From positions 1-64,000 of the forward strand of contig JAJDDG010000123.1 of assembly GCA_029260435.1 (NCBI GenBank): a stretch of DNA of 64,000 nucleotides. Direction: 5' to 3'. This document shows, piece after piece, positions 1 through 64,000 of this stretch (its first letter is position 1; each line of letters opens with the position of its first letter). Below the pieces are notes generated by a model. It made no database searches and had not been told where the DNA came from. It was given only the letters and a program-made list of their open reading frames with translations. The position numbers were made by a program, and so were the translations under genes. This stretch comes from Phycisphaerales bacterium. Lineage in GTDB: Bacteria; Planctomycetota; Phycisphaerae; Phycisphaerales; UBA1924.

Positions 1-13
1 TCTTCTCGGGTGG

Positions 14-94
14 CATGCTCACACCGAAGGGGCGAGCATGTCTTCCAGTTCCCCCCCTCCCCTCGGGTGCCGTGGTTCAGCCGCAGGCTGAACC
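14..94. repeat. two inverted repeats at the left window edge
   Basis: Two perfect inverted repeats lie here. CATGCTC (14-20) pairs with GAGCATG (34-40). GGTTCAGCC (74-82) pairs with GGCTGAACC (86-94) around a GCA loop. Neither is followed by a T-run on either strand, so they do not read as intrinsic terminators. No credible gene occupies 1-254. With the direct repeat at 126-197 they form a palindrome-rich intergenic patch, comparable in style to REP-type elements. Their role is unknown. Confidence 0.5.
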
Positions 95-125
95 GCGATC
101 AATCACTCCGGTTCCATCCCCGCCT

Positions 126-197
126 CCCCCACCCTTCACCCATGCGGTGTAGTCCCCACTTCTCTCCCTTTGAAAAGCGTGACGCGCAGCGTCACAT
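126..197. repeat. left copy of direct repeat flanking the DUF5655 gene
   Basis: Positions 126-188 align without gaps to 1190-1252 with 56 of 63 bases identical by hand count. The unit contains a near-palindrome (CTTCACC, 5-nt loop, GGTGTAG). It ends with a perfect hairpin: GTGACGC (179-185), GCA, GCGTCAC (189-195). The second copy starts 23 nt after the stop of the gene at 255-1166, so the two copies bracket exactly one gene. Confidence 0.8.
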
Positions 198-254
198 TAA
201 GATAGCTTCAAGAATATAAATTCTGATAGACCGCGAACTCGAAATGAGGCCCAC

Positions 255-1166
255 ATGCCACTCTTCTCAAACCAAAACGACGCACTCGATATCGTCAGTC
301 CATTGCATTTCGCAACGGAAAAAGAACTGCAATCCCTTGTTGAACGCAACTTGGATTCTGTATTCAGCTGTAGATTTGTTGCGACCGAGTTTAGAACTGG
401 CACAACTCATGGAGGTCGAATAGACACTCTTGCCCTCACCGAAGACGGCAACCCGTGCATCATTGAATACAAGATTGTTGAATCTTCCGATCTGATTAAC
501 CAAAGCCTATTCTATCTCTCGTGGCTGTATGACCACCGAGGTGACTATCAGGTTGCCACCGAGGCTGCTTTGGAAAATGACATCGAGATCGATTGGTCTG
601 ACATCCGCGTAATCTGCCTCGCGCCGGGGTACAAGAAATATGACCTGCACGCAGTCCAACAAATGGGTGCGAACATCGAACTATGGAAATATCGACTATT
701 CGGGAATAAAACACTGCTTCTCGAAGAAATCTATCGCCGACCGTCTTCTTCCTCGAACGGAAATATACAGAAAAAACCCAAGCATCCGAAACCCCGTGAA
801 GCTGCCGCTTATTCATGGGATTACCATCTTGCGAGGGGGACAAAAACTACGACTCGGTTCGGCGAACAGATTCGTGATTTCTGCTTATCGCTCTCCGAAG
901 CAGTCGAGGAATCTCCAAAGAAATTCTATGTCGCATATAAAGTCACGAAAAATTTCTGCTGCTTGGAGTTTCAGAAGAAACGAGTAATTCTTTATCTAAG
1001 ACTTGATCCTTCTTCGGCGAAAGCAATCCCCGGAGTTACGCGAGATGTGAAGTCAATCGGTCATTATGGAACCGGCGATCTTGAAATAACAATCGCCACA
1101 CCCGAGCACTTCGAAATCGCGAAACCACTAATCGAGCAGGCTTTCAACGCTGTTGGCGGCTCCTAG
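255..1166 (+). CDS. PD-(D/E)XK nuclease-like protein with C-terminal DUF5655
   Basis: The protein has 303 residues. The N-terminal half carries a PD-(D/E)XK-type signature: D57 in a GRIDTL motif, then E71 and K73 in IIEYK, followed by a helix rich in Q and Y. This spacing is typical of NucS-like and restriction-type nuclease folds. The C-terminal ~110 residues resemble DUF5655 (FGEQIRDFC near the start, GHYGTGDLEITI near the end). Such proteins are usually predicted DNA nucleases or defence-associated proteins, and the substrate is not known. Base composition is visibly more AT-rich than the flanking genes, and 63-bp direct repeats bracket the gene, which suggests acquisition as a unit. A restriction-related or DNA-repair role is an inference. 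Confidence 0.8.
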   Translation: MPLFSNQNDALDIVSPLHFATEKELQSLVERNLDSVFSCRFVATEFRTGTTHGGRIDTLALTEDGNPCIIEYKIVESSDLINQSLFYLSWLYDHRGDYQVATEAALENDIEIDWSDIRVICLAPGYKKYDLHAVQQMGANIELWKYRLFGNKTLLLEEIYRRPSSSSNGNIQKKPKHPKPREAAAYSWDYHLARGTKTTTRFGEQIRDFCLSLSEAVEESPKKFYVAYKVTKNFCCLEFQKKRVILYLRLDPSSAKAIPGVTRDVKSIGHYGTGDLEITIATPEHFEIAKPLIEQAFNAVGGS

Positions 1167-1189
1167 GCTCCGCATTCCCATCTGATCCC

Positions 1190-1283
1190 CCCCCACCCTT
1201 CACCCTTGCGGTGAAGTCCCCTCTTCCCTTCCTTTCAAAAACGTGACGCGCATGCGTGGAGGCGTGTGGGGGGAGCGTCACAT
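1190..1283. repeat. right copy of direct repeat flanking the DUF5655 gene
   Basis: This matches 126-188 over 1190-1252 at a constant offset of 1064 bases. Here the internal palindrome is perfect: CTTCACC, CTTGC, GGTGAAG. The terminal hairpin seen in the left copy is interrupted: GTGACGC (1243-1249) and GCGTCAC (1275-1281) are separated by 25 nt instead of 3. Similarity resumes in the right arm and the following AT. The copy lies directly upstream of the DUF4105 gene and may contain its promoter. Confidence 0.8.
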
Positions 1284-1295
1284 ACAATCCGCCCC

Positions 1296-2297
1296 ATGCC
1301 CAGACCCAAACCCGCCAAGCTCCTCAAACTCTTCGCCGTAATCCTCTTCTCCGCTCTCTGGGTCTACTGCTCCGCAATCCTCACCATCCTCGGCTCGGGC
1401 ACCATGCTCCCCTGGATTGTCATCGCGTTGGGCCTGCTGGGCCTCGCAATGCGCAAACGCAAAATCCGCTGGGGCTTCGGCGCAGGCGCGCTCCTCTGCA
1501 TCGCCATCGTCGGCGTGCGCGCAGCCCGCTCGCCCTCCAACGACCGCGTCTGGGAAGAACACCTCTCTACCGCGCCATCCGTCTCGATCGAGGGCGACAC
1601 CATCACAATCGAAGGCGTCCGCAACTTCGAGTGGAACGCCGACGGCTCCTTCACCCCCGCATGGGAAACCCGCACCTACGAACTCTCCAACCTGCAAGGG
1701 GTAGACCTCCTCCTCGAACCCTTCGGCCCCGCCGACCTCATGGCACACTCCATGCTCAGCTTCGACTTCGCGCACGAGGGCCGCCTGCTGCTCTCCATCG
1801 AAGCCCGCAGAGAGCAGGGCGAGGAGTACGGAATCGTTCCGGGAGGGCTCAACAACTTCGAACTCATCTACATCCTCCAAACCGAGCAAGACGGGATCGG
1901 CCAACGCGCACACCGCGGGCACAACATGTACGCGTTCCCGATCAAAAACAACCCCCTCCGCCTCCGCGCGTTCTTCCTCGCGCTCTGCTCAACAACCAAC
2001 CACCTCCAGCACACCCCCCGCTTCTACCGCGTCGTGCGCGACAACTGCACCACCGCATGGATCCAGCACGCAGACCACCTCTCCAACAAACCGCTCGGCC
2101 TGCAGCTCGACACAATCCTCACCGGGCGCGTCGCGCACATGCTGCACAACCTCCGCTTCATCGAAACCGACCTGCCCTACAAAGAAATGATGGAGCACTT
2201 CCGCATCGACCACCTCGTCATCGAAGCGCTCGAGCACGAGGATTTCTCAACCCGTATCCGCGCTCACCGCGCCCCCGCAGGCCCGCGCGGCACATAA
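1296..2297 (+). CDS. DUF4105 (Lnb N-terminal periplasmic domain) membrane protein
   Basis: The ATG at 1296 starts MPRPKPAKLLKLF, a basic n-region leading into two or three hydrophobic segments (about residues 8-30, 33-50 and 60-76). The soluble part matches the DUF4105 family: a long mixed region ending in a YRVVRDNCTT motif, where the family has its conserved Asn-Cys-Thr-Thr. DUF4105 domains are related to NlpC/P60-like papain folds and are often membrane-anchored with the active site outside the cytoplasm. The substrate is unknown. An in-frame GTG at 1266 lies inside the repeat and is less likely. The 3' end overlaps the convergent esterase gene by 34 nt. Confidence 0.75.
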   Translation: MPRPKPAKLLKLFAVILFSALWVYCSAILTILGSGTMLPWIVIALGLLGLAMRKRKIRWGFGAGALLCIAIVGVRAARSPSNDRVWEEHLSTAPSVSIEGDTITIEGVRNFEWNADGSFTPAWETRTYELSNLQGVDLLLEPFGPADLMAHSMLSFDFAHEGRLLLSIEARREQGEEYGIVPGGLNNFELIYILQTEQDGIGQRAHRGHNMYAFPIKNNPLRLRAFFLALCSTTNHLQHTPRFYRVVRDNCTTAWIQHADHLSNKPLGLQLDTILTGRVAHMLHNLRFIETDLPYKEMMEHFRIDHLVIEALEHEDFSTRIRAHRAPAGPRGT

Positions 2298-3652
2298 CCG
2301 CCACCCGACCTGCCCGCGGCAGCATGCTCATCCGAAGAAATGTTCGGATACCCATCCTTCAGGATCCACATCCCGCTCTCGTCCCGAATCAGCGGACGCC
2401 CATGCTCCGCCCCCGCCGCCAGCCCGTCCCGGAAAATCAGCACAACATCCGAGAGAACCGCCGGGTTATCAATAAAATAGCTGTGCCCGTACGGACCCGG
2501 ATTGGAAATCTGCGCATCGATCACATCCATCATGTTGTTCTTCAGGTTGCCACGCTGTGTCTTCGATAGCGAGCCACCCCGCAATCGCCCAAGGCGCGTG
2601 ATGCTGGAAAACAACCACTCCGCAATCCCGATCGCCTTGTCGTGCTCAGAGACATACATCGTCAACCGCTCGGGAACGAACGTCACCATATCCGGACGCA
2701 ACCGCTGAGCAGCAATCTCAAGATCCATATCCGGCGCCGCAAGGATGAGCTGCCCGAACTTGAGGCGTTCCCGCGACACACTCCAATCGCCCCCCATCTG
2801 CAGATGCAACTCGCGGAGCGCTGTAGTAAATACATCAGTCCCACGCGAGTGGGCGATAACATGCAGCCGTTCCAGATTCGGCGATTGCGCCAACACGCGG
2901 ATGAACTCCCGCAGGTGATACACCGTGAACTCCCCCGACTCCCGGTCGTGGGTATACCCACGCAACGGCCCCAACTCAGGATTCGCCGGCCACGTATACA
3001 CCACCGGCACACCAACGCGACCCATCATGTGCCAGAGCTGCGCCATCGTGTACACAGCATCATCGAACCCGTTGTGGATCCCATGCACATAGAGGAAGAC
3101 CTCCTTGCGATCCGCCAGCTCAAGCCTCCGCGTCAACGCCTCGATCATCTCCGCTTCCGCACCCGCGCGGGATTCGAGCAGATGAGACGCATCGCTCGGT
3201 TTGCCATCAACAAACACGAGGGGCCCAAGGGTCGTCGGGAAGCGCACAAGCTCTTCCCGCGCCATGATCTCCACCGGCACCTTTGTACTCTTGCGCGGGT
3301 CAAGCGAATCGTGAACAACCTCCTGCCACATCCGACCCCCACCGATCGAAACAACACACCGCCCAAACGCCATCGAAGGCGACCGCCCCGCGCCGTACCG
3401 CACGTTCCCCTGTGCAGAATCCGCGCGCGTGCGATCCGTCGCAAACAGAACCTCGATCTCTGTCGTCTGATACGCCTCAGGCACATTCTCAAGCGGAGCG
3501 CTCTCGAGCCCCGCGTACACGTTTGGTGTCATCGGCAATGTATGCGAGTGGCATGCGCCGAGAGCGAATGCAAAACCAATCACTCCGAATACAAGCACCC
3601 GCCGCCAGTCTCTCGTGGCGGGCTTTGATGCCGGGAATGTATTAGCGATCAC
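2264..3652 (-). CDS. alpha/beta hydrolase lipoprotein (DUF900, COG4782-like)
   Basis: The start is the GTG at 3652. It has a GGAGG five bases upstream and overlaps the last codons of the upstream DUF3313 lipoprotein gene, which implies translational coupling. The 462-residue protein has a basic n-region, a hydrophobic stretch and a lipobox ending LGAC, so it should be a lipoprotein. The body fits the DUF900 esterase/lipase family: IEVLFATDR near the start, YVHGIHNGF for the oxyanion region, and the nucleophile elbow AHSRGT. This predicts an extracytoplasmic serine esterase of unknown substrate. An upstream in-frame start at 3709 would give an overlong signal and a 68-nt overlap. The stop overlaps the DUF4105 gene tail to tail. 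Confidence 0.82.
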   Translation of the reverse strand: MIANTFPASKPATRDWRRVLVFGVIGFAFALGACHSHTLPMTPNVYAGLESAPLENVPEAYQTTEIEVLFATDRTRADSAQGNVRYGAGRSPSMAFGRCVVSIGGGRMWQEVVHDSLDPRKSTKVPVEIMAREELVRFPTTLGPLVFVDGKPSDASHLLESRAGAEAEMIEALTRRLELADRKEVFLYVHGIHNGFDDAVYTMAQLWHMMGRVGVPVVYTWPANPELGPLRGYTHDRESGEFTVYHLREFIRVLAQSPNLERLHVIAHSRGTDVFTTALRELHLQMGGDWSVSRERLKFGQLILAAPDMDLEIAAQRLRPDMVTFVPERLTMYVSEHDKAIGIAEWLFSSITRLGRLRGGSLSKTQRGNLKNNMMDVIDAQISNPGPYGHSYFIDNPAVLSDVVLIFRDGLAAGAEHGRPLIRDESGMWILKDGYPNISSDEHAAAGRSGGGYVPRGPAGAR

Positions 3653-4265
3653 CAGAGCCTCCCTCGCGGAGCTCACGCAATCGCTGCTCAGCTTCCTTCG
3701 CCCACCCATCGATCACATCCTTGATGTCATCCAGCGCATCAAACGTATCCAGCTCGAACTGATTCCCCTTGCCGCTCTTGACCACAGCCGCGAGCTGTTC
3801 ACCCGTCACCGAATCGATCACCTCACCCTCCATCGAAGCCTGCCCCGTTCCCGCCCCCGTGAGCTTGGAACCGGGATGAAGATTCATCCACCATGTCGCG
3901 CTCTGGATATCAGTCAGCGCAAGTCGCACGCGGGCCGTGCCAACTCCCGCATCCCCCGTCAGGCGGTACCCGCCGTTCTTGAGCACCTCCACAAAGCGGT
4001 CATGAAAATACTGCGCAACATCAGCTTTCTGCTGAGCAGTCAGCTCAGACTCCTCACCGCCGCGCATCTGGATCGGGTCAACAATAAACGTGTCGTACTC
4101 CGCGAGACCCGACGAGATGTACCGCATCTTGTTCTCGCCAACCTTCTGAAGATTGCTGTAATCGGAGATAAACCCGGTCTGTGGCGGCGGCGTCGAACCG
4201 CACCCAACAAACAAGCAACCGACAACCACCACGCACACAAACCGAACAAGAGCAATGAACATCAT
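3642..4265 (-). CDS. DUF3313-like lipoprotein
   Basis: The protein has 207 residues, with a hydrophobic leader and a lipobox ending in VGCG near residue 22. The next residues (TGFISDYSNLQ) are the hallmark opening of the DUF3313 family of bacterial lipoproteins, whose function is unknown. The rest is a small alpha/beta domain with alternating hydrophobic strands (ARVRLALTDIQ, ASMEGEVIDSVTGEQLAAV). An AAGGA sits just before the ATG. The downstream esterase lipoprotein starts inside this gene's 3' end, so the two lipoproteins form an operon. Confidence 0.75.
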   Translation of the reverse strand: MMFIALVRFVCVVVVGCLFVGCGSTPPPQTGFISDYSNLQKVGENKMRYISSGLAEYDTFIVDPIQMRGGEESELTAQQKADVAQYFHDRFVEVLKNGGYRLTGDAGVGTARVRLALTDIQSATWWMNLHPGSKLTGAGTGQASMEGEVIDSVTGEQLAAVVKSGKGNQFELDTFDALDDIKDVIDGWAKEAEQRLRELREGGSGDR

Positions 4266-4377
4266 GCGATCCTTATACTGTGTATGAAAGCTGTTCCATT
4301 CACGAATTGGTAATCTCGAATTCTATTCTACTTTTCGGACCGAACCGATCGCAAGTCACCGACGCACCTGATCCCCG

Positions 4378-4875
4378 ATGCCTCCCCACCCCTCCATCCG
4401 CCCCGCCAAAGCACAAGACATGGACTCCATCGCCGCGCTCACAAACATCTATATCGAAACCACCGCGATCCACTTCGCCTATGAACCCATCCCCGCCTCG
4501 CACTACCTCGATCAATGGCAGCGCGATTCCTCCCGCTTCCCCTGGCTCGTCGCCGAAATCAACAGCCAATTCGCAGCCTACGCCAAAGCCGGCACATGGC
4601 GCGAGCGTACCGCCTACGACCACACCGCCGAGGTCGCCGTCTACGTCCACCCGGACCACCACCGCAAAGGAATCGCCCGCGCCCTCTACACCGAACTCTT
4701 AAGCCAACTCCGCGCCCGAAGCTTCCACGCCGCCATCGGTGCCCTCACCCTCCCGAATGACCCATCAATCGCGCTCCACGAAGCGCTCGGCTTCAAATAC
4801 ATCGCCACATACAAACAAGTCGGCCGCAAGTTTGACCAATGGCACGACGTCGCCTTCTACCAGATCATCCTCTAG
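4378..4875 (+). CDS. GNAT N-acetyltransferase, phosphinothricin-acetyltransferase type
   Basis: The 165-residue protein covers a complete GNAT fold. It begins with IRPAKAQDMDSI, carries the acetyl-CoA binding motif A as VYVHPDHHRKGIARAL, and ends with the family's ALHEALGF and VGRKFDQWHDV segments, typical of the Pat/Bar-YncA subgroup. That subgroup acetylates phosphinothricin or methionine sulfoximine/sulfone, but the natural substrate here cannot be read from sequence. The last 11 nt overlap the convergent DUF2007-like gene. No regulator is adjacent. Confidence 0.85.
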   Translation: MPPHPSIRPAKAQDMDSIAALTNIYIETTAIHFAYEPIPASHYLDQWQRDSSRFPWLVAEINSQFAAYAKAGTWRERTAYDHTAEVAVYVHPDHHRKGIARALYTELLSQLRARSFHAAIGALTLPNDPSIALHEALGFKYIATYKQVGRKFDQWHDVAFYQIIL

Positions 4876-5353
4876 CTGCTCGCCGATTAAGAACCACCGG
4901 ATAAACAAGCGCAAACACAAGCACCAGCCAGACCACGGACCAGGTAATAAAGCCTATATCCACTTCCATGATGCCGAGGATCGGCGGCGGAGCAAAGACA
5001 AAGATTATCATCAATACAAACGGCACCACTGACCGCCGCTTCCAAGCCGACTTACCTATCCCCGAAAACCTTGAGGCCAACTCATTCTCTGGTTTTCCCA
5101 GATCCACCTCATCCCAATCGATATCGACTGAATCTTTTCTAGATTGACTCAGCGCATTGCTTGCTCGATCAAAATCGACATCACGAACCTGCACCGTGTG
5201 CGGAAACGAAGAGGCATGCGCGAAAATCCCGTAAAGAGCACTCTCCGCAGGCCGAACATCCCAGTCGATCCCAGCATCGTTCAAGATTCCCGCGATGTAT
5301 TGCGCCTCCATTTCGTCCATCCGCGTCGTCAGATCGACATATCGAGTGCTCAT
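4865..5353 (-). CDS. DUF2007-like putative signal-transducing protein with two membrane segments
   Basis: The N-terminal ~70 residues match the DUF2007 pattern (a short strand, MEAQYIAGILNDAGIDWDV, then two strands). A conserved acidic stretch DSVDIDWDEVDLG follows, then a linker and two C-terminal hydrophobic segments (about residues 110-128 and 132-154). The ATG overlaps the TGA of the preceding paralog as ATGA. It is the last of three tandem relatives and the only one with a membrane anchor. No biochemical function is established for this family. Confidence 0.7.
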   Translation of the reverse strand: MSTRYVDLTTRMDEMEAQYIAGILNDAGIDWDVRPAESALYGIFAHASSFPHTVQVRDVDFDRASNALSQSRKDSVDIDWDEVDLGKPENELASRFSGIGKSAWKRRSVVPFVLMIIFVFAPPPILGIMEVDIGFITWSVVWLVLVFALVYPVVLNRRAARG

Positions 5354-5664
5354 ACCGTGTCCTCCCGCTCAGCGATCTCCCGCGCCGTCTCATCCTCCGG
5401 CTGACCAACATCAATCTCATCCCAATCAATATCAATCGAATCCTCTTTCGCCCCATTGATGATCGCCTGCCCCTCGTCGTACCGATCCGCCATCACCCGC
5501 ACAACATGCGGCGCACCCGCACCAATGTACGCACTGATCGACCCCGCCAGGTTCGGCGCCGGCCCGACAGACGCCGGAACCCCCTCCGCCTCAAGCAGCG
5601 ACGCGATGTACCGCGCCTCCGACTCGTTCGCCATCGTCACAAGATCAACCATCTTCTCAGCCAT
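5350..5664 (-). CDS. DUF2007-like small protein, second of three tandem paralogs
   Basis: The 104-residue protein starts with MAEKMVDLVTMANESEARY and a DUF2007-type strand-helix-strand layout (IASLLEAEGVPASV). It ends in the acidic tail DSIDIDWDEIDVG, then a PEDETAREIAE motif shared almost verbatim with the upstream paralog. Its start overlaps the upstream stop by 8 nt and its stop overlaps the next start. DUF2007 proteins are annotated as putative signal transducers on weak grounds. The near-identity of the acidic tail suggests a shared binding partner, which is inference. Confidence 0.72.
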   Translation of the reverse strand: MAEKMVDLVTMANESEARYIASLLEAEGVPASVGPAPNLAGSISAYIGAGAPHVVRVMADRYDEGQAIINGAKEDSIDIDWDEIDVGQPEDETAREIAEREDTV

Positions 5665-5977
5665 CAGTCGTATCCTTTTCTGCTATCTCCCGCGCCGTCT
5701 CGTCCTCCGGCTCACCGACATCGATCTGGTCCCAGTCAATATCGATCGAATCTTCCTGTGCTTGTTCTATTACTGCGCGTGCCATCGCGTATTCAGAAGA
5801 TGGAACCGATATGACATACGTCGCAACAAAATGTCTGGAATGCACAAATACACCCGTAGCGCCGTGAGCAGATGGCAACACCGCGCATGTCAGACCCTCT
5901 TGTTCTAGAAGCGAACCCATAAACTTCGCGATTGATTCATTCGCAACCGTTATCAATTCGACCATCTTTTTGCTCAT
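5657..5977 (-). CDS. DUF2007-like small protein, first of three tandem paralogs
   Basis: The 106-residue protein is preceded by AGGAG seven bases before the ATG. It opens MSKKMVELITVANESIAKF, has the DUF2007 strand-helix-strand core, and ends with DSIDIDWDQIDVG plus PEDETAREIAEK. The middle region differs strongly from its neighbour, so the N-terminal start and the acidic C-terminus are the conserved parts. It lies 44 nt downstream of the asparagine synthetase gene on the same strand and could share its transcript. Confidence 0.72.
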   Translation of the reverse strand: MSKKMVELITVANESIAKFMGSLLEQEGLTCAVLPSAHGATGVFVHSRHFVATYVISVPSSEYAMARAVIEQAQEDSIDIDWDQIDVGEPEDETAREIAEKDTTDG

Positions 5978-6021
5978 CGTGCACTCCTGCCGCCGCGAGC
6001 GATTCTATATGAATTGCTATC

Positions 6022-7941
6022 TCAACCCCACCATTTTTTCGACCACAACGCCAGATTGATCATGGGCCAAGCGAGATTCCAGTGCCTCCCCGGGTCGCCA
6101 GCCACCGCCTCGATCGCGTCGGCGCTGAACGCCGACTGCGCGAACTGGCTCGATCGGATCACCGAAGAGTGCTCGCCCATCCAGCGCGAAAACGGGACCG
6201 GGAAGCTCGCCTTGGGTCGATTGAGCGTGCAAACCGGAACAGAATCTGCATACGCGTGACGCAAAACCACCTTTGTTCTGGAATTGATGCGCACGGCACT
6301 GGTAGTCGCCACCGCGCACCCGCCGCCCCCGTGCGCCGACCCACCCTCAAGATGCGCAGGTACCTCATCCGCGTGCGCACCCGGGCGGTACTTCACACCC
6401 ATAGGGAGCGTCTCGCATGCGCGCGCCACCTCGACATCCGCGAACGGCGTCCGCCCCTCGACCGACGCCAGCATCGTGGACGTATCGAGCCGCTGCAGGA
6501 GCCCCGTGAGATTAATCCGCCTGTGCATCCGCAGGTGCGCCGCGATGCCGCGAGTCCCCGACTCCGCCGCCGACTGCTCGAACTCGCGCTCGTAGAACGA
6601 CATCAAAAACGAATCGTTATCAACCGTCGCGCGCACCCGCTCGCTGAGCACGCCGTTTTTCATATCAATGCCGACCCACGCCGCCGACAACAACTGGAAA
6701 TGCCCCGGGTGCATCGTGCCGTCATCATTCGCAATAAACGCCGCCGCACTATCCATCGGCCCCTCGTACCCCGCGAGCATCTCGTCTGCGCCCTCGCCCG
6801 ACAGTGTCACCACGCACCCGTCCTCGCGCAGACGCGCCGCGACAGCATGAATAGCCACCTCGTTCGGCGTGCTCAGCGGCGTACCGAGTTGATCGACCAT
6901 CCACCCCCACCGGTCGGCGAACATCCCACCATCGACGATCGCCTCGCTGTGCTCCGTGCCGAGGTGCTGCGCGACGGTGCGCGCGAACTCAAGATCATGC
7001 CCCGCGCCGAGCGGGTCGCCCGCGTCGTCGGGGTCGGGCGCCGCGCCCGCCGCGTAGGTCCGCAGCTGGTCGGTGTGTTGTTGCGCGGCGCTCGCGATGA
7101 CAGAACTATCGATCCCGCCCGAGAGCAGGCAGCATGTCGGCACGTCCGACCGCAGGTGGCGGCGCACGCTTTCATCAAGTGTCGCGCGGAGCGACGCCGC
7201 GCACGCATCCATATCTCCCTCGCCCTCCATCGTCGCGTGCCCGCACCAGTACTGGCTCACCTCGATGCGAGGCGCTTCGCCGCTCATATCCGCCCAGAGC
7301 AGGTGCCCGGGCGGCACCGCCTTGATGCCCTCGAAGAGTGTGTGCTCGCCGAGCACGGTGCGGATCGTGGTGAGGTACGCGCTGACCATCGGCATGTTCG
7401 CGCGGGCGGAAATCTCCGGGTGCGCGAGGATCGAGCGGATCTCGGATGCGAACACAAACTCATCCTTGTGCACCGCGTAATAGACCGGTTTGATGCCCAA
7501 CGGATCGCGCACCACCAGCAGGCGATGCCGCTCCACGTCCCACAGGGCGAATGCAAACATGCCGCGCATCCGCGCCAGCGCACCCGAGCCCCACGTCGCC
7601 AGCGCTGCGAGCACGGTCTCTGTATCGCACTGCGTCCGCAGCTTCACGCCCCGCCTGATCAGATCACGACGCAGCTCGGCGTCGTTGTACAACTCGCCGT
7701 TGTAGGAGATGACATATTTCGGCGTGGTCGCGCCGTGCGGCCAACACATTGGCTGCGCGCCGTCCGGGCCCGGGTCGATCACCGCGAGCCTGCGGTGCGC
7801 GAGCACCGCGTTGTGATGTCGCCACAGCCCCGCGCCGTCCGGCCCGCGCCGTTCCAGCGCGTCGCGCATCGCGACCATCTGCCCGTCGCTCACACCCGGC
7901 GCCCTGCCGGCGCACGCTACAACTCCTGCGATTCCACACAT
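6022..7941 (-). CDS. asnB: asparagine synthase (glutamine-hydrolysing)
   Basis: The 639-residue protein begins MCGIAGVVAC, so Cys2 is the class II glutaminase nucleophile after Met removal. Glutaminase residues such as ISYNGELYND and RGPDG are present. The C-terminal synthetase domain has the PP-loop LLSGGIDSSV for ATP pyrophosphatase chemistry and GEGADEMLAGY further on. It converts aspartate, glutamine and ATP to asparagine and glutamate in the cytoplasm. Some members of the family act instead in cell-envelope or antibiotic amidation, but no such context is visible. A small LigD-phosphoesterase-like gene ends 7 nt upstream on the same strand. Confidence 0.93.
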   Translation of the reverse strand: MCGIAGVVACAGRAPGVSDGQMVAMRDALERRGPDGAGLWRHHNAVLAHRRLAVIDPGPDGAQPMCWPHGATTPKYVISYNGELYNDAELRRDLIRRGVKLRTQCDTETVLAALATWGSGALARMRGMFAFALWDVERHRLLVVRDPLGIKPVYYAVHKDEFVFASEIRSILAHPEISARANMPMVSAYLTTIRTVLGEHTLFEGIKAVPPGHLLWADMSGEAPRIEVSQYWCGHATMEGEGDMDACAASLRATLDESVRRHLRSDVPTCCLLSGGIDSSVIASAAQQHTDQLRTYAAGAAPDPDDAGDPLGAGHDLEFARTVAQHLGTEHSEAIVDGGMFADRWGWMVDQLGTPLSTPNEVAIHAVAARLREDGCVVTLSGEGADEMLAGYEGPMDSAAAFIANDDGTMHPGHFQLLSAAWVGIDMKNGVLSERVRATVDNDSFLMSFYEREFEQSAAESGTRGIAAHLRMHRRINLTGLLQRLDTSTMLASVEGRTPFADVEVARACETLPMGVKYRPGAHADEVPAHLEGGSAHGGGGCAVATTSAVRINSRTKVVLRHAYADSVPVCTLNRPKASFPVPFSRWMGEHSSVIRSSQFAQSAFSADAIEAVAGDPGRHWNLAWPMINLALWSKKWWG

Positions 7942-7948
7942 GTCCTTT

Positions 7949-8374
7949 CTATCGGCCCGCCCCCCCCACCGGCCGCACGTTCATCGCGCCGCCCGCCCCG
8001 ATCCCCGCGTTATCAACCACACACCGCGCAATCCCTGCGTCGTGGATCAGTTCAAACTCCAGACGATCCGCCCGCCGCTCGATCCACCGCACGCCGTAGC
8101 ACTCCACCCGCCGCACCCCGCCCCGCCCCCCCGCCGCTCCGCCGTCGATCGGGCCCTCGTACTCCAGATAGTGCGCCCTGTGGTCCCCGATCCGCTCGGC
8201 GGCGAATGATCTCGCCTCACCCAGTTGGAGCCGCACGGCGAGCCGCAGCGCGATCAGGCAGCGCGAATCCGCATCTTTCGGCTCCGGATCGGTCGAAAGC
8301 AGCAGGTCGAAATGGCTCGACCCGTCCGGGAGGGAGTGGAGCAGCAGCACGCCTGGGCAGGTTTCAAGGGTCAC
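7949..8374 (-). CDS. small protein resembling the LigD 3'-phosphoesterase domain
   Basis: From the GTG at 8374 the product has 141 residues. It reads like a stand-alone, reduced relative of the LigD phosphoesterase domain: GVLLLHSLPDGSSHFDLLL matches the family's strand with His and Asp, later RIGDHRAHYLEYEGPI, then a Gly-rich turn and ECYGVRWIERRADRLEFEL. Similar free-standing proteins occur in Planctomycetota. Frame-open sequence extends further upstream but looks non-coding and runs into the divergent TPR gene. The start lacks a clear Shine-Dalgarno sequence. The gene ends 7 nt before asnB. Catalytic activity on DNA ends is not assured because the metal-binding set is incomplete by eye. 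Confidence 0.6.
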   Translation of the reverse strand: MTLETCPGVLLLHSLPDGSSHFDLLLSTDPEPKDADSRCLIALRLAVRLQLGEARSFAAERIGDHRAHYLEYEGPIDGGAAGGRGGVRRVECYGVRWIERRADRLEFELIHDAGIARCVVDNAGIGAGGAMNVRPVGGAGR

Positions 8375-8537
8375 GGGAGCAGGATGTCCGAGGGGGGGGT
8401 TGGGGTCAAACCGCCTGGGCAAACTGGGGGAAGGGATTGCGATAAACTCTGTGTCATTCCGGGCCGAGCTACCCGGTTGGCGAGAGCCAACGATGGCTCG
8501 ATTGATCGATCGCTCGGGGGGATTCGGGAGTAGAACC

Positions 8538-9218
8538 ATGACACGACGTACCCTCATGATGCCGGCCCTGTGCCTCACAACGCTCACAATGATCGCCTGT
8601 TCCGGGCAGCGCTCGACACAGATGGCGATGCTGTCGGGCGATCGTGCGATGGCTCAAGGCGAGTATGAATTGGCTGCGGATGAGTACAAATACGTGCTCT
8701 CTCGGCGCCCCGGCAAGATCAGCGCGCAGATCGCGCGGGGTGAGGCGCTCCTCGCGAGCGGGCACCCCGAACTCGCCCGGGACCACCTCGAGGCGGCGTA
8801 CAACATGCGCCCCACGAACGACGACCTCGTCGAATTGCTCGCCCAATCCATGCTCGATCAGGGTGATCTGCAGGCGATGACCGACCTGCTCCGCGACCAC
8901 ACCGAGCAGTTTCCCAGCGTCAACGCCTACCTCCTCACCGGCATGCTGATGGAAGATGCTGGCGATCTGGACCGCGCCGAGCAGGCGCTGCACACAGCAG
9001 CCCGGATCGATGGCGGGCAGAACGTGGAGCCGCAACTCGCGTTGGCTGCCTTCCACAAGCGGCTCGGTAATGACGAAGAAGCGATGGAGCGATACCGCAT
9101 GGCGTTGTTCGTTGATCCGCAGAACGAGGAAGCCCGCGATGCGATCCGCTCGTATGGCGAAATCCCCGGGCCGACTTTCGCTCTGCCGCCCGTTGAATGG
9201 GCCTCGGCGGAGGAGTAG
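8538..9218 (+). CDS. TPR-repeat lipoprotein
   Basis: The ATG at 8538 has GGGAG seven bases upstream. The 226-residue product starts with a lipoprotein signal (MTRRTLMMPALCLTTLTMIAC), giving a lipid-anchored Cys at about residue 21. About five tetratricopeptide units follow (for example AMAQGEYELAADEYKYVL and AGDLDRAEQALHTAARI). It probably works as an extracytoplasmic scaffold, similar in build to the PilF/BamD type, with an unknown partner. It ends 87 nt before the ArsR-methyltransferase gene and is probably not part of that regulon. Confidence 0.78.
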   Translation: MTRRTLMMPALCLTTLTMIACSGQRSTQMAMLSGDRAMAQGEYELAADEYKYVLSRRPGKISAQIARGEALLASGHPELARDHLEAAYNMRPTNDDLVELLAQSMLDQGDLQAMTDLLRDHTEQFPSVNAYLLTGMLMEDAGDLDRAEQALHTAARIDGGQNVEPQLALAAFHKRLGNDEEAMERYRMALFVDPQNEEARDAIRSYGEIPGPTFALPPVEWASAEE

Positions 9219-9251
9219 TCGCTCGAACGTCTGGATAACTCAGATGTCGGG

Positions 9252-9281
9252 TTGACGAGGCGGAGAGCAGGCTTCTACACT
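9252..9281 (+). promoter_or_regulatory. sigma-70-type promoter of the SAM-cycle cluster
   Basis: TTGACG at 9252-9257 is followed after 18 nt by TACACT at 9276-9281. A start site near 9288 would leave only about 18 nt of leader before the ATG at 9306. No strong Shine-Dalgarno sequence is present in that short leader. The -10 element abuts the palindrome described next, so occupancy of the palindrome would block RNA polymerase. Confidence 0.6.
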
Positions 9282-9302
9282 TCATCCGGATGAACGGATG
9301 AA
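9281..9302. promoter_or_regulatory. palindromic ArsR-type operator, probably autoregulatory
   Basis: TTCATCCGGATGAA (9281-9294) is a perfect 14-bp palindrome. A third half-site GGATGAA follows at 9296-9302. ArsR-family dimers typically bind such inverted repeats with short A/T-rich half-sites over or next to the promoter. The site lies between the -10 element and the start codon of the ArsR-methyltransferase gene. Repression by that protein, relieved by a SAM-cycle metabolite, is the natural model but is inference. Confidence 0.6.
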
Positions 9303-9305
9303 TTT

Positions 9306-10280
9306 ATGAAGCGATCTGTAGATACCACCCCATTGACCAGCCGACTGGCTGCGCTGGCAGAGCCCATCAGGCTTCGGCTGTGCCGTGTGCTGGAGCAGGA
9401 GGAGCTAACGGTGGGGGAAGTCGCCCGGGTGGTGCAGCTGCCCCAGTCAACGGTGAGCCGGCATCTGAAGGTGCTGAGCGAGAGCGGGTGGGTGCGGCAT
9501 CGCTCCGAGGGCACGGCTTCGGTGTATTCGCTCAGGCTGGACGATCTGGCGCCGCCCGCGCGATCGCTCTGGGTGACTGTGCGCGATCAGGCGGATGACG
9601 ATGCGGAGCACGCCGATGACCTGCGTCGGGTGCGGACGGTGCTCGGCGAGCGTCGGACGGACTCACGGACGTTCTTCGGGAAGGTCGCGGGGGAGTGGGA
9701 CGGCGTGCGCGAGGAGCTGTTTGGTGGTGGGTTCACGGCTCGGGCGCTGCTCGCGATGGTGCCCAAGCATTGGACGGTCGCGGACGTGGGGTGCGGGACG
9801 GGCAACGCGGCGGTGCTGCTCGCGCCGCATGTGCGCGAGGTGATCGCGGTGGATCGCTCGGAGCCGATGCTGGAAGCGGCGCGGCAGCGGCTTGCGGGTG
9901 TGACGAATGTGCGGTTTGTTGCAGGGGAACTGGAATCGCTGCCACTCGCGGACGCGAGTGTGGACGCGGTGACGTGCGTATTGGTGCTGCACCACATGGA
10001 AGAACCGGTTGCGGCCCTCAAGGAGATGCGCCGGGTGATCCGCCCGGGCGGCGCGGCGCTGGTCCTTGATATGTATGCGCACGAGCGGGAGGAGTACCGC
10101 TCGACGATGGGGCACGAGCACCTGGGGTTTGAAGAGCGGACGCTCGCGCGGGCGTTTGAGACGGCGGGGTTTGAGACACCCAGCATCGCGGTGGTGCCCA
10201 CATCGAGTGAGGCGCGGGGGCCGGGATTATTTGTGGCGATCGGGCATGTGGCGGGTGGGGGCGGATCGGATCGACGATAG
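9306..10280 (+). CDS. ArsR-family regulator fused to SAM-dependent methyltransferase
   Basis: The protein has 324 residues. Residues ~10-80 form an ArsR winged helix (SRLAALAEPIRLRLCRVLE, then QLPQSTVSRHLKVLSESGWV). There are no obvious metal-binding Cys pairs in the recognition helix. Residues ~140-315 are a class I methyltransferase with motif I DVGCGTGNA near residue 160 and the post-motif ADASVDAVTCVLVLHHM. This fusion is widespread and is often found beside ahcY and metF, as here. The likely role is to sense S-adenosylmethionine or S-adenosylhomocysteine through the methyltransferase-like domain and control the cluster. Whether it also methylates a substrate is unknown. Confidence 0.88.
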   Translation: MKRSVDTTPLTSRLAALAEPIRLRLCRVLEQEELTVGEVARVVQLPQSTVSRHLKVLSESGWVRHRSEGTASVYSLRLDDLAPPARSLWVTVRDQADDDAEHADDLRRVRTVLGERRTDSRTFFGKVAGEWDGVREELFGGGFTARALLAMVPKHWTVADVGCGTGNAAVLLAPHVREVIAVDRSEPMLEAARQRLAGVTNVRFVAGELESLPLADASVDAVTCVLVLHHMEEPVAALKEMRRVIRPGGAALVLDMYAHEREEYRSTMGHEHLGFEERTLARAFETAGFETPSIAVVPTSSEARGPGLFVAIGHVAGGGGSDRR

Positions 10281-10352
10281 ATGGTTTATGACCTCGCACC
10301 ACCGGCGACCCGGCGGCGTGGGATTACTCAAAGACAATGCAAGGAGAACGAC

Positions 10353-11885
<1,533 letters not shown>

Positions 11886-11954
11886 TTCGAACACCACGCG
11901 GGCGCACGGCGGAAGTCGGGCGTTCGTTTTCGAGCGGGGGGATTGGAGCGAAGC

Positions 11955-12878
11955 GTGCATATCAAGGACATTTTCAAACTCCGCAAGACGACGTTCAGCT
12001 TCGAGTTCTTCCCGCCCAAGACGCGGGAGAGCGCGGCCGTGTTGTTTGAGCACATCCGGAAGCTCGAGGCGAAGCGGCCGGCGTTTGTGAGCATGACGTA
12101 CGGCGCGGGGGGCTCGACGCGCGGGCTGACGCAGGAGCTGGTCGTCCGGATCAAGAAAGAGACAGCGATGGAGGTGGTGCCGCACCTGACGTGTGTGTAC
12201 CACACCGAGGCGGAGATCTACGACATCCTGGAGTTGTACGCGGGCGCGGGGGTGAGCAATATTCTGTGCCTGGGCGGTGATCCGCCGAGCAATAAGCCGG
12301 TGTACGACCGCTCGATGGATGCGTTCCGGTACGCCGGTGAGCTAGTGCAGTATGTGCGCCGGTTCAAGGGGACGAACGGCGGCAAGCCGATTACGGATCC
12401 GCGCGGGTTTGGGATCGGGGTCGCGGGGTTCCCGGAGGGGCACCCTGGTACGCCGAATCGCTTGGACGAGATGGAGTACCTGCGGGCGAAGGTGGACGCG
12501 GGCGCTGATTTTATTATCACGCAGTTGTTCTTCGATAACCGGGACTTCTACGACTTCCGGGATCGGTGCCGGCTCGCGGGGATCAAGGTGCCGATCGTCG
12601 CGGGGGTGATGCCGGTGACGAGCGCGAAGGGGTTGGAGCGGATGGCGGATCTCGCGGCGGGGGCGCGGTTCCCGGCGAGCCTGCTCAAGGCGATCGAGCG
12701 GACGGGCGGGAAGGCGGAGGCGGTTCGGCGGGTGGGCGTGCATTGGGCGACGGAGCAGTGCCGGGATCTGCTGGACCACGACGTGGACGGCGTGCATTTG
12801 TACACGCTCAACCGTTCGACAGCGACGCTGGACATCTACGCGAATCTGGGTGTGGAGGATTCGCTGTCGCTCGCTTGA
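11955..12878 (+). CDS. metF: methylenetetrahydrofolate reductase
   Basis: The chosen GTG at 11955 has GGAG six bases upstream and gives VHIKDIFKL, the usual MetF beginning. An upstream in-frame TTG at 11943 is less likely. The 307-residue flavoprotein has FSFEFFPPKT at its start, MTYGAGGSTR, the NILCLGGDPP loop and the DFIITQLFFDN strand with conserved Gln. It reduces 5,10-methylenetetrahydrofolate to 5-methyl-THF for methionine synthesis. It completes the remethylation cluster with ahcY. The following 219 nt (12879-13097) hold no supported gene and no clear terminator. Confidence 0.94.
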   Translation: MHIKDIFKLRKTTFSFEFFPPKTRESAAVLFEHIRKLEAKRPAFVSMTYGAGGSTRGLTQELVVRIKKETAMEVVPHLTCVYHTEAEIYDILELYAGAGVSNILCLGGDPPSNKPVYDRSMDAFRYAGELVQYVRRFKGTNGGKPITDPRGFGIGVAGFPEGHPGTPNRLDEMEYLRAKVDAGADFIITQLFFDNRDFYDFRDRCRLAGIKVPIVAGVMPVTSAKGLERMADLAAGARFPASLLKAIERTGGKAEAVRRVGVHWATEQCRDLLDHDVDGVHLYTLNRSTATLDIYANLGVEDSLSLA

Positions 12879-13097
12879 GTGGTGCGTCCGAAAACAAGTG
12901 GAGCCGCAGGAGATTACCGTGTTGTTGTGCGGGAGATCGGAGGTTGCGCGCAGTTCAACCGCGGGGCGTGGTTCAGCGCGATTGGTGGGTGGTCGATAGA
13001 AGACACCGGAACGTGGTGGGAACGAATCCTGCGCGGAGAACGGCGATCCACGGCGTGTTCGTCCCGATCACCTTGTTGAATCTGAACGGGCAACCTG

Positions 13098-14249
13098 ATG
13101 GCCAAGATTTTCGACACACTCCGGCTCAGCAGTGATCAACTCGATCAACTCGTTGAAGAGTTGCAGCGCCCTACGGAGCGGGCAACGGACTCCAAACGAG
13201 AGAACCGGCGGTGGTCGGCGGGTGCGGTGCGCATGGTTGTGACCACGACCGACGCCTCGGGGCAGGTGACCCGGCAGCTCGGTGCGATGCGCAATCTGTC
13301 TTCGAGCGGTGCGGCGGTGATCATTGGCACCTTTGTGTATCCGGGGACAGAGTGCATCCTCTCGGTGAAGAACCTCGTGGGTGAGGTGCGGCATTTGAGC
13401 GGGCGGGTGGAGTGGTGCAGGCATGTGCGTTCGCGCGTGCACGATGTGGGGATAAGCTTCAAGGAGGTGATTCACCCACGGGAGTTCATCGAGTTCGGTG
13501 ACGGGAACGTGTTTGACACCGAGTATGTGGATCTGAAACAGCTCAAGGGTCGGGTGCTGGTCATCGAGGAGAGCCGAGCGGATCAGAAGCTTATCGCCCA
13601 CTATTTCAGGGACTCTGAGCTCGAGGTGGATTACGCGCAGGACGGGGAGGGCGGGCTCATGATGCTCGGGGAACATCCGGACATGGTGTTTGTGTGCGAT
13701 ACGCTGCGGGATATGAGCGGGGTGGATGTGATCAGCAACGCGCGGCGGAATGGGTACGGCGGGCCGATCGTGATGCTGACGGCCGATTCGAGGAGCGATG
13801 CACGCGAGAGCGCGATCGAAGCCGGTGCGAACGAGCTGCTCGTCAAGCCGTTTGCGCCGGAGTTGATCCATCAGGCGGCGGCGGAGTACCTGCTCCGGCA
13901 GGCGACACGGGACAGCGAGATTGGGCGGATCGAGAGCACTGTCGATCCGGAGATTATTTCGACGTCGCTGGTGTGCGAGTACATCGATGGGCTGGTCGAA
14001 TCAAGTGAAGAGCTGGCGGACGCGATCGAGAAGAACGAGATTGATCGGCTGCGGGAGCTGCTGCAGCGGATCAAGAGTTCGAGCGGTTCCTACGGGCTTG
14101 AGCCGATCAGCATGATCGCGAGCAAGGCGATCGAGCAGATCGAGGAGACCAAGAGCATCGAGCAATCGATGATGGAAGTGCAGCGTTTGATCGGGGCGTG
14201 CCAGCGGGTGATTCGCCCTGATGCGGAGGCGTCCGGGTCGAGTTCCTGA
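13098..14249 (+). CDS. PilZ - degenerate receiver - HPt-like protein, paralog 1
   Basis: The protein has 383 residues in three parts. The PilZ domain (about 34-135) has RxxxR at R34-R38 and NxSxxG at N66-S68-G71, compatible with cyclic-di-GMP binding although Asn replaces the usual Asp. The receiver-like domain (about 151-270) has EE in place of the acidic pair, Cys200 where the phospho-Asp should be (Asp201 follows), and retained T228 and K250. The last ~85 residues form an HPt-like helical bundle with Gln323 in place of the phospho-His (QRIKSSSGSYG). It probably acts as a phosphorylation-independent c-di-GMP effector. Two paralogs follow. Confidence 0.8.
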   Translation: MAKIFDTLRLSSDQLDQLVEELQRPTERATDSKRENRRWSAGAVRMVVTTTDASGQVTRQLGAMRNLSSSGAAVIIGTFVYPGTECILSVKNLVGEVRHLSGRVEWCRHVRSRVHDVGISFKEVIHPREFIEFGDGNVFDTEYVDLKQLKGRVLVIEESRADQKLIAHYFRDSELEVDYAQDGEGGLMMLGEHPDMVFVCDTLRDMSGVDVISNARRNGYGGPIVMLTADSRSDARESAIEAGANELLVKPFAPELIHQAAAEYLLRQATRDSEIGRIESTVDPEIISTSLVCEYIDGLVESSEELADAIEKNEIDRLRELLQRIKSSSGSYGLEPISMIASKAIEQIEETKSIEQSMMEVQRLIGACQRVIRPDAEASGSSS

Positions 14250-14397
14250 TGGTCCGGATAGCACAAAACAACGTAGTAGGTAGGAAAGACAGGCCATAAA
14301 CTGGGAGTTCCGAGGGATTGGCGATGGTGGGTGGGGGCTGTCGTGCCGAAATATCTATCGTGGTGAAGCGATCGTCTCACGGCAGGAGCGCTCTTGA

Positions 14398-15576
14398 ATG
14401 GCAAAGATCGTGGATACACTCAGGCTGAGCGAGCAGCAGGTGCAGGTGATCCTCGATGAGCTGGAAACGCATCAAGACAGCGAAAGGCTGTCGAAGCGGA
14501 AGGCGCGTCGGTGGTCGCTCGGGGTAACGAAGATTGTGATCTCTGTTGCGGACGGCGCGACAAACTGGGTGCACCATCTCGCGGTGGCGCGGAATCTGTC
14601 TTCGGGCGGTGCGGCGGTGATGCTCGGCGCGTTTGTCCACAACGACACGATTTGCAAGGTGTGCATCCGGAATCGGAAAGGGCAGGTCCAGCAGGTGGCG
14701 GGGCGGGTGGTGCGGTGTTCGCTGATCCGCGGGCGCGTGCATGACGTTGGGATCGCGTTTGATTCGGCGATCCACAGCGAAGATTTCATCGATCTGGGGA
14801 ACGAGGAATATGTGTTCGATGCGGAGCATGTCGATCCCGAGGGGCTCAAAGGACAGGTGCTCATCGTCGAGGGCAACCGGGCTGAGCAGAAGCTGCTCGC
14901 CCATCACTACCGGAATACACATCTGGATCTTGAGTTCGCGAGCGATGGTGATACCGGGCTTTCGATCTTAAAGCAATGCATCGAGATTGATATCGTGCTG
15001 CTCGGGTACGTGCTGTCTGATATGAGCGGCCTGCACTTTGTGGAACGGGCGCGGGAGGTCGGGTACGGTGGGGCGTTGGTCGTGCTGACGGGCGAGCGGA
15101 CGGCGGACCTGCGCTCGATCCTGATCGCGGGCGGGGCGGACGAGCTGCTGCACAAACCCTGCACCGAGGACCTGCTGCTCCGCGCGACGCACGAGTATCT
15201 CTGTTCGCCTGCCCGCGAGGGGTCTGGCCCGATCGACTGTGGGCATTCGGGGACAGGATTACCCCCGCATCTCGTGTGCGAGTTCATCGATGAGCTGATC
15301 GAGAAGAGCGAGAAGATCGCCGATGCGATCGAGCAGGATGAGATTGATCAGATCCGGGCGATCATCCAACAGATCCGGTCGAGCAGCCCGAATTTCGGGT
15401 TGGGTGTCATCGGTGATCTGGCGCATTCGGTCCTCAAACAGCTCGATGCTTCGATGAGTATCGAGGAGTCGATGGAGGCGCTCCAGCGGTTGCAACTCGC
15501 GGTGCGAAGAATCCGGCGCCCGAAGGTAGATGAGACTGAAGTTCAGGAAGAGAGTTTGAGCGATGGCACAACCTGA
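14398..15576 (+). CDS. PilZ - degenerate receiver - HPt-like protein, paralog 2
   Basis: The protein has 392 residues and the same order as paralog 1, with an almost identical opening (MAKIVDTLRLSEQQ). PilZ motifs are R34-R38 and N66-S68-G71. The receiver has lost its phospho-Asp (Gly203 in LLGYVLSDMSG) and the acidic pair is Glu-Gly, while T231 and K253 remain. The HPt-like tail has Gln324 (QQIRSSS) in place of His. An AGGAG lies nine bases before the ATG. A 148-nt gap precedes it and the next paralog starts inside its 3' end. Confidence 0.8.
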   Translation: MAKIVDTLRLSEQQVQVILDELETHQDSERLSKRKARRWSLGVTKIVISVADGATNWVHHLAVARNLSSGGAAVMLGAFVHNDTICKVCIRNRKGQVQQVAGRVVRCSLIRGRVHDVGIAFDSAIHSEDFIDLGNEEYVFDAEHVDPEGLKGQVLIVEGNRAEQKLLAHHYRNTHLDLEFASDGDTGLSILKQCIEIDIVLLGYVLSDMSGLHFVERAREVGYGGALVVLTGERTADLRSILIAGGADELLHKPCTEDLLLRATHEYLCSPAREGSGPIDCGHSGTGLPPHLVCEFIDELIEKSEKIADAIEQDEIDQIRAIIQQIRSSSPNFGLGVIGDLAHSVLKQLDASMSIEESMEALQRLQLAVRRIRRPKVDETEVQEESLSDGTT

Positions 15577-16732
15577 GATCAAGCAGACCATCCGGATGCA
15601 GGGCAAATATGTCGAGACCCTGCTCGCGGAGATGAACACCCAGATCTCCGGCGTCGATTCGGTGCAGCGCATCACCAAGCGGTGGGTAATGCAGGCGCAG
15701 AAGATCGTGATGACGATGGTTGGCGAGCACGGTGATCGGGCGCACTATGTCACCATCCCGAGGAATATCTCGACACACGGGATCTCGGTGTTGCACGGCG
15801 GATTCATGCATACCGGGCGGAAATGCATTATCTCGATACGGAGTGTGAACGGGAAGGCGGAGTCGGTGTCCGGCGAGATCGTGCGGTGCCGGCACGTGCG
15901 GGGCGGGGTGCATGAGATCGGGATCCGCTTTGAGAATGCGGTGAACCCGAGAGAGTTCTTTGTGGACACCGGCGATGACTACCTGTTCGACGCTGAACAT
16001 GTGGATGCTTCGGAGTTGAACGGACGGGTGCTGCTGGTGTGCGACAGCGACGCGGATAAGAAACTGATCGAGCATCTGTTCTCGGAATCGGAGATCCAGT
16101 TCACGTTCGCGGAGGACGCGGCGAGCGGTCTCGAGCAGCTCTCTGCGGAGCCGGACCTGGCGTTTGTCGATGACGCGCTCAAGGACATGAACGGGATCGA
16201 GTTTGTCACCGAGGCGCGGCGGCGGGCGTTGACCACGCCGGTGGTGCTGATTTCGCAGCAGCACGACGAGGAAATGCGGCTCGCCGCGATCGGCGCGGGG
16301 GCGCGGGAGGTGGTGCATCGGCCGATCGATCCGAGTGTAATACTCCGGGCGACTGCGGAGTTTCTGATGCTCTCGCCGATGCTCGGCGCCGGGAGCACGA
16401 CGCAACTCGACGGGAGCGCCGACGAGGATTCGCGTGCGCTGTTTGCGACGGAGTTGATAGCGATTTCGGAGCAGATCAAAGCGGCGCTCGCGGAAAAAGA
16501 CGAGTCGACGCTTGACACACATTTGAGCCGGCTGAGTTCCGCCGCGGGTGTGTACGGGTATCCCGACCTGAGTACTCGGGCGTCGGGGATCCTAGATAAA
16601 ATTCGCAATAGGGCGAGTGTCGATGCGGTCCGCGGGCAGGTCGAGCGGCTCGGCGAGTTGTGCAAGATCCGGGGCGAAGAGCCGCGCAGAACGACGCCGC
16701 CGGAGCAGGACGAGGCTAAGGACGCCGCGTAG
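15563..16732 (+). CDS. PilZ - receiver - HPt-like protein, paralog 3
   Basis: The protein has 389 residues. PilZ motifs are R36-R40 and N68-S70-G73. The receiver keeps a possible phospho-Asp (D203 in FVDDALKDMNG) but carries Arg253 in place of the invariant Lys, Ser231 in place of Thr, and Cys-Asp in the acidic pair. The C-terminal bundle has Ser322 where His is expected, with a His two residues earlier. It overlaps the preceding paralog by 14 nt and the convergent mnmG by 17 nt. Across the trio, different catalytic positions are lost in each copy. Confidence 0.8.
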   Translation: MAQPEIKQTIRMQGKYVETLLAEMNTQISGVDSVQRITKRWVMQAQKIVMTMVGEHGDRAHYVTIPRNISTHGISVLHGGFMHTGRKCIISIRSVNGKAESVSGEIVRCRHVRGGVHEIGIRFENAVNPREFFVDTGDDYLFDAEHVDASELNGRVLLVCDSDADKKLIEHLFSESEIQFTFAEDAASGLEQLSAEPDLAFVDDALKDMNGIEFVTEARRRALTTPVVLISQQHDEEMRLAAIGAGAREVVHRPIDPSVILRATAEFLMLSPMLGAGSTTQLDGSADEDSRALFATELIAISEQIKAALAEKDESTLDTHLSRLSSAAGVYGYPDLSTRASGILDKIRNRASVDAVRGQVERLGELCKIRGEEPRRTTPPEQDEAKDAA

Positions 16733-18581
16733 CCCGCTCGAGCGCGACAACGAGCAATGAGACATCGGAGGGGTTGACGCCTTCGAGGCGGGTGGCCTGC
16801 CCGAGAGTGTCCGGCTTGAAATGCGAGAGCGCCTGGCATGCCTCGGCGCGGAGCCCGGGAATCAATTCGAAATCAAAGCTCGTCGGGATACGGCGACGCT
16901 CCATCTTCGCGTGGCGTTTGATCTCGGCGCGCTGGCGGATGATGTAGCCCTCGTACTGGCGCTCGGCGAGAACGGTTTCGACTACAGGGCGGGTGAAGCG
17001 TTCGACCGCATCGAAGCCGAGGTCTTTTGCGAGATCATCCGGCGTGTAGCGCGGGCGTTTGACGGCGTGTGCGAGCGGGGTATTGCCCGCCTTTGTTGAC
17101 GCGACGATTGCATTGAATGCTTCGAGTTTCGAGGCGCGATCGGTGTAGCGCCCCCACCGCTTGTCGCAGACGAGCCCGAGATCGCGGGCGAGGGGGGTGA
17201 GTCTGTCGGCGGTGTTGTCTGCGCGGAGGACGAGTCGATGCTCTGCGCGGGAGGTGAACATGCGGTAGGGCTCTTTGGGTGTTTTCGTGACGAGGTCGTC
17301 CATCATCACGGCGATGTACGCCTGGTCACGCGCCAGAGTGATCTGGGGCTCGCTCCGAACGAAGCGCGTCGCGTTGAGCCCGGCGAGCAGGCCCTGCGCG
17401 GCGGCTTCCTCGTAGCCCGAGGTCGCGTTGATCTGCCCGGCGAGGAAAAAACCGTCAACGAGCTTGGTCTGGCATGATGCGCGGATCTGGTGCGGGCAGA
17501 CGGCGTCGTACTCGACGGCGTACCCGTACTGGAGCACCTCGGCGCGGGCGCACCCCCGCATGGTGCGGATGATCTGGAGCTGGACATCCTCCGGGAGCGA
17601 GGTGGAGATGCCGTTGCAGTACACGCGGGCGGACTCGTGCGATTCGGGTTCGAGGAAGACGTGGTGTGCCTTGCGCTGCGCGAAGCGGACGACCTTGTCC
17701 TCGATGGAGGGGCAGTAGCGCGGGCCGGGCGCATCGATCTGCCCGGTGAATAACGGCGCACGGTCGAGGTTTGCCAGGATGATCTTGTGGGCGTCGGGCG
17801 TGGTCGCGGTGATGCGGCACTCGAGCTGTTCGAGCGCCGGAAAGCGCGAGGGGTCGGTGAGGTCGGAGAATGGGCGCGGCGGGGTTTCGCCGGGTTGTGG
17901 TTCGAGAGATTGCCAGTCGATCGACCCGCGGTCGAGGCGCGGGGGGGTGCCCGTCTTGAGGCGCTGGAGCACGAAGCCCATGCGTTTGAGCGCCGCGGAG
18001 ATGGGGACGGCTGCGCCCTCGCCGACGCGCCCGCCGACGGTTTGTTCATTGCCCTTGTGCATCAACCCGCGCATGAAGGTGCCGGTTGTGAGGACGACTG
18101 CGCGGGCGCGGCATTCGGATGATTTGCCATCTGGAGCGGTGATCACGGCACCGATGATCCGCGGACGCCTGGTGATCGGGTCTGTCTCGGTGAGCAGGTC
18201 ATCGACTGCGCCGGCGACCACCGTGATCTCGGGGCGCGTTGCGACAAGCTGCTGGACGCGCTTTGCGTAGGCGATGTTGTCGCACTGCGCTCGGGGTGAG
18301 CGGACGGCGGGGCCCCGGGACATGTTCAGCGTTTTGAACATGATGCCGGTATCGTCAGCAACGATGCCCATGAGCCCGCCCATGGCGTCGATCTCGCGGA
18401 CCATCTGCCCCTTGGCGAGCCCGCCGATCGCGGGGTTGCAGCTCATGACGCCGATCTTCGAGGGATCGAGAGTTACGAGCGCAACGGATGCTCCGAGGTT
18501 TGCGCAGGCCCACGCCGCCTCGACGCCTGCGTGCCCCCCGCCAACGACGATGACATCCGGGTTGTTCGGTTGTTCGCTCAC
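16716..18581 (-). CDS. mnmG: tRNA uridine-5-carboxymethylaminomethyl synthesis enzyme MnmG (GidA)
   Basis: The 621-residue protein has the FAD Rossmann motif VGGGHAGVEAA near its start, MSCNPAIGGLAKGQMV, and the GTPPRLDRGSIDW and YCPSIEDKVVRF signatures of MnmG. The C-terminal helical domain includes GYIIRQRAEIKR. With MnmE it installs the cmnm5 modification at wobble uridine U34 of several tRNAs. No mnmE, rsmG or parAB is adjacent, so it is not in the origin-linked arrangement common in other phyla. The 3' end overlaps PilZ paralog 3. Confidence 0.95.
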   Translation of the reverse strand: MSEQPNNPDVIVVGGGHAGVEAAWACANLGASVALVTLDPSKIGVMSCNPAIGGLAKGQMVREIDAMGGLMGIVADDTGIMFKTLNMSRGPAVRSPRAQCDNIAYAKRVQQLVATRPEITVVAGAVDDLLTETDPITRRPRIIGAVITAPDGKSSECRARAVVLTTGTFMRGLMHKGNEQTVGGRVGEGAAVPISAALKRMGFVLQRLKTGTPPRLDRGSIDWQSLEPQPGETPPRPFSDLTDPSRFPALEQLECRITATTPDAHKIILANLDRAPLFTGQIDAPGPRYCPSIEDKVVRFAQRKAHHVFLEPESHESARVYCNGISTSLPEDVQLQIIRTMRGCARAEVLQYGYAVEYDAVCPHQIRASCQTKLVDGFFLAGQINATSGYEEAAAQGLLAGLNATRFVRSEPQITLARDQAYIAVMMDDLVTKTPKEPYRMFTSRAEHRLVLRADNTADRLTPLARDLGLVCDKRWGRYTDRASKLEAFNAIVASTKAGNTPLAHAVKRPRYTPDDLAKDLGFDAVERFTRPVVETVLAERQYEGYIIRQRAEIKRHAKMERRRIPTSFDFELIPGLRAEACQALSHFKPDTLGQATRLEGVNPSDVSLLVVALERATRRP

Positions 18582-18593
18582 CCTGCCCGCGCG

Positions 18594-19637
18594 TTACTTG
18601 TCGGACGGGGTGAGATCGATCACGACGGGGAGGTGGTCGGAGGCGTAGCCTTCCGGCGCGGGATCGGTGCGGTAGTCCGCCCCGCTGGGGCGGAGGGGGG
18701 TGCCCAGCACGAACCCGGAATCCTCTGCGAGTTCGTGGTGCAGCGCATCGTTGGCGAGGATGAAGTCGATGACGCGGTTGGACTCGTGGGTGAACATTTT
18801 GGCAGCCTTCGGATCGTTTCGATTGAAGATATCACCGCACCCTGCGGTTTCGGCGTAGACCATCACGGAGTGGTCGGTGTATGTCGCGTTGAAGTCGCCC
18901 AGGACGGCGATGTTTGCGCCGTCGTGTGCGGCTTCGAATTCCTTGATCAACTCGCAGACCTTCTCGGCTTCCTTGTCGCGCCAGTACCCGGAGTGGCGTC
19001 CGGACTTGTGGTGCACAACAAAGAGGGTGAGGTCGTACGCGGGGCCGTTTGTTACATCCGATGGCACCTGCACGGTGACGCGGAGCGGGGAGCGCCGGAA
19101 GACGATGGGTTTGCCGGCGTTCCAGTTTTTACTGTTGCCGTATTTCTCGGGGTGGATGCCGCCGAGCGGGAGCTGGGGCCAGACTTTGTGGTCGGTGATG
19201 GGGTAGCGGGAGAGGACGGCGTTCTCGATGCCGCGCTCCTGCCCGACATCGATGGAGACGATGTGGTCGTAGCCGAGCCCCTGGAGGTATTCGTCGCGGA
19301 ACTCGGTGAGCGCTTCGAGCGACTCGATCTCCTGGAGCGCCACGATATCGGCGTCGAGGCTTTTGAAGATCTTCCCGAGCGCTTCTTTCTCCTCGTCGAA
19401 CTTGATCGACGACATGTCGTCGTTGCGACCGGAGAGCGCGGGGTCGTCTTTGTTGTCGAAGAGATTGAGGAGGTTGTAGGTCGCCAGGCGGATGGTGCCC
19501 TCTGCTTTGGCATTCGGTTCGATGGAGCCGAGGCGGATGTCCTTGTTTTCGCCTCCCGCGTACGCACAAGCGGCGGGGAGGATGGCGGCGAGGGCGAGGG
19601 TGGCGACGATGTGTCCGATACGGCGGGTGGGATTCAT
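18594..19637 (-). CDS. secreted endonuclease/exonuclease/phosphatase-family protein
   Basis: The ATG at 19637 has GGAGAG eight bases upstream and yields a Sec signal peptide (basic MNPTRRIGH, hydrophobic core, cut near AYAGG). The ~347-residue product has EEP-superfamily motifs in order: LATYNLLNLFD, VALQEIES (metal-binding Glu), LFVVHHKSG, VLGDFNAT and YASDHLPVVIDL (catalytic Asp-His). These enzymes are Mg-dependent phosphodiesterases acting on nucleic acids or phospholipids. A secreted nuclease or phosphatase is likely, but the substrate is not decidable here. It starts 12 nt upstream of mnmG and may be co-transcribed with it. Confidence 0.85.
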   Translation of the reverse strand: MNPTRRIGHIVATLALAAILPAACAYAGGENKDIRLGSIEPNAKAEGTIRLATYNLLNLFDNKDDPALSGRNDDMSSIKFDEEKEALGKIFKSLDADIVALQEIESLEALTEFRDEYLQGLGYDHIVSIDVGQERGIENAVLSRYPITDHKVWPQLPLGGIHPEKYGNSKNWNAGKPIVFRRSPLRVTVQVPSDVTNGPAYDLTLFVVHHKSGRHSGYWRDKEAEKVCELIKEFEAAHDGANIAVLGDFNATYTDHSVMVYAETAGCGDIFNRNDPKAAKMFTHESNRVIDFILANDALHHELAEDSGFVLGTPLRPSGADYRTDPAPEGYASDHLPVVIDLTPSDK

Positions 19638-19861
19638 GTGGTGATCTCTCCGGGTGTTGAAGGAGAGATTATAGGGGACGCCCACGCCCGGGCATGTCCG
19701 ACCTTCATAATCACCCTTTCTTCTGCTACAGACGGGGGCGGTTTCGGTTGATCGAGATGTGAGGGAACACAGAAGGAAATGGGGCGTCGATACCAGAAGC
19801 GGGCGCGGGGATCCGGGTCCATCGACTGCGGTTTCTTCACTCTGTTCGTGTGGAGGGTGTC

Positions 19862-20050
19862 ATGCGGCGAATGATCTGGTGTGGGCGGAAATTCGGGGTG
19901 CGGGGTGTGATTCTCGCGGCGGTGGTCCTGGGCGGGGTGGTGGCGGGCGGGTGCGTCCGGCATAAATCACAGATCGAATCGCTGCGCGTAGATCTCCCGG
20001 AGATCGCGCCGGAAAAGGGCGGGACGATGGTGGCGGAGATCGTCGAATAG
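19862..20050 (+). CDS. small lipoprotein
   Basis: The product has 62 residues. GGAGG lies five bases before the ATG. A basic n-region (MRRMIWCGRKFGVRG) and a hydrophobic core end in a VAGGC lipobox, leaving a mature peptide of only ~30 residues with an acidic C-terminus. No family is recognised. The clear signal and ribosome site support a real gene despite its size. It is divergent from the secreted nuclease gene; the 224-nt region between them should hold both promoters. Confidence 0.6.
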   Translation: MRRMIWCGRKFGVRGVILAAVVLGGVVAGGCVRHKSQIESLRVDLPEIAPEKGGTMVAEIVE

Positions 20051-20081
20051 CACCACGGCGGCGCGGTCGAACGATCAACCG

Positions 20082-21443
20082 CTAGGAGATCTCTTCAAAC
20101 TTCGCGGTGAAGTGGCGCAGCGCGGGCGGCTCTTCGATGATCCGCATGCCGAGGAGCGAGTCGCGCTTTTCGTGGAGCTCGACGATCGATTCGGCGACAT
20201 AGTCGATATGGCTCTGGGTGTAGACGCGCCGTGGGATCGCGAGGCGCACGAGTTCCAGCGCCGGCGGCGGCGACCCCGCGCTCGCGAACATCACCGATCC
20301 GATCTCGCATGCGCGGATCCCGCCGACGCGGTAGAGCCCGCAGACAACCGCCTGTCCGGGGAACTGCTCGCGCGGGATGTGCGGACAGAAAGACGAGGCG
20401 TCGATGTAGATCGCGTGCCCGCCCGGCGGTTCGAGGATGCGCACGCCGGCGTCGAGGAGTTTGTTGCCGAGGTATGCGGTGGAGCGGATGCGGTAGTTGA
20501 GGTAGTCCTCGCGGAGGACTTCCTCGAATCCCTGCGCCATCGCTTCGAGGTCTCGCCCGGCGAGACCGCCGTAGGTGACGAAACCCTCGGTGAGGATCAG
20601 CAGGTTGCTCGCGTGCTGGAACATGCTCTTGTCGCGCATCAGCAGGACGCCGCCGATGTTGACGATGCCGTCTTTCTTGGCGGAGATCAGCGCGCCGTCG
20701 GCGAGGTCGAACATCTCGCGGGCGATGTCTTTCGCGGATCTGTCCTGCTGCCCCGCTTCTCGCTGCTTGATGAACCATGCGTTCTCGGCGAAGCGGCAGG
20801 CGTCGAGGAAGAAGGGCACCCCGAACTCGTCGCAGATCGCGCGCACCTCGCGGAGGTTCTCCAGGCTCACCGGCTGCCCGCCGCCCGAGTTGTTTGTGAT
20901 GGTGACGAGCACAACGGGGATACGCTCGGCGCCGACTTCTTCGAAGGTCTTGCGCAGCGCAGCGATATTCATGTTGCCCTTGAACGGGTGCTCGGAGGAC
21001 ATCTCGCCCGCCTCGGGGATGGGCAGGTCGAGCGCCTTGGCACCGGAGTGTTCGGTGTTGGCGCGGGTGGTATCGAAGTGGGCGTTGTTCGGGACGACCT
21101 TGCCCTCGCCGCCGATGAGCTCGAAGAGGATGCGTTCGCTCGCGCGACCCTGGTGGGTCGGGAGGATGTGGGGCATCCCGGTGATCTCGCACATCGTGCT
21201 CTCGAAGCGGTAGTAGGAATCGGCGCCGGCGTACGACTCGTCGGCGCGCATGATCCCGGCCCACTGCTCGGCGGACATCGCGCCGGTGCCCGAATCGGTG
21301 AGCAGGTCGATCACGACATCCCGCGCCCTGACGAGGAACAGGTTGAACGACGCGGCGCGGAGGATCTCCTCGCGCTGTTCGGAGGTGGTCATGTGGATCG
21401 GCTCGACCACCTTGATCTTGAACGGCTCGATAATCGTCGGCAT
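20082..21443 (-). CDS. tnaA: tryptophanase-family beta-eliminating lyase
   Basis: The 453-residue PLP enzyme covers the full family length. Landmarks are IDLLTDSGTGAMS, LPTHQGRASE, TITNNSGGGQPVS, FLDACRFAENAWFIKQRE and SAKKDGIVN with the Schiff-base Lys at about 257. Tryptophanase and tyrosine phenol-lyase are close relatives. The IRACEIGS segment matches tryptophanases better than the tyrosine lyase version, which has an Arg in that loop. The reaction would give indole, pyruvate and ammonia. There is no tnaB permease nearby. A perfect palindrome lies about 45 nt upstream. Confidence 0.85.
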   Translation of the reverse strand: MPTIIEPFKIKVVEPIHMTTSEQREEILRAASFNLFLVRARDVVIDLLTDSGTGAMSAEQWAGIMRADESYAGADSYYRFESTMCEITGMPHILPTHQGRASERILFELIGGEGKVVPNNAHFDTTRANTEHSGAKALDLPIPEAGEMSSEHPFKGNMNIAALRKTFEEVGAERIPVVLVTITNNSGGGQPVSLENLREVRAICDEFGVPFFLDACRFAENAWFIKQREAGQQDRSAKDIAREMFDLADGALISAKKDGIVNIGGVLLMRDKSMFQHASNLLILTEGFVTYGGLAGRDLEAMAQGFEEVLREDYLNYRIRSTAYLGNKLLDAGVRILEPPGGHAIYIDASSFCPHIPREQFPGQAVVCGLYRVGGIRACEIGSVMFASAGSPPPALELVRLAIPRRVYTQSHIDYVAESIVELHEKRDSLLGMRIIEEPPALRHFTAKFEEIS

Positions 21444-21487
21444 GCGAAGTCTCCGGTGTGCGGCGGATCAGGATAGCGGGTGCGAGG

Positions 21488-21503
21488 GCGTACCAGTGTA
21501 CGC
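21488..21503. promoter_or_regulatory. palindrome in the tnaA/metallopeptidase divergent region
   Basis: GCGTAC and GTACGC form a perfect inverted repeat around CAGT, 45 nt upstream of the tnaA start and 105 nt before the divergent peptidase gene. It could be an operator. No matching site is seen elsewhere in the window, and the cognate regulator is unknown. Confidence 0.35.
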
Positions 21504-21607
21504 AACGGCAAGATCCGGGGCTTTGGAGGAATGGACTGGCGCGCGACACAATACACGATCTGTAGCAAGATATACGGGGTAGATTCGCGCTCGCGTATAC
21601 TCGTCGC

Positions 21608-22219
21608 ATGCACCCAGGTGGTTCATCGAAAAGAAAATCGACGCCGCGTGTCCGCGATGGCAAGGCGCAGCGGAAGAACCGCGCCGAACCCACGCCGAAC
21701 TATTGGAATACAAAGCAGGAGGAGTTTGTCATTGATCGTGAGAAACCCGGTCGGGGCTACCGCCACCTTCTCTCGAAGGATGACATCTCCCGCTTTATCC
21801 AGATTATCCCCGGATGGGATGCCATCTCGGAGGGACTCGATGCGATCGTTCTCGCGTCCGGCGACTCGGGCTTATTCGGGTGGCACAATGACGGCGTGGT
21901 CGGCATCTGCGCATGGGAGCGCGATCTCTGGCTCACCGTTGATACGGGGTTTGCCAGCGAGCACCGGGGCATACTCGACCGCCTTAGTGTCGAAACACAC
22001 CCGCTCGGACATGGCGATATCGAATGCCGGTTCGATGAACGAAGCATCAGGCATTTCCAGCTCATGCATATCCTGCTCCACGAACTCGGGCACCACCACG
22101 ACCGGATGAGCAACGGCAACCGCGAACGCGCTTCGCGCGGAGAAGGGTTCGCTGAACAGTTTGCGAATCAGCTTGCGGACTCGATGTGGGATCAGTATTT
22201 CCGCGAGTTCGATATGTAG
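21608..22219 (+). CDS. putative zinc metallopeptidase (HELGH motif)
   Basis: The 203-residue protein has no signal peptide. H158-E-L-G-H162 in LLHELGHHHDR is a HExxH zinc site. The GEGFAEQFA segment about 20 residues later supplies E179 or E183 as a third ligand, as in gluzincins. The rest matches nothing I recognise. A basic N-terminus (SSKRKSTPRVRDGKAQRKNR) might bind nucleic acid. TATACT lies only 7 nt before the ATG, so the mRNA could be leaderless. It is divergent from tnaA and convergent with the kinase gene. Confidence 0.65.
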   Translation: MHPGGSSKRKSTPRVRDGKAQRKNRAEPTPNYWNTKQEEFVIDREKPGRGYRHLLSKDDISRFIQIIPGWDAISEGLDAIVLASGDSGLFGWHNDGVVGICAWERDLWLTVDTGFASEHRGILDRLSVETHPLGHGDIECRFDERSIRHFQLMHILLHELGHHHDRMSNGNRERASRGEGFAEQFANQLADSMWDQYFREFDM

Positions 22220-22316
22220 CTGATCATCGATCGATCGCATGGGGCACATCACGTTTGCTCACAGCTTCATGCACACATTTATGGGTTCGGTGAAGAACTT
22301 GGTGGCGTTGTACAGA

Positions 22317-23150
22317 CTACCTCGGCAGGCAGATCACGAAGTCCGATCCGCGCCCGGGTTCGGAACTGACCGCCAGGCGCCCGCCGTGCTCCTCGGCGAT
22401 CCTGCGCGTTGTGGCGAGCCCGAGTCCGGTGCCGGCCGCTTTGGTGGTGAAGTAGGGCGCGAGGATTTTTTCGATGCGGTCGGCGGGGATGCCGGGCCCG
22501 GTGTCGGTGACGTGCAGGTGCCACTCGGGGGCGTGGTCGCTCGACGCCTGCTCGATGCGCAGGATGAGTTCGCGGGGCGCGTCGTTGTTGTGCTCGCTCA
22601 TCGCCTGGGTTGCGTTGATCATCAGGTTGAGGAGTGCTTGCTTGAGCAGGGCCGCGTCTGCATTTGCGTTCGCGGGCCCGGGCTCGCTCGGCATGATGCG
22701 GAGGCGGACATCCGCCTGCGTCGCTTGCGGTGAGTAGAAATCAACCAGTTCGTCGACGATCTGGTTGAGGTCGTGAGTGCGTTTTTCGAGGTGCATTTTG
22801 CCTGCGAAGCGGAGGAAGTCTTCGAGGATGTCTTTGAGGCGTTCTGCCTCGCGCGTGAGCACCTGCGTGCGGCGTACGAGCCGGGCTTTCTCCTGCTCGT
22901 CCGCCTCCAGGTCGTCAACACCTTCGGCGAGGAGCTGGGCGTTCATGCCGATGGTCGAGAGCGGGTTCTTGATCTCGTGCGCGAGCCCGCCGGTCATCTG
23001 CCCGATCTCCGCCATGCGCTCGGCGGCGAGGGCGCGACGCTGGGCGGCGCGGGCGCGACGGGTCTGACGCTTGACGCTCCAGATCGCCATGGGCACACCG
23101 ACAGCGGCTGCGCAGACAACACCGACGAAAAATGCGGGGAACGGATCCAT
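22317..23150 (-). CDS. sensor histidine kinase, NtrB-like core
   Basis: The 277-residue protein has one N-terminal membrane segment (about 5-25) and then directly the dimerisation helix with H58 in GGLAHEIKNPLST. The ATPase domain has the N box (NLMINATQA), G1 (DTGPGIP) and G2 (GTGLGLATT). No periplasmic sensor, PAS or HAMP domain is visible, so the signal input must be the membrane segment or a partner protein. No response regulator is adjacent. It follows the cold-shock gene by 45 nt on the same strand. Confidence 0.9.
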   Translation of the reverse strand: MDPFPAFFVGVVCAAAVGVPMAIWSVKRQTRRARAAQRRALAAERMAEIGQMTGGLAHEIKNPLSTIGMNAQLLAEGVDDLEADEQEKARLVRRTQVLTREAERLKDILEDFLRFAGKMHLEKRTHDLNQIVDELVDFYSPQATQADVRLRIMPSEPGPANANADAALLKQALLNLMINATQAMSEHNNDAPRELILRIEQASSDHAPEWHLHVTDTGPGIPADRIEKILAPYFTTKAAGTGLGLATTRRIAEEHGGRLAVSSEPGRGSDFVICLPR

Positions 23151-23195
23151 ATCCGGATCAGCGTAGCGGGGTGCTGTGCCTCGTGCGGCGCAGAC

Positions 23196-23507
23196 TCACT
23201 CCGCGGGTGTGCGTTCTTGCTGCGGGACGACCTTGATCTCGACCTCTGCGCCGTCGCCAGCATCCTGGCTTTCCGCGCCTTCCGGGCGATCGACGCGCGT
23301 CGCGTGCCACCCTTTGTCGCCGTTGATCGCGTCGTAGGAGACGTCGGCTCCGTCTTTGAGGACGCGGAAGCCGTCGCCCGAGATCTGGGAGTAGTGCACG
23401 AAGATGTCCTGCCCTTCCGGGCCGACGATGAAGCCGAATCCCTTCTTGGGGTCGAACCACTTGACCGTGCCGATTTGTCCGCTGATTGTTTTTTCTGTTT
23501 CGCTCAT
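23196..23507 (-). CDS. cold-shock-domain protein
   Basis: The ATG at 23507 gives a 103-residue protein. Residues ~10-70 are a cold-shock domain with both RNA-binding motifs (KGFGFI and DIFVHYS) and the KWFDPKKG opening. An unusually long acidic tail of ~35 residues follows (EGAESQDAGDGAEVEI). CspA-type proteins bind single-stranded RNA and melt secondary structure. An in-frame start 21 nt upstream is possible but less typical. The 281-nt upstream region is rich in hairpins. Confidence 0.88.
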   Translation of the reverse strand: MSETEKTISGQIGTVKWFDPKKGFGFIVGPEGQDIFVHYSQISGDGFRVLKDGADVSYDAINGDKGWHATRVDRPEGAESQDAGDGAEVEIKVVPQQERTPAE

Positions 23508-23788
23508 GGGACCCAAACCAAGCTCCAAGGCATAGTCCGCGGGCGTGATCCATCACGCCATCGCACCACGCGGGTCTCAAGCTCGACGGGTCGGAGAGAG
23601 AGGATCCGACCAACCGCCGACGACACCACGAACGGCTCGGTACAAGAGCCGCGTTGCACGGGAGCGGGCATCCTGGCCCTGGGTGCTCCCGGTGGAACGT
23701 CCTAAAACTAACCGCACAGATGCGGAGAGGCAACGGAGAATCCGTGCAATAGCGCAGATCCGGCTATCCATGGGGGTTTACAGTTGGC
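23508..23788 (-). promoter_or_regulatory. long hairpin-rich leader of the cold-shock gene
   Basis: No gene fits between pnp and the cold-shock start. On the minus strand the region can form successive hairpins: arms 23712-23716/23721-23725, 23660-23665/23685-23690 with a nested GGGC/GCCC, 23633-23638/23646-23651, 23589-23595/23605-23611 (GGTCGGA/TCCGACC), and 23542-23548/23553-23559 (GGCGTGA/TCACGCC) about 35 nt before the ATG. All arms are perfect. The first hairpin is followed by TTAGTTTT on the minus strand and may be a weak terminator for pnp. The others may form a structured, temperature-responsive 5' leader as known for cspA in enterobacteria. Confidence 0.45.
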
Positions 23789-25954
23789 TCAGGCGTCTGC
23801 ACCGACGGGTTCGGAGGACTCCTTGGCCTCCTGCATCAACACCTTGCGGGACAACTTGATACGTCCCTGATCGTCCACGTTGATGACCTTGACCTTGATC
23901 TGGTCGCCGATCTTGACCACGTCCGAGACCTTCGAGACGTATTCGTCAGAAAGTTCTGAGACGTGGCACATGCCGTCGGTGCCCGGCGCGAGTTCAATGA
24001 ACGCGCCAAAGTCTTTCACCGAGACAACCTTGCCGGTGTAGACGGTGCCGACCTTGATCTCGGCGCCGAGCGCCTCGACTTCACCAAGTGCGCCCTCGAG
24101 CGAGGGGCCGTCGGAAGAGGAGACCATGACGGAGCCGTCGTCTTCGACATCGATGTTGACGCCCCAACGGTCCTGGATGGCGCGGATGGTTTTGCCGCCG
24201 GGCCCGATGAGCTTGCCGATCTTGTCCGGGTGGATCTTGAGTGTGTGCACGCGCGGGGCGTACTGGGAAATATCGGCACGCGGTTTGGCGATCACGCCTT
24301 CCATCTCCTCGATGATTTCGATGCGCCCCTTGAGCGCTTGCGCGAAGATGCGCTCGATCTGATCGAAGTTGAGCCCGCGGGCTTTGAGGTCCAGCTGGAT
24401 GCCGGTGATGCCGTCGCGGGTGCCGGAGACTTTGAAGTCCATGTCGCCGAAGAAGTCTTCTTCGCCGAGGATGTCGGTGACGAAGACCTCGTTCTCGTCG
24501 TTATCGTCGGTGAAGCGCCCGACGGAGATGCCCGCACAGGTGTTGGCGATGGGCACGCCAGCGTCCATCATCGCGAGGCACCCGCCGCAGACCGAGGCCA
24601 TCGACGAGGAACCGTTGGACTCGGTGATATCGGAGATAATGCGGATGGTGTAGGGGAATTCCTCGGGGTTGGGCATGATGCCGAGCAGCGAGCGTTCGGC
24701 GAGTGCGCCGTGCCCGATCTCGCGCCGCCCCGGGCCCATGATGCGTCCGGCTTCGCCGACGCAGAAGGGGGGGAAGTTGTAGTGCAGGTAGAACTTCTTG
24801 GAGTACTCGGGGATGAGCCCGTCAACGATCTGCTCGTCGCGTCCGGTGCCGAGCGTGCAGGAGACGAGCGACTGCGTCTCGCCGCGCTGGAACATCGCCG
24901 AGCCGTGCGTGCGGTTGAAGTACCCGACGATCATCTCGAGCGGGCGGATCTCTTCGAACTTGCGCCCATCTGCACGGATGCCCTTCTCGACGATGAGCCT
25001 GCGAGTGATCTTCTTCTCAAGCTTGCGGAAGGCGTCGCGCGCCTGGGAGCGCCGGGAGGAGGATTCCGTGTACTCGCCGTAATTGCCGCTGCTGTTTTCG
25101 GCGAAGTGCTCGTCGAGGAACTCGGAGCGGAGCGCATCGATCTTCGCGGAACGCTCGGTCTTGCCCTTGATCTGGCGCAGTTCGGTGAGCTTGGCGTCGC
25201 ACTTGTCGGTGGTGATCTGCATGATCTCGTCCGAGGGCACGGCGAGATTGCCGGCGACCTTCTCGGGCTTGATCTTGTCCACGAGTTCGTTGATGAGCCC
25301 GAGGATTTCCTCGATGGCTTTGTACCCGAACTTGATCGCTTCGAGCACGTCCTCGTCCGGCACCTCGGCGGCACCGACCTCGATCATGTTCACGCCGTCG
25401 CAGTGCCCGGAGAGCACGAGGTCGATATCGGAGAACTCGAGCTGGGTGACGGTCGGGTTGACGACGAACTGGGGGCCGTCGTCGGTGTAGATGCGACCCA
25501 CTCGGACGGTCGCGATCGGGCCCTCGAAGGGCGCATCGGAGAGCGAGAGTGCGGTGCTCGCGGCGACGGAGGCGATGACATCCGAATCGTTCTCGCCGTC
25601 GTGGCTCATGACCCAGCACTGGATCTGGACCTCGTCGATGAAGCCGTCGGGGAACATCGGGCGGATCGGGCGGTCGATCATCCGCATGGTGAGGATTTCT
25701 TTTTCGTTCGGGGCACCTTCGCGTTTGCGGAAGCCGCCTGGGAACTTGCCGCCCGCGGCGGTGCGCTCGCGGTAGTCCACCTGCATCGGGAAGAAGTCCA
25801 GACCCGGGCGGGGCTTGGCACGCATGCACGAGGCCATAACGGTTGTTTCCGCGTAGGACACGATGACACAACTCGACGCGAGCTTGCCGACCTGCCCTGT
25901 CTCCAGGGTCAACATGCGTCCGGCGATCTCACGCTGCACTTTGATAGTGGACAT
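23789..25954 (-). CDS. pnp: polyribonucleotide nucleotidyltransferase (PNPase)
   Basis: The 721-residue exoribonuclease has two RNase PH domains joined by a helical domain. The second holds GRREIGHGALAERSL and DITESNGSSSMASVCGG. A KH domain (IGKLIGPGGKTIRAIQ) and an S1 domain (GTVYTGKVVSVKDFGAFIEL) follow. It degrades RNA 3'-5' phosphorolytically and can add tails. rpsO lies upstream on the same strand, the classic rpsO-pnp order, separated by 212 nt including a terminator-like hairpin. Confidence 0.96.
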   Translation of the reverse strand: MSTIKVQREIAGRMLTLETGQVGKLASSCVIVSYAETTVMASCMRAKPRPGLDFFPMQVDYRERTAAGGKFPGGFRKREGAPNEKEILTMRMIDRPIRPMFPDGFIDEVQIQCWVMSHDGENDSDVIASVAASTALSLSDAPFEGPIATVRVGRIYTDDGPQFVVNPTVTQLEFSDIDLVLSGHCDGVNMIEVGAAEVPDEDVLEAIKFGYKAIEEILGLINELVDKIKPEKVAGNLAVPSDEIMQITTDKCDAKLTELRQIKGKTERSAKIDALRSEFLDEHFAENSSGNYGEYTESSSRRSQARDAFRKLEKKITRRLIVEKGIRADGRKFEEIRPLEMIVGYFNRTHGSAMFQRGETQSLVSCTLGTGRDEQIVDGLIPEYSKKFYLHYNFPPFCVGEAGRIMGPGRREIGHGALAERSLLGIMPNPEEFPYTIRIISDITESNGSSSMASVCGGCLAMMDAGVPIANTCAGISVGRFTDDNDENEVFVTDILGEEDFFGDMDFKVSGTRDGITGIQLDLKARGLNFDQIERIFAQALKGRIEIIEEMEGVIAKPRADISQYAPRVHTLKIHPDKIGKLIGPGGKTIRAIQDRWGVNIDVEDDGSVMVSSSDGPSLEGALGEVEALGAEIKVGTVYTGKVVSVKDFGAFIELAPGTDGMCHVSELSDEYVSKVSDVVKIGDQIKVKVINVDDQGRIKLSRKVLMQEAKESSEPVGADA

Positions 25955-26134
25955 TCTGCGCTATCCCTTCGTTACCACGGTCAACATCGCGCGATGCGCG
26001 GCCCGTGAGCGGTGAACCCGCCCCTCTTGCACCCGGGTTCGGTCAAGGCAGAAGGCGAAGGGCACGCGATCGTTGCGACAAGCATGCACACCGCCTACTG
26101 CCATCCGTCCCGAGGTGGGAGGGGCAATATGTAC

Positions 26135-26160
26135 GAAAAAAGAGCCCGATCGGGCCCTTT
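26135..26160 (-). terminator. intrinsic terminator after rpsO
   Basis: On the minus strand GGGCCC, GATC, GGGCTC form a compact stem-loop followed by TTTTTT (complement of 26136-26141). It starts 7 nt after the rpsO stop and 180 nt before pnp, so it would end or attenuate rpsO transcripts before pnp. The plus strand has only three T residues after the stem. Confidence 0.75.
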
Positions 26161-26166
26161 GAACAG

Positions 26167-26436
26167 TTACCGGCGCAGACCAAGGCTCTGGATGAGCGTC
26201 TGGTAGCGTTCGCGATCCTTGCTCTTCAGGTATGTAGTGAGACGGGTCCGTTTGGAAACCATCCCGAGCAAGCCCCGCCTGGATGAGAAATCGTGCTTGT
26301 GCTCTTTCAGGTGTTCGGTCATCTCACGGATATTTTCCGTGAGCAACGCGACTTGGACCTCGGGCGAACCGGTGTCGCCATCGGTACGCTGATAGTCCTT
26401 GATAAGCTCCGCACGACGCGCGACTGAAATCGCCAT
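26167..26436 (-). CDS. rpsO: 30S ribosomal protein S15
   Basis: The ATG at 26436 gives an 89-residue protein of standard S15 length. [47 protein letters not shown] and [16 protein letters not shown] are the conserved S15 blocks that contact 16S rRNA helices 20-22. An upstream in-frame start would add 17 non-conserved residues and is rejected. The gene is divergent from the aminotransferase. Confidence 0.97.
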
Positions 26437-26623
26437 ATCCGTTGATCTCGATCTGTCTGAACCAACACCGTACAGGCCCGCCAACAACGGCGAGCCGAGC
26501 GAAGAACAATATCAACCTCCCGGGGACTCGGCAAACCGATGAACCGATGAAGAACCCTGCCGTGGGGTGGAAACAGGCCCGAACTGATCCCGAACTATAC
26601 CCCTCAGGGGTCCGGAGTGAGCG

Positions 26624-27871
26624 ATGGATGTCTCCAGACGAGTGCAGGCGATCAAGCCCAGCGCGACTCTCGCGGTGACCGGAAAAGCCAAAGAAATGCG
26701 GGCCGCCGGGCAGGATGTACTCTCCTTTGCCGCCGGCGAACCAGATTTCGACACCCCGAGCCGGATCAAGGAAGCCGCGAAAGCGGCGCTGAGCGAGGGG
26801 CAGACCAAATACGCCCCCGTCCCCGGTGATCTGAAAACCCGCGAGGTCATCGCCAACAAGCTCCGCGAGGAGAACGCCATCGCGGGGTGTACACCCGATC
26901 ATGTCGTGATCTCGGCGGGCGGCAAACAGTCGCTCTACCAGGTCTTCCAGGCGCTGATCGACCCGCCCGCGCCGGGCGAAACACCTTGGGAGGTGTTGCT
27001 GCCGGTGCCGGGGTGGGTGTCTTACGCCCCCCAGGCGCAGCTCGCGGGGGGGCGGGTCGTCGAACTCGTGACGGATGCAACGAGCGACTTCAAGATCACC
27101 CCCGATCAGCTCCGCTCCGCGATCACGCCCCGCTCGCGCGTGCTGATGCTCAACTCACCATCCAACCCGTGCGGCACGATGTATTCGCCCGAGGAGATCC
27201 GCGCCCTCGCTGCGGTCGTACACGAGACTGCCACGACCGCGCCGGACCTCGTGATCATCTCGGACGAGATCTACGAAAAGCTTATTTTCGGCGGCGACGC
27301 CCACCTCTCGATCGGCTCGATCCCCGAGGTCGCCGAGCGGACGATCACCGTCAACGGCTTGAGCAAGGCGTACTCCATGACCGGGTGGCGCGCCGGGTAT
27401 ATGGGCGGCACGGGCGAGTTTGCGTTGGAAGTGGCGAAGGGAGTGCGCAAGCTCCAGAGCCAGAGCACCACCTCCGTCACCGCGTTTATCCTCCCGGCGA
27501 TCCGGGTCGCGCTCACGCAGTGCGCAGACGACGTCGAAGAAATGCGTCAGGCGTTCGCGGGGCGTGGCGAACTGCTCTACTCGATCGTCTCCGGGTTCGA
27601 GGGCGTGCGGTGCCCCAAACCGACCGGGGCGTTCTACGTCTTCCCGGACCTCTCGGCGTACTTCGGTCGCACCTCCGCTGGCGGGCGGAAGATCGCCAGC
27701 GCGATGGACTTCGCCGGCGCGTTGCTCGAAGAACACCTAGTCGCCTGCGTGCCGGGGGAGGACTTCGGCACCGGCGGCGAGAAGTGCTGCCGCTTCTCGT
27801 TCGCCTGCTCGAAAGAGCAGATCGAACAGGGGATGGACCGGGTCCGCGCGTTTATCGGCGCGTTGAGCTGA
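26624..27871 (+). CDS. class I/II pyridoxal-phosphate aminotransferase, aspartate type
   Basis: The 415-residue protein has GGAG six bases before the ATG. It follows the AspC/AAT-I subgroup: FAAGEPDFDTP near the start, ISAGGKQSLYQVFQAL, NSPSNPCG, ISDEIYEKLIF, and the PLP lysine in VNGLSKAYSMTGWRAGY. Aspartate or aromatic/prephenate transamination are the likely activities, and the exact substrate cannot be set from sequence. The C-terminal part contains a short insertion (GRTSAGGRKIAS). The peptide-transporter genes follow after 56 nt. Confidence 0.9.
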   Translation: MDVSRRVQAIKPSATLAVTGKAKEMRAAGQDVLSFAAGEPDFDTPSRIKEAAKAALSEGQTKYAPVPGDLKTREVIANKLREENAIAGCTPDHVVISAGGKQSLYQVFQALIDPPAPGETPWEVLLPVPGWVSYAPQAQLAGGRVVELVTDATSDFKITPDQLRSAITPRSRVLMLNSPSNPCGTMYSPEEIRALAAVVHETATTAPDLVIISDEIYEKLIFGGDAHLSIGSIPEVAERTITVNGLSKAYSMTGWRAGYMGGTGEFALEVAKGVRKLQSQSTTSVTAFILPAIRVALTQCADDVEEMRQAFAGRGELLYSIVSGFEGVRCPKPTGAFYVFPDLSAYFGRTSAGGRKIASAMDFAGALLEEHLVACVPGEDFGTGGEKCCRFSFACSKEQIEQGMDRVRAFIGALS

Positions 27872-27927
27872 TCCTGCCAAACAGCCGCAAACGGGCGAAC
27901 CGCGCCAAACGCGGGTAGCTTGATCGT

Positions 27928-29763
27928 ATGCCTGAACGCTTCGGGTTGAAGGATGTTGTAGTTCTCTCGGCGGTCGCGCTGCTCGGTGTGATCGTCCTGC
28001 TCAAGATGTGGCAGGACGACCGCGTGTGGGACAAGCTCGAAGCGCTGCAAACAGAGCTGCAAACGCAGCGCGAGATGATCGCGTCACTCGCCAACACCCC
28101 CCCACCCCCGCCCTTCAACCCGGTCTCGCAATCCACCGAAACTGCCGACCCCCGGCAAGACACATCGTGGTCAGTGTCCGGTGTCGAGCTCACATGGCTT
28201 ACGCCGCCTGCGCACCCAAACGACCCTCGCGCTCTCCCCGGGTTTCGCGATGGCGGCACACTCACCGAGGCGATCGAGGGAAACCCCGCACGGTTCACCC
28301 CCTACCTCTACGACACGAGCTACGGGCAGCGGATCGTAGACCTCGTCTGCGAACCACTGGTCGTTCGTGATTTCGAAACGCTCCAGGACCGTGCGGCGCT
28401 TGCGGTCGCCTACCAGAGCGACCCGGACGGGATGTGGTGCCGCGTGCACCTCGATCCCGGAGCCCGATTCTCCGATGGTTCGCCCGTGACAAGCGAGGAC
28501 GTGCGCTGGACGTTCCACGAGTTCGTCATGCACCCCGCGCTCGGCGCGGAGCGGTGGAGGGACGCGCTGGGCGTGATCGAGCGCGTCGATGTGATCGACG
28601 AGCGGACCTGCGAGTTCCGCTTTATCGCCCCGGACTTCCGCAACCTCGAAGCCGCCCTGCGGATGCTCTCGGTCCTGCCGAAGCACGTTTATGCCCCGCT
28701 CACCATCAAGGAAGTGACCGACTCCTCGGGCCTCCTCGTCGGCTCGGGCCCGTTCCGACTGAGCACGACCGGGTGGTCGCCGGGCGAACCCGTTGTGCTG
28801 GTGCGCAACGAGTTCTACAACCGCCCGGACGCACCAATCGTTGATCAACTTCGATTCGTCACCATCACCGACAAGGGTGCACGCCTCGAAGCGATCCGAA
28901 ACAGCGAGGTGGATATCGCCCGTCCCACCGCGTCGCAGCTCGATTCTTGGTCGCGCGATCCGGCTCTCGCGCGTGATCACAAGTTGATCGCGTGGGAGAA
29001 CGCACGCTCGGGGTTCACGTTCATGACGTGGAACTGCGAGAGTGAACTGTTCAACGATGCGCGTGTCCGCCTTGCGATGACCATGCTCCTCGACCGCGAG
29101 CGGATCGTCCGCGACCTGTACAACGGGTTGGGATCGGCCTGCACGGGCCCATTCTCGACCCGCACCGGGCAGGGCGACCCCGCGATCGAGCCGATGCACT
29201 ATGACATCGACGGGGCGCGTTCGCTGCTCGCGCAATCCGGGTGGACCGACCATGACGGCGATGGTTCGATCGAGAACAAGAACGGTGAGCCGTTCGTGTT
29301 CACATATATGCACGCCGCGGGCTCCATCTCCGGCCCGCGTCTCGGCGCATACCTGCAGGATCAGTGCGCAGCGGTCGGCATCGAGTGCCGGGTCGAAGCG
29401 GTGGAATTCGGCGCGTTCCTTGATGCCGTCCGAACAGGATCGTACGACGCCGCGAGCTTCAAGTGGCGCCGATCGAGTCTCGAAACCGACCCGCACCAGC
29501 TGTGGCACTCCACTTCACCGGACAACATGTCGCGGTGGCGTTCGCCCCTTGCGGACGAACTCATCGATCGCGGGCGCTCGACGGCCGACCCGATCGCCCG
29601 GCGCGCCGTCTGGCACGAGCTGCACCGACTGATCCACGACAAGCAACCGGTCACATTCCTCGTCAACACCAACGACCTGCGGATCGTGCACGAGCGCATC
29701 GCAAACGTGCATGCCTACGCGGGCGGGCTCGACATCTCGGAGATGTTCGAGGGCGCGAGGTAG
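27928..29763 (+). CDS. ABC transporter substrate-binding protein, family 5 (oligopeptide type)
   Basis: The 611-residue protein starts with an uncleaved-looking membrane anchor (residues ~9-27, VVVLSAVALLGVIVLLKMW), a short coiled coil and a Pro/Thr-rich linker, instead of the usual lipoprotein signal. The body is an SBP_bac_5 domain: TPYLYDTSYGQRIVDLVCEPL, DGSPVTSEDVRWTFHEF, LLVGSGPFRL, then the C-terminal lobe with RLAMTMLLDRERIV and YNGLGSACTGPF. It should bind peptides or related solutes outside the membrane and deliver them to the permease pair encoded next. The permease gene begins 6 nt downstream. Confidence 0.9.
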   Translation: MPERFGLKDVVVLSAVALLGVIVLLKMWQDDRVWDKLEALQTELQTQREMIASLANTPPPPPFNPVSQSTETADPRQDTSWSVSGVELTWLTPPAHPNDPRALPGFRDGGTLTEAIEGNPARFTPYLYDTSYGQRIVDLVCEPLVVRDFETLQDRAALAVAYQSDPDGMWCRVHLDPGARFSDGSPVTSEDVRWTFHEFVMHPALGAERWRDALGVIERVDVIDERTCEFRFIAPDFRNLEAALRMLSVLPKHVYAPLTIKEVTDSSGLLVGSGPFRLSTTGWSPGEPVVLVRNEFYNRPDAPIVDQLRFVTITDKGARLEAIRNSEVDIARPTASQLDSWSRDPALARDHKLIAWENARSGFTFMTWNCESELFNDARVRLAMTMLLDRERIVRDLYNGLGSACTGPFSTRTGQGDPAIEPMHYDIDGARSLLAQSGWTDHDGDGSIENKNGEPFVFTYMHAAGSISGPRLGAYLQDQCAAVGIECRVEAVEFGAFLDAVRTGSYDAASFKWRRSSLETDPHQLWHSTSPDNMSRWRSPLADELIDRGRSTADPIARRAVWHELHRLIHDKQPVTFLVNTNDLRIVHERIANVHAYAGGLDISEMFEGAR

Positions 29764-29769
29764 CGCACG

Positions 29770-30804
29770 ATGCGCCGCACAACCCCCATCCCGGCATTGG
29801 TGATCCGCAGGGTGCTCGCCGCAGCGGTGACGATGCTCGTGCTGACATTCGCGGTGTTTACATTCGTCGAGCTGTCGCCACAGGCCGACCCGTTTATCGA
29901 TGGAGCACACGCTGCATCGCCCGAACCAGAACCGGCACTCCCGGTGCGCTATCTCCGGTGGCTCGGCGGGATGAGCCCGATCACGTTTTCCGCAGATGCA
30001 CCGATCGGGCTGCGCGTGCCTGATCTGGGGCACTCTGCATCCCGCGGGCGCCCGGTTGCTGATGTCATCGCACCCGCTCTGGGGGTGACACTCGCGCTGA
30101 ATGCGCTCGCGCTCGTGCTGATCTACATCTGCGCGATCCCCACGGGCATCCTCGCCGGGGCGCGCCGGGGCGGGTGGTTCGACGTGCTCTCGGGCGGCGC
30201 GGTGGTCGCGCTGTGGGCGATGCCGACGATGTGGGCAGGCGTGCTCGCGATCGGTTTCCTCGCGTCCGATGCGCACCTCGGGTGGTTCCCCATCGCGGGC
30301 GTACACGACGCCGACGCCGCATCGTTCCGATTCCTCCCGAGTTTTGCCGATGCAGGCGGCTTCCGGCGCGGGTACCTGCTCGACACCCTCTGGCATATCG
30401 CGCTGCCGGTCGCGTGCCTCGCGTACGGCGGCTTCGCGATCCTCGCAAAGCAGACCCGCGCGTCGGTCATGGAGAATCTTCACGCGGACCATGTGCGCAC
30501 CGCGATCGCGAAGGGCGCGGACCGATCGGGCGTGCTGCGCCGCCACGTCGTGCGCAACTCTCTCGTCCCCATCATCACGCTCACCGGCGCGCTGATCCCG
30601 CAGCTCGTCTCGGGGTCGGTTGTTGTCGAGCAGATTTTTTCAATCCCCGGCATGGGCACGCTCGTGCTGGACGCGGTGATGCGCCGTGATACGGATTTGC
30701 TCATGGCGAATGTCGTCGTCATCGGGGGAATCACAATCCTCGCGCTGCTGCTGGCGGATATCGCGGTGCGCCTTGCCGACCCGCGCACGGGAGATGAGGC
30801 ATGA
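29770..30804 (+). CDS. ABC transporter permease, OppB/DppB type
   Basis: The 344-residue protein has six predicted membrane helices. It begins with the family's basic N-terminus followed by VLAAAVTMLVLTFAVFTFV. The EAA-type loop is at AKQTRASVMENLHADHVRTAIAKGAD, then GVLRRHVVRNSLVPIITLTG and FSIPGMGTLVLDAV. The first extracytoplasmic loop is long (about 85 residues), as usual for OppB. Its stop overlaps the start of the second permease as ATGA, so the pair is translationally coupled. Confidence 0.92.
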   Translation: MRRTTPIPALVIRRVLAAAVTMLVLTFAVFTFVELSPQADPFIDGAHAASPEPEPALPVRYLRWLGGMSPITFSADAPIGLRVPDLGHSASRGRPVADVIAPALGVTLALNALALVLIYICAIPTGILAGARRGGWFDVLSGGAVVALWAMPTMWAGVLAIGFLASDAHLGWFPIAGVHDADAASFRFLPSFADAGGFRRGYLLDTLWHIALPVACLAYGGFAILAKQTRASVMENLHADHVRTAIAKGADRSGVLRRHVVRNSLVPIITLTGALIPQLVSGSVVVEQIFSIPGMGTLVLDAVMRRDTDLLMANVVVIGGITILALLLADIAVRLADPRTGDEA

Positions 30805-31901
30805 TACGCGGCTTGATGCGGCATGCTTTAACCACGCGGCGTGGGAGGCTCGCGCTGCTCTGGCTCGGCGCGATGTGTCTGCTCGGTGTTATATCCCTGT
30901 TCGCCTTCTCGCCCAACCAGCGCGCGAGCGCATGGGATTCGTCGTTCCTCCCGCCCGGCGCATACGAGGGGCGGGGCGTGGTGCGTTCTATCGTGGCCGG
31001 CTCGATGACCGAGGGTTCGCGGGTTGTCGTCGATCTCCGGGCGCTCGCCACAGAATCCGCGCGATACCCCGCGATGATCGACGCGGATCACCTCACCCAA
31101 CTGCGAAGCGAGATCGATCAACTCGCTGGCGAAACCATCGATCGCCCCGCCGCCGAGACCCTCCTGCTCAAGTATTGCGCAGACCTCGGCACGAAACACC
31201 CGCTCGGCACCGACGCCCTCGGGCAGGATGTCCTCGCCCGCCTCGTCCACGGCGCACGCACGGCGTTGCTGGTCGGGTTCGTCGCCGCCGGGGTCGCCGC
31301 CGTGCTCGGGATCCTGATCGGTATGGCGATGGGGCTGGGCGGCCCGCTCGTTGAGAGCGTGCTGATGCGCATCACGGAGGTCGTAATGTCCGTGCCGCTG
31401 CTGTACGTGCTGGTGCTCGCGGCTGGGCTGCTCCCGCGCAGCACGATCGTTGTCATGGTGATCATCGGGTGCCTGTCGTGGCACGGCGCGGCGCGGTACG
31501 TCCGCGCCGAGTGCAAGAAACTGCGCCATGCAGATTTCGTTGAAGCCGCGCGGGCGTCCGGATCGGCGCGCACCCGGGTTGCACTCAGACACATCCTGCC
31601 CAACGCCGCCGCGCCGGTGATCGTGGACACCTCGTTCGGTGCCGCCGGCGCGATCCTTGTCGAGGCAACGCTCTCGTTCCTCGGGCTCGGCGCGGGCGAT
31701 GCCGTGAGCTGGGGCTCGCTCGTCAAGGACGCGACGGGCGGGGGCGCCGGCTTCAACTGGTGGCTGGGCGTCTTCCCCGGCGCGATGATGTTCGCGACCG
31801 CGCTGAGCCTTGTCGTGCTCGGCGAACTGCTGCGCGACGCGCTGGACCCGCGCTCGCGAGCGACGAGTGCATCGCCATGGACGTACACTGCGAAGGCATG
31901 A
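30801..31901 (+). CDS. ABC transporter permease, OppC/DppC type
   Basis: The 366-residue protein has an N-terminal helix, then an extracytoplasmic region of ~110 residues that is longer than typical OppC. The [22 protein letters not shown] motif precedes the transmembrane core. The cytoplasmic coupling loop reads [22 protein letters not shown]. It ends with [20 protein letters not shown], all standard for OppC. It pairs with the preceding OppB-like protein to form the channel. The next gene starts inside its stop codon (ATGA at 31898-31901). Confidence 0.92.
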
Positions 31902-33001
31902 CCCCCTCACCCGTTCAATCCTCCGAACCGCTGCTGACGATCGACGACCTCGCGGTGTCGTTCGACAACGGGCCCGGCCCGCGGGTCATGGCGGTAGACG
32001 GCGCGAACCTCAGAGTGCACGACGGGCAGACCGTCGCCGTCGTCGGTGAATCGGGGTGCGGCAAATCCGTGACGGCGTTGTCCGCGCTGCGCCTCGTGCC
32101 CACGCCGCCGGGCAGGTACGACAGAGGGCGCATCCTGCTCCGCCGGGACACTGGACAGACCGACCTGCTCACCGCCAACGAGCGCACCATGCGCGACGTG
32201 CGCGGCGGGGAAATCGCAATGATCTTTCAGGAACCGATGACCTCGCTCAACCCGGTCTACACCGTGGGCGAACAGATCTGCGAGGCGGCGCTGCTGCACC
32301 AGCGCGTCTCGCGCCGGGCGGCAAAGGAAATCGCGGTCCGCGCGATGGAAGATGTCGGGATAGACGAAGCAGCATCGAGACTCGGGGCGTACCCGCACGA
32401 GTTTTCGGGCGGCATGCGCCAGCGCGTCATGATCGCGATGGCGTTGTCCTGCAACCCGCGCCTCCTGCTCGCCGACGAACCGACCACCGCGCTGGATGTC
32501 ACGATCCAGGCGCAGATCCTCGACCTGCTCAAGCAGCTCCAACGCGATCGCGGGATGGCGACCCTGCTCATCACACACGACCTCGGTGTCGTCGCCGAGA
32601 ACGCGGACGTGGTCTGTGTGATGTACGCCGGGCGGGTCGTCGAGTACGCCAGCACGAAAGAAGTGTTCTCCAACCCGCTCCACCCGTACACCCGCGGGCT
32701 CTTCGCATCGATCCCCACGATGGGCGTCCGTCGCGAACGCCTGGAAACGATCGAGCATGTCGTGGGCGACGAAGCACAGTTCGCCCAGCTGCCGGGCTCG
32801 GGTGAAGGGTTGCGCCCGTGGTGGCCCTGGCACGACAAGCCAAAGGACATCCAACCGCGCGAGCGCGCGAGCGATACCTCCGCGCTTGTCGAGATCACGC
32901 CCGGGCACTGGGTCGGCGTGTGGCGCACGCAAGCGGCAGGCGGGATGAGCGAAACTCCTCCGAACCTCACAACCGGGTGCGCCGCACCCCATACGGCCTA
33001 G
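31898..33001 (+). CDS. ABC transporter ATP-binding protein, OppD/DppD type
   Basis: Taking the ATG in the ATGA overlap gives 367 residues. Walker A is [10 protein letters not shown], the Q-loop [13 protein letters not shown], the ABC signature [10 protein letters not shown], Walker [13 protein letters not shown], and the switch His is in LLITHDLG. The C-terminus has the oligopeptide-transport extension ([13 protein letters not shown]). An in-frame ATG at 31877 is an alternative. No second ATPase (OppF) follows; the next gene is a glycosyltransferase. The ATPase may act as a homodimer or use a partner encoded elsewhere. Confidence 0.92.
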
Positions 33002-33005
33002 CACC

Positions 33006-34127
33006 ATGACTATGCGCGTCGTCCATATCGCTGACCGGGGATTCTCACACCGCGAGGGAGAACTGCTCCGGCGGATGGAGGTCGGGCTGATCGACGAGGG
33101 GGTCGGCGTTATCCGCCTGCGCCCGCGTGGATTGCTCGGTGAAAATACCGCCGGGCTCGGTGCCCGCGTGGGGTACGACACATCTCGAATCCCTCGCCTG
33201 GGCGCATCGCGGTCGGTGCGCACGATGCGCGAGATCGAACGCCAGCTCGGCACCGGCGGCCCGGAACTGATCGATATCGTGCACGCCTGGGGGACAGAGT
33301 GCTGGAAGATCGCGATGCAGATCTCGGCCCTCGCTCAGGCGGATCTTGTGGTGAGCCTGCACGACCGCCCCGCGCTGCAGCGCGCGCGCTGGCTCGAATC
33401 ACAAGCCCGCCAAGCCAAACTCCCGATGCCGCTCGCCCTCGCGCCGGACGAGGCGCACGCCCAGGCGCTCGCGGGGCACGCCTCGTCGGTGGGCGTCCGG
33501 GTTGTGCCGTGGGGCGTACACCTCCACGCCGGGCAGGACACCCGCGCCGCCGCAGACGCCGAGCACGTCCCGTCGATCTGCGTGGTCGGCTCCGGCTCGA
33601 GCCCGCGCGAGATCGACGCCCTGCTCGACGGGCTCGTCCGCGTTGCCTCCCGACAGCCCGACACACTCGTCTTCTTCGACAGTGCACTTCTCACGCGCCA
33701 CGGGCACCATTACAAACGAATCCGTTCCCTGAACTTCGAGACTACACCCTCGCTCATCGAGAACCTCGAATCCCACCGCCAGACCGTGCTCGAAGCGGAT
33801 GTGCTGGTCGCGCCGGAAAGCTCAGGCGAGTACCGCTCCATCGTGCTCGAGGCGATGGGCTCGCGGATGGGTGTTGTCGTGCGGCGCGACCCGCTCGTTG
33901 ATCTGTACAACATCAAAAACGGCATCACTGTGGTCACGGATCCTGTCGGGTCGGCGTGGGAAACGGCCCTGATGCACGCGCTCGACGAGAACGAACGGCG
34001 CACGCTCGCCACCGCCTCGAGGCGCCATATCGAGCAGCACCACCTCGCGTATATGCAGGTCCGAGGGATGATCGAGGCGTACGAATCGCTCCGAGGTGAA
34101 GCCCCGATCAGCATGCCCACCGCCTGA
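33006..34127 (+). CDS. GT-B glycosyltransferase-like protein
   Basis: The 373-residue protein begins VVHIADRGFSHREGELLRRMEVGL and has a Rossmann-like N-terminal domain with a DIVHAWGTECW turn. The C-terminal domain resembles group 1 (GT4) transferases: SICVVGSGSSPREIDALLDGLV, an ADVLVAPESSGEYRSIVLEAMGSRMGV block matching the E-x7-E region, and a final DENERRTLATASRRHIE helix. Donor and acceptor are unknown. It starts 4 nt after the transporter ATPase gene, so it could be co-transcribed without being functionally tied to it. An ATG at 33012 is also possible. Confidence 0.65.
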   Translation: MTMRVVHIADRGFSHREGELLRRMEVGLIDEGVGVIRLRPRGLLGENTAGLGARVGYDTSRIPRLGASRSVRTMREIERQLGTGGPELIDIVHAWGTECWKIAMQISALAQADLVVSLHDRPALQRARWLESQARQAKLPMPLALAPDEAHAQALAGHASSVGVRVVPWGVHLHAGQDTRAAADAEHVPSICVVGSGSSPREIDALLDGLVRVASRQPDTLVFFDSALLTRHGHHYKRIRSLNFETTPSLIENLESHRQTVLEADVLVAPESSGEYRSIVLEAMGSRMGVVVRRDPLVDLYNIKNGITVVTDPVGSAWETALMHALDENERRTLATASRRHIEQHHLAYMQVRGMIEAYESLRGEAPISMPTA

Positions 34128-34305
34128 ACCCTCCGCCCGATAAGCGTGCGCCCGCACAGTTTTCATAATTTCTACAACCGGAACACGCCACGCATCTGGA
34201 ACAACCCGGTTCTCGGCGCACAATTGGCGTGTGGGTCCATAACCCCTTACGCGGTGAGGGGCGGTGGGCGCGGGACAAACAGACCATTCTTAGAGGAGAG
34301 AAGAC

Positions 34306-34788
34306 ATGAGCATGAACGCAATTTTGGCGGTGGCATTGACCAGCGGGGTGATTGGTGCGGACCACGGCGTGGTGTGGCACGCCGATACCGCCGTGCGCCA
34401 GCCGACCGAGGCGCTGACCATCAACGGCCCAGTGACAATCCCCCACGGTGCCTCCGGGCACGACGCGGGCGCCATGATGCTCGTCCGCCAGGACAACATC
34501 GTGATCGCGGCTTCACCCTTCGTGAGCTACCACGGCGCGGGCATGCACGACTACCGGCGTGCCCAGCAGGCCGCGCTCCGCGAGATGGGGCTGATCCTGT
34601 CCGTGCGCACGCATGTGAATTCGCGGCGCAAAGCCGAGCCCCGCAACGACATCGAGCCGCGCGCCGTCATCCACATCAAGGATCGGTTCCAGGTGCCCAC
34701 AGAACTGGAAGCAAACGCACCGTCTCGCAAGGGCACGCAGCTCGTCCGGGTGATCCGACCAGGCGAGACGACGATCGCCGCCAGGTAA
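34306..34788 (+). CDS. hypothetical protein with possible signal peptide
   Basis: The 160-residue product is preceded by a GAGGAGAG ribosome site. The first ~18 residues (MSMNAILAVALTSGVIGA) are hydrophobic and could be a short signal sequence. The remainder has no family I recognise. It contains MMLVRQDNIVIAASPFV and a basic C-terminal half. The 178 nt upstream contain a near-perfect hairpin (CCCCTTAC/GTGAGGGG at 34243-34261) just before the ribosome site. It is convergent with queD, 14 nt apart. Confidence 0.55.
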   Translation: MSMNAILAVALTSGVIGADHGVVWHADTAVRQPTEALTINGPVTIPHGASGHDAGAMMLVRQDNIVIAASPFVSYHGAGMHDYRRAQQAALREMGLILSVRTHVNSRRKAEPRNDIEPRAVIHIKDRFQVPTELEANAPSRKGTQLVRVIRPGETTIAAR

Positions 34789-34802
34789 ATCATTTCAAAC
34801 GC

Positions 34803-35165
34803 TCAACCGCCGGAGTAGTGGCACCGGGAGGTGCATGTCTCGTGGACAATGATCTCGGCGAGCAGCGGCAGCTCCGCGCGCAGGCGGTCGAAGATCCACC
34901 GTGCGATCACCTCGCTGGTGGGGTTCTCGAGCCCCTCGATCTCGTTGAGCACGTAGTGGTCCAGCAGCTTCTCGATCGGATCGATCGCGGCCTTGATCTG
35001 CCCGTAATCGATCAGGTACCCCTGCGCCTCCGGGGCGTCTCCCTCCACGACCACGTCCACCTTGAACGAATGCCCGTGCATCCGCCGGCACTTATGCCCC
35101 TCGGGGAAGGTCGGCAGGAAGTGGGCTGCCTCAAACGTGAACGACTTGGCGAGACGGACATGCAT
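34803..35165 (-). CDS. queD: 6-carboxy-5,6,7,8-tetrahydropterin synthase
   Basis: The ATG at 35165 gives 120 residues, normal for QueD. The zinc ligands are His15 (AAHFLP) and the His pair in CRRMHGHSF, and the catalytic Cys is the C four residues before the first of those. The C-terminal HETCTSRCHY supplies the conserved Glu. The enzyme makes 6-carboxytetrahydropterin from dihydroneopterin triphosphate in the queuosine (7-deazaguanine) pathway. queE lies 40 nt upstream on the same strand. queC and queF are not in the window. Confidence 0.92.
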   Translation of the reverse strand: MHVRLAKSFTFEAAHFLPTFPEGHKCRRMHGHSFKVDVVVEGDAPEAQGYLIDYGQIKAAIDPIEKLLDHYVLNEIEGLENPTSEVIARWIFDRLRAELPLLAEIIVHETCTSRCHYSGG

Positions 35166-35205
35166 GGAGCGCATCGTAGCGAGCCGCGTACCGATCGTCC
35201 GCCCG

Positions 35206-35925
35206 CTACACGCCCCGTGCTTGCGGATCCCAGATGAACTTGTGCAGCTGCAGCTGCAGGCGGACAGCCAACGCATCCTCCAGTATCCATCCGGCGAGCC
35301 GCTTCGGGTCCATCCCGCCGTGCCCTGCGATCTCAAGCCCTTTCGCCTGAGCATGGATCGGACTCATCAGCACCCCCCAACACCCCCCACGCCCCCCGCT
35401 CCCTTCCACTCGATCCGCCAGCGCGTGCTCCCGCATCACACCCCGCGCCCACTCATAATCCGCGCGATCCCCGATCACGAATTTCACCTCATCCCGCTCG
35501 TTCAGGCGCTTGATGTTTGCCATGTCGTTGCGATCGCACTCTCCCGACGACGGGCACTTCAGGTCCATGATCCGCACCACCCTCGGGTCGCACGGGGAGA
35601 TGTCGCACGCCCCGCTCGTCTCGATCGTCACCTCGCGCCCAGCATCGCACAGCCTCGTCATCAGCTCGTGCACACCCGCCTGCAGCAGCGGTTCACCCCC
35701 GGTCACCTGCGCGAGCGGGCAGTCAAACGCGAGCACTCGCCCCACCAACTCGTCGATCGAAACCGCGCCGCCCTCGCCAAATGCATATTCGGTGTCGCAG
35801 TACGAGCACCGCAGGTGGCACCCGCGCAGCCGCACAAATACACACGGCAACCCCGCGCGCGATCCCTCTCCCTGGATCGAGTGAAACACCTCATTGATCA
35901 GCAGTGTGCTCTCGCCGTTTCCCAT
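35206..35925 (-). CDS. queE: 7-carboxy-7-deazaguanine synthase
   Basis: The product has 239 residues from the ATG at 35925. INEVFHSIQGEGSRAGLP is the QueE opening. C36, C40 and C43 in GCHLRCSYCDTEYAF form the CxxxCxxC iron-sulfur cluster of radical-SAM enzymes. VTGGEPLLQ and VTIETSGA follow. The enzyme contracts carboxytetrahydropterin to 7-carboxy-7-deazaguanine. A Gly-rich insert (VEGSGGRGGCWG) near residue 180 is unusual. The adjacent queD supplies its substrate. No preQ1 riboswitch is evident upstream. Confidence 0.93.
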   Translation of the reverse strand: MGNGESTLLINEVFHSIQGEGSRAGLPCVFVRLRGCHLRCSYCDTEYAFGEGGAVSIDELVGRVLAFDCPLAQVTGGEPLLQAGVHELMTRLCDAGREVTIETSGACDISPCDPRVVRIMDLKCPSSGECDRNDMANIKRLNERDEVKFVIGDRADYEWARGVMREHALADRVEGSGGRGGCWGVLMSPIHAQAKGLEIAGHGGMDPKRLAGWILEDALAVRLQLQLHKFIWDPQARGV

Positions 35926-35984
35926 GAACAAGCGAGTATACGCCCCCCACAAACCATCACCTTCCCCCACCCAACCAACCCGAC

Positions 35985-37028
35985 CTACTCCCCCGTGGCC
36001 CCAGCCAGCTCCTTCGCCTTCAGCATCCGGGCTGCGCCCTCGTGCCCCAACTGGGCAGCCGCGCTGGCGTACCCGATCGCTCGCTCGGTGTCGCCCGCGC
36101 GATCGAGCCACATAGCTGTCTCGAAGAGCAACTCGGGATCCCCCGCGTTCGCCTCCGCAGCCTCGACGTAGAGCCCCGCGGCCTCCGCGTGCTTGTCCAG
36201 CAGCGCGAGCGAGAGCGCGACCTCCGCCAGCGCGGGCTTGCTGGAGATGATCACAGCGCGGTCCATCGCGAGCATCAGGTTCGCCGACTCCTCCGCATGC
36301 CCCATCCGGCGCAGCGCCTTGGCTTCCACCACCCTCCACGACACGTTATCCGGCTCCAGATCCCGCGCCCTGCGGATGTGCGCAAACGCAACCTGCGAGC
36401 GGTTCTCGTCCAGCGCGATCCCCGCGAGCCCGGCCCACGCGATCGCGATCGTCGGGTCCAGCTTGGTTGAAACAACCAGGTTCGCGCGAGCGCCGTCGGT
36501 ATCGCCCAGCTTCCGCTGGATCTGCGCGCGGTACAGCGGGTGCTTCGGGTTGCTCGGGTTCAGCTTCTGCGCCATCGCGTAATGCATGTCCGCGTTTTCG
36601 AGCATGCCGAGCTGCGCCGAGATCGTCCCCACGACGTGGCGGTACTCCGCGTGGTCCGGGCCCAGCGCGATCGCGTGTTCATACGCCCGCAGTGATTCCT
36701 CGCCCTTGCCCACGAGCGCGAGCGTTTCGCCCCACAACAGATAGATCTGCTGCTCCCCCGGGAACTGCTCCGCCGCCGAAGCGAGGATGATCTCGGCCTG
36801 CGCGATCTCCTGGTTGGCGAGGCGCGTCCGCGCCGCCTCCATCACCTTCCCGACGCTCCGGAGCGATTCGCCGGTCGTCACCGCGTCATTGCCTTGCCCG
36901 GCGGGGTTCACCTGCCCGACGCCGACCACCTTCCAGACCACGAATGCCCCCGCAAGGAGCACCAGCGCGATCACCACCAACCCCATCACCACGCTGTGCC
37001 CCGGACGTTTCATCATCGATCGTTTCAT
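35985..37028 (-). CDS. membrane-anchored TPR protein
   Basis: The 347-residue protein has a basic N-terminus and one membrane helix (about residues 12-34, VVMGLVVIALVLLAGAFVVWKVV), then seven or so TPR units such as EQQIYLLWGETLALVGKGEESLRAYEHAIAL and PKHPLYRAQIQRKLGDTDGARANL. The TPR part should face the periplasm. No catalytic domain is present. It lies 59 nt upstream of queE on the same strand and is divergent from valS. Confidence 0.78.
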   Translation of the reverse strand: MKRSMMKRPGHSVVMGLVVIALVLLAGAFVVWKVVGVGQVNPAGQGNDAVTTGESLRSVGKVMEAARTRLANQEIAQAEIILASAAEQFPGEQQIYLLWGETLALVGKGEESLRAYEHAIALGPDHAEYRHVVGTISAQLGMLENADMHYAMAQKLNPSNPKHPLYRAQIQRKLGDTDGARANLVVSTKLDPTIAIAWAGLAGIALDENRSQVAFAHIRRARDLEPDNVSWRVVEAKALRRMGHAEESANLMLAMDRAVIISSKPALAEVALSLALLDKHAEAAGLYVEAAEANAGDPELLFETAMWLDRAGDTERAIGYASAAAQLGHEGAARMLKAKELAGATGE

Positions 37029-37127
37029 ACCTCAACCATATCGTCGCCGGTACACTCCCTCCTCCACCCCGCGTTCGATCTCTTTGCGAGATCCCATCGC
37101 GGATTCAGATGATCCAGGAGCCCCTCT

Positions 37128-40100
37128 GTGCCCGAGCTGCCCAAGAAATACGTTCCCGCCGACCACGAACCCCGCATCCGCGAGAAGTGGGCCGACTCCA
37201 ATTGCTTCCACGCCGACCCCTCGCGTGTCTCCGCGGATCGCCCGGCGTACGCGATGCTCATCCCCCCGCCAAACGTCACCGCACGCCTCCACCTCGGGCA
37301 CGCCCTCAACAACACCCTCCAGGACATCCTCGCCCGCACCCACCGCATGCGGGGCTTCGAGACCCTCTGGATGCCGGGCACCGACCACGCCGGCATCGCG
37401 ACGCAGACCGTCGTCGAGAAGCGCCTCATCGAGGCAGAGGGCAAGCGCCGCACCGAGTACGAGCGCGACGAGTTCGTCGCGAAGGTCCAGGCGTGGAAAG
37501 ACGAATACGAGCAGGTCATCACCACCCAGCTGAAAACCCTCGGGTGCTCGTGCGACTGGGAGCGCCAGCGCTTCACGATGGACGAGATCTGCGCACGCGC
37601 CGTCCGCGAGGCGTTCTTCCGCCTCTTCAAAGACGGGCTCATCTACCGCGGCAAGCGCCTCGTCAACTGGGACCCGGTCACCCAGACCGCCCTCGCCGAC
37701 GACGAGGTCGAGATGAAGGATGTCAACGGCTCCTTCTACTACATGGGCTACCCGCTCGTCACCAAAGACTCCACACCCAACAACCCCATCGCCGTCACAT
37801 GGGATCAGCTTAAATCGCTCGGCTATCCGAATGAGTTCCTGCCGGATGATGTGCGCAACGGTGTGGGGGGGGACGATGACAGAGCCTTCGTCACTGTCGC
37901 GACCACCCGCCCTGAAACCTACTTCGGCGACACCGCTGTCGCGGTACACCCGCGCGACCCGCGCGCCGCAGCCGTCTGCGCATTCAAGGCAGAGCTGCCC
38001 CTCGTCGGGCGCCTTATCCCGATCATCGAGGATGACTACGTCGTCCGCCCGGACTTCATCACGGGCGAGGACTCGGGCGATCCCAAAGCCCAGATGTCCA
38101 CCGGTTTCCTCAAGGTCACCCCCGCCCACGACCCCAACGACTGGGAGATCGGCAAGCGCCACGACCTGCCCGTGATCAATGTCATGGCCCCGGACGCCTC
38201 GATCTCCGACCAGCACGGGTGGGAAGACACGGGCGACGCCGGGCACAAGTTCGTCGGGCTCTCGCGCGAGGACGCGCGGAAGATGGTCGTCAAGGAATTC
38301 GAGGCCCGCGGGCTGCTGGAAAAGAAAGTCCCCTACGCCCACTCCGTCGGGCACTCCTACCGCTCGCACGCCGCAATCGAGCCCTACCTCTCCGATCAGT
38401 GGTACGTGAAGGTGACAGACGACCGCCTCCGCGGCGCAGCCCAGAGCGCGCTCGTCGCCGACCAGCGCACGACAAATACCTACCCACCCAGCGCCGATGT
38501 GCCGGGCGACGGCACGATGCGCTTCTACCCCGAGCGCTACGCCAAGACCTACGAGACATGGCACGACAACCTCCGCGACTGGTGCATCTCCCGCCAGCTC
38601 TGGTGGGGGCACAGGATTCCTGTGTGGCGCGGCTCGGGCGATCTCCTCCGCTCGGGAGACGCCGCAGCGCTCGGCGAGGCCGCGGAATTCATGCTCAAAA
38701 TGAGCGCAGAAGGACGCATCGCCATGCAGTACAAGGGCGAAGCAATGAAGCTCGACCGCCCCGACCTCGAACTGGACGACGAGCTCTCTCCCTTCTTCAT
38801 CTGTATCCGCGACCCGGATGGCGACAACAAGGAACTCATCGAGAAGCTCGAAGCGTGGGGCGCGGTGCGCGACCCCGACGTCCTCGATACATGGTTCTCC
38901 TCCGCGCTCTGGCCCCTCAACACTATGGGGTGGCCCGAGCCCGTCGATGACTCCTGCGCCGGCTTGCTCAGCGCATTCAACCCGAGCGCTGTCCTCTCCA
39001 CCGCCCGCGACATCATCACCCTCTGGGTCTCGCGCATGGCGATGTTCAACCGCTACTTCACCTCCCCCGACGGCGGCAAGACACCGGGGCAGATCCCCTT
39101 CGATGATGTCTACATCCACGCCCTCCTCCAGGACGGCGAGGGTCGCAAGATGAGTAAGTCCCTCGGCAACGGCATCGACCCCATCGAGATCGTCGATTCC
39201 CACGGCGCGGATGCCATGCGTTTCGCGCTGTGCAAGATGACCACACAAACGCAGGACGTCCGCCTGCCCGTCGAGATCGACAACGCAACCGGCAAGAACT
39301 CCTCGCCCAAGTTCGACGAGGGACGGAACTTCTGCACCAAGCTGTGGAACGCCGCCCGCTTCGCGTTCATGAAGCTCGATGCCTTCGAAGGCAAACCGCT
39401 CGAAGCCGTCGCGTTCACCGACCTCGCCCCCGCGGATGTCTGGATGCTCTCGCGCCTCGCCGGCGCGATCGACAAGATCGAATCCTCGATCGGTGGGTAC
39501 CAGTTCTCCGAGTACGCCCAGACGATGTACGACCTGGTCTGGCGCGACTTCTGCGACTGGTACCTCGAAGCGATCAAGCCCACCATCGAAACCTCCCCCG
39601 GGCAGCAGGCCGTCCTGAAAAATGTCCTCGATTCTATCCTCCGCCTGCTGCACCCCGTGGCGCCCTTCATCACCGAAGTGATCCACGAGCAGCTGCGCCA
39701 GTACGACCGAGGCGTGATCCGCGAACTCAAGATGGGCGAAACCGGCGATGTCTTAGCTGCGCTGCACTGGCCCGTCGCCGAAGCCGGGCTCCGCAACCCC
39801 GAGGCCGAGTCGAACTTCGAGTCGCTCCAGCGCCTCACCGATGCGATCCGCACCACGCGCTCGCAGGCGAAGGTGCCTACCAAGGCCCGCGTCACACTCC
39901 ACTGCGACGACATCACCGCCGCCCTCATCAAGCGCGGCGGCCGCGTGGTCGAAACACTCGCCGGCGTCGAGGAAATCACCACAGACGCCGCACCGGACGG
40001 CAGCGTCGCGCTGACATTCGAATCTTCGGAGATGGCCCTCTCCGGCTTCGCGGATCTGGTCGATACCGGTGCGGAAGCGAAGATGCAGGAAGAGAACCTC

Positions 40101-40262
40101 ACCAAACTCTCCAAGGACATCGCCGCTCTCGAAGGCCGCCTCAACAACCCCGGGTACACCAACAAAGCCCCCGAGCACCTCGTGCAGCAGACCCGCGACC
40201 AGCTCGACTCGAAGAAAGCCGAACGCGACGCCACCATGAAGCGCATCAAGGAACTCGCATGA
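37128..40262 (+). CDS. valS: valyl-tRNA synthetase
   Basis: The 1044-residue protein starts at GTG with AGGAG upstream. It has HLGH in the HIGH position (residues 55-58, IPPPNVTARLHLGHAL), KMSKS at 674-678, the CP1 editing domain with TVATTRPETYFGDTAVAVHP, and the C-terminal coiled coil (EENLTKLSKDIAALEGRLNNPGY) characteristic of ValRS. It charges tRNA-Val and hydrolyses mischarged Thr-tRNA-Val. A perfect inverted repeat GATCTC/GAGATC (37077-37093) lies in its upstream region. The next gene overlaps its stop as ATGA. Confidence 0.96.
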   Translation: MPELPKKYVPADHEPRIREKWADSNCFHADPSRVSADRPAYAMLIPPPNVTARLHLGHALNNTLQDILARTHRMRGFETLWMPGTDHAGIATQTVVEKRLIEAEGKRRTEYERDEFVAKVQAWKDEYEQVITTQLKTLGCSCDWERQRFTMDEICARAVREAFFRLFKDGLIYRGKRLVNWDPVTQTALADDEVEMKDVNGSFYYMGYPLVTKDSTPNNPIAVTWDQLKSLGYPNEFLPDDVRNGVGGDDDRAFVTVATTRPETYFGDTAVAVHPRDPRAAAVCAFKAELPLVGRLIPIIEDDYVVRPDFITGEDSGDPKAQMSTGFLKVTPAHDPNDWEIGKRHDLPVINVMAPDASISDQHGWEDTGDAGHKFVGLSREDARKMVVKEFEARGLLEKKVPYAHSVGHSYRSHAAIEPYLSDQWYVKVTDDRLRGAAQSALVADQRTTNTYPPSADVPGDGTMRFYPERYAKTYETWHDNLRDWCISRQLWWGHRIPVWRGSGDLLRSGDAAALGEAAEFMLKMSAEGRIAMQYKGEAMKLDRPDLELDDELSPFFICIRDPDGDNKELIEKLEAWGAVRDPDVLDTWFSSALWPLNTMGWPEPVDDSCAGLLSAFNPSAVLSTARDIITLWVSRMAMFNRYFTSPDGGKTPGQIPFDDVYIHALLQDGEGRKMSKSLGNGIDPIEIVDSHGADAMRFALCKMTTQTQDVRLPVEIDNATGKNSSPKFDEGRNFCTKLWNAARFAFMKLDAFEGKPLEAVAFTDLAPADVWMLSRLAGAIDKIESSIGGYQFSEYAQTMYDLVWRDFCDWYLEAIKPTIETSPGQQAVLKNVLDSILRLLHPVAPFITEVIHEQLRQYDRGVIRELKMGETGDVLAALHWPVAEAGLRNPEAESNFESLQRLTDAIRTTRSQAKVPTKARVTLHCDDITAALIKRGGRVVETLAGVEEITTDAAPDGSVALTFESSEMALSGFADLVDTGAEAKMQEENLTKLSKDIAALEGRLNNPGYTNKAPEHLVQQTRDQLDSKKAERDATMKRIKELA

Positions 40263-41368
40263 CCCCCCCTCCCCCCCACTCCACCACGCGAACCAAGCTT
40301 CTTGTGCTGGGCATGTGCCTGTTGCTCGGCGCGTGCGCATCCAACGCCCCACGCCCGATTGTGGATGTATCCCCCGCCGAGATCTCGCTGGGCGAGATCG
40401 GCACGCAATCCGCCGATGCTTCCGCATGGATCATCTCGCGCGAGCCGTGGCGCTTCGCCAGCGCGCAGGGCGAGATCATCCGCACGCCCAACTACCGCAT
40501 CTACACCACCGAGACCAACTCGATCATGAAAGACCGCCTCGCGGTCTTCGCCGAATACGCCCTCACCCACTACCGCCAGGCCCTCACCCCGCTGCCCCGC
40601 CCGCCCAAGCGCCTCGATACCTACCTCATGGACAACCGACCCCAGTGGGTCTCGCTCACCAAACGCCTGCTCGGCCCGCAGGGCGAACCCCTGCTCCAGA
40701 TCCAGCGCGGCGGGTACGCCTCGCGCGGCATCGGTGTGTACTACGACCTCGGGCTCTACGACACCCTCGCCATCGCCGCACACGAAGGGTGGCACCAGTA
40801 CACCCAGCGCACCTTCGCCGACTCGCTGCCTATCTGGCTCGAAGAGGGCGTCGCCACGTTCATGGAAGGGCACCGCTGGGCGAGTTCCACACCCGTATTC
40901 AAGCCGTGGAGCAACATCGAACGCTTCGAGCACCTGCGCGACGCCGTCGCCGACAGCATGCTCCTGCCGCTCGACGAACTCCTCTCCAGCTCGCCGCAGG
41001 AACTCCTGCCGCGCGTAGACGGCTCCATCCTCAACTACTACGCGCAGCTCTGGGCGCTCGTCCACTTCCTCAACGAGGGCGAGAACGGGCGCTACGCCAC
41101 ACCCCTGCGCACACTCATCGCCGACGCCGCAGCCGGCAAACTCCGCAAGCGACTCACAACCGAGCTCGGGCTGCGCGACGCCCGCGCCGCGATGGCATCC
41201 CGCACCGGCGCACTCGTCTTCGAGGTCTACTTCGATGTCCCGCTCGACGAGGCGGACAAGCAGTACCGCGCGTTCGTAGACCGGGTAATCGCCCTGGAAT
41301 CGCGCAGCGCGATCGCCGCCGGTCGCTCACCACTCCGCGCCGCAGCCGATCACGGAGGACGCCGATGA
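40259..41368 (+). CDS. lipoprotein zinc metallopeptidase-like protein
   Basis: It starts in the ATGA overlap with valS. The 369-residue product has a lipobox LLGAC with Cys26. H175-E-G-W-H179 in AIAAHEGWHQY is a HExxH site. WLEEGVATFMEG ~18 residues later gives the Glu ligand (E195 or E196), so it fits the gluzincin/peptidase MA-like pattern common in planctomycetal lipoproteins. The substrate is unknown. The coupling to valS is probably organisational, not functional. The downstream acetyltransferase begins within its stop. Confidence 0.72.
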   Translation: MTPPPPHSTTRTKLLVLGMCLLLGACASNAPRPIVDVSPAEISLGEIGTQSADASAWIISREPWRFASAQGEIIRTPNYRIYTTETNSIMKDRLAVFAEYALTHYRQALTPLPRPPKRLDTYLMDNRPQWVSLTKRLLGPQGEPLLQIQRGGYASRGIGVYYDLGLYDTLAIAAHEGWHQYTQRTFADSLPIWLEEGVATFMEGHRWASSTPVFKPWSNIERFEHLRDAVADSMLLPLDELLSSSPQELLPRVDGSILNYYAQLWALVHFLNEGENGRYATPLRTLIADAAAGKLRKRLTTELGLRDARAAMASRTGALVFEVYFDVPLDEADKQYRAFVDRVIALESRSAIAAGRSPLRAAADHGGRR

Positions 41369-41868
41369 TCGAACCGCACGACACATTCGCCGACCCGAAC
41401 ATCCGCGACGCGATCCCGGGCGATCAGCCCGAGGTGCTGCGCCTGTTCCACATCGGCTCGCTCGACCCGGACGCCCCCGAACTCCACGACCCGCCGAACG
41501 ATATCTACGACTTCCAGACCGCTTGGCTCGACAACGACGCCGCGAACCTCTGGGTTCTCGACGGCGACGCAGACGCCCTCGTGGGCATGGTCGGCGTGCG
41601 AGAACGCAACGAGGGCACCGCGGAACTCTGCCGCCTCCGTGTCGATCCCGGTTATCGGAATAAGGGTGTGGGACGCCGCCTCGTGCAGCACGCCGTCGAA
41701 TACTGCCGCACCCGAGATTACCTCAAAGTCATCCTTGATTCCTACGTCCAGCGTACCTCCGCGATCGCTCTATTCGAGCACCTCGGCTTCCGCCCAGCGG
41801 GCGAACATGTTAAAGCAGGCAAGCGCGTGATGGACTTTTATCTGGACCTCTACTCCGGCCCCACATAG
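41365..41868 (+). CDS. GNAT N-acetyltransferase
   Basis: The 167-residue protein has GGAGG seven bases before the ATG, which overlaps the previous stop (ATGA). Motif A is present as LRVDPGYRNKGVGRRLVQHAVEY, followed by SAIALFEHLGFRPAGE, a typical GNAT C-terminal half. The substrate is unknown. This is the last protein-coding gene before the 333-nt gene-free region. Confidence 0.82.
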   Translation: MIEPHDTFADPNIRDAIPGDQPEVLRLFHIGSLDPDAPELHDPPNDIYDFQTAWLDNDAANLWVLDGDADALVGMVGVRERNEGTAELCRLRVDPGYRNKGVGRRLVQHAVEYCRTRDYLKVILDSYVQRTSAIALFEHLGFRPAGEHVKAGKRVMDFYLDLYSGPT

Positions 41869-41939
41869 TCCACACAGGGATTCCACAGACAACTTGTGTT
41901 CTGCAATGACGTTGTTCGGTGTTTCCCCCCGCGCGCGGG

Positions 41940-42187
41940 GATTCAAATATAAAACAGGTTGTAACGGTTGGGAAAAGTCGCTTGCCCCTACCGATTACTC
42001 GGGGTAGTTTTACCTCCGAGGAAAGGGGCATTTTTCCTCACAACCCACCGGGACACATTCCCCGGAATCGAAATCATCCGCACAGCGGGTTTGATATCGG
42101 TCTCCGCGCGGCGATTGTGACCCCTAACTTTGGCTTCCCTCTTACTCAACGCCCCGGGCTTGCACCATGCAGGTTCGGGGTTTTTTT
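41940..42187 (+). ncRNA. candidate structured non-coding RNA
   Basis: The 333 nt from 41869 to 42201 contain no supported protein gene. On the plus strand a domain closed by GGTTGT (41957-41962) and ACAACC (42040-42045) encloses two hairpins: CTACC/GGTAG (41988-42007) and GAGGAAA/TTTCCTC (42018-42039), the latter stacking directly on the closing stem. Further hairpins are CCGGG/CCCGG (42048-42065) and CCGC/GCGG (42078-42088). A strong terminator closes the region. A TATAAA at 41948-41953 is a possible -10 element but no -35 is clear. I do not recognise tmRNA, 6S, RNase P or SRP RNA signatures. The boundaries are guesses. Confidence 0.35.
42152..42187 (+). terminator. strong intrinsic terminator, plus-strand specific
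   Basis: CCCCGGGCTTGCA (42152-42164) pairs along all 13 positions with TGCAGGTTCGGGG (42168-42180) around a 3-nt loop, and seven T residues follow. Three of the pairs are G-U, which would become A-C mismatches on the opposite strand, and that strand has no T-run. So the element works only rightward, yet the nearest plus-strand stop codon is 283 nt upstream. Confidence 0.8.
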
Positions 42188-42201
42188 ATGCGCGCACACA
42201 A

Positions 42202-43317
42202 CTACCCGCCGAACACAACCGCCGATTCCAACGCGAGCCCGAGCATCGGCCCCACCGTGTACCCCGCGCCGATCATCGCCTCGTGCTTACCACCCGCGTC
42301 AACATCCGTGGACCCCGTCTCCAGCGCGTAGTAGATCGCCGCCGCGTACACCGCCCCGATGCCCACACCCAGCATCGCCAGTCCGATCGCGAGCACCCAC
42401 CAACTCCCGCTCATCAGCGCGAGCACAAACCCGCCGAGCATCAACCCGCCCGACCACACCGCCGTCCGCGCGTGCCCGTGCCACCCGTGCCACGAGATCA
42501 TCAGCGCGAAGACCCCCAGTCGCGTGACCATCCACACAGAGGCGAGCACCGTGCTGTGCCGCACCTCCACGCCGAGCCCCTCGATCATCTGCGGCAATAC
42601 GGGTGAGAGCCCCGCGTGCAGCACATAGCTCCCGAGCAGGCACATACGAAACAACCTGCGCAGGCGCACGAGCGCCGCCAGTTCCTCCGGCGTATGCGCA
42701 TGCGCCGCGCTGCCGTGCTCCCCCGGGTTCCGTCTGAATAACACAAGCAACACGATCGACACGAGGTGGATCGGCACCAACACCCCGAGCACCCACAGCG
42801 GATGCTCCTCAAGCACCGGCGCGATCACCCACATCGCCACCACCAGTGAAGACGCCCACGACAAATTGAACAGCCCAGTCGCCCGACGCAGCGCCCGCCC
42901 CGAACGCCCGTCCGCGAGATAACTCTCCACCGTCGGCCAGACAAAACCGCACAGCGCGATGTACACCGTCGCGTACGCCACCAACGCCCACCGCTCCCCC
43001 ACCACAACCGGCACCACGCTCAACGCCGCCGCCCCCGCCAGCAGCAATCCAAGGAAACCCCGGGTCGAAAGCCGCTTGCCCCTCCCGACATGCCGCCCCA
43101 TGAGCCGCCCGGCAGACCAAGCGCAGACCGTATACGCCGCCCCCATCGACACCCCGAGCCACAGGTTGTCCACCCTGGTAAACCCGTGCGCCTCCTTGCT
43201 CACGAAGAACACGCCGTTCCACCCGATCGCCGTCCCGAAGCTCGTGATCCATGTCAACGTCAAACACGCCCACAGCGGCGTTGGTGTCGAAGATCGTTGC
43301 TCAGCAGGTGGTTCCAA
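42202..43317 (-). CDS. MFS transporter
   Basis: The 371-residue protein has about eleven to twelve hydrophobic segments and the major-facilitator layout of two six-helix halves. The loop after helix 2 reads AGRLMGRHVGRGKRLSTRG, an A-motif-like basic loop. A cytoplasmic central loop (RRNPGEHGSAAHAHTPEEL) separates the halves. Many MFS drug and sugar exporters look like this and the substrate cannot be assigned. It is divergent from the tRNA-Arg gene. Confidence 0.8.
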   Translation of the reverse strand: MEPPAEQRSSTPTPLWACLTLTWITSFGTAIGWNGVFFVSKEAHGFTRVDNLWLGVSMGAAYTVCAWSAGRLMGRHVGRGKRLSTRGFLGLLLAGAAALSVVPVVVGERWALVAYATVYIALCGFVWPTVESYLADGRSGRALRRATGLFNLSWASSLVVAMWVIAPVLEEHPLWVLGVLVPIHLVSIVLLVLFRRNPGEHGSAAHAHTPEELAALVRLRRLFRMCLLGSYVLHAGLSPVLPQMIEGLGVEVRHSTVLASVWMVTRLGVFALMISWHGWHGHARTAVWSGGLMLGGFVLALMSGSWWVLAIGLAMLGVGIGAVYAAAIYYALETGSTDVDAGGKHEAMIGAGYTVGPMLGLALESAVVFGG

Positions 43318-43332
43318 TACGATCGCTCGCCA

Positions 43333-43361
43333 TTGCCATCGGGAAGTCTGGATCGTAGCAT
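43333..43361 (+). promoter_or_regulatory. promoter of the tRNA-Arg gene
   Basis: TTGCCA (43333-43338), a 17-nt spacer and TAGCAT (43356-43361) give a start near 43368, eleven bases before the mature tRNA 5' end at 43379. Distance and orientation fit the tRNA gene well. Confidence 0.6.
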
Positions 43362-43378
43362 GACCCGTCCAACCAAAC

Positions 43379-43452
43379 GCGCGTGTAGCTCAATTGGATA
43401 GAGCGTCGGCCTCCGAAGCCGAAGGTTGCAGGTTCGAGCCCCGCCACGCGTA
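43379..43452 (+). tRNA. tRNA-Arg (CCG anticodon)
   Basis: The full cloverleaf is visible. The acceptor 43379-43385 pairs with 43445-43451 (a terminal G-U then six Watson-Crick pairs). The D arm is GCTC/GAGC. The anticodon stem TCGGC/GCCGA carries loop CTCCGAA, so the anticodon is CCG for codon CGG. The T arm GCAGG/CCCGC has one A-C mismatch and loop TTCGAGC. CCA is not encoded. The GH31 gene ends 19 nt downstream on the opposite strand. Confidence 0.95.
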
Positions 43453-43471
43453 TTCCCTCCCCCCCCTTACA

Positions 43472-46400
43472 TCACTCCGACCCGTCACCATGCTTGCCCC
43501 GCGCCGTCACGCGCAGGTCCGTCATCGGTGCGCCATCCTGGTGCTCGATGTGCAAGCCAAACGCCCACTCGCCCTCCGCCTGCCCGATCTTCATCACGAT
43601 CAGGTTCTCCCCCGTGCGCAGACGCACACCCACCCTGTCCTCTCTGGGCGAATACCCGCGCATCACATGGTGGCGGTGCACCTCCCGCCCGTTCACCCAA
43701 ACAACCACGCCGTCATCGCTGCCGAATGCGAGCACCGCCTCCCGTTCCTCCGGGCACTCGACCCACGTCGCCGCGTACGCCGCCGACTGCGTGTGCGCCC
43801 CCTCCAGCGCACTGTTGAGATCGACAACAAACTCCTCATCCGGCGACAACCCGCCGGGGCGCTCAATCAGCCGCCACCGGATCGCCTCCCCGTCCTTCCC
43901 CTCGTACACATCCGTCAGCTCGAACCCCATCTCGGGCTCGAACACCCGCTCCAGTTCGCGGTCATGCGGACAATCAAACGCACCCACCACCCACCACGCG
44001 CCGATCGATGGAAACACGGTCTTGCGGAACCGGACCGTCTCGGTAATCCCCCCTTCGCCGATCCCAAACCGCGCCGTAGCGAGCACCCCGTGCGGGGAGA
44101 ACCGATCCTCCGCCGCCAGCTCGCACCGCACACCGACCACCCCCTCCCGCTCCACCACACCCCGCGCCTCGCCCATCGCCCCGCCGCCGCGTTCGTGCTC
44201 AACCCGCACGCGCACGTCGATCGCCCCGAGCGAATCCGCGGGCACCGACAGCACCACATCCGCACCGATCCGCGTGGACCCGTCACCATTACCCGTCGCG
44301 TGCATCCAGCACGTAGCGCCCAGCAGGTGGCACAGCGCCGCCTCCCGCCCGCCCACGCTCTGATCCAGCGCACCGACTGCACCAATGACACCAGTCCACC
44401 CCTCAAGCACCCGCACGCCATACACACCATCATCATCTGAGCCCGATTCGAGCAAGCCGCGCACCGCGTCCGGCGTCGTATCGCCGAGCGCCCACGCCAC
44501 GCGCCCGAGCGTGCGCACCCGCCCCGCGTGCCCGTCCATCGACCCGTCCGCCCGCTCACACCGCACGATGATCCTCGTCTCCTCTCGCACATCGCGCGCA
44601 GGCAGCTTGATCACCAGCGCCCCATCGCGCGAGTCAAACTCCGCGTCCACCGCCTCACCGTTCACCTCCACAGCGTCCGCGCCGCTCACACCGAGAAGCC
44701 GCACCGTGTACGACCGCTTCTCTTGCATCCCCTCGAACGAACCATCGACCGCCTCGATCACGATCTCCCGATCCGCCCCCCGCTTCTCGTGCCGCGCACG
44801 AGTCCACGCAAAGGCTCCATCCCCATACAGCGCGGTGAACCCGTCGTCCTCGTACATCGCGCCCGACCCATCCGTGCTCGTCTCGATATCGAGCACAACA
44901 ACCTCGGGCAGCGCCGCCGCCCGCCGACCCCCGCCGCCCGCCGTGAATACAACCGACCCCGCGCGAATAAATAATGGGATCTCATCGAGCGGCGTGCATA
45001 CTTCCACCCACCGCCCGCCCGCGCCGCTCTCGTACACCCGCCCGGTAAACCAATGCCGCCACACCCCCGCCGGCAGCCACACCCGCACCTGCGCGTTGCC
45101 GCCCGCCGAATCCCCCGCCGAGAGCACCGGCGCAACAAGCAGATCCTCGCCCAGCATGTACTGGTCCGGGCACCCGTACGCCACATCCAACTCCGAGTGC
45201 GCGTAATACATCGGGCGGCACATCGAAACCGAGGTATCCATCGCCATCCGCGCCGCGGTGTACAGATAGGGCACCATGCGATACCGCAGATGGAACGCCT
45301 CGCGCTTGGCAAGAAAATACGGTTCGCCGAACGCCCACAGCCGGCGCTCCGCATCCACACGTCTCCCGGTGTGCGTCCGCAGCACGGGCGACAACGCGCC
45401 AAACTGCACCCACCGTGTGTACAACTCATCCTCGACCGGGCCCGGCTGGTGCCCGCCGATGTCGTGCGACCAATACCCAAACCCGACATTCGATGCCGTC
45501 GAAGTAAAGAACGGCTGGAACGACAGCGACGCCCAATCGCAGTACGTATCACCGGAAAAACCCACCGGGTACCGATGGTTCCCGAGCCCGCCCCACCGCG
45601 AGAAATTCACCGGGCGCTGTGCGCCCTGCTCTCGCTCGTCCCGATACAGCGCGTTCTTGTTCTCAATCATATCCTGCCAGTGCGAAACGTTGAGCGCGAA
45701 GAGCGGATCGAGCCCCGCGACCGCCGTCTCGTCCCCCTGCTGCCAGTCCATCCACCAGAAGTCAATCCCCTGGCGCTGCAACGGATGGTGCAGCAACTCG
45801 AAGTACCCCTTCATATACCGCGGGTCCGTGCAGTCGAACGGAATCCGGTACACCTTCGACTTATCCGCACCCATGTAATCCGCGAACGCATCAAACGCCC
45901 GCTCGTGCTTGCCCACCCCGTCCGCCGGGTGCAGGTTGAGCGTCACACGCAGCCCCTTGTCGTGCGCCCAATCCAAAAACCGCTCGGGCTCCGGAAAATA
46001 CTTCGGGTTCCATGTGTACCCCGTCCACCCGTCCAGATGCCAGTCCATATCAATGACCAGCACATCAAGAGGCACGTCGTTCGCCTCGAACTCACCGATC
46101 AATCCCTTCAACTCATCCTCGGAATAAGGCCAATACCGCGACCACCACGCCCCAAACATATACCGCGGCGGCATCGGGATCGGACCCGATGCATCCGTAA
46201 ACGCTGCAAGACCCTTCTCGTATGCTCTGCCCGGGCACAGCAGATACCAGTCCGTGTACCCACCGCCCGGCGCGGGCTCGAACAACACATCATCACCCGG
46301 CGCAAAGCGCGGCGTCTTCGAATCATCGATCAACACCCACCCATCGCGTGACAACAACCCCTGCTCCAGATCGCTCGCGCCCGACACACCATCGAGCGTG

Positions 46401-46753
46401 CGCATCGTCCCCAGTAAGTTCCCCGACCCATCCATCCCCGGGTGCCACGCCGCCCGCTCGCCGGCAAGCTCGAAGTGGATCTCCAGATTCTCCGCGCTCG
46501 GCGGCGCACCATCGCCCGTGTAGCGCAGCTCCATCGCGCCAGTCCGGACCACCACCTCCCCATCACGCCGCTCGATGACCGCCTCGCTTATCGCCGACTC
46601 ACGCTGCGCAAACGTCAGCGTCGCACCATCATCAAACCGCCCGAGCGGGTCGTGCTCGATCCGCACCAGCACATCACCCATCACCGTGATCCGGATGACG
46701 TCCGCGATCACCAACGGCGCGACCTCACCCTGCTCAACTCCGCTCGGAATCAC
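43472..46753 (-). CDS. glycoside hydrolase family 31 (alpha-glucosidase/xylosidase type) with long C-terminal extension
   Basis: The 1093-residue protein has no signal peptide. It has a GH31 N-terminal beta-sandwich, the catalytic barrel with WWSRYWPYSEDEL and nucleophile D336 in FWWMDWQQGDE, a probable acid/base D402 in FSGDTYCDW, and the WSHDIGGHQPG loop. The barrel closes around residue 500 and the usual distal sandwich follows. The last ~400 residues are extra. They end in a domain resembling a carbohydrate-binding sandwich (AFGSDDGVVVWVNGREVHRHH). It probably acts on alpha-linked gluco- or xylo-oligosaccharides. A LacI-type palindrome lies just upstream. Confidence 0.88.
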   Translation of the reverse strand: MIPSGVEQGEVAPLVIADVIRITVMGDVLVRIEHDPLGRFDDGATLTFAQRESAISEAVIERRDGEVVVRTGAMELRYTGDGAPPSAENLEIHFELAGERAAWHPGMDGSGNLLGTMRTLDGVSGASDLEQGLLSRDGWVLIDDSKTPRFAPGDDVLFEPAPGGGYTDWYLLCPGRAYEKGLAAFTDASGPIPMPPRYMFGAWWSRYWPYSEDELKGLIGEFEANDVPLDVLVIDMDWHLDGWTGYTWNPKYFPEPERFLDWAHDKGLRVTLNLHPADGVGKHERAFDAFADYMGADKSKVYRIPFDCTDPRYMKGYFELLHHPLQRQGIDFWWMDWQQGDETAVAGLDPLFALNVSHWQDMIENKNALYRDEREQGAQRPVNFSRWGGLGNHRYPVGFSGDTYCDWASLSFQPFFTSTASNVGFGYWSHDIGGHQPGPVEDELYTRWVQFGALSPVLRTHTGRRVDAERRLWAFGEPYFLAKREAFHLRYRMVPYLYTAARMAMDTSVSMCRPMYYAHSELDVAYGCPDQYMLGEDLLVAPVLSAGDSAGGNAQVRVWLPAGVWRHWFTGRVYESGAGGRWVEVCTPLDEIPLFIRAGSVVFTAGGGGRRAAALPEVVVLDIETSTDGSGAMYEDDGFTALYGDGAFAWTRARHEKRGADREIVIEAVDGSFEGMQEKRSYTVRLLGVSGADAVEVNGEAVDAEFDSRDGALVIKLPARDVREETRIIVRCERADGSMDGHAGRVRTLGRVAWALGDTTPDAVRGLLESGSDDDGVYGVRVLEGWTGVIGAVGALDQSVGGREAALCHLLGATCWMHATGNGDGSTRIGADVVLSVPADSLGAIDVRVRVEHERGGGAMGEARGVVEREGVVGVRCELAAEDRFSPHGVLATARFGIGEGGITETVRFRKTVFPSIGAWWVVGAFDCPHDRELERVFEPEMGFELTDVYEGKDGEAIRWRLIERPGGLSPDEEFVVDLNSALEGAHTQSAAYAATWVECPEEREAVLAFGSDDGVVVWVNGREVHRHHVMRGYSPREDRVGVRLRTGENLIVMKIGQAEGEWAFGLHIEHQDGAPMTDLRVTARGKHGDGSE

Positions 46754-46810
46754 CAGCGCACCCTCCAGTCATACACCCGCCAGCATCGAAATAGCACCAC
46801 TTCCCATGGA

Positions 46811-46829
46811 CCAGTAAACCGTTTTACCA
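46811..46829. promoter_or_regulatory. LacI/cre-type operator upstream of the GH31 gene
   Basis: GTAAACCGTTTTAC (46814-46827) is a near-perfect palindrome centred on CG with flanking CCA on the left and CA on the right. This is the usual form of LacI/GalR-family operators (AAxCGxTT core). It lies 61 nt upstream of the GH31 start codon, within a 128-nt gap. No LacI-family regulator gene is in the window. The rest of the gap shows no other feature. Confidence 0.5.
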
Positions 46830-46881
46830 AATCCGCGCACGAATACCACATCTCTTCTGCAAGTCTTGCTCTATCAAGATA

Positions 46882-47670
46882 TTACGGCATCAGGAATCCA
46901 GGGCCATGCACCAATGTCCCGCCGAGGTGCGCCACCACAATCGCCAACGCCCCGCAGACAACCACCGCCCCGTGAGCAACATTCCGCCCCCCCCCAGCAC
47001 TGCCCTCTCCCGTGCGCTTCCCGACGCTCCACACCTCGACCATCACCGCCGCAATCGCAAGCCCAGCAAGCACAAGCCCGAGCAGCTCATGGCGCTCATA
47101 CGTCTCGTGCAGCACCCCTTGCATCTGCTCGAACGACTCCCCATACGGATTCAAGAGCCCGCTCGCCGCGCTCACCACCGCTCCAAACGCGCCAATCAAA
47201 AGCAGCAGCCCACTCGTGCCCAGCACGCGCTTCGTCCCCTCGAACCCGATCAACGCCCCGAGCCGGATCACACCAGCGATCACCAGACACGCGATCGGGA
47301 AATGCACCCACACAACATGCGAGCGTCCGAACACACCGCTCACTCCCCCGCCCCCCGTCTGCGCAGGCGCGGACTGCCCCGTTGGCGCGCTCATGCCCGG
47401 CGTCTGCAACTTGATCTCCACCACGCTCCAGTCCACCTCTTCCGCCTGCCCCACCGCCGCCAGTTGCATCGTGTACGCATCGGGGTTCGTCTCGAACTTG
47501 AGCCGGCACTTCTGACAACAGAAATACACCGTCTGCCCCTCGTACTCCGTGCTGTACTCCTGCTCCGCGTACTCGTCCGTCATCACCGGGCACATCGGCG
47601 GCTCGACAGCACTCGCCTCTTGCGCAACCGCCCCGACCATCACGACAACCGCTGCGAACAACCATCTCAT
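46882..47670 (-). CDS. YHS-domain and DUF2231 membrane protein, exported
   Basis: The ATG at 47670 has AAGGAG eight bases upstream. The 262-residue product starts with a Sec signal (MRWLFAAVVVMVGAVAQEASA). A YHS-like metal-binding module follows: CPVMTDEYAEQEYSTEYEG and VYFCCQKCRLKF, with three Cys near the end. A Gly-rich linker leads to a DUF2231-type four-helix membrane domain (VHFPIACLVIAGVI with its conserved HFP, YERHELLGLVLAGL, HLGGTLVHG). YHS domains occur in copper and heavy-metal proteins; DUF2231 is often linked to haem or cytochromes. A metal or redox role is inferred. proC ends 5 nt upstream. Confidence 0.75.
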   Translation of the reverse strand: MRWLFAAVVVMVGAVAQEASAVEPPMCPVMTDEYAEQEYSTEYEGQTVYFCCQKCRLKFETNPDAYTMQLAAVGQAEEVDWSVVEIKLQTPGMSAPTGQSAPAQTGGGGVSGVFGRSHVVWVHFPIACLVIAGVIRLGALIGFEGTKRVLGTSGLLLLIGAFGAVVSAASGLLNPYGESFEQMQGVLHETYERHELLGLVLAGLAIAAVMVEVWSVGKRTGEGSAGGGRNVAHGAVVVCGALAIVVAHLGGTLVHGPGFLMP

Positions 47671-47675
47671 CGTTG

Positions 47676-48491
47676 CTACTCCTTGCCTTCCGCTATTGCC
47701 GCACCGCGCGCACACGCGCGCCCGATCGCTCCCTCGATCAACCCCATCACACCCGATTCATCCAGGAATGTCGTCGCCGCCTCCGTCGTCCCGCGTTTGC
47801 TCGTCACCGCGCGGCGCAGCGCCGCCGCCCGCGAACCCTCTTCGTTCAAAAGTGCAGCCGCACCCGCGATCGTCTGCGACACAATCCCCGCAACTTCATC
47901 ACCTGCAAGCCCCAGCTCACGCCCCGCGTGCTCCATCGCCTCCGCGAGGTAAAACACATACGCCGGGCCCGATCCCGCCACCGCCGTCAGCGCATCCATC
48001 TGCGATTCGTCGATCCGCACCACGCGCCCCACACCCGCGAACAACCGCTCCGCAAACGCCGCATCTTCTGGCGTCGCCCCCGCACCCCGCGACACACCAG
48101 TCAGCCCAAGCCCCACCCGCGCGGGCGTGTTCGGCATCGCCCGCACCACCCGTGCCCGCCCGCCAAACGCCTCCCGCACCGCACCGCTCGGCGTCCCCGC
48201 GAGGATCGTCAGCACGAGCCCCGCAAATCCCCTCCCCCGCACCTCTTGTGCAACCGCGTCCAACTGTTGCGGCTTCACCGCCAGCACCACCGCATCCCCA
48301 TCATCTATTCCGTTCATCAACGCCCCGGCGCTCGCGACACACCGCACACCCAACCCCTCGAACACAGCCCGCTTGGACCCGTCCGCCTCCGCGACAAGCC
48401 ATCCATCCGCAGACACCACCCCCGCGTCCAGGCATCCCCGGACGATCGCGCCCCCCATCGCCCCGCCACCGATAACCCCGACCAGAGCCAT
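47676..48491 (-). CDS. proC: pyrroline-5-carboxylate reductase
   Basis: The 271-residue protein is of standard ProC length. The NAD(P)-binding motif is GVIGGGAMGGAIVRG near the N-terminus. VVLAVKPQQLDAVAQEV, VRAMPNTPARVGLGLTGVS and the C-terminal GSGPAYVFYLAEAMEHAG are diagnostic. It catalyses the last step of proline synthesis. It is followed closely by the YHS/DUF2231 gene and divergent from accA. Confidence 0.94.
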   Translation of the reverse strand: MALVGVIGGGAMGGAIVRGCLDAGVVSADGWLVAEADGSKRAVFEGLGVRCVASAGALMNGIDDGDAVVLAVKPQQLDAVAQEVRGRGFAGLVLTILAGTPSGAVREAFGGRARVVRAMPNTPARVGLGLTGVSRGAGATPEDAAFAERLFAGVGRVVRIDESQMDALTAVAGSGPAYVFYLAEAMEHAGRELGLAGDEVAGIVSQTIAGAAALLNEEGSRAAALRRAVTSKRGTTEAATTFLDESGVMGLIEGAIGRACARGAAIAEGKE

Positions 48492-48509
48492 ACGCGCCTC
48501 CTCATGCTC

Positions 48510-48528
48510 CGCGTAGCTAGACTACGCG
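48510..48528. promoter_or_regulatory. palindrome in the proC/accA divergent region
   Basis: CGCGTAG and CTACGCG form a perfect seven-base inverted repeat around CTAGA. It lies 18 nt before the proC start and 37 nt before the accA start, in a region only 74 nt long. It could be an operator for both genes or part of their promoters. No regulator is apparent. Confidence 0.35.
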
Positions 48529-48565
48529 ATCCCCGCTCCCAAGTGCGAACCCACACCACCACACC

Positions 48566-49567
48566 ATGGCAATCCCCTACCCACTTGAGTTCGAAGCACC
48601 AGTCGACGCGATCGAAGCGCAGATCGCCGAGATCGAGTCCGCGCCCGACGCCGACGCCGATGCCGCCGCGCCAACACCGAACCTCACCAAACTCCGAGCA
48701 AAGCGCGACCGCGAACTCCAGAAGGTCTACAAAGAACTCTCCCCGTGGGACACCGTCCGCGTCGCCCGCCACCCAAAGCGTCCCATGTTCCGCGACTACA
48801 TCGAGTTGATCTGCAAGGACTTCGTCGAACTCCACGGCGACCGGTGCTTCGGCGACGACCCCGCGATCGTCACCGGCTTCGCCCGCATCGGCTCCACCAA
48901 GTGCCTGCTCGTCGGACACCACAAAGGACGCGACACCCAGGAAAAACTCGCCTGCCACTTCGGGTGCGCCCACCCCGAGGGCTACCGCAAGGCCCTCGCC
49001 AAAATGAAGCTCGCCGAAAAGTTCGGGCTCCCGATCATCACCTTCGTTGATACACCTGGCGCCTACCCCGGGCTCGGTGCCGAAGAACGCGGGCAGGCAG
49101 AAGCAATCGCCGTCTACCTCCGCGAGATGAGCCGGCTCAATACGCCCATCTTCTCCATCGTCATCGGCGAGGGTGGCTCGGGCGGCGCGCTGGGGATCGC
49201 CGTCGCCGACAAGGTCGCGATGCTGCAGCACGCGTGGTACTCCGTTATCTCCCCGGAAGGTTGCGCCGCGATCCTCTGGAAAACCGCCAACGAACAGACC
49301 AATCAGGCAGCCGCCGTCGCGCTCAATCTCACCGCCAGCGACAACAAACGCCTCGGCATCATCGATGATGTCATCCCGGAGCCCCCAGGCGGGGCACACC
49401 GAGACCCACGCGCCGCCGCAGAAGCCATCGAAAAATGGCTCGCCAAGGTGCTCCCACCCCTCAAGCGCTCCAAACGTGAGAACCTCCCCGCCCGGCGCTA
49501 CACCCGCTTCCGCAAACTCGGCGAGTTCCGCGAGACCCCGCCGACGCCGGATCCTCAAACCGCCTGA
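48566..49567 (+). CDS. accA: acetyl-CoA carboxylase carboxyltransferase subunit alpha
   Basis: The 333-residue protein has the AccA order: an N-terminal helix ending in VYKELSPWDTVRVARHPKRP, GDRCFGDDPAIVTGFARIG, PIITFVDTPGAYPGLGAEERGQAEAIA, and IVIGEGGSGGALGIAVADKVAMLQHAWYSVISPEGCAAILWK. With AccD it transfers carboxyl from biotin to acetyl-CoA to make malonyl-CoA. accD is not in the window. It starts divergently from proC and ends 127 nt before the DksA-like gene. Confidence 0.95.
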   Translation: MAIPYPLEFEAPVDAIEAQIAEIESAPDADADAAAPTPNLTKLRAKRDRELQKVYKELSPWDTVRVARHPKRPMFRDYIELICKDFVELHGDRCFGDDPAIVTGFARIGSTKCLLVGHHKGRDTQEKLACHFGCAHPEGYRKALAKMKLAEKFGLPIITFVDTPGAYPGLGAEERGQAEAIAVYLREMSRLNTPIFSIVIGEGGSGGALGIAVADKVAMLQHAWYSVISPEGCAAILWKTANEQTNQAAAVALNLTASDNKRLGIIDDVIPEPPGGAHRDPRAAAEAIEKWLAKVLPPLKRSKRENLPARRYTRFRKLGEFRETPPTPDPQTA

Positions 49568-49587
49568 CGCAAACACCAATCCCCATA

Positions 49588-49616
49588 TTGACTGCAAATC
49601 CCGCTCCGTCTAGGAT
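49588..49616 (+). promoter_or_regulatory. promoter of the DksA-like/lspA pair
   Basis: TTGACT (49588-49593), a 17-nt spacer and TAGGAT (49611-49616) make a good sigma-70-type match. Transcription from ~49623 would leave a leader of about 70 nt before the GTG at 49695. The promoter lies in the 127 nt after accA, so this gene and lspA can be expressed independently of accA. Confidence 0.65.
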
Positions 49617-49694
49617 GCCCGATTCCGTCGTCGACTCACGACGCGTAAGCGGTTAGCCCCGTTGGACTTACCGAATTTCGCGCGAGGAAACGCC

Positions 49695-50609
49695 GTGCCC
49701 GGCAAAAAAACAACGACCCGCCGCTCCTCCGCTGGCTCTTCCAAAAAGAAGCCCGTCACGAAAAAACCCGCGCGCAAACCGACCACCAAAAAGAAGGTCG
49801 CCAAAAAGCCCGCAGTGAAGAAAAAATCCACGCCCGCAAAATCCACTTCTAAGAAAAAAACCACGAAGAAGGTCACGAAAAAACCCGTGACCAAGAAATC
49901 TGTGACTAAAAAACCCGCTGCTAAAAAATCCGTGACTAAAAAAACAGCGTCGAAGAAAACCACCAAGAAGATCACCAAAAAACCGCCGACCAAGAAGCCC
50001 ACTACTAAAAAGAAAACATCGATCGCCAAGTCTTCCAAAGCCGCCGCGCCCGCATCCAAGAGCGCCAAGGCAGCTCCCACCAAACCGCGCTTCGGCGCGT
50101 GGGACGCAGCCGCAAACAAGAAGAGCCAGGCCGCCGCCGCGAAGCTCGCCGCCCTCGCCGGGCTCGCCCCGGTACAGGCCGCCACCGCGACAATCGACGC
50201 CCCCGACAAAAACACCAAGCGCCTCACAAAGAGCCCGCTGAGCAAAAAACAACTCCGCGACTTCCGCGAGCTCCTCGTCGCCAAACGCCGACAAATCCTC
50301 GGCGATGTCACCACAATGGAGAGCGAAGCCCTCTCTGGCGGCAACTCGGGCTCCAGCTCACGCCTCCCCCAGCACATGGCTGACGCCGGCTCCGACACCT
50401 ACGACCAATCCCTCGCGCTCGACCTCGTCGCCTCACAGCGCGAACTCCTCAAAGAGATCGACACCGCCATCGAGAAGATCGACAACAACACCTACGGTAT
50501 CTGCGAGGATCTCGGGATCCCGATCAGCCTCGACCGCCTCCAGGCGAAACCATGGGCACGCCTCTCGATCGATGCCGCCCGCCGCGAAGAACGCGCGTCC
50601 CACCTCTAG
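49695..50609 (+). CDS. TraR/DksA-like protein with Lys-rich histone-like N-terminus, zinc cysteines lost
   Basis: The GTG at 49695 has GAGGA six bases upstream and gives 304 residues. Residues ~1-125 are low-complexity Lys/Thr/Pro/Ala repeats (TKKPVTKK, KKSVTKK, TTKKITKK), like histone-H1 tails. The C-terminal ~110 residues have the DksA fold: LSKKQLRDFRELLVAKRRQIL, then AGSDTYDQSLALDLVASQRELLKEIDTAIEKI and NTYGICEDLG. Only the first of the four expected zinc Cys remains (others Leu, Ser, Ala). DksA relatives bind RNA polymerase's secondary channel. The tail may bind DNA or RNA. lspA follows after 2 nt. Confidence 0.8.
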   Translation: MPGKKTTTRRSSAGSSKKKPVTKKPARKPTTKKKVAKKPAVKKKSTPAKSTSKKKTTKKVTKKPVTKKSVTKKPAAKKSVTKKTASKKTTKKITKKPPTKKPTTKKKTSIAKSSKAAAPASKSAKAAPTKPRFGAWDAAANKKSQAAAAKLAALAGLAPVQAATATIDAPDKNTKRLTKSPLSKKQLRDFRELLVAKRRQILGDVTTMESEALSGGNSGSSSRLPQHMADAGSDTYDQSLALDLVASQRELLKEIDTAIEKIDNNTYGICEDLGIPISLDRLQAKPWARLSIDAARREERASHL

Positions 50610-50611
50610 CG

Positions 50612-51274
50612 ATGGCGGACTCCCCAGCAACCACATCAAAACCCGACCGCGCCGGACGCTCCCGCAGCGCATGGATCATCTTCCTGTCCGCCCTCGTGCT
50701 TACACTCGCGGCGGACCTTGTCTCCAAGCAACTCGCGTTCGATCACGTCGCGCCCACGCCCGTCTCCATCGATCGCACCAATGTCCTGAGCACCATGGCG
50801 CAGGATCCACGCCTCCTCCAGACGCTCGTCCCGACGCACACCCCGGTTGTCGTCGTGCCAAAGCTGCTCCAGTTCCAGCTGGTGCTCAACTCCGGAGCCG
50901 TCTTCGGCGCCGGGCAGGGCAAAAGATGGTTCTTCATCGGCTTCACACTCGTCGCCCTCGCCTTCGCCTTTTTCATGTTCCTCCGCTGGCACGACCCCAA
51001 AGACCGATGCTCCATCGCCGCGCTCGCGATGATCGTCTCGGGCGGGCTGGGCAACCTCTACGACCGCGTCCTCTTCGCCTGCGTGCGCGACTTCATCCAC
51101 CCGCTACCGGGCGTCAACCTCCCCTTCGGCATCCGCTGGCCCTCGGGCGACCCCGCCGTCTGGCCCTACGTCTCCAACGCCGCCGACGCATTCCTCCTCA
51201 TCGGCATCGGCATCCTGCTCATCCGCCTCTGGCGCGCAGAACCACCACCCGAATCAGCGCCCGCAAAGTCGTAA
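50612..51274 (+). CDS. lspA: lipoprotein signal peptidase (signal peptidase II)
   Basis: The ATG at 50612 lies 2 nt after the previous stop. The 220-residue protein has four membrane helices. Catalytic Asp residues are in GNLYDRVLFACVRDFIHPL and SNAADAFLL, and LNSGAVFG marks the substrate region. It is longer than the ~165-residue enterobacterial enzyme because of a ~40-residue extracytoplasmic insert after helix 1. It cleaves prolipoprotein signals before the lipid-modified Cys, consistent with the many lipoproteins encoded in this window. Confidence 0.92.
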   Translation: MADSPATTSKPDRAGRSRSAWIIFLSALVLTLAADLVSKQLAFDHVAPTPVSIDRTNVLSTMAQDPRLLQTLVPTHTPVVVVPKLLQFQLVLNSGAVFGAGQGKRWFFIGFTLVALAFAFFMFLRWHDPKDRCSIAALAMIVSGGLGNLYDRVLFACVRDFIHPLPGVNLPFGIRWPSGDPAVWPYVSNAADAFLLIGIGILLIRLWRAEPPPESAPAKS

Positions 51275-51277
51275 GCC

Positions 51278-52222
51278 TCACCCCGCCCGCGCAGCCCGAT
51301 CTCGCAACACATCCACAAGACCGCGGACTTCTTCCGCCATCTTCGTGTTCGGAAACTCCCTGATAATCTGCTCCCCCACCTCCACCGCGCCGCCCCACTG
51401 GTGGTCCTGCACCATCAGCTTGAACCGCACGCCCAGATTATCCCGCGACTTGCCGATCACGCCCCGCGCAACTTCCTGCAAGGGCCCCGCCTCGTCCGGC
51501 GAAAGATACTGATCCAGTTCCTTCAGCAGGTCCATCGCATCATCGATCCGCTCGCCCTGCGCAGCCTCAAGGAACCGGCGCTCCAACTCCTTGCGGTACC
51601 GCATCCGCGAGTGATCCACGCGCTCCCGCAGACCGTCCGACCGGTGCGATTCTGGGAACAACCGGTGCACCCGCGCAGCCTCCGCGTACGCCTCCGCCCA
51701 CCGCGCGCCGCGGATCAATTCATCGAGCCCCGCCAACGCCTGCACCACATCCTGATCCTGCGTCTGCGCCCGCGCCCGCTCGATCCGCGTGCGGAACCCC
51801 TCCGCATCATTCCGGTACCCGAACTCCTCCGCCAATTCTTTGACGAGCACCATCGCCGCGTCCCAGTCCTGATCGGAAATGTCCTGCTCGATCGCCCGAC
51901 GCAACAGCTCACGCTCCTGCCGACGATGCAACACACGCTTCGCCCCCTCGCTCAGCCCCGCCTCCTGTGTCATCGTCTGCATCGCACGCGTCAGCTCTTG
52001 CACGTGCCCGTCCAGACCGCCGCCCCCACGCGCACGCCCCCGCGCGATCAGCACCGTGAGCGGCACCAGCGCGAGCGTCACCAGCATCGCAACAAGCACC
52101 TGCTCCGTATAGAACTGCATCGACAGCAGCACCGCCTCAACGATCACGACAACCGAGATCCACCCCGCAGCCATGATCTCCGCGTTCGATACACCCGACG
52201 CCTGATTATGCTGATCACCCAT
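51278..52222 (-). CDS. membrane protein with C-terminal TPR-like repeats
   Basis: The 314-residue protein has two N-terminal membrane helices (about 18-37 and 42-61), a Gly-rich linker, then a long helical region with repeats that look like degenerate TPRs (SDQDWDAAMVLVKELAEEFGY, ARWAEAYAEAARVHRLFPES, QWGGAVEVGEQIIREFPNT). It has no catalytic motif. It may be a cytoplasmic-facing scaffold. It lies 3 nt from the convergent lspA stop and 69 nt after the cupin gene on the same strand. Confidence 0.65.
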   Translation of the reverse strand: MGDQHNQASGVSNAEIMAAGWISVVVIVEAVLLSMQFYTEQVLVAMLVTLALVPLTVLIARGRARGGGGLDGHVQELTRAMQTMTQEAGLSEGAKRVLHRRQERELLRRAIEQDISDQDWDAAMVLVKELAEEFGYRNDAEGFRTRIERARAQTQDQDVVQALAGLDELIRGARWAEAYAEAARVHRLFPESHRSDGLRERVDHSRMRYRKELERRFLEAAQGERIDDAMDLLKELDQYLSPDEAGPLQEVARGVIGKSRDNLGVRFKLMVQDHQWGGAVEVGEQIIREFPNTKMAEEVRGLVDVLRDRAARAG

Positions 52223-52291
52223 CGCGTTCTCTCCTTAGAACACCACGCGAACCCTCACCCCATCCCGCGACCACACCATTCTATCGGCGCG

Positions 52292-52687
52292 CTAGCTCGC
52301 CGGCGTGACTTCGCCGCAGTTCCGCGTCACCGGCACCAAACAGAGAAACCGAAGCCCTTCCGCCCCCGCGCGGAACTGGTGCTCCTCCTTCGCCGGCACG
52401 AACACCGCGTCCCCCGCCTTGAGCGCGTGGTACTCGCCGCCAAGCAGCACCTCCCCAGATCCACCAACGACAAACACCTCGTGCTCGAAATCATGCGAAT
52501 GCCTGGGCGAGTACCCGCCGGTCTCCATATGAAAACTCCGCATCGCGAAGGTCGGCGCACCGTCTTCCCGACCCACCATCATCGCCATGCGCAGTTTATC
52601 CGCGCCCTCCATGCTCACCGGAGACATCTCCATGCGCTCAACATTCCTGATCAACCCCTTCGACCCTGCAATCGTGCCGCCCGTCAT
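52292..52687 (-). CDS. cupin-domain protein
   Basis: The ATG at 52687 has AGGAGG five bases upstream. The 131-residue product is a single small beta barrel with the cupin-1 motif SPRHSHDFEHEVFVVGGSGEV (His-x-His...Glu) and the second motif GDAVFVPAKEEHQF with the last metal His. Such proteins bind Fe, Mn or Zn and range from isomerases to regulators; the activity here is unknown. It is divergent from the metallo-hydrolase gene with 32 nt between the starts. Confidence 0.8.
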   Translation of the reverse strand: MTGGTIAGSKGLIRNVERMEMSPVSMEGADKLRMAMMVGREDGAPTFAMRSFHMETGGYSPRHSHDFEHEVFVVGGSGEVLLGGEYHALKAGDAVFVPAKEEHQFRAGAEGLRFLCLVPVTRNCGEVTPAS

Positions 52688-52719
52688 ACAAACCTCCTCG
52701 CGTGTGCCCATCCCATACC

Positions 52720-53391
52720 ATGCCGCCTATGAACGAACAGACGCAAACCGCCGCGCCGCTCATCCAAGCCTACGCGCTCGGCCCCTTCGCGACCAACTGC
52801 TACATCGTCACCGTCCCGCCCGACCCCGCCTGCTGGATCATCGACGCCTCCTTCGCCCCGGGCCCCATGATCCAGGCGATCCGCGCCGCGGGCCTCGAAC
52901 CGCAGCGCATCATCCTCACCCACGCCCACGTCGATCACATCGCCGGGCTCGATGAATGCCGCGCCGCATTCCCCGGCATCGAGGTCATCCTCCACGCCGA
53001 GGAATCCGCCTGGCTCACCGACCCGCAGCTCAACCTCTCCATGGGCATGGGCGAGATGATCACAACCAAACCCGCCGAGCACACCCTCGAGCACAACCAA
53101 ACCCTCGACCTCGCGGGCACCACATGGCAGGTCCGCCACACACCCGGGCACTCGCCAGGCTCCGTCTCCCTCATCCACGAACCCTCCAACCAGGCAATCG
53201 TCGGCGACACCCTCTTCGCCGGCTCCATCGGGCGTTTCGACTTCCCGACCTCCAACGAACAAGACCTCTACCGCGCGATCCGCGAGCAGCTCTACACGCT
53301 CGACCCCGCAACCCAGGTCTTCCCAGGGCACGGCCCCACCACAACAATCGCAAACGAAATGCGCAACAACCCCTATGTCCGCGCCGAGTAA
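52720..53391 (+). CDS. metallo-beta-lactamase-fold hydrolase, glyoxalase II-like
   Basis: The product has ~223 residues; an ATG at 52729 is equally possible. FATNCYIVTVP and the metal motif THAHVDHIAG (HxHxDH) are followed by HTPGHSPGSV (His), GDTLFAGSIGRFD (Asp) and a final FPGHGPTTTI (His), a complete dinuclear site. This subgroup (GloB/YcbL type) hydrolyses thioesters such as S-lactoylglutathione or related substrates. It overlaps the next hydrolase gene by 17 nt. Confidence 0.9.
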   Translation: MPPMNEQTQTAAPLIQAYALGPFATNCYIVTVPPDPACWIIDASFAPGPMIQAIRAAGLEPQRIILTHAHVDHIAGLDECRAAFPGIEVILHAEESAWLTDPQLNLSMGMGEMITTKPAEHTLEHNQTLDLAGTTWQVRHTPGHSPGSVSLIHEPSNQAIVGDTLFAGSIGRFDFPTSNEQDLYRAIREQLYTLDPATQVFPGHGPTTTIANEMRNNPYVRAE

Positions 53392-54268
53392 CCCGGAGCC
53401 AACCGTGGACCAGCGCTTCGCACAACTCCCCCGCGCCCTCCGCGATCGCACCACCACGGTGCGCCTCGCAGAAGCCGACTCCCCATCAGGCGAACCAATC
53501 CCCGCGCTGCTCGCCCACCCCGATCCGAACTGGCACGAGCCCGGCGCAACCCCATCGCCCACGCCCGTCGTCATCTGGATGCACGGGCGCACAGTCAACA
53601 AAGAACTCGACCCCGGGCGCTACCTCCGGTGGGTCCGTGCGGGGCTAGCCGCCTGCGCCATAGACCTGCCCGGGCACGGCGAACGCTCGAAAGAACAATT
53701 CCAACACCCCGACCACACCCTCGAACTCATCGTCCAGGCAGCCGCCGAGATCGACGCCGTCCTCGCCGAACTCGCACACCCACGCTTCAACGGCGCCTTC
53801 GATTGCTCCCGCGTCGCGCTGGGCGGCATGTCCGCAGGAGGCATGGTCGCCCTCCACCGACTCTGCTCCGACCACCCGTTCGCCTGCGCCTGCGTCGAAG
53901 CCACCGCCGGCTCGTTCGATTACATGAAGGGGCGCGATTTCTACCGCGAACCGCTCGCGATCGAACTCGATCCGCTCCGCCATATCGAATCCTTCCGCCC
54001 CATCCCGCTGCTCGCGCTGCACTCCCGCGCGGACGAATGGATCCCCGTCGAAGCCATCACCACCTTCCTCGACGCTCTCCGCCGCCACTACCGCGCGCAG
54101 GGCGCACCGCTGAAAGACATCGAACTCAAAACCTGGCAGCACACCGGCGCGCCCAACGAGCACTACGGCTTCGGCAACGCCTCGGGCGAAGCTAAAATCA
54201 TCCAGACCGATTTCCTCGTGCGCCACCTCGCTCCCACACTCACCCAACCCGCGTCGAACAGCGCATGA
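53375..54268 (+). CDS. alpha/beta hydrolase (dienelactone hydrolase/prolyl peptidase-like)
   Basis: The 297-residue protein has VVIWMHGRTVNKEL as the oxyanion strand, IDLPGHGERS, the nucleophile elbow GGMSAGGM, and LHSRADEWIPVEA with the catalytic Asp. The C-terminal NEHYGF probably supplies the catalytic His. No signal peptide is present, so it is cytoplasmic. The specific substrate is unknown. It is translationally coupled to both neighbours: 17 nt overlap upstream and 4 nt downstream (ATGA). Confidence 0.82.
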   Translation: MSAPSNPEPTVDQRFAQLPRALRDRTTTVRLAEADSPSGEPIPALLAHPDPNWHEPGATPSPTPVVIWMHGRTVNKELDPGRYLRWVRAGLAACAIDLPGHGERSKEQFQHPDHTLELIVQAAAEIDAVLAELAHPRFNGAFDCSRVALGGMSAGGMVALHRLCSDHPFACACVEATAGSFDYMKGRDFYREPLAIELDPLRHIESFRPIPLLALHSRADEWIPVEAITTFLDALRRHYRAQGAPLKDIELKTWQHTGAPNEHYGFGNASGEAKIIQTDFLVRHLAPTLTQPASNSA

Positions 54269-55680
54269 ACCTCAACCCCTTCAAAAACCTGCCGAACCCC
54301 CGCGAGGTCTGGGCATGGGGCATGTTCGACCTCGCCAACCAATCCTTCACCCTCATCATCAACACCCTGCTCTTCGCGATCTTCCTCAAGTACGTCATCC
54401 TCGACGACCACCCCCAGTCCGACCTCGTCTGGTCCATCCTCGGCTCCGTCTCCCTCGCCATCGTGGTCATCCTCTCCCCGATCCTCGGCGCACTCGCGGA
54501 CGCCAAGGCCACCAAAAAGAAAATCCTCATCTCCTCGGGGATCGCCTGCGCACTGCTCACCTGCTCCCTCGCGCTCATCCCCTCCGGCGCGTCCATCGGC
54601 GTCCCCGGCGCGCTCGCCATCGCCGCCGCGCTCTATATCCCCGCAAACATCGCCTTCAACCTGGGCGAGAACTTCCTCGCCTCCTTCCTCCCCGAGATCG
54701 CCACGCGCAAAACCATCGGGCGCATCTCCGCCATCGGGTGGACGATGGGCTACGTCGGCGCGCTCACCCTACTCCTGCTCGTCGCGCTCATCACCATGCT
54801 CTTCTCGATCAAAACCGCCGACCAGTACCGCCCGCTCTTCCTCTTCGCCGGCCTCTGGTTCGCGCTCGTCATGCTCCCCACCGCGTTCTTCCTCCGCGAG
54901 AACGCCAAACCCGCCGAGACCGCACGTAAAACCAACCCCGTCCGCCTCGCCTTCTCACGGATCCGCGAGTCCATCCAGCAAGCCGCCGAGTTCAAAGACC
55001 TCGCCAACCTGCTCGTCGCCTTCCTCATCTACGCCATGGGCATCCAGGTCATCATCTTTTTCGGCGGCAAAATCGCCCACGACGACTTCGGGCTCCCGCC
55101 CGTCGGCCAAGCCCTTTTCCTCGTCACCATCACCGTCTCCGCAGCCGTCGCCGCAATCGTCGTAGGGCGCAGGCAAGACCGCATCGGGCACGCCCGCACC
55201 CTCTTCACACTCCTCGCCCTGTGGACCGCAACCGCGCTACTTCTCGCGATCACCGTCTACCTCCGCGCACACGCCGCCGACCCCGCATCCTTCCCGCAAG
55301 CACCACTCTGGATCGCCGGCATCGGCGTCGGGCTCGGGCTGGGCGGCGCAGGCACCGCCACCCGCGCCGCCGTCGGCGCACTCACCCCCGCCCACCGCGC
55401 CGCCGAGTTCTTTGGGCTCTGGGGCGGCTCATACAAACTCGCCGGAGTCGTCGGGCTCCCCCTCTTCGGCGTCGTCCGCTCCGCCCTGGGCTCCGCCGCC
55501 TCCTTCATGATCCTCACGGCCTTCTTCGTCGTCGGCGCAGCAATCCTCGCCCGCGTGAACTTCAACCGCGGGCACGCCGCCGCCGAAAAATCCGAACAAG
55601 ACCACGCCTCCGAGATCACCCCCGAAGATCTCGCCGCCAAACCCCCCACCATTCCCCCCACCGATCCAGAACCCGCTTGA
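54265..55680 (+). CDS. MFS transporter, UMF1/Atg22 type
   Basis: The 471-residue protein has twelve predicted membrane helices. The opening WAWGMFDLANQSFTLIINT is characteristic of the UMF1 (Atg22-like) family, and LGALADAKATKKKILISSG is the loop 2-3 motif. The C-terminus is acidic and soluble. Yeast Atg22 exports vacuolar amino acids; bacterial members are uncharacterised, so an amino-acid or small-solute exporter is inferred. It overlaps the hydrolase gene and precedes trpB by 36 nt. Confidence 0.85.
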   Translation: MNLNPFKNLPNPREVWAWGMFDLANQSFTLIINTLLFAIFLKYVILDDHPQSDLVWSILGSVSLAIVVILSPILGALADAKATKKKILISSGIACALLTCSLALIPSGASIGVPGALAIAAALYIPANIAFNLGENFLASFLPEIATRKTIGRISAIGWTMGYVGALTLLLLVALITMLFSIKTADQYRPLFLFAGLWFALVMLPTAFFLRENAKPAETARKTNPVRLAFSRIRESIQQAAEFKDLANLLVAFLIYAMGIQVIIFFGGKIAHDDFGLPPVGQALFLVTITVSAAVAAIVVGRRQDRIGHARTLFTLLALWTATALLLAITVYLRAHAADPASFPQAPLWIAGIGVGLGLGGAGTATRAAVGALTPAHRAAEFFGLWGGSYKLAGVVGLPLFGVVRSALGSAASFMILTAFFVVGAAILARVNFNRGHAAAEKSEQDHASEITPEDLAAKPPTIPPTDPEPA

Positions 55681-55716
55681 CCGCACACACCATCCACCCG
55701 ATCTACACTCCACCCC

Positions 55717-56949
55717 ATGACGCAGGCACCACTCTCCAACGTACCCAACACCGCAGGCCGATTCGGCCCATTCGGCGGCGTCTACGTCCCCGAAACACTC
55801 GTCGCCGCGCTCAACCAGCTCGAAACCGAATACACCCGCGCCAAAGCAGACCCCGCCTTCCAGCTCGATCTCAACAACCTACTGGGCACTTTCGTCGGGC
55901 GCCCCACCGCCCTCTTCGCCGCCCGCGCCCTCACCGATCATGCCAGATCACTCTCAAAGTCTGGCGAAGCCGCGCACATCTGGCTCAAGCGCGAAGACCT
56001 CTGCCACTCCGGCGCGCACAAAATCAACAACACCCTCGGGCAAGCCCTCCTCACCAAACGCATGGGCAAGCCCCGCATCATCGCCGAGACAGGCGCGGGG
56101 CAGCACGGCGTCGCTACCGCGACAGCCGCCGCCCACCTCGGGCTGAGCTGCGAGGTCTACATGGGCTCCGAAGACGCCCGCCGCCAAAGGCTCAACGTCG
56201 TCCGTATGGAACTCCTCGGCGCAAAGGTCATCACCGTCGATTCGGGCTCCAAGACCCTCAAAGACGCGACCAACGAAGCCATGCGCGACTGGATGGCGTC
56301 CGTCGATAACACCCACTACTGCCTCGGCTCCGTCGTCGGCCCGCACCCCTTCCCCATGATCGTCCGCGATCTCCAGACAATCATCGGCGTCGAAGCGAAG
56401 CACCAGTGCCTAGGCGCATTCGGCGCGCTACCAAACGCCGTCGTCGCCTGCGTCGGGGGCGGTTCAAACGCCGCCGGAATCTTCTACCCATTCATCGATG
56501 ACCACGCCGTCGCACTCATCGGCGTCGAAGCGGGCGGCGCAGGCCCCCTGCTCGGTCAGCACGCCGCACCCCTCTGCTGCGGCGAACCGGGCGTCCTCCA
56601 CGGTTCCCTGTCTTACGTATTGCAGGATCCCGCCGGGCAGACCGCAGATGTCCACTCCTGCTCCGCCGGGCTCGACTACCCGGGCGTGGGTCCGGAGCAC
56701 GCATTCTGGAAAGACACCGGTCGCGTGTCGTACACCTCCGTCACCGACGACGAAGCGCTCGACGCCTTCACCCTCATCTCCCAGCGCGAAGGCATCATCC
56801 CCGCGCTCGAATCGGCGCACGCCATCGCCCACGCCGTCCACCTCGCCGCAACCATGCGCGCGGGCCAGCACCTGCTCGTCAACCTCTCCGGGCGCGGCGA
56901 CAAAGACGTGGACGAGGCCCACCGCCTGATCGAAGCGCGAAAACCCTGA
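55717..56949 (+). CDS. trpB: tryptophan synthase beta chain
   Basis: The 410-residue protein has [15 protein letters not shown] near the start and the PLP lysine K102 in [32 protein letters not shown], the GGGSNAAG phosphate loop and LSGRGDKDV follow, as in TrpB1-type enzymes. It condenses indole with serine to make tryptophan. trpA and other trp genes are absent, so trpB sits apart from any trp operon in this window. A tryptophanase gene lies 34 kb away. The convergent TPR gene ends 6 nt downstream. Confidence 0.95.
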
Positions 56950-56955
56950 TCGTGT

Positions 56956-58311
56956 TTACCCCGAGCGCCGGGCACCCGCGCGACCGAGCAGCCACCCGCC
57001 AAACCGGATCAGCCACTTCAGGCGGATCGTCATCTGCAGCCGACGCAGCGAATGATCATCCGGCGCGATCGCCAGCCCCTGCCTGAGGTACGACACCGCC
57101 CGCTCCCACCGACCCTCCTGCACGCAAGCCAGCGCCATGTTGTGCAGCGCGCTCACCCGCTTCGGATCAATCCGCAAACTCCGCCGGCAAGCCTGCATCC
57201 CCAGCCCCCGGTTGCCCTGCTGGAAATACGCAACCCCCAGCAGGTGCAGCGCCTCGGCGTCATCCGGCTGCCGCTCCGCATAACTCACAAGCAAACACGT
57301 CGCATCTTTCAGCAACCGTGCATCCAAGAGCAGCTCGCCCAGTTCGAGCACAACGTCCCGAGGCTCGCGCCCCGCGTGCGCCTTGAGCCGGCGCAGCTCT
57401 CTACGCAGCATCCGCCGCGCCATCGACAGATCACCCCGATCAACCGCCACCCGCGCAAGCCGACGACGCACATCCGGGTACGCCGGATCGAGCCGCAGCG
57501 CGATGTTGTAGAACGAAACCGCCTCCTCCTCGCGCCCGCGATCTATCGCCAACTCGCCGAGGTAGAAATGCGCATCCGGGTTGTCCGATTCCAGTTCGAT
57601 CACACGCCGGAACTTCTCGCCCGCGTCGCCCGTCCGCCCCATGTCCATCAGCAGGCAACCGCAATCGAGCAGCGTGTCCATATCCCCCGGGTGCTCGCGC
57701 AGCTCTTTCAGGTATAGCTCCAGCGCGAGATCGTGCGAGCCCCGCTGCGAATGAGCGTGCGCAAGCCGCGCGTTGAGCCTGGGCAGCAGCGGATCGAGCT
57801 GCGCAGCTTGCTTGAGGCAATACACCGCCCTCGCGTAATCGCCCCGGTCCATCAAAGACTCGGCAACGTGCGCATACGCAAGCGGGTTCTCGTCGTCGTA
57901 CTGCAACGCGCTGTAGAACATCTGCTCGGCCTCGTCGTGCATCCCGAGCCGCGCGTACGCATCGATCCTGTGTACAAACGTGTCCGCCCGATCCGGTGCC
58001 GTCTCGTGCGAACGCTCCAGCCAACGGATCCCCTCCTCCAACCGCTCGCACCGTACGCACGCAACGCCGAGCATCAGCATCACCTGCGGATCGACCGGCT
58101 CCAACTCCAGCGCATCAGCAAACGCCCGCCGCGCGTCCTCGTTGCGGCCCGCAGCCTCAAGCGTCAGCCCGAGATTGAAATGCCACTCCGCGCGGTCAGG
58201 GTGCAGCGACAGCGCCCGACGAAGCTCGGCCTCAGCCTCGTCCCAACGACCCGCCTCGTAGAGCTCATGCGCCCGCTCTACGTGCTCTTCTGCTTCGAAC
58301 CATTCGCCCAT
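56956..58311 (-). CDS. cytoplasmic TPR protein
   Basis: Starting at the ATG at 58311, the 451-residue protein begins MGEWFEAEEHVERAHELYE and consists almost wholly of about ten or eleven TPR units in a regular 34-residue register (for example AEWHFNLGLTLEAAGRNEDARRAF, and AEALHLLGVAYFQQGNRGLGM near the end). It closes with a basic hydrophobic tail (KWLIRFGGWLLGRAGARR) that may touch the membrane. No signal peptide is seen. The role is a protein-binding scaffold of unknown partner. Upstream in-frame sequence is not protein-like. Confidence 0.8.
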   Translation of the reverse strand: MGEWFEAEEHVERAHELYEAGRWDEAEAELRRALSLHPDRAEWHFNLGLTLEAAGRNEDARRAFADALELEPVDPQVMLMLGVACVRCERLEEGIRWLERSHETAPDRADTFVHRIDAYARLGMHDEAEQMFYSALQYDDENPLAYAHVAESLMDRGDYARAVYCLKQAAQLDPLLPRLNARLAHAHSQRGSHDLALELYLKELREHPGDMDTLLDCGCLLMDMGRTGDAGEKFRRVIELESDNPDAHFYLGELAIDRGREEEAVSFYNIALRLDPAYPDVRRRLARVAVDRGDLSMARRMLRRELRRLKAHAGREPRDVVLELGELLLDARLLKDATCLLVSYAERQPDDAEALHLLGVAYFQQGNRGLGMQACRRSLRIDPKRVSALHNMALACVQEGRWERAVSYLRQGLAIAPDDHSLRRLQMTIRLKWLIRFGGWLLGRAGARRSG

Positions 58312-58446
58312 CCGTGTCGCCCATGCTCCATGAATGCACCGATCAGCGCCGGGGATCCGACGCCCGCGGCTATCATATCCAACCCACCCCCTCCGAGTAC
58401 GCCGATCAACGCAATCTGGATCACGATCCCACACTTCTTTTTCCAC

Positions 58447-60405
58447 ATGCCCACACCCCGCACCCCAATCCCGCTCCCACACTGCTGCGCCACCCTTGCG
58501 CTCGTTCTGACGTTTGCCTGCTCGGTTCCCGCCGCAGAAAACGCCCCACCCACCCTCCAACCCGCACCCGCCCAGATCGACCCCGCCCGGGCGCTCTTCG
58601 ATGAAGCCGCCTCGCCTCAGGACCGCGAAGCAGCCGCCGACTCACTCATCCGGGCGAACACCCCCCCCGCCATCGATCTCCTCGCCAACGCCATCAAACA
58701 CGACACCCCGCCCGGCTCCCGCGCCGCAGTACTCGCCGCGATCGAAAACGCCCAGACTCCCCCGCCCGCAATCATCCCCGCGCTCGCCGAGTACGCCAGG
58801 ATCGCCGCCTCCGCCGATCTGGTTCCAGTCCTTCGCGCCATCGCCCGCTTCCACTCGCGCGATGCCGTCACGCCCGTCATCGACCGCCTGCTCGCCGACC
58901 CCTCGCCCCAGGGCGACCCGCTCAACCAACTCGTTGCCGCCCTCCGCCTCCAGACCGGGCGTACGGACCTCCCCCCCGACCCCGCTCACTGGCGCGAGTG
59001 GTGGAACAGAGCCCAGTGGCTCCCCGCCAACCAATGGCAGAGTGCCCTGCTCAGCGCCCAGGGCGAGGCCGTCCGCCAATCCACCCAGCAACTCACCGAG
59101 GCCTACACCCGCCTCGTCGGGATCTATTCCCGCCTGCACCTCCTCACGCCAACCGCCGAGCGCTCACCGCTCATCGTCGAGTTACTCACCGAAACCGCCG
59201 AACCGCTCCGAGCACTCGGCCTCGACCTCGCCGAGCGAGCCCTGCTCAACGCCGAGCCCGTCGAGGAAACCGTCGCCGTCGCGCTCGAAAATCTTCTCGC
59301 CGACGCCTCCCCGCGCGTCCGCGCCCGGGCCGCCTCCGTCCTGGACACCATGGCCCTCCCCTCATCCACCCCCCCGCTAACAGACGCCCTCGCCCGCGAA
59401 ACCGAACCCACTGCCGCAATCCCCCTCCTCCGCGCCGCCGCAAGACGCGGTGCCCCCGCCGCCGCCCCGGATGTCGTCCGGTGGATCGAGCGCGATTCTC
59501 CCGCCCGCGCCACCGCGATCCAGGCGATCGCCGATCTCCTCGCCGCGGGCTTCTCCCCAAACAGCACCACCCGCGACCGCCTGCTCGCCGCGCTGCTCCC
59601 AACCCTCGACGACGACGCCCCCCCCGCGCGTGCATGGGAAGTCCTCGCCCGCATGGGCCGCTCCGCCGAACTCGCCGCCGCCCTCCACGATCAAGAAGCC
59701 GATCGCGCAAACGCCGCCGCCGCCGCGCTCCTCCCCCTGCCCGCCCACACACGAACCATCACCGACGCCGCGCTCGAGCGCCCGCTCCTCGCGCCCCTCG
59801 CCGTCCTCGCGATCCGCATGCACAACCCCACCGCCGAGGGCTACCGCACCATCTACTCCTTCCTCCCGCAGGATCCCGACGAGCGCGCCGCCGTGGTAGA
59901 TCAGTTCGTCCGTGCCATGCCACCCATCGAGCGCAGCGCCGCAGCCGCCCGCGATCAAGACCCCGCGAACAAACTGCTCCTCCTCGCTTTCGCCGAAGAC
60001 CCCGCGGCGCTCGCGTCCGTGCCAAACCCGCAAGCCGTCATCGCGTCGCGTCTGGATCTACTCCTGCAAACCGCTCAGCACGAGGTCGTCTTGCAGAGCA
60101 TCCAGGCACTGCCCGAAAACACCGACCGCACCCCGTTCGCCCCCCAGCGCGTCCGCGCCCTGCTCCGCCTCCTGCGCTTCGACGAAGCCGCCGCCGCCAG
60201 CACAGCCCCAGCCCCAGCCCCAGCCCTCGCAGAAGTCTGGCTCGATGAACTCACGAACACGAACCACCCCGCGCGTGCCGCCGAACTCGCCGTACATATC
60301 CGCACGCTGTTCGACACATCCCTGACCACCGAACAACGCTCGCGCTTAGACACCATCGCCCCGCCCACACCGACACCCCCGCAAGAAGCGCCGCCCCAAG
60401 AGTAA
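58447..60405 (+). CDS. exported HEAT-repeat protein
   Basis: The 652-residue product starts with a signal-like stretch (HCCATLALVLTFACSVPAAEN). The rest is Ala-rich paired helices typical of HEAT/PBS-lyase-like repeats, such as PRVRARAASVLDTMALPSS and AIPLLRAAARRGAPAAAPDV, plus an embedded HWREWWN segment frequent in planctomycetal HEAT proteins. The C-terminus is Pro/Ala-rich. It is a probable periplasmic scaffold. The 135-nt divergent region to the TPR gene shows no clear promoter. Several upstream in-frame starts exist; I chose the one directly before the signal. Confidence 0.72.
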   Translation: MPTPRTPIPLPHCCATLALVLTFACSVPAAENAPPTLQPAPAQIDPARALFDEAASPQDREAAADSLIRANTPPAIDLLANAIKHDTPPGSRAAVLAAIENAQTPPPAIIPALAEYARIAASADLVPVLRAIARFHSRDAVTPVIDRLLADPSPQGDPLNQLVAALRLQTGRTDLPPDPAHWREWWNRAQWLPANQWQSALLSAQGEAVRQSTQQLTEAYTRLVGIYSRLHLLTPTAERSPLIVELLTETAEPLRALGLDLAERALLNAEPVEETVAVALENLLADASPRVRARAASVLDTMALPSSTPPLTDALARETEPTAAIPLLRAAARRGAPAAAPDVVRWIERDSPARATAIQAIADLLAAGFSPNSTTRDRLLAALLPTLDDDAPPARAWEVLARMGRSAELAAALHDQEADRANAAAAALLPLPAHTRTITDAALERPLLAPLAVLAIRMHNPTAEGYRTIYSFLPQDPDERAAVVDQFVRAMPPIERSAAAARDQDPANKLLLLAFAEDPAALASVPNPQAVIASRLDLLLQTAQHEVVLQSIQALPENTDRTPFAPQRVRALLRLLRFDEAAAASTAPAPAPALAEVWLDELTNTNHPARAAELAVHIRTLFDTSLTTEQRSRLDTIAPPTPTPPQEAPPQE

Positions 60406-60419
60406 TCCTGTCGCCCGGT

Positions 60420-61190
60420 TCAGGCGTCCAGAGCCGCGAGCGCCGTCGCCGCGTCGTCGTACCCGCCCGCCCGCAGCCCACCATCGAGCCACGCAGCAAG
60501 GCGTTTCCCCTCGCGACCAGCAAGCCCGTACGGGCGTTTGCCAGCAAGCGCCGCCGGCACACCCGTCGCAAGCTCGTACGCGATCTCAACCACCGAGCGG
60601 ACCTCGCCGCCAGTGCTCGTCGCGCCCCCATCGCCATGATCAATACCGAACCCTGCGCGCAACCCGTACAACTCAACCCCGATGCTCCCGGACCGATCCA
60701 CGACAATCTCATCCGTCGCAAACCGCCCGTGCACCAGCCCCTTCAAGTGCGCACTCTCGCTCACACCCAGCAGCTGCCCCGCGCACCGCGCCGCTTCACG
60801 CGCGCCGAGCTGCCCGCCCCGACGAACCAGCAATGTCGCGAGCGTTACCAGCCCGTCGGCATCACCGGTGTACGGCATCATCACCCAGGGGTCGCGCCCC
60901 TCGTCCACCACGCACGACTCCACCTCCACCACGTGCCGGTGCCGCAGCCACGTCCACCGCCCGATGTAATCGCGGACATCCCGCCGCGCACCACCAAACC
61001 GCTCGGCGTCGAGACGGCACGCGACATACGCCTCGCCCGCCGGGTCCAGGTGCGCAAGCCACCGCTCGCCGCACCGCCCCCAACCCAACCGGCGCGAGAT
61101 CACATACCCGCCGACACCCGGGCGCACGGTCTTCGGGCGCACGCGCAGCGTCGTCGTGACGCCCAATCCACCGGTAAGAAGCTGACTCAT
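60420..61190 (-). CDS. protein-kinase-fold protein, probable pseudokinase
   Basis: The product has 256 residues from the ATG at 61190. The N-lobe has a glycine loop (RRLGWGRCGERWLA, 33-46). The lysine strand reads AYVACRL with Arg59 where the ATP-binding Lys should be. The catalytic loop is LVHGRFATDEIVV (152-164), with Arg156 replacing the catalytic Asp. The DFG position is LYG (174-176). So all three key residues of Ser/Thr kinases are lost while the fold pattern remains. The final ~70 residues resemble the C-lobe helices. It follows pilT after 261 nt on the same strand. The role is presumably binding, not phosphotransfer. Confidence 0.65.
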   Translation of the reverse strand: MSQLLTGGLGVTTTLRVRPKTVRPGVGGYVISRRLGWGRCGERWLAHLDPAGEAYVACRLDAERFGGARRDVRDYIGRWTWLRHRHVVEVESCVVDEGRDPWVMMPYTGDADGLVTLATLLVRRGGQLGAREAARCAGQLLGVSESAHLKGLVHGRFATDEIVVDRSGSIGVELYGLRAGFGIDHGDGGATSTGGEVRSVVEIAYELATGVPAALAGKRPYGLAGREGKRLAAWLDGGLRAGGYDDAATALAALDA

Positions 61191-61451
61191 GAACACTTCC
61201 CCGACTCTCGGACAAGCAACGCCCGCGCCGAACCAACCGACACGTCCGTCGTCCCGCCCGAGCGGGCCCAGATCACGCAAGCCACGTCCCCGATCGCAGC
61301 CCTCCGAGGTTCCACAACACTCGGATCGAAGGTGAGCATTCTAAGTCAATCGGCCCGCCCGCCGCACCCGCTCCAAACCAGCACCACCCATCCGTCCCAC
61401 CAAATCCGGGAGATCAAATCCATAAGTTGTTTATATTAAGTGATTTACATT
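61191..61451. other. gene-free region between pilT and the pseudokinase
   Basis: No protein gene is supported in these 261 nt. The part next to pilT (about 61420-61460) is markedly AT-rich for this genome, with a TATAAA on the minus strand, and may hold the promoter of the pseudokinase gene. No -35 element at good spacing and no terminator hairpin are visible. Confidence 0.4.
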
Positions 61452-62612
61452 TTATTTTTTGCCGACCAGCGTCGCCGCACGGACCTGCACGCCCTTGAGT
61501 CGGCTGCTTAACGCCTCGCGGTTCGGTGCATTCTCCATCGCCACGCCGAGGCTTACCGATTCGTTTTCAACAAGCTCCGCGAGCGAGTCGGTGTAGCTCC
61601 GCATGCCGTCCTCGCGGGCCGACGCGATCAGCGCGGGCAGGTCCGTGTCCTCGCCCTCGCGGATCTTCTCCCGCACGCTCGTATTCGCGAGCAGCACCTC
61701 GGTCGCCGGGATCACGGGCGAGCCGGTCACATCCTTGTTCGCTGGCAGCAGGCGCTGCGCGCAGACCGCTTGGATCGAGTTGGCAAGCGCAGAACGGATA
61801 AACCCGTGCTCGTTCTGCGGGAAGAACTCCACGATGCGCCCGAACGTCTGCATCGTGTCCGCGGTATGCAGCGAGCCGAACACCAGGTGCCCGGTCTCCG
61901 CGGCCTGCACCGCCGCCATCACCGTGTCGTGGTCGCGCAGCTCGCCGATGAAGATCACATCCGGATCCTGACGCACGATGTATTTCAGCGCCTCGGCGTA
62001 GGTCGGCACATCCGTCCCGATCTCGCGCTGGCTCACGATCGACATCTTCGGCTGGATCGTGTACTCCACCGGATCCTCGATCGTCACGATGTTCTCGGCC
62101 CGCGTCGAGTTCACCCGCTCGAGCATGCACGCGAGCGTCGTGGACTTGCCGCACCCCGTCACCCCGACCACCAGCACCAACCCCTCCGCGCACTCGTCTG
62201 CGATTTTGCGGTACACATCCGGCAGGTGGAGCGATTCGAACGTCGGGATCTCGGGCTTCACGCGCCGGATCGCCGCGTGCGCCGATCCCCCCGCGCGGAA
62301 CACGTTGCACCGAAACCGATCCGGGTGCGCCTCTGCGCTGTGCTCCGCCTCGGAGTCGGGTGATTCGACGTACCGGAATGCCGAGAAATCCACGTCCCCG
62401 TGCTCCAGAAAATGCTGCATCCGCGCCTCGGGCATGATCTCTGTGACCAGACGCATCGTGTCCTCTGCCGTCAGCGAGGGCAGCCCCTGCGGCACGCGCA
62501 GTTCCGAGCCGATGCGGAAGATCGGGGGCATCCCGACCTTCAGGTGCAGGTCCGAGGCGTCGGTCTTCGCCATGTTGTAAAGCAGCTTCTGCATGTTGAC
62601 CTGTTGTGACAT
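61452..62612 (-). CDS. pilT: PilT-like twitching-motility ATPase
   Basis: The ATG at 62612 has AGGAGAG six bases upstream. The 386-residue ATPase has Walker A GVTGCGKST (150-158), the Asp box ENIVTIEDPVEYTI, Walker B DPDVIFIGELRD and the His box HLVFGSLHTAD. This set is typical of PilT/PilU retraction ATPases. An insertion around residues 82-98 (ESPDSEAEHSAEAHPD) separates N-domain strands. The C-terminal AIRAG-like helix used by PilT is not evident. It powers pilus retraction or a related secretion system. No pilus structural genes are nearby. Confidence 0.9.
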   Translation of the reverse strand: MSQQVNMQKLLYNMAKTDASDLHLKVGMPPIFRIGSELRVPQGLPSLTAEDTMRLVTEIMPEARMQHFLEHGDVDFSAFRYVESPDSEAEHSAEAHPDRFRCNVFRAGGSAHAAIRRVKPEIPTFESLHLPDVYRKIADECAEGLVLVVGVTGCGKSTTLACMLERVNSTRAENIVTIEDPVEYTIQPKMSIVSQREIGTDVPTYAEALKYIVRQDPDVIFIGELRDHDTVMAAVQAAETGHLVFGSLHTADTMQTFGRIVEFFPQNEHGFIRSALANSIQAVCAQRLLPANKDVTGSPVIPATEVLLANTSVREKIREGEDTDLPALIASAREDGMRSYTDSLAELVENESVSLGVAMENAPNREALSSRLKGVQVRAATLVGKK

Positions 62613-62675
62613 CGGTCTCTCCTGATCGCCCGCCTCGGCATGAACCGGACACCTAAGCCTATCCGCCAAACCCGC

Positions 62676-64000
62676 CTACCGCCGCACAGAATCCGATACG
62701 AGCCAGACCCCCACCTCGGATCCCGTCCTGTCGCGAACATACCGCGCCCCGGGGCGGAACTCGCCGATAACCGCACCGCGCTCACCCAGCAGCGCCCGCA
62801 GGCGCGCGTTCGCTTTGCCCGCGCGGTTCTTCCCGTCCCCTTCCTCGTCCCGTACCAGCACATAGAACGAGCCGTGGCGGTGCACCAATTCCTGGATCTC
62901 TTCTGCCGCTCGTTCCGCATCGCGCAGCGGCCACCACGGCATGTCGCCCCCGCTGTAGAACGCCGCTGCCGGCGCGTCGAACCCGAACGTGCCGATGTTC
63001 TGATTCGTCGCGCCGAGTTCGAGCAGCTCTCCGATCATCGCCTGCGGCGAGGTATCACCCACGCGCGCGGGGCGGACCACGCTGTACCAGACGGTCATCC
63101 CGATCGCGGCCGCGCCGAACACACCGATGCCCGCTGCACGGCGCGCGGGCGTGTGCAGCTCGCGCACAGCCCACATCCCGCCGAGGATCGCGAGCCCGGG
63201 CCAGATCGGTGTGAGGTACCGCGCAACACCCTTGCCCACGACGCTCATCAGCACGAAGCCGACGAAGACCCACACCACACACAGGACGACTCCCCGGCTC
63301 ACCGGCGACCTGCGCGACGCGATGCGCCACAGTTCGATCATTCCCAATAGCCCGATCGGCAGCAGCCCGTACGCGAGAAATCCTATATTTTTCAGGGGAC
63401 TATCGACAACAAACAGCCGCAGGTTGCCCTTCGCCTCCGCGCTCGCCGCGGCCTGCACGACATCATCCCCCACGCGCGCGCCGACCATCTCGCCCCACAC
63501 CCACAGCGCGAGCACGCCCGCGCCGATGACGATCTCCGAGTGTAATCGGAAGACCTCCCTGCCCCATCTCCGCACGCCGCCGCGGAGCAGGACCGACACA
63601 ACAGTGCCGACCATGGCGCCGATCGCCGCGTGCAGCAGCGCGCCGATCGCGTCGGTGAAACTATCGATCTCGAGCGCACCGATCGCGCCGAACGCGATTG
63701 CACCGATCACGGCGGGGGGCCATGACCACCGGGTTGTGTGCGCGCGTGCCTCGTACCACGCGGGCGCGCCGAACGCGACGAGGGCGATCAGCGCGATCGC
63801 CGGCGGGCCCTTGGTCAGCGCGGCGAGCGCACAACAGATGGACGCCAGCGCGATGCAGAGCCAGCGAACAGCGGGGCGGCGTGCGCAAACCCACGCGTAG
63901 TAGACCGCGCCGATCGCGCCAACTGCGCACGGGACGAGCAGGATGTCCAGCTCGCCTACCCGTGCTGAGCGCATGTACAGCACACCTACCGCCAGACCGA
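62676..64000 (-). CDS. ArnT/PMT-like membrane glycosyltransferase, truncated by the window edge
   Basis: The reading frame is still open at 64000, so the N-terminus lies outside the window. The ~440 visible residues hold many membrane helices and the family segment MRSARVGELDILLVP, where R and E/D residues near the lumenal face are conserved in lipid-linked sugar transferases, then LALTKGPPAIALI. The C-terminal soluble domain (~130 residues) has RDEEGDGKNRAGKAN. The family transfers sugars from polyprenyl phosphates to lipid A or proteins. The gene ends 63 nt upstream of pilT. Confidence 0.75.
   Translation of the reverse strand, partial: GLAVGVLYMRSARVGELDILLVPCAVGAIGAVYYAWVCARRPAVRWLCIALASICCALAALTKGPPAIALIALVAFGAPAWYEARAHTTRWSWPPAVIGAIAFGAIGALEIDSFTDAIGALLHAAIGAMVGTVVSVLLRGGVRRWGREVFRLHSEIVIGAGVLALWVWGEMVGARVGDDVVQAAASAEAKGNLRLFVVDSPLKNIGFLAYGLLPIGLLGMIELWRIASRRSPVSRGVVLCVVWVFVGFVLMSVVGKGVARYLTPIWPGLAILGGMWAVRELHTPARRAAGIGVFGAAAIGMTVWYSVVRPARVGDTSPQAMIGELLELGATNQNIGTFGFDAPAAAFYSGGDMPWWPLRDAERAAEEIQELVHRHGSFYVLVRDEEGDGKNRAGKANARLRALLGERGAVIGEFRPGARYVRDRTGSEVGVWLVSDSVRR

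What the first reader, a model, noticed from the sequence alone, without database searches (positions are those of the whole stretch)
41869..42201. Unannotated structured RNA candidate with its own strong terminator
Most convergent gene junctions in this window overlap or are separated by under 100 nt. This one is 333 nt, has no protein gene, and ends in a 13-pair stem followed by seven T residues that works only on the plus strand. Upstream hairpins stack in a plausible multi-branch domain closed by GGTTGT/ACAACC. The terminator lies 283 nt beyond the nearest upstream stop codon, which is hard to explain without a separate transcript.
Basis: partly seen in the sequence, partly recalled or inferred. 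Interest (0 to 1): 0.55.

Follow-up and report, generated by a model that had tools for sequence, protein, structure and literature searches.

The report
Conserved small RNA gene in Phycisphaerales
Between two genes of a little-studied planctomycete group lies what looks like a gene for a roughly 170-letter RNA with its own promoter and stop signal, and a 23-letter stretch of it is identical in all 20 genomes found to carry it, which points to an undescribed regulatory RNA.

Summary
The plus-strand terminator is real. Twenty genomes (19 genera, Phycisphaerales) carry the element, one full-score copy each, at one place (DUF1570 gene before it in 20 of 20, convergent MFS gene after it in 19). 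Three parts are shared: (1) a promoter-like pair, TTG(C/A)-N19-TANNNT, spacer exactly 17 nt, in 19 of 20 loci (controls expect 0.09); (2) a 23-nt block, GGCTTCCCTCTTACTCAACGCCC, identical in 20 of 20, its first 19 nt unpaired in the local consensus fold; (3) the terminator hairpin, with a few compensatory changes. The predicted RNA is about 42017-42187, 171 nt. Its first ~115 nt tend to fold but differ between genera. No Rfam family matches. Best reading: a new trans-acting small RNA family that pairs with mRNAs through the invariant block, with an architecture like cyanobacterial Yfr1. Hfq and ProQ are absent above cut-off; CsrA is present. Own promoter and terminator: well supported by comparison. 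Expression, mechanism and targets: not shown; target searches found no clear excess over controls.

The parts
41982..41987 (+). -35-like element TTGCCC
   Evidence: TTG(C/A)-N19-TANNNT with a 17-nt spacer in 19 of 20 homologous loci, none of the 20 at spacers 13-16 or 18-21; 500 shuffle rounds mean 0.094, max 2 of 20; 175 of 39452 other windows of the same loci
42005..42010 (+). -10-like element TAGTTT (together 7 of 12 matches to the sigma70 consensus, so weak; not listed by the consensus scan)
   Evidence: same tests
42017..42187 (+). predicted small RNA, about 171 nt (5' end inferred as 7 nt after the -10 element, error of a few nt; 3' end at the T run)
   Evidence: promoter-like pair, terminator, conservation; no transcript data
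42018..42039 (+). 5' hairpin GAGGAAAGG-GGCA-UUUUUCCUC
   Evidence: RNA fold; the 5' domain is not alignable between genera
42050..42123 (+). long imperfect hairpin of the variable 5' domain
   Evidence: RNA fold of 42017-42131, z = -3.11
42132..42154 (+). invariant 23-nt block GGCTTCCCTCTTACTCAACGCCC; first 19 nt (42132-42150) = presumed pairing region, last 4 nt form the 5' side of the terminator stem
   Evidence: identical in 20 of 20 homologs; unpaired in the local consensus structure
42151..42187 (+). Rho-independent terminator: 14-pair stem with 3-nt loop, seven T
   Evidence: 3 of 14 stem pairs have compensatory double changes among 20 sequences
40259..41368 (+). DUF1570 protein gene, syntenic neighbour
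   Evidence: Pfam PF07607, 24.4 bits against cut-off 22; present upstream at all 20 loci (window itself the query)
41365..41868 (+). GNAT acetyltransferase gene directly upstream (not the upstream neighbour at every locus)
   Evidence: Pfam PF00583; gene order by ORF clusters
42202..43317 (-). convergent MFS transporter gene
   Evidence: Pfam PF07690; convergent at 19 of 20 loci

Best explanation
This is a stand-alone small RNA gene. A promoter at 41982-42010 starts an RNA at about 42017, and a Rho-independent terminator ends it at about 42187. The RNA has a 5' domain that tends to fold but changes fast, an invariant stretch GGCUUCCCUCUUACUCAAC, and the terminator hairpin. Most likely it acts in trans: the invariant stretch pairs with ribosome-binding regions or other sites of several mRNAs and changes their translation or decay, while the flanking structures keep the stretch accessible and protect the RNA. 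Shown by comparison: conserved promoter-like pair, invariant block, conserved terminator, synteny, one full-score copy per genome. Inferred: that it is expressed, that it pairs with mRNAs, which mRNAs, and that it does so without Hfq or ProQ, perhaps with CsrA.
For: 23-nt block identical in 20 of 20 homologs from 19 genera, while 18 MFS neighbours are only 33-48% identical to the window's. With up to 2 mismatches allowed, 12 of 201 order genomes match and all 12 have none. The covariance model splits cleanly: 20 of 400 order genomes at 75 bits or more, next best 35 bits. Promoter-like pair with a 17-nt spacer in 19 of 20 loci against 0.09 of 20 expected from shuffles and from other windows of the same loci. 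Terminator stem with three double-change pairs. Conserved gene order although the nearest upstream ORF family differs. No shared ORF seen in 17 predicted transcripts. Two compensatory pairs in the 5' domain between the only two same-genus copies. CsrA over cut-off in 22 of 23 genomes, Hfq in 0 of 26, ProQ in 0 of 23.
Against: No expression data. The promoter elements match the sigma70 consensus weakly (6 to 9 of 12 positions over 19 loci, window 7), and the consensus scan did not list the window's. In folds of the 17 full predicted transcripts the invariant stretch (18 nt tested) is unpaired on average with probability 0.60 (0.33 to 0.83), little more than with a shuffled 5' domain (0.53), so its openness is not clear. 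No target found: near-full complements of 18 nt (up to 3 mismatches) number 15 outside the gene itself against 26 for the reversed control; start-codon-linked searches give 2 against 7, 15 against 9 and 12 against 45. Many relatives in the same GTDB family lack it, so it is dispensable outside its lineage. Without Hfq or ProQ a trans-acting mode is less standard.
Confidence: 0.68

Rival explanations
1. An independent small RNA whose invariant stretch binds a protein (such as CsrA or another RNA-binding protein) or the ribosome rather than mRNAs, acting as a sponge or scaffold.
For: A 23-nt perfect match over 20 genomes is strict for a pairing seed (judgement); no excess of complementary sites in three of four searches; CsrA is present in 22 of 23 genomes.
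Against: The invariant block has no GGA, the core of CsrA sites (motif recalled), and is pyrimidine-rich, which fits pairing with purine-rich ribosome-binding sites. The 5' domain that could carry protein sites is not conserved.
Confidence: 0.17
2. The element is the 3' end of the upstream gene's mRNA (a 3'UTR terminator, or an RNA cut from the 3'UTR), not a separate gene.
For: It lies downstream of a same-strand gene, and read-through from GNAT into the terminator is likely in the window.
Against: A promoter-like pair with fixed spacing lies 142-179 nt before the block in 19 of 20 loci. The nearest upstream ORF family differs: DUF1570 gene at 10 loci, a GNAT-type cluster at 7, another ORF family at 3 (my reading of the clusters; frames not checked one by one).
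Confidence: 0.06
3. A conserved DNA site (for example a recombination or protein-binding site) that happens to overlap a terminator.
For: One full-score copy per genome and perfect conservation, as for chromosome-dimer resolution sites (recalled).
Against: The block runs into a terminator stem that keeps pairing through changes, and a promoter-like pair on the same strand sits 142-179 nt upstream. An 18-mer of it was found in no viral contig, and the gene order around it is kept.
Confidence: 0.04
4. A leader or attenuator for a downstream gene.
For: Hairpins followed by a terminator.
Against: The next gene is convergent at 19 of 20 loci, so there is no gene to lead.
Confidence: 0.02

Closest known systems
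Yfr1 small RNA of cyanobacteria (PMC2190773; parts of the abstract and passages seen)
   Same: An unpaired stretch of 16-20 nt with an ultraconserved motif directly before a GC-rich Rho-independent terminator hairpin with a U tail; a 5' stem-loop; lost secondarily in a few strains.
   Different: Yfr1 is 54-69 nt with the motif ACUCCUCACAC. This RNA is about 171 nt, has a different conserved stretch and a large variable 5' domain, and sits in planctomycetes. The motif is in 0 of 17 predicted transcripts. No homology is claimed.
NsiR1 (Rfam RF02399), cyanobacterial nitrogen-stress RNA (PMC9045159; passages seen)
   Same: Best weak Rfam match (21.1 bits, E 0.11, window 42131-42188): single strand, then terminator.
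   Different: Below the gathering score of 39. NsiR1 is about 60 nt, in 12 tandem copies upstream of hetF in Nostoc 7120; here there is one full-score copy and a longer RNA.
Trans-acting bacterial small RNAs with C/U-rich seeds near a 3' terminator, in general (recalled)
   Same: Conserved pyrimidine-rich stretch, own promoter, Rho-independent terminator.
   Different: Hfq and ProQ not found above cut-off in these genomes; conservation of the stretch is unusually strict; no targets known.

Membership tests
Independent bacterial small RNA gene | own promoter | tested here: met
   TTG(C/A)-N19-TANNNT in 19 of 20 loci, 0.09 expected; sequence evidence only, weak match to the sigma70 consensus
Independent bacterial small RNA gene | own terminator | tested here: met
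   stem-loop plus seven T in the window; consensus stem over 20 sequences, 3 cells of 280 broken or gapped
Independent bacterial small RNA gene | no conserved protein-coding frame | tested here: met
   only 2 of 17 predicted transcripts hold an ATG ORF of 10 or more codons (20 and 10); GTG/TTG ORFs in 10 of 17 (up to 45 codons), none in the window; only the ATG peptides were printed, and the GTG/TTG ones were not compared
Independent bacterial small RNA gene | transcript detected | not testable with these tools
   no expression data for these assemblies
Trans-acting antisense sRNA | complementary sites in mRNAs of several genomes | tested here: inconclusive
   no excess over reversed-pattern controls in three of four searches, 15 against 9 in the fourth; short imperfect pairing not tested
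Hfq- or ProQ-dependent sRNA | chaperone gene in the genome | tested here: not met
   Hfq PF17209 over cut-off in 0 of 26 (one match below it, G015, 24.5 against 27 bits), ProQ PF04352 in 0 of 23; most are incomplete drafts, and distant versions could be missed
Yfr1 | unpaired ACUCCUCACAC motif | tested here: not met
   absent from the block and from 17 of 17 predicted transcripts; no Rfam match other than tRNA at the gathering score in the window or 20 homologous loci
NsiR1 (RF02399) | covariance model at or above gathering score | tested here: not met
   21.1 against 39 bits
NsiR1 (RF02399) | tandem copies upstream of hetF | tested here: not met
   one copy per genome at full score, downstream of DUF1570-, GNAT- or other-type genes

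The most novel reading that the evidence does not exclude
A lineage-specific master post-transcriptional regulator that works without Hfq and ProQ. One invariant 19-nt region, perhaps presented by CsrA, controls a regulon that could include exported and surface proteins. By eye, start-proximal sites in G038, G065 and G010 precede ORFs with signal-peptide-like starts, and a site in G083 lies some 90 nt before a likely PEP-CTERM protein; such sites were not above chance as a class and no predictor was run.
Probability: 0.15. Interest if true: 0.75.

Novelty: new member of a known kind. Interest (0 to 1): 0.55.

Why it matters
Small RNAs are catalogued mostly from a few model groups; a 2022 review (PMC9029176, passages seen) says that outside the over-represented groups bacteria carry on average only 1 to 2. 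This is a sharply defined family with promoter, terminator and a perfectly kept presumed pairing region in Phycisphaerales. Four full-text searches listed no paper whose title or abstract start is about such RNAs there (listings only, plus passages of two of the listed papers). These genomes carry CsrA but no Hfq or ProQ above cut-off, so the family offers a case for asking how a trans-acting RNA works without the usual chaperones.

Tried and rejected
Rejected: the multi-branch domain as the conserved part (its closing helix straddles the promoter). Rejected: a self-masking model in which the G-rich 5' end pairs with the invariant block. It looked promising (best duplex within the first 9 windows in 8 of 17 transcripts), but shuffled seeds did as well (31 of 60), so it is only composition. 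Rejected: spread by phages (18-mer in 0 viral contigs) or by moving between loci (conserved gene order).

Weaker covariance-model matches (35 bits and below). I first printed 12, of which three were read at wrong places; those were re-read correctly, and 20 matches, five of them among the 12, were read with upstream sequence. Of those 20, none has the block within 4 mismatches and none has the promoter pair at the expected place. Closest are two of one genus (G054, G327: 5 and 7 mismatches, with terminator) and three of another (G118, G149, G304: 5 mismatches, no terminator); I leave these open as possible distant relatives. Many further weak matches were not read.

Target searches gave nothing clear above controls. 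Of the 15 sites outside the gene I read 6, so a recurring target among the other 9 is not excluded.

Loss or absence. In 13 loci of relatives without the RNA the best match to the block in the 1500 nt at the downstream end of the locus has 8 to 11 mismatches. G026 has the DUF1570 and MFS genes almost end to end without the block. In a rough two-protein tree G026, G237 and G221 group next to a carrier (G015; local support 0.978 for the four, 0.67 for the three), which suggests loss. Other deep nodes are weak, and G038 (another GTDB family) groups near non-carriers, so the number of gains and losses is open.

Full report
What was checked. The 333-nt gap at 41869-42201 is real, lies between a GNAT gene (stop at 41868) and a convergent MFS gene (stop at 42202), and ends with a strong plus-strand terminator at 42151-42187. 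The whole stretch folds better than 100 shuffles (z = -3.96). At the gathering score Rfam finds only tRNAs, in the window and in 20 homologous loci. The best weak hit is NsiR1 at 21.1 bits against a threshold of 39.

Homologs. A BLAST search of 61 genomes showed eight relatives (E about 2e-9 or better) in which only about the last 75 nt match. An exact 20-mer from there occurs in 18 stretches of genome contigs (one genome for each of 84,980 species), all titled Phycisphaerales, Phycisphaerae, Phycisphaeraceae or Planctomycetota. With two mismatches allowed, 12 of 201 order genomes match, all without mismatch. In all I collected 20 distinct copies; G006 and G383 share a genus, so 19 genera. The alignment shows GGCTTCCCTCTTACTCAACGCCC unchanged in 20 of 20 and a 14-pair terminator stem in which three pairs have double changes that keep pairing. 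Because the copies were found by that block or by similarity to it, exactness could be partly a selection effect. The two-mismatch search and the covariance model argue against that: 20 of 400 order genomes score 75 bits or more and the next best is 35 bits. Among 294 phylum genomes only three reach the high range, and they are among the same 20.

Promoter and transcript. In the 85 nt that end 100 nt before the block, TTG(C/A)-N19-TANNNT occurs in 19 of 20 loci, always with a 17-nt spacer; spacers 13-16 and 18-21 occur in none, 12 and 22 in one each. Shuffled sequences give a mean of 0.094 of 20 and a maximum of 2 in 500 rounds; other 85-nt windows of the same loci and strand give 175 of 39,452, or 0.09 of 20. 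I shaped this pattern after looking at the sequences (a first, stricter form gave 17 of 20 against 0.035), so it is not a blind test, but the margin is very large. The sites match the sigma70 consensus at only 6 to 9 of 12 positions (window 7), and the standard scan did not list the window's. The twentieth locus (L113) has such a site further upstream, at -291. In the window the elements are 41982-41987 and 42005-42010, which puts the start near 42017 and gives an RNA of about 171 nt.

Structure. The window's 5' domain (42017-42131) folds into a short hairpin and a long imperfect one, z = -3.11. Over 17 predicted transcripts the mean z of this domain is -1.9, with 9 of 17 below -2; three loci (L113, L119, L124) were left out because the first pattern did not place their start. 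The sequence does not align usefully between genera. Between the two copies from one genus, 2 of 52 predicted pairs changed on both sides and kept pairing, 5 changed on one side and none broke; the structure was derived from the same two sequences, which favours kept pairs. The invariant stretch is unpaired in the consensus of the last ~80 nt. In ensembles of the full predicted transcripts it is unpaired with mean probability 0.60 (0.33 to 0.83), against 0.53 with a shuffled 5' domain, so the fold alone does not show that it is open.

Context. The DUF1570 gene is at all 20 loci, the convergent MFS gene at 19 of 20 (missing in G025), and valS at 17 of 20, with two of the other three contigs ending inside the DUF1570 gene. 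Of 20 homologous loci, 16 have a tRNA beyond the MFS side within the 1.5 kb held; the window's is at 43379-43452. The MFS proteins share only 33-48% identity with the window's, so the block is far better kept than its neighbours. In 9 relatives without the RNA that I opened, 8 show no MFS match there (one, G280, ends about 600 nt past the DUF1570 match), and G026 has the MFS gene with the RNA missing.

How it might work. A conserved pyrimidine-rich stretch before a terminator is the layout of pairing regions in known small RNAs, most clearly Yfr1 (PMC2190773, passages seen). I searched for targets four ways, with the reversed pattern as control. In 20 carriers: near-complete complements, 15 against 26; AGTAAGAGGG near ATG, 2 against 7. 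In 18 of the 20 carriers (G362 and G383 left out): AAGAGGGAAG near ATG, 15 sites against 9; GAGTAAGAG near ATG, 12 against 45. The gene's own complement was removed before these counts (20, 3, 4 and 3 rows; also one duplicate row). I read 6 of the 15 sites, both, and all. Some precede likely real genes, including apparently exported proteins, but I saw no gene recur. The targets are therefore open. Hfq was over its cut-off in 0 of 26 genomes (one weaker match, in G015) and ProQ in 0 of 23; CsrA was in 22 of 23.

Verdict. On comparative evidence a real small RNA family that is not in Rfam, with expression and mechanism to be tested. The claim that it is a separate RNA gene I hold at about 0.93; that it acts by pairing in trans, at about 0.68.

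Noticed in passing
L081:1501-1578, L084:1501-1576, L086:85-162, L087:1501-1538 (four species of one genus in another family of the order): A different pyrimidine-rich element, of the kind CTCCTCTCTCTCC, followed by a GC-rich terminator; in three of the four an ORF that looks like DUF368 (recalled motif) ends about 210 nt upstream. Possibly another small RNA family.
   Followed up: partly
L246 (G054:C1:165059-165131) and L247 (G327:C121:1295-1369): Two species of one genus share TCACTCAGACTCAACCCCCCGGTCC before a terminator, which resembles the 3' half of the invariant block; no promoter pair at the expected place. May be a distant relative or chance.
   Followed up: partly
L256, L257, L258 (G118, G149, G304, one genus): GGCTTCACACTTACGCATCGCC, 5 mismatches from the block, kept in three species but without a terminator hairpin after it.
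   Followed up: no
L016:699-765 (minus strand; G060): A weak match that starts CCCCTAACTTTG and continues TCTTTCTCCTCCTCCGCCCC plus a terminator-like end; may be a distant relative or chance.
   Followed up: no
L158:5360-5373 (G026): The DUF1570 and convergent MFS matches end 13 nt apart with the small RNA missing; looks like a loss.
   Followed up: partly
window 42202-43317 and the 20 carrier loci: The MFS gene sits at this junction in 19 of 20 carriers and was not matched there in 8 of 9 non-carriers opened (one of these stretches is short), so transporter and RNA go together at this place.
   Followed up: partly
23 Phycisphaerales genomes: 22 of 23 genomes have a CsrA match over the cut-off, 20 of them two or three, mostly in two score classes (about 85-92 and 50-57 bits), in genomes without Hfq or ProQ above cut-off.
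   Followed up: no
window 41925-41960: A GC hairpin (CCCCGCGCGCGGGG) followed by an A/T-rich stretch after the GNAT gene; may be that gene's own weak terminator.
   Followed up: no
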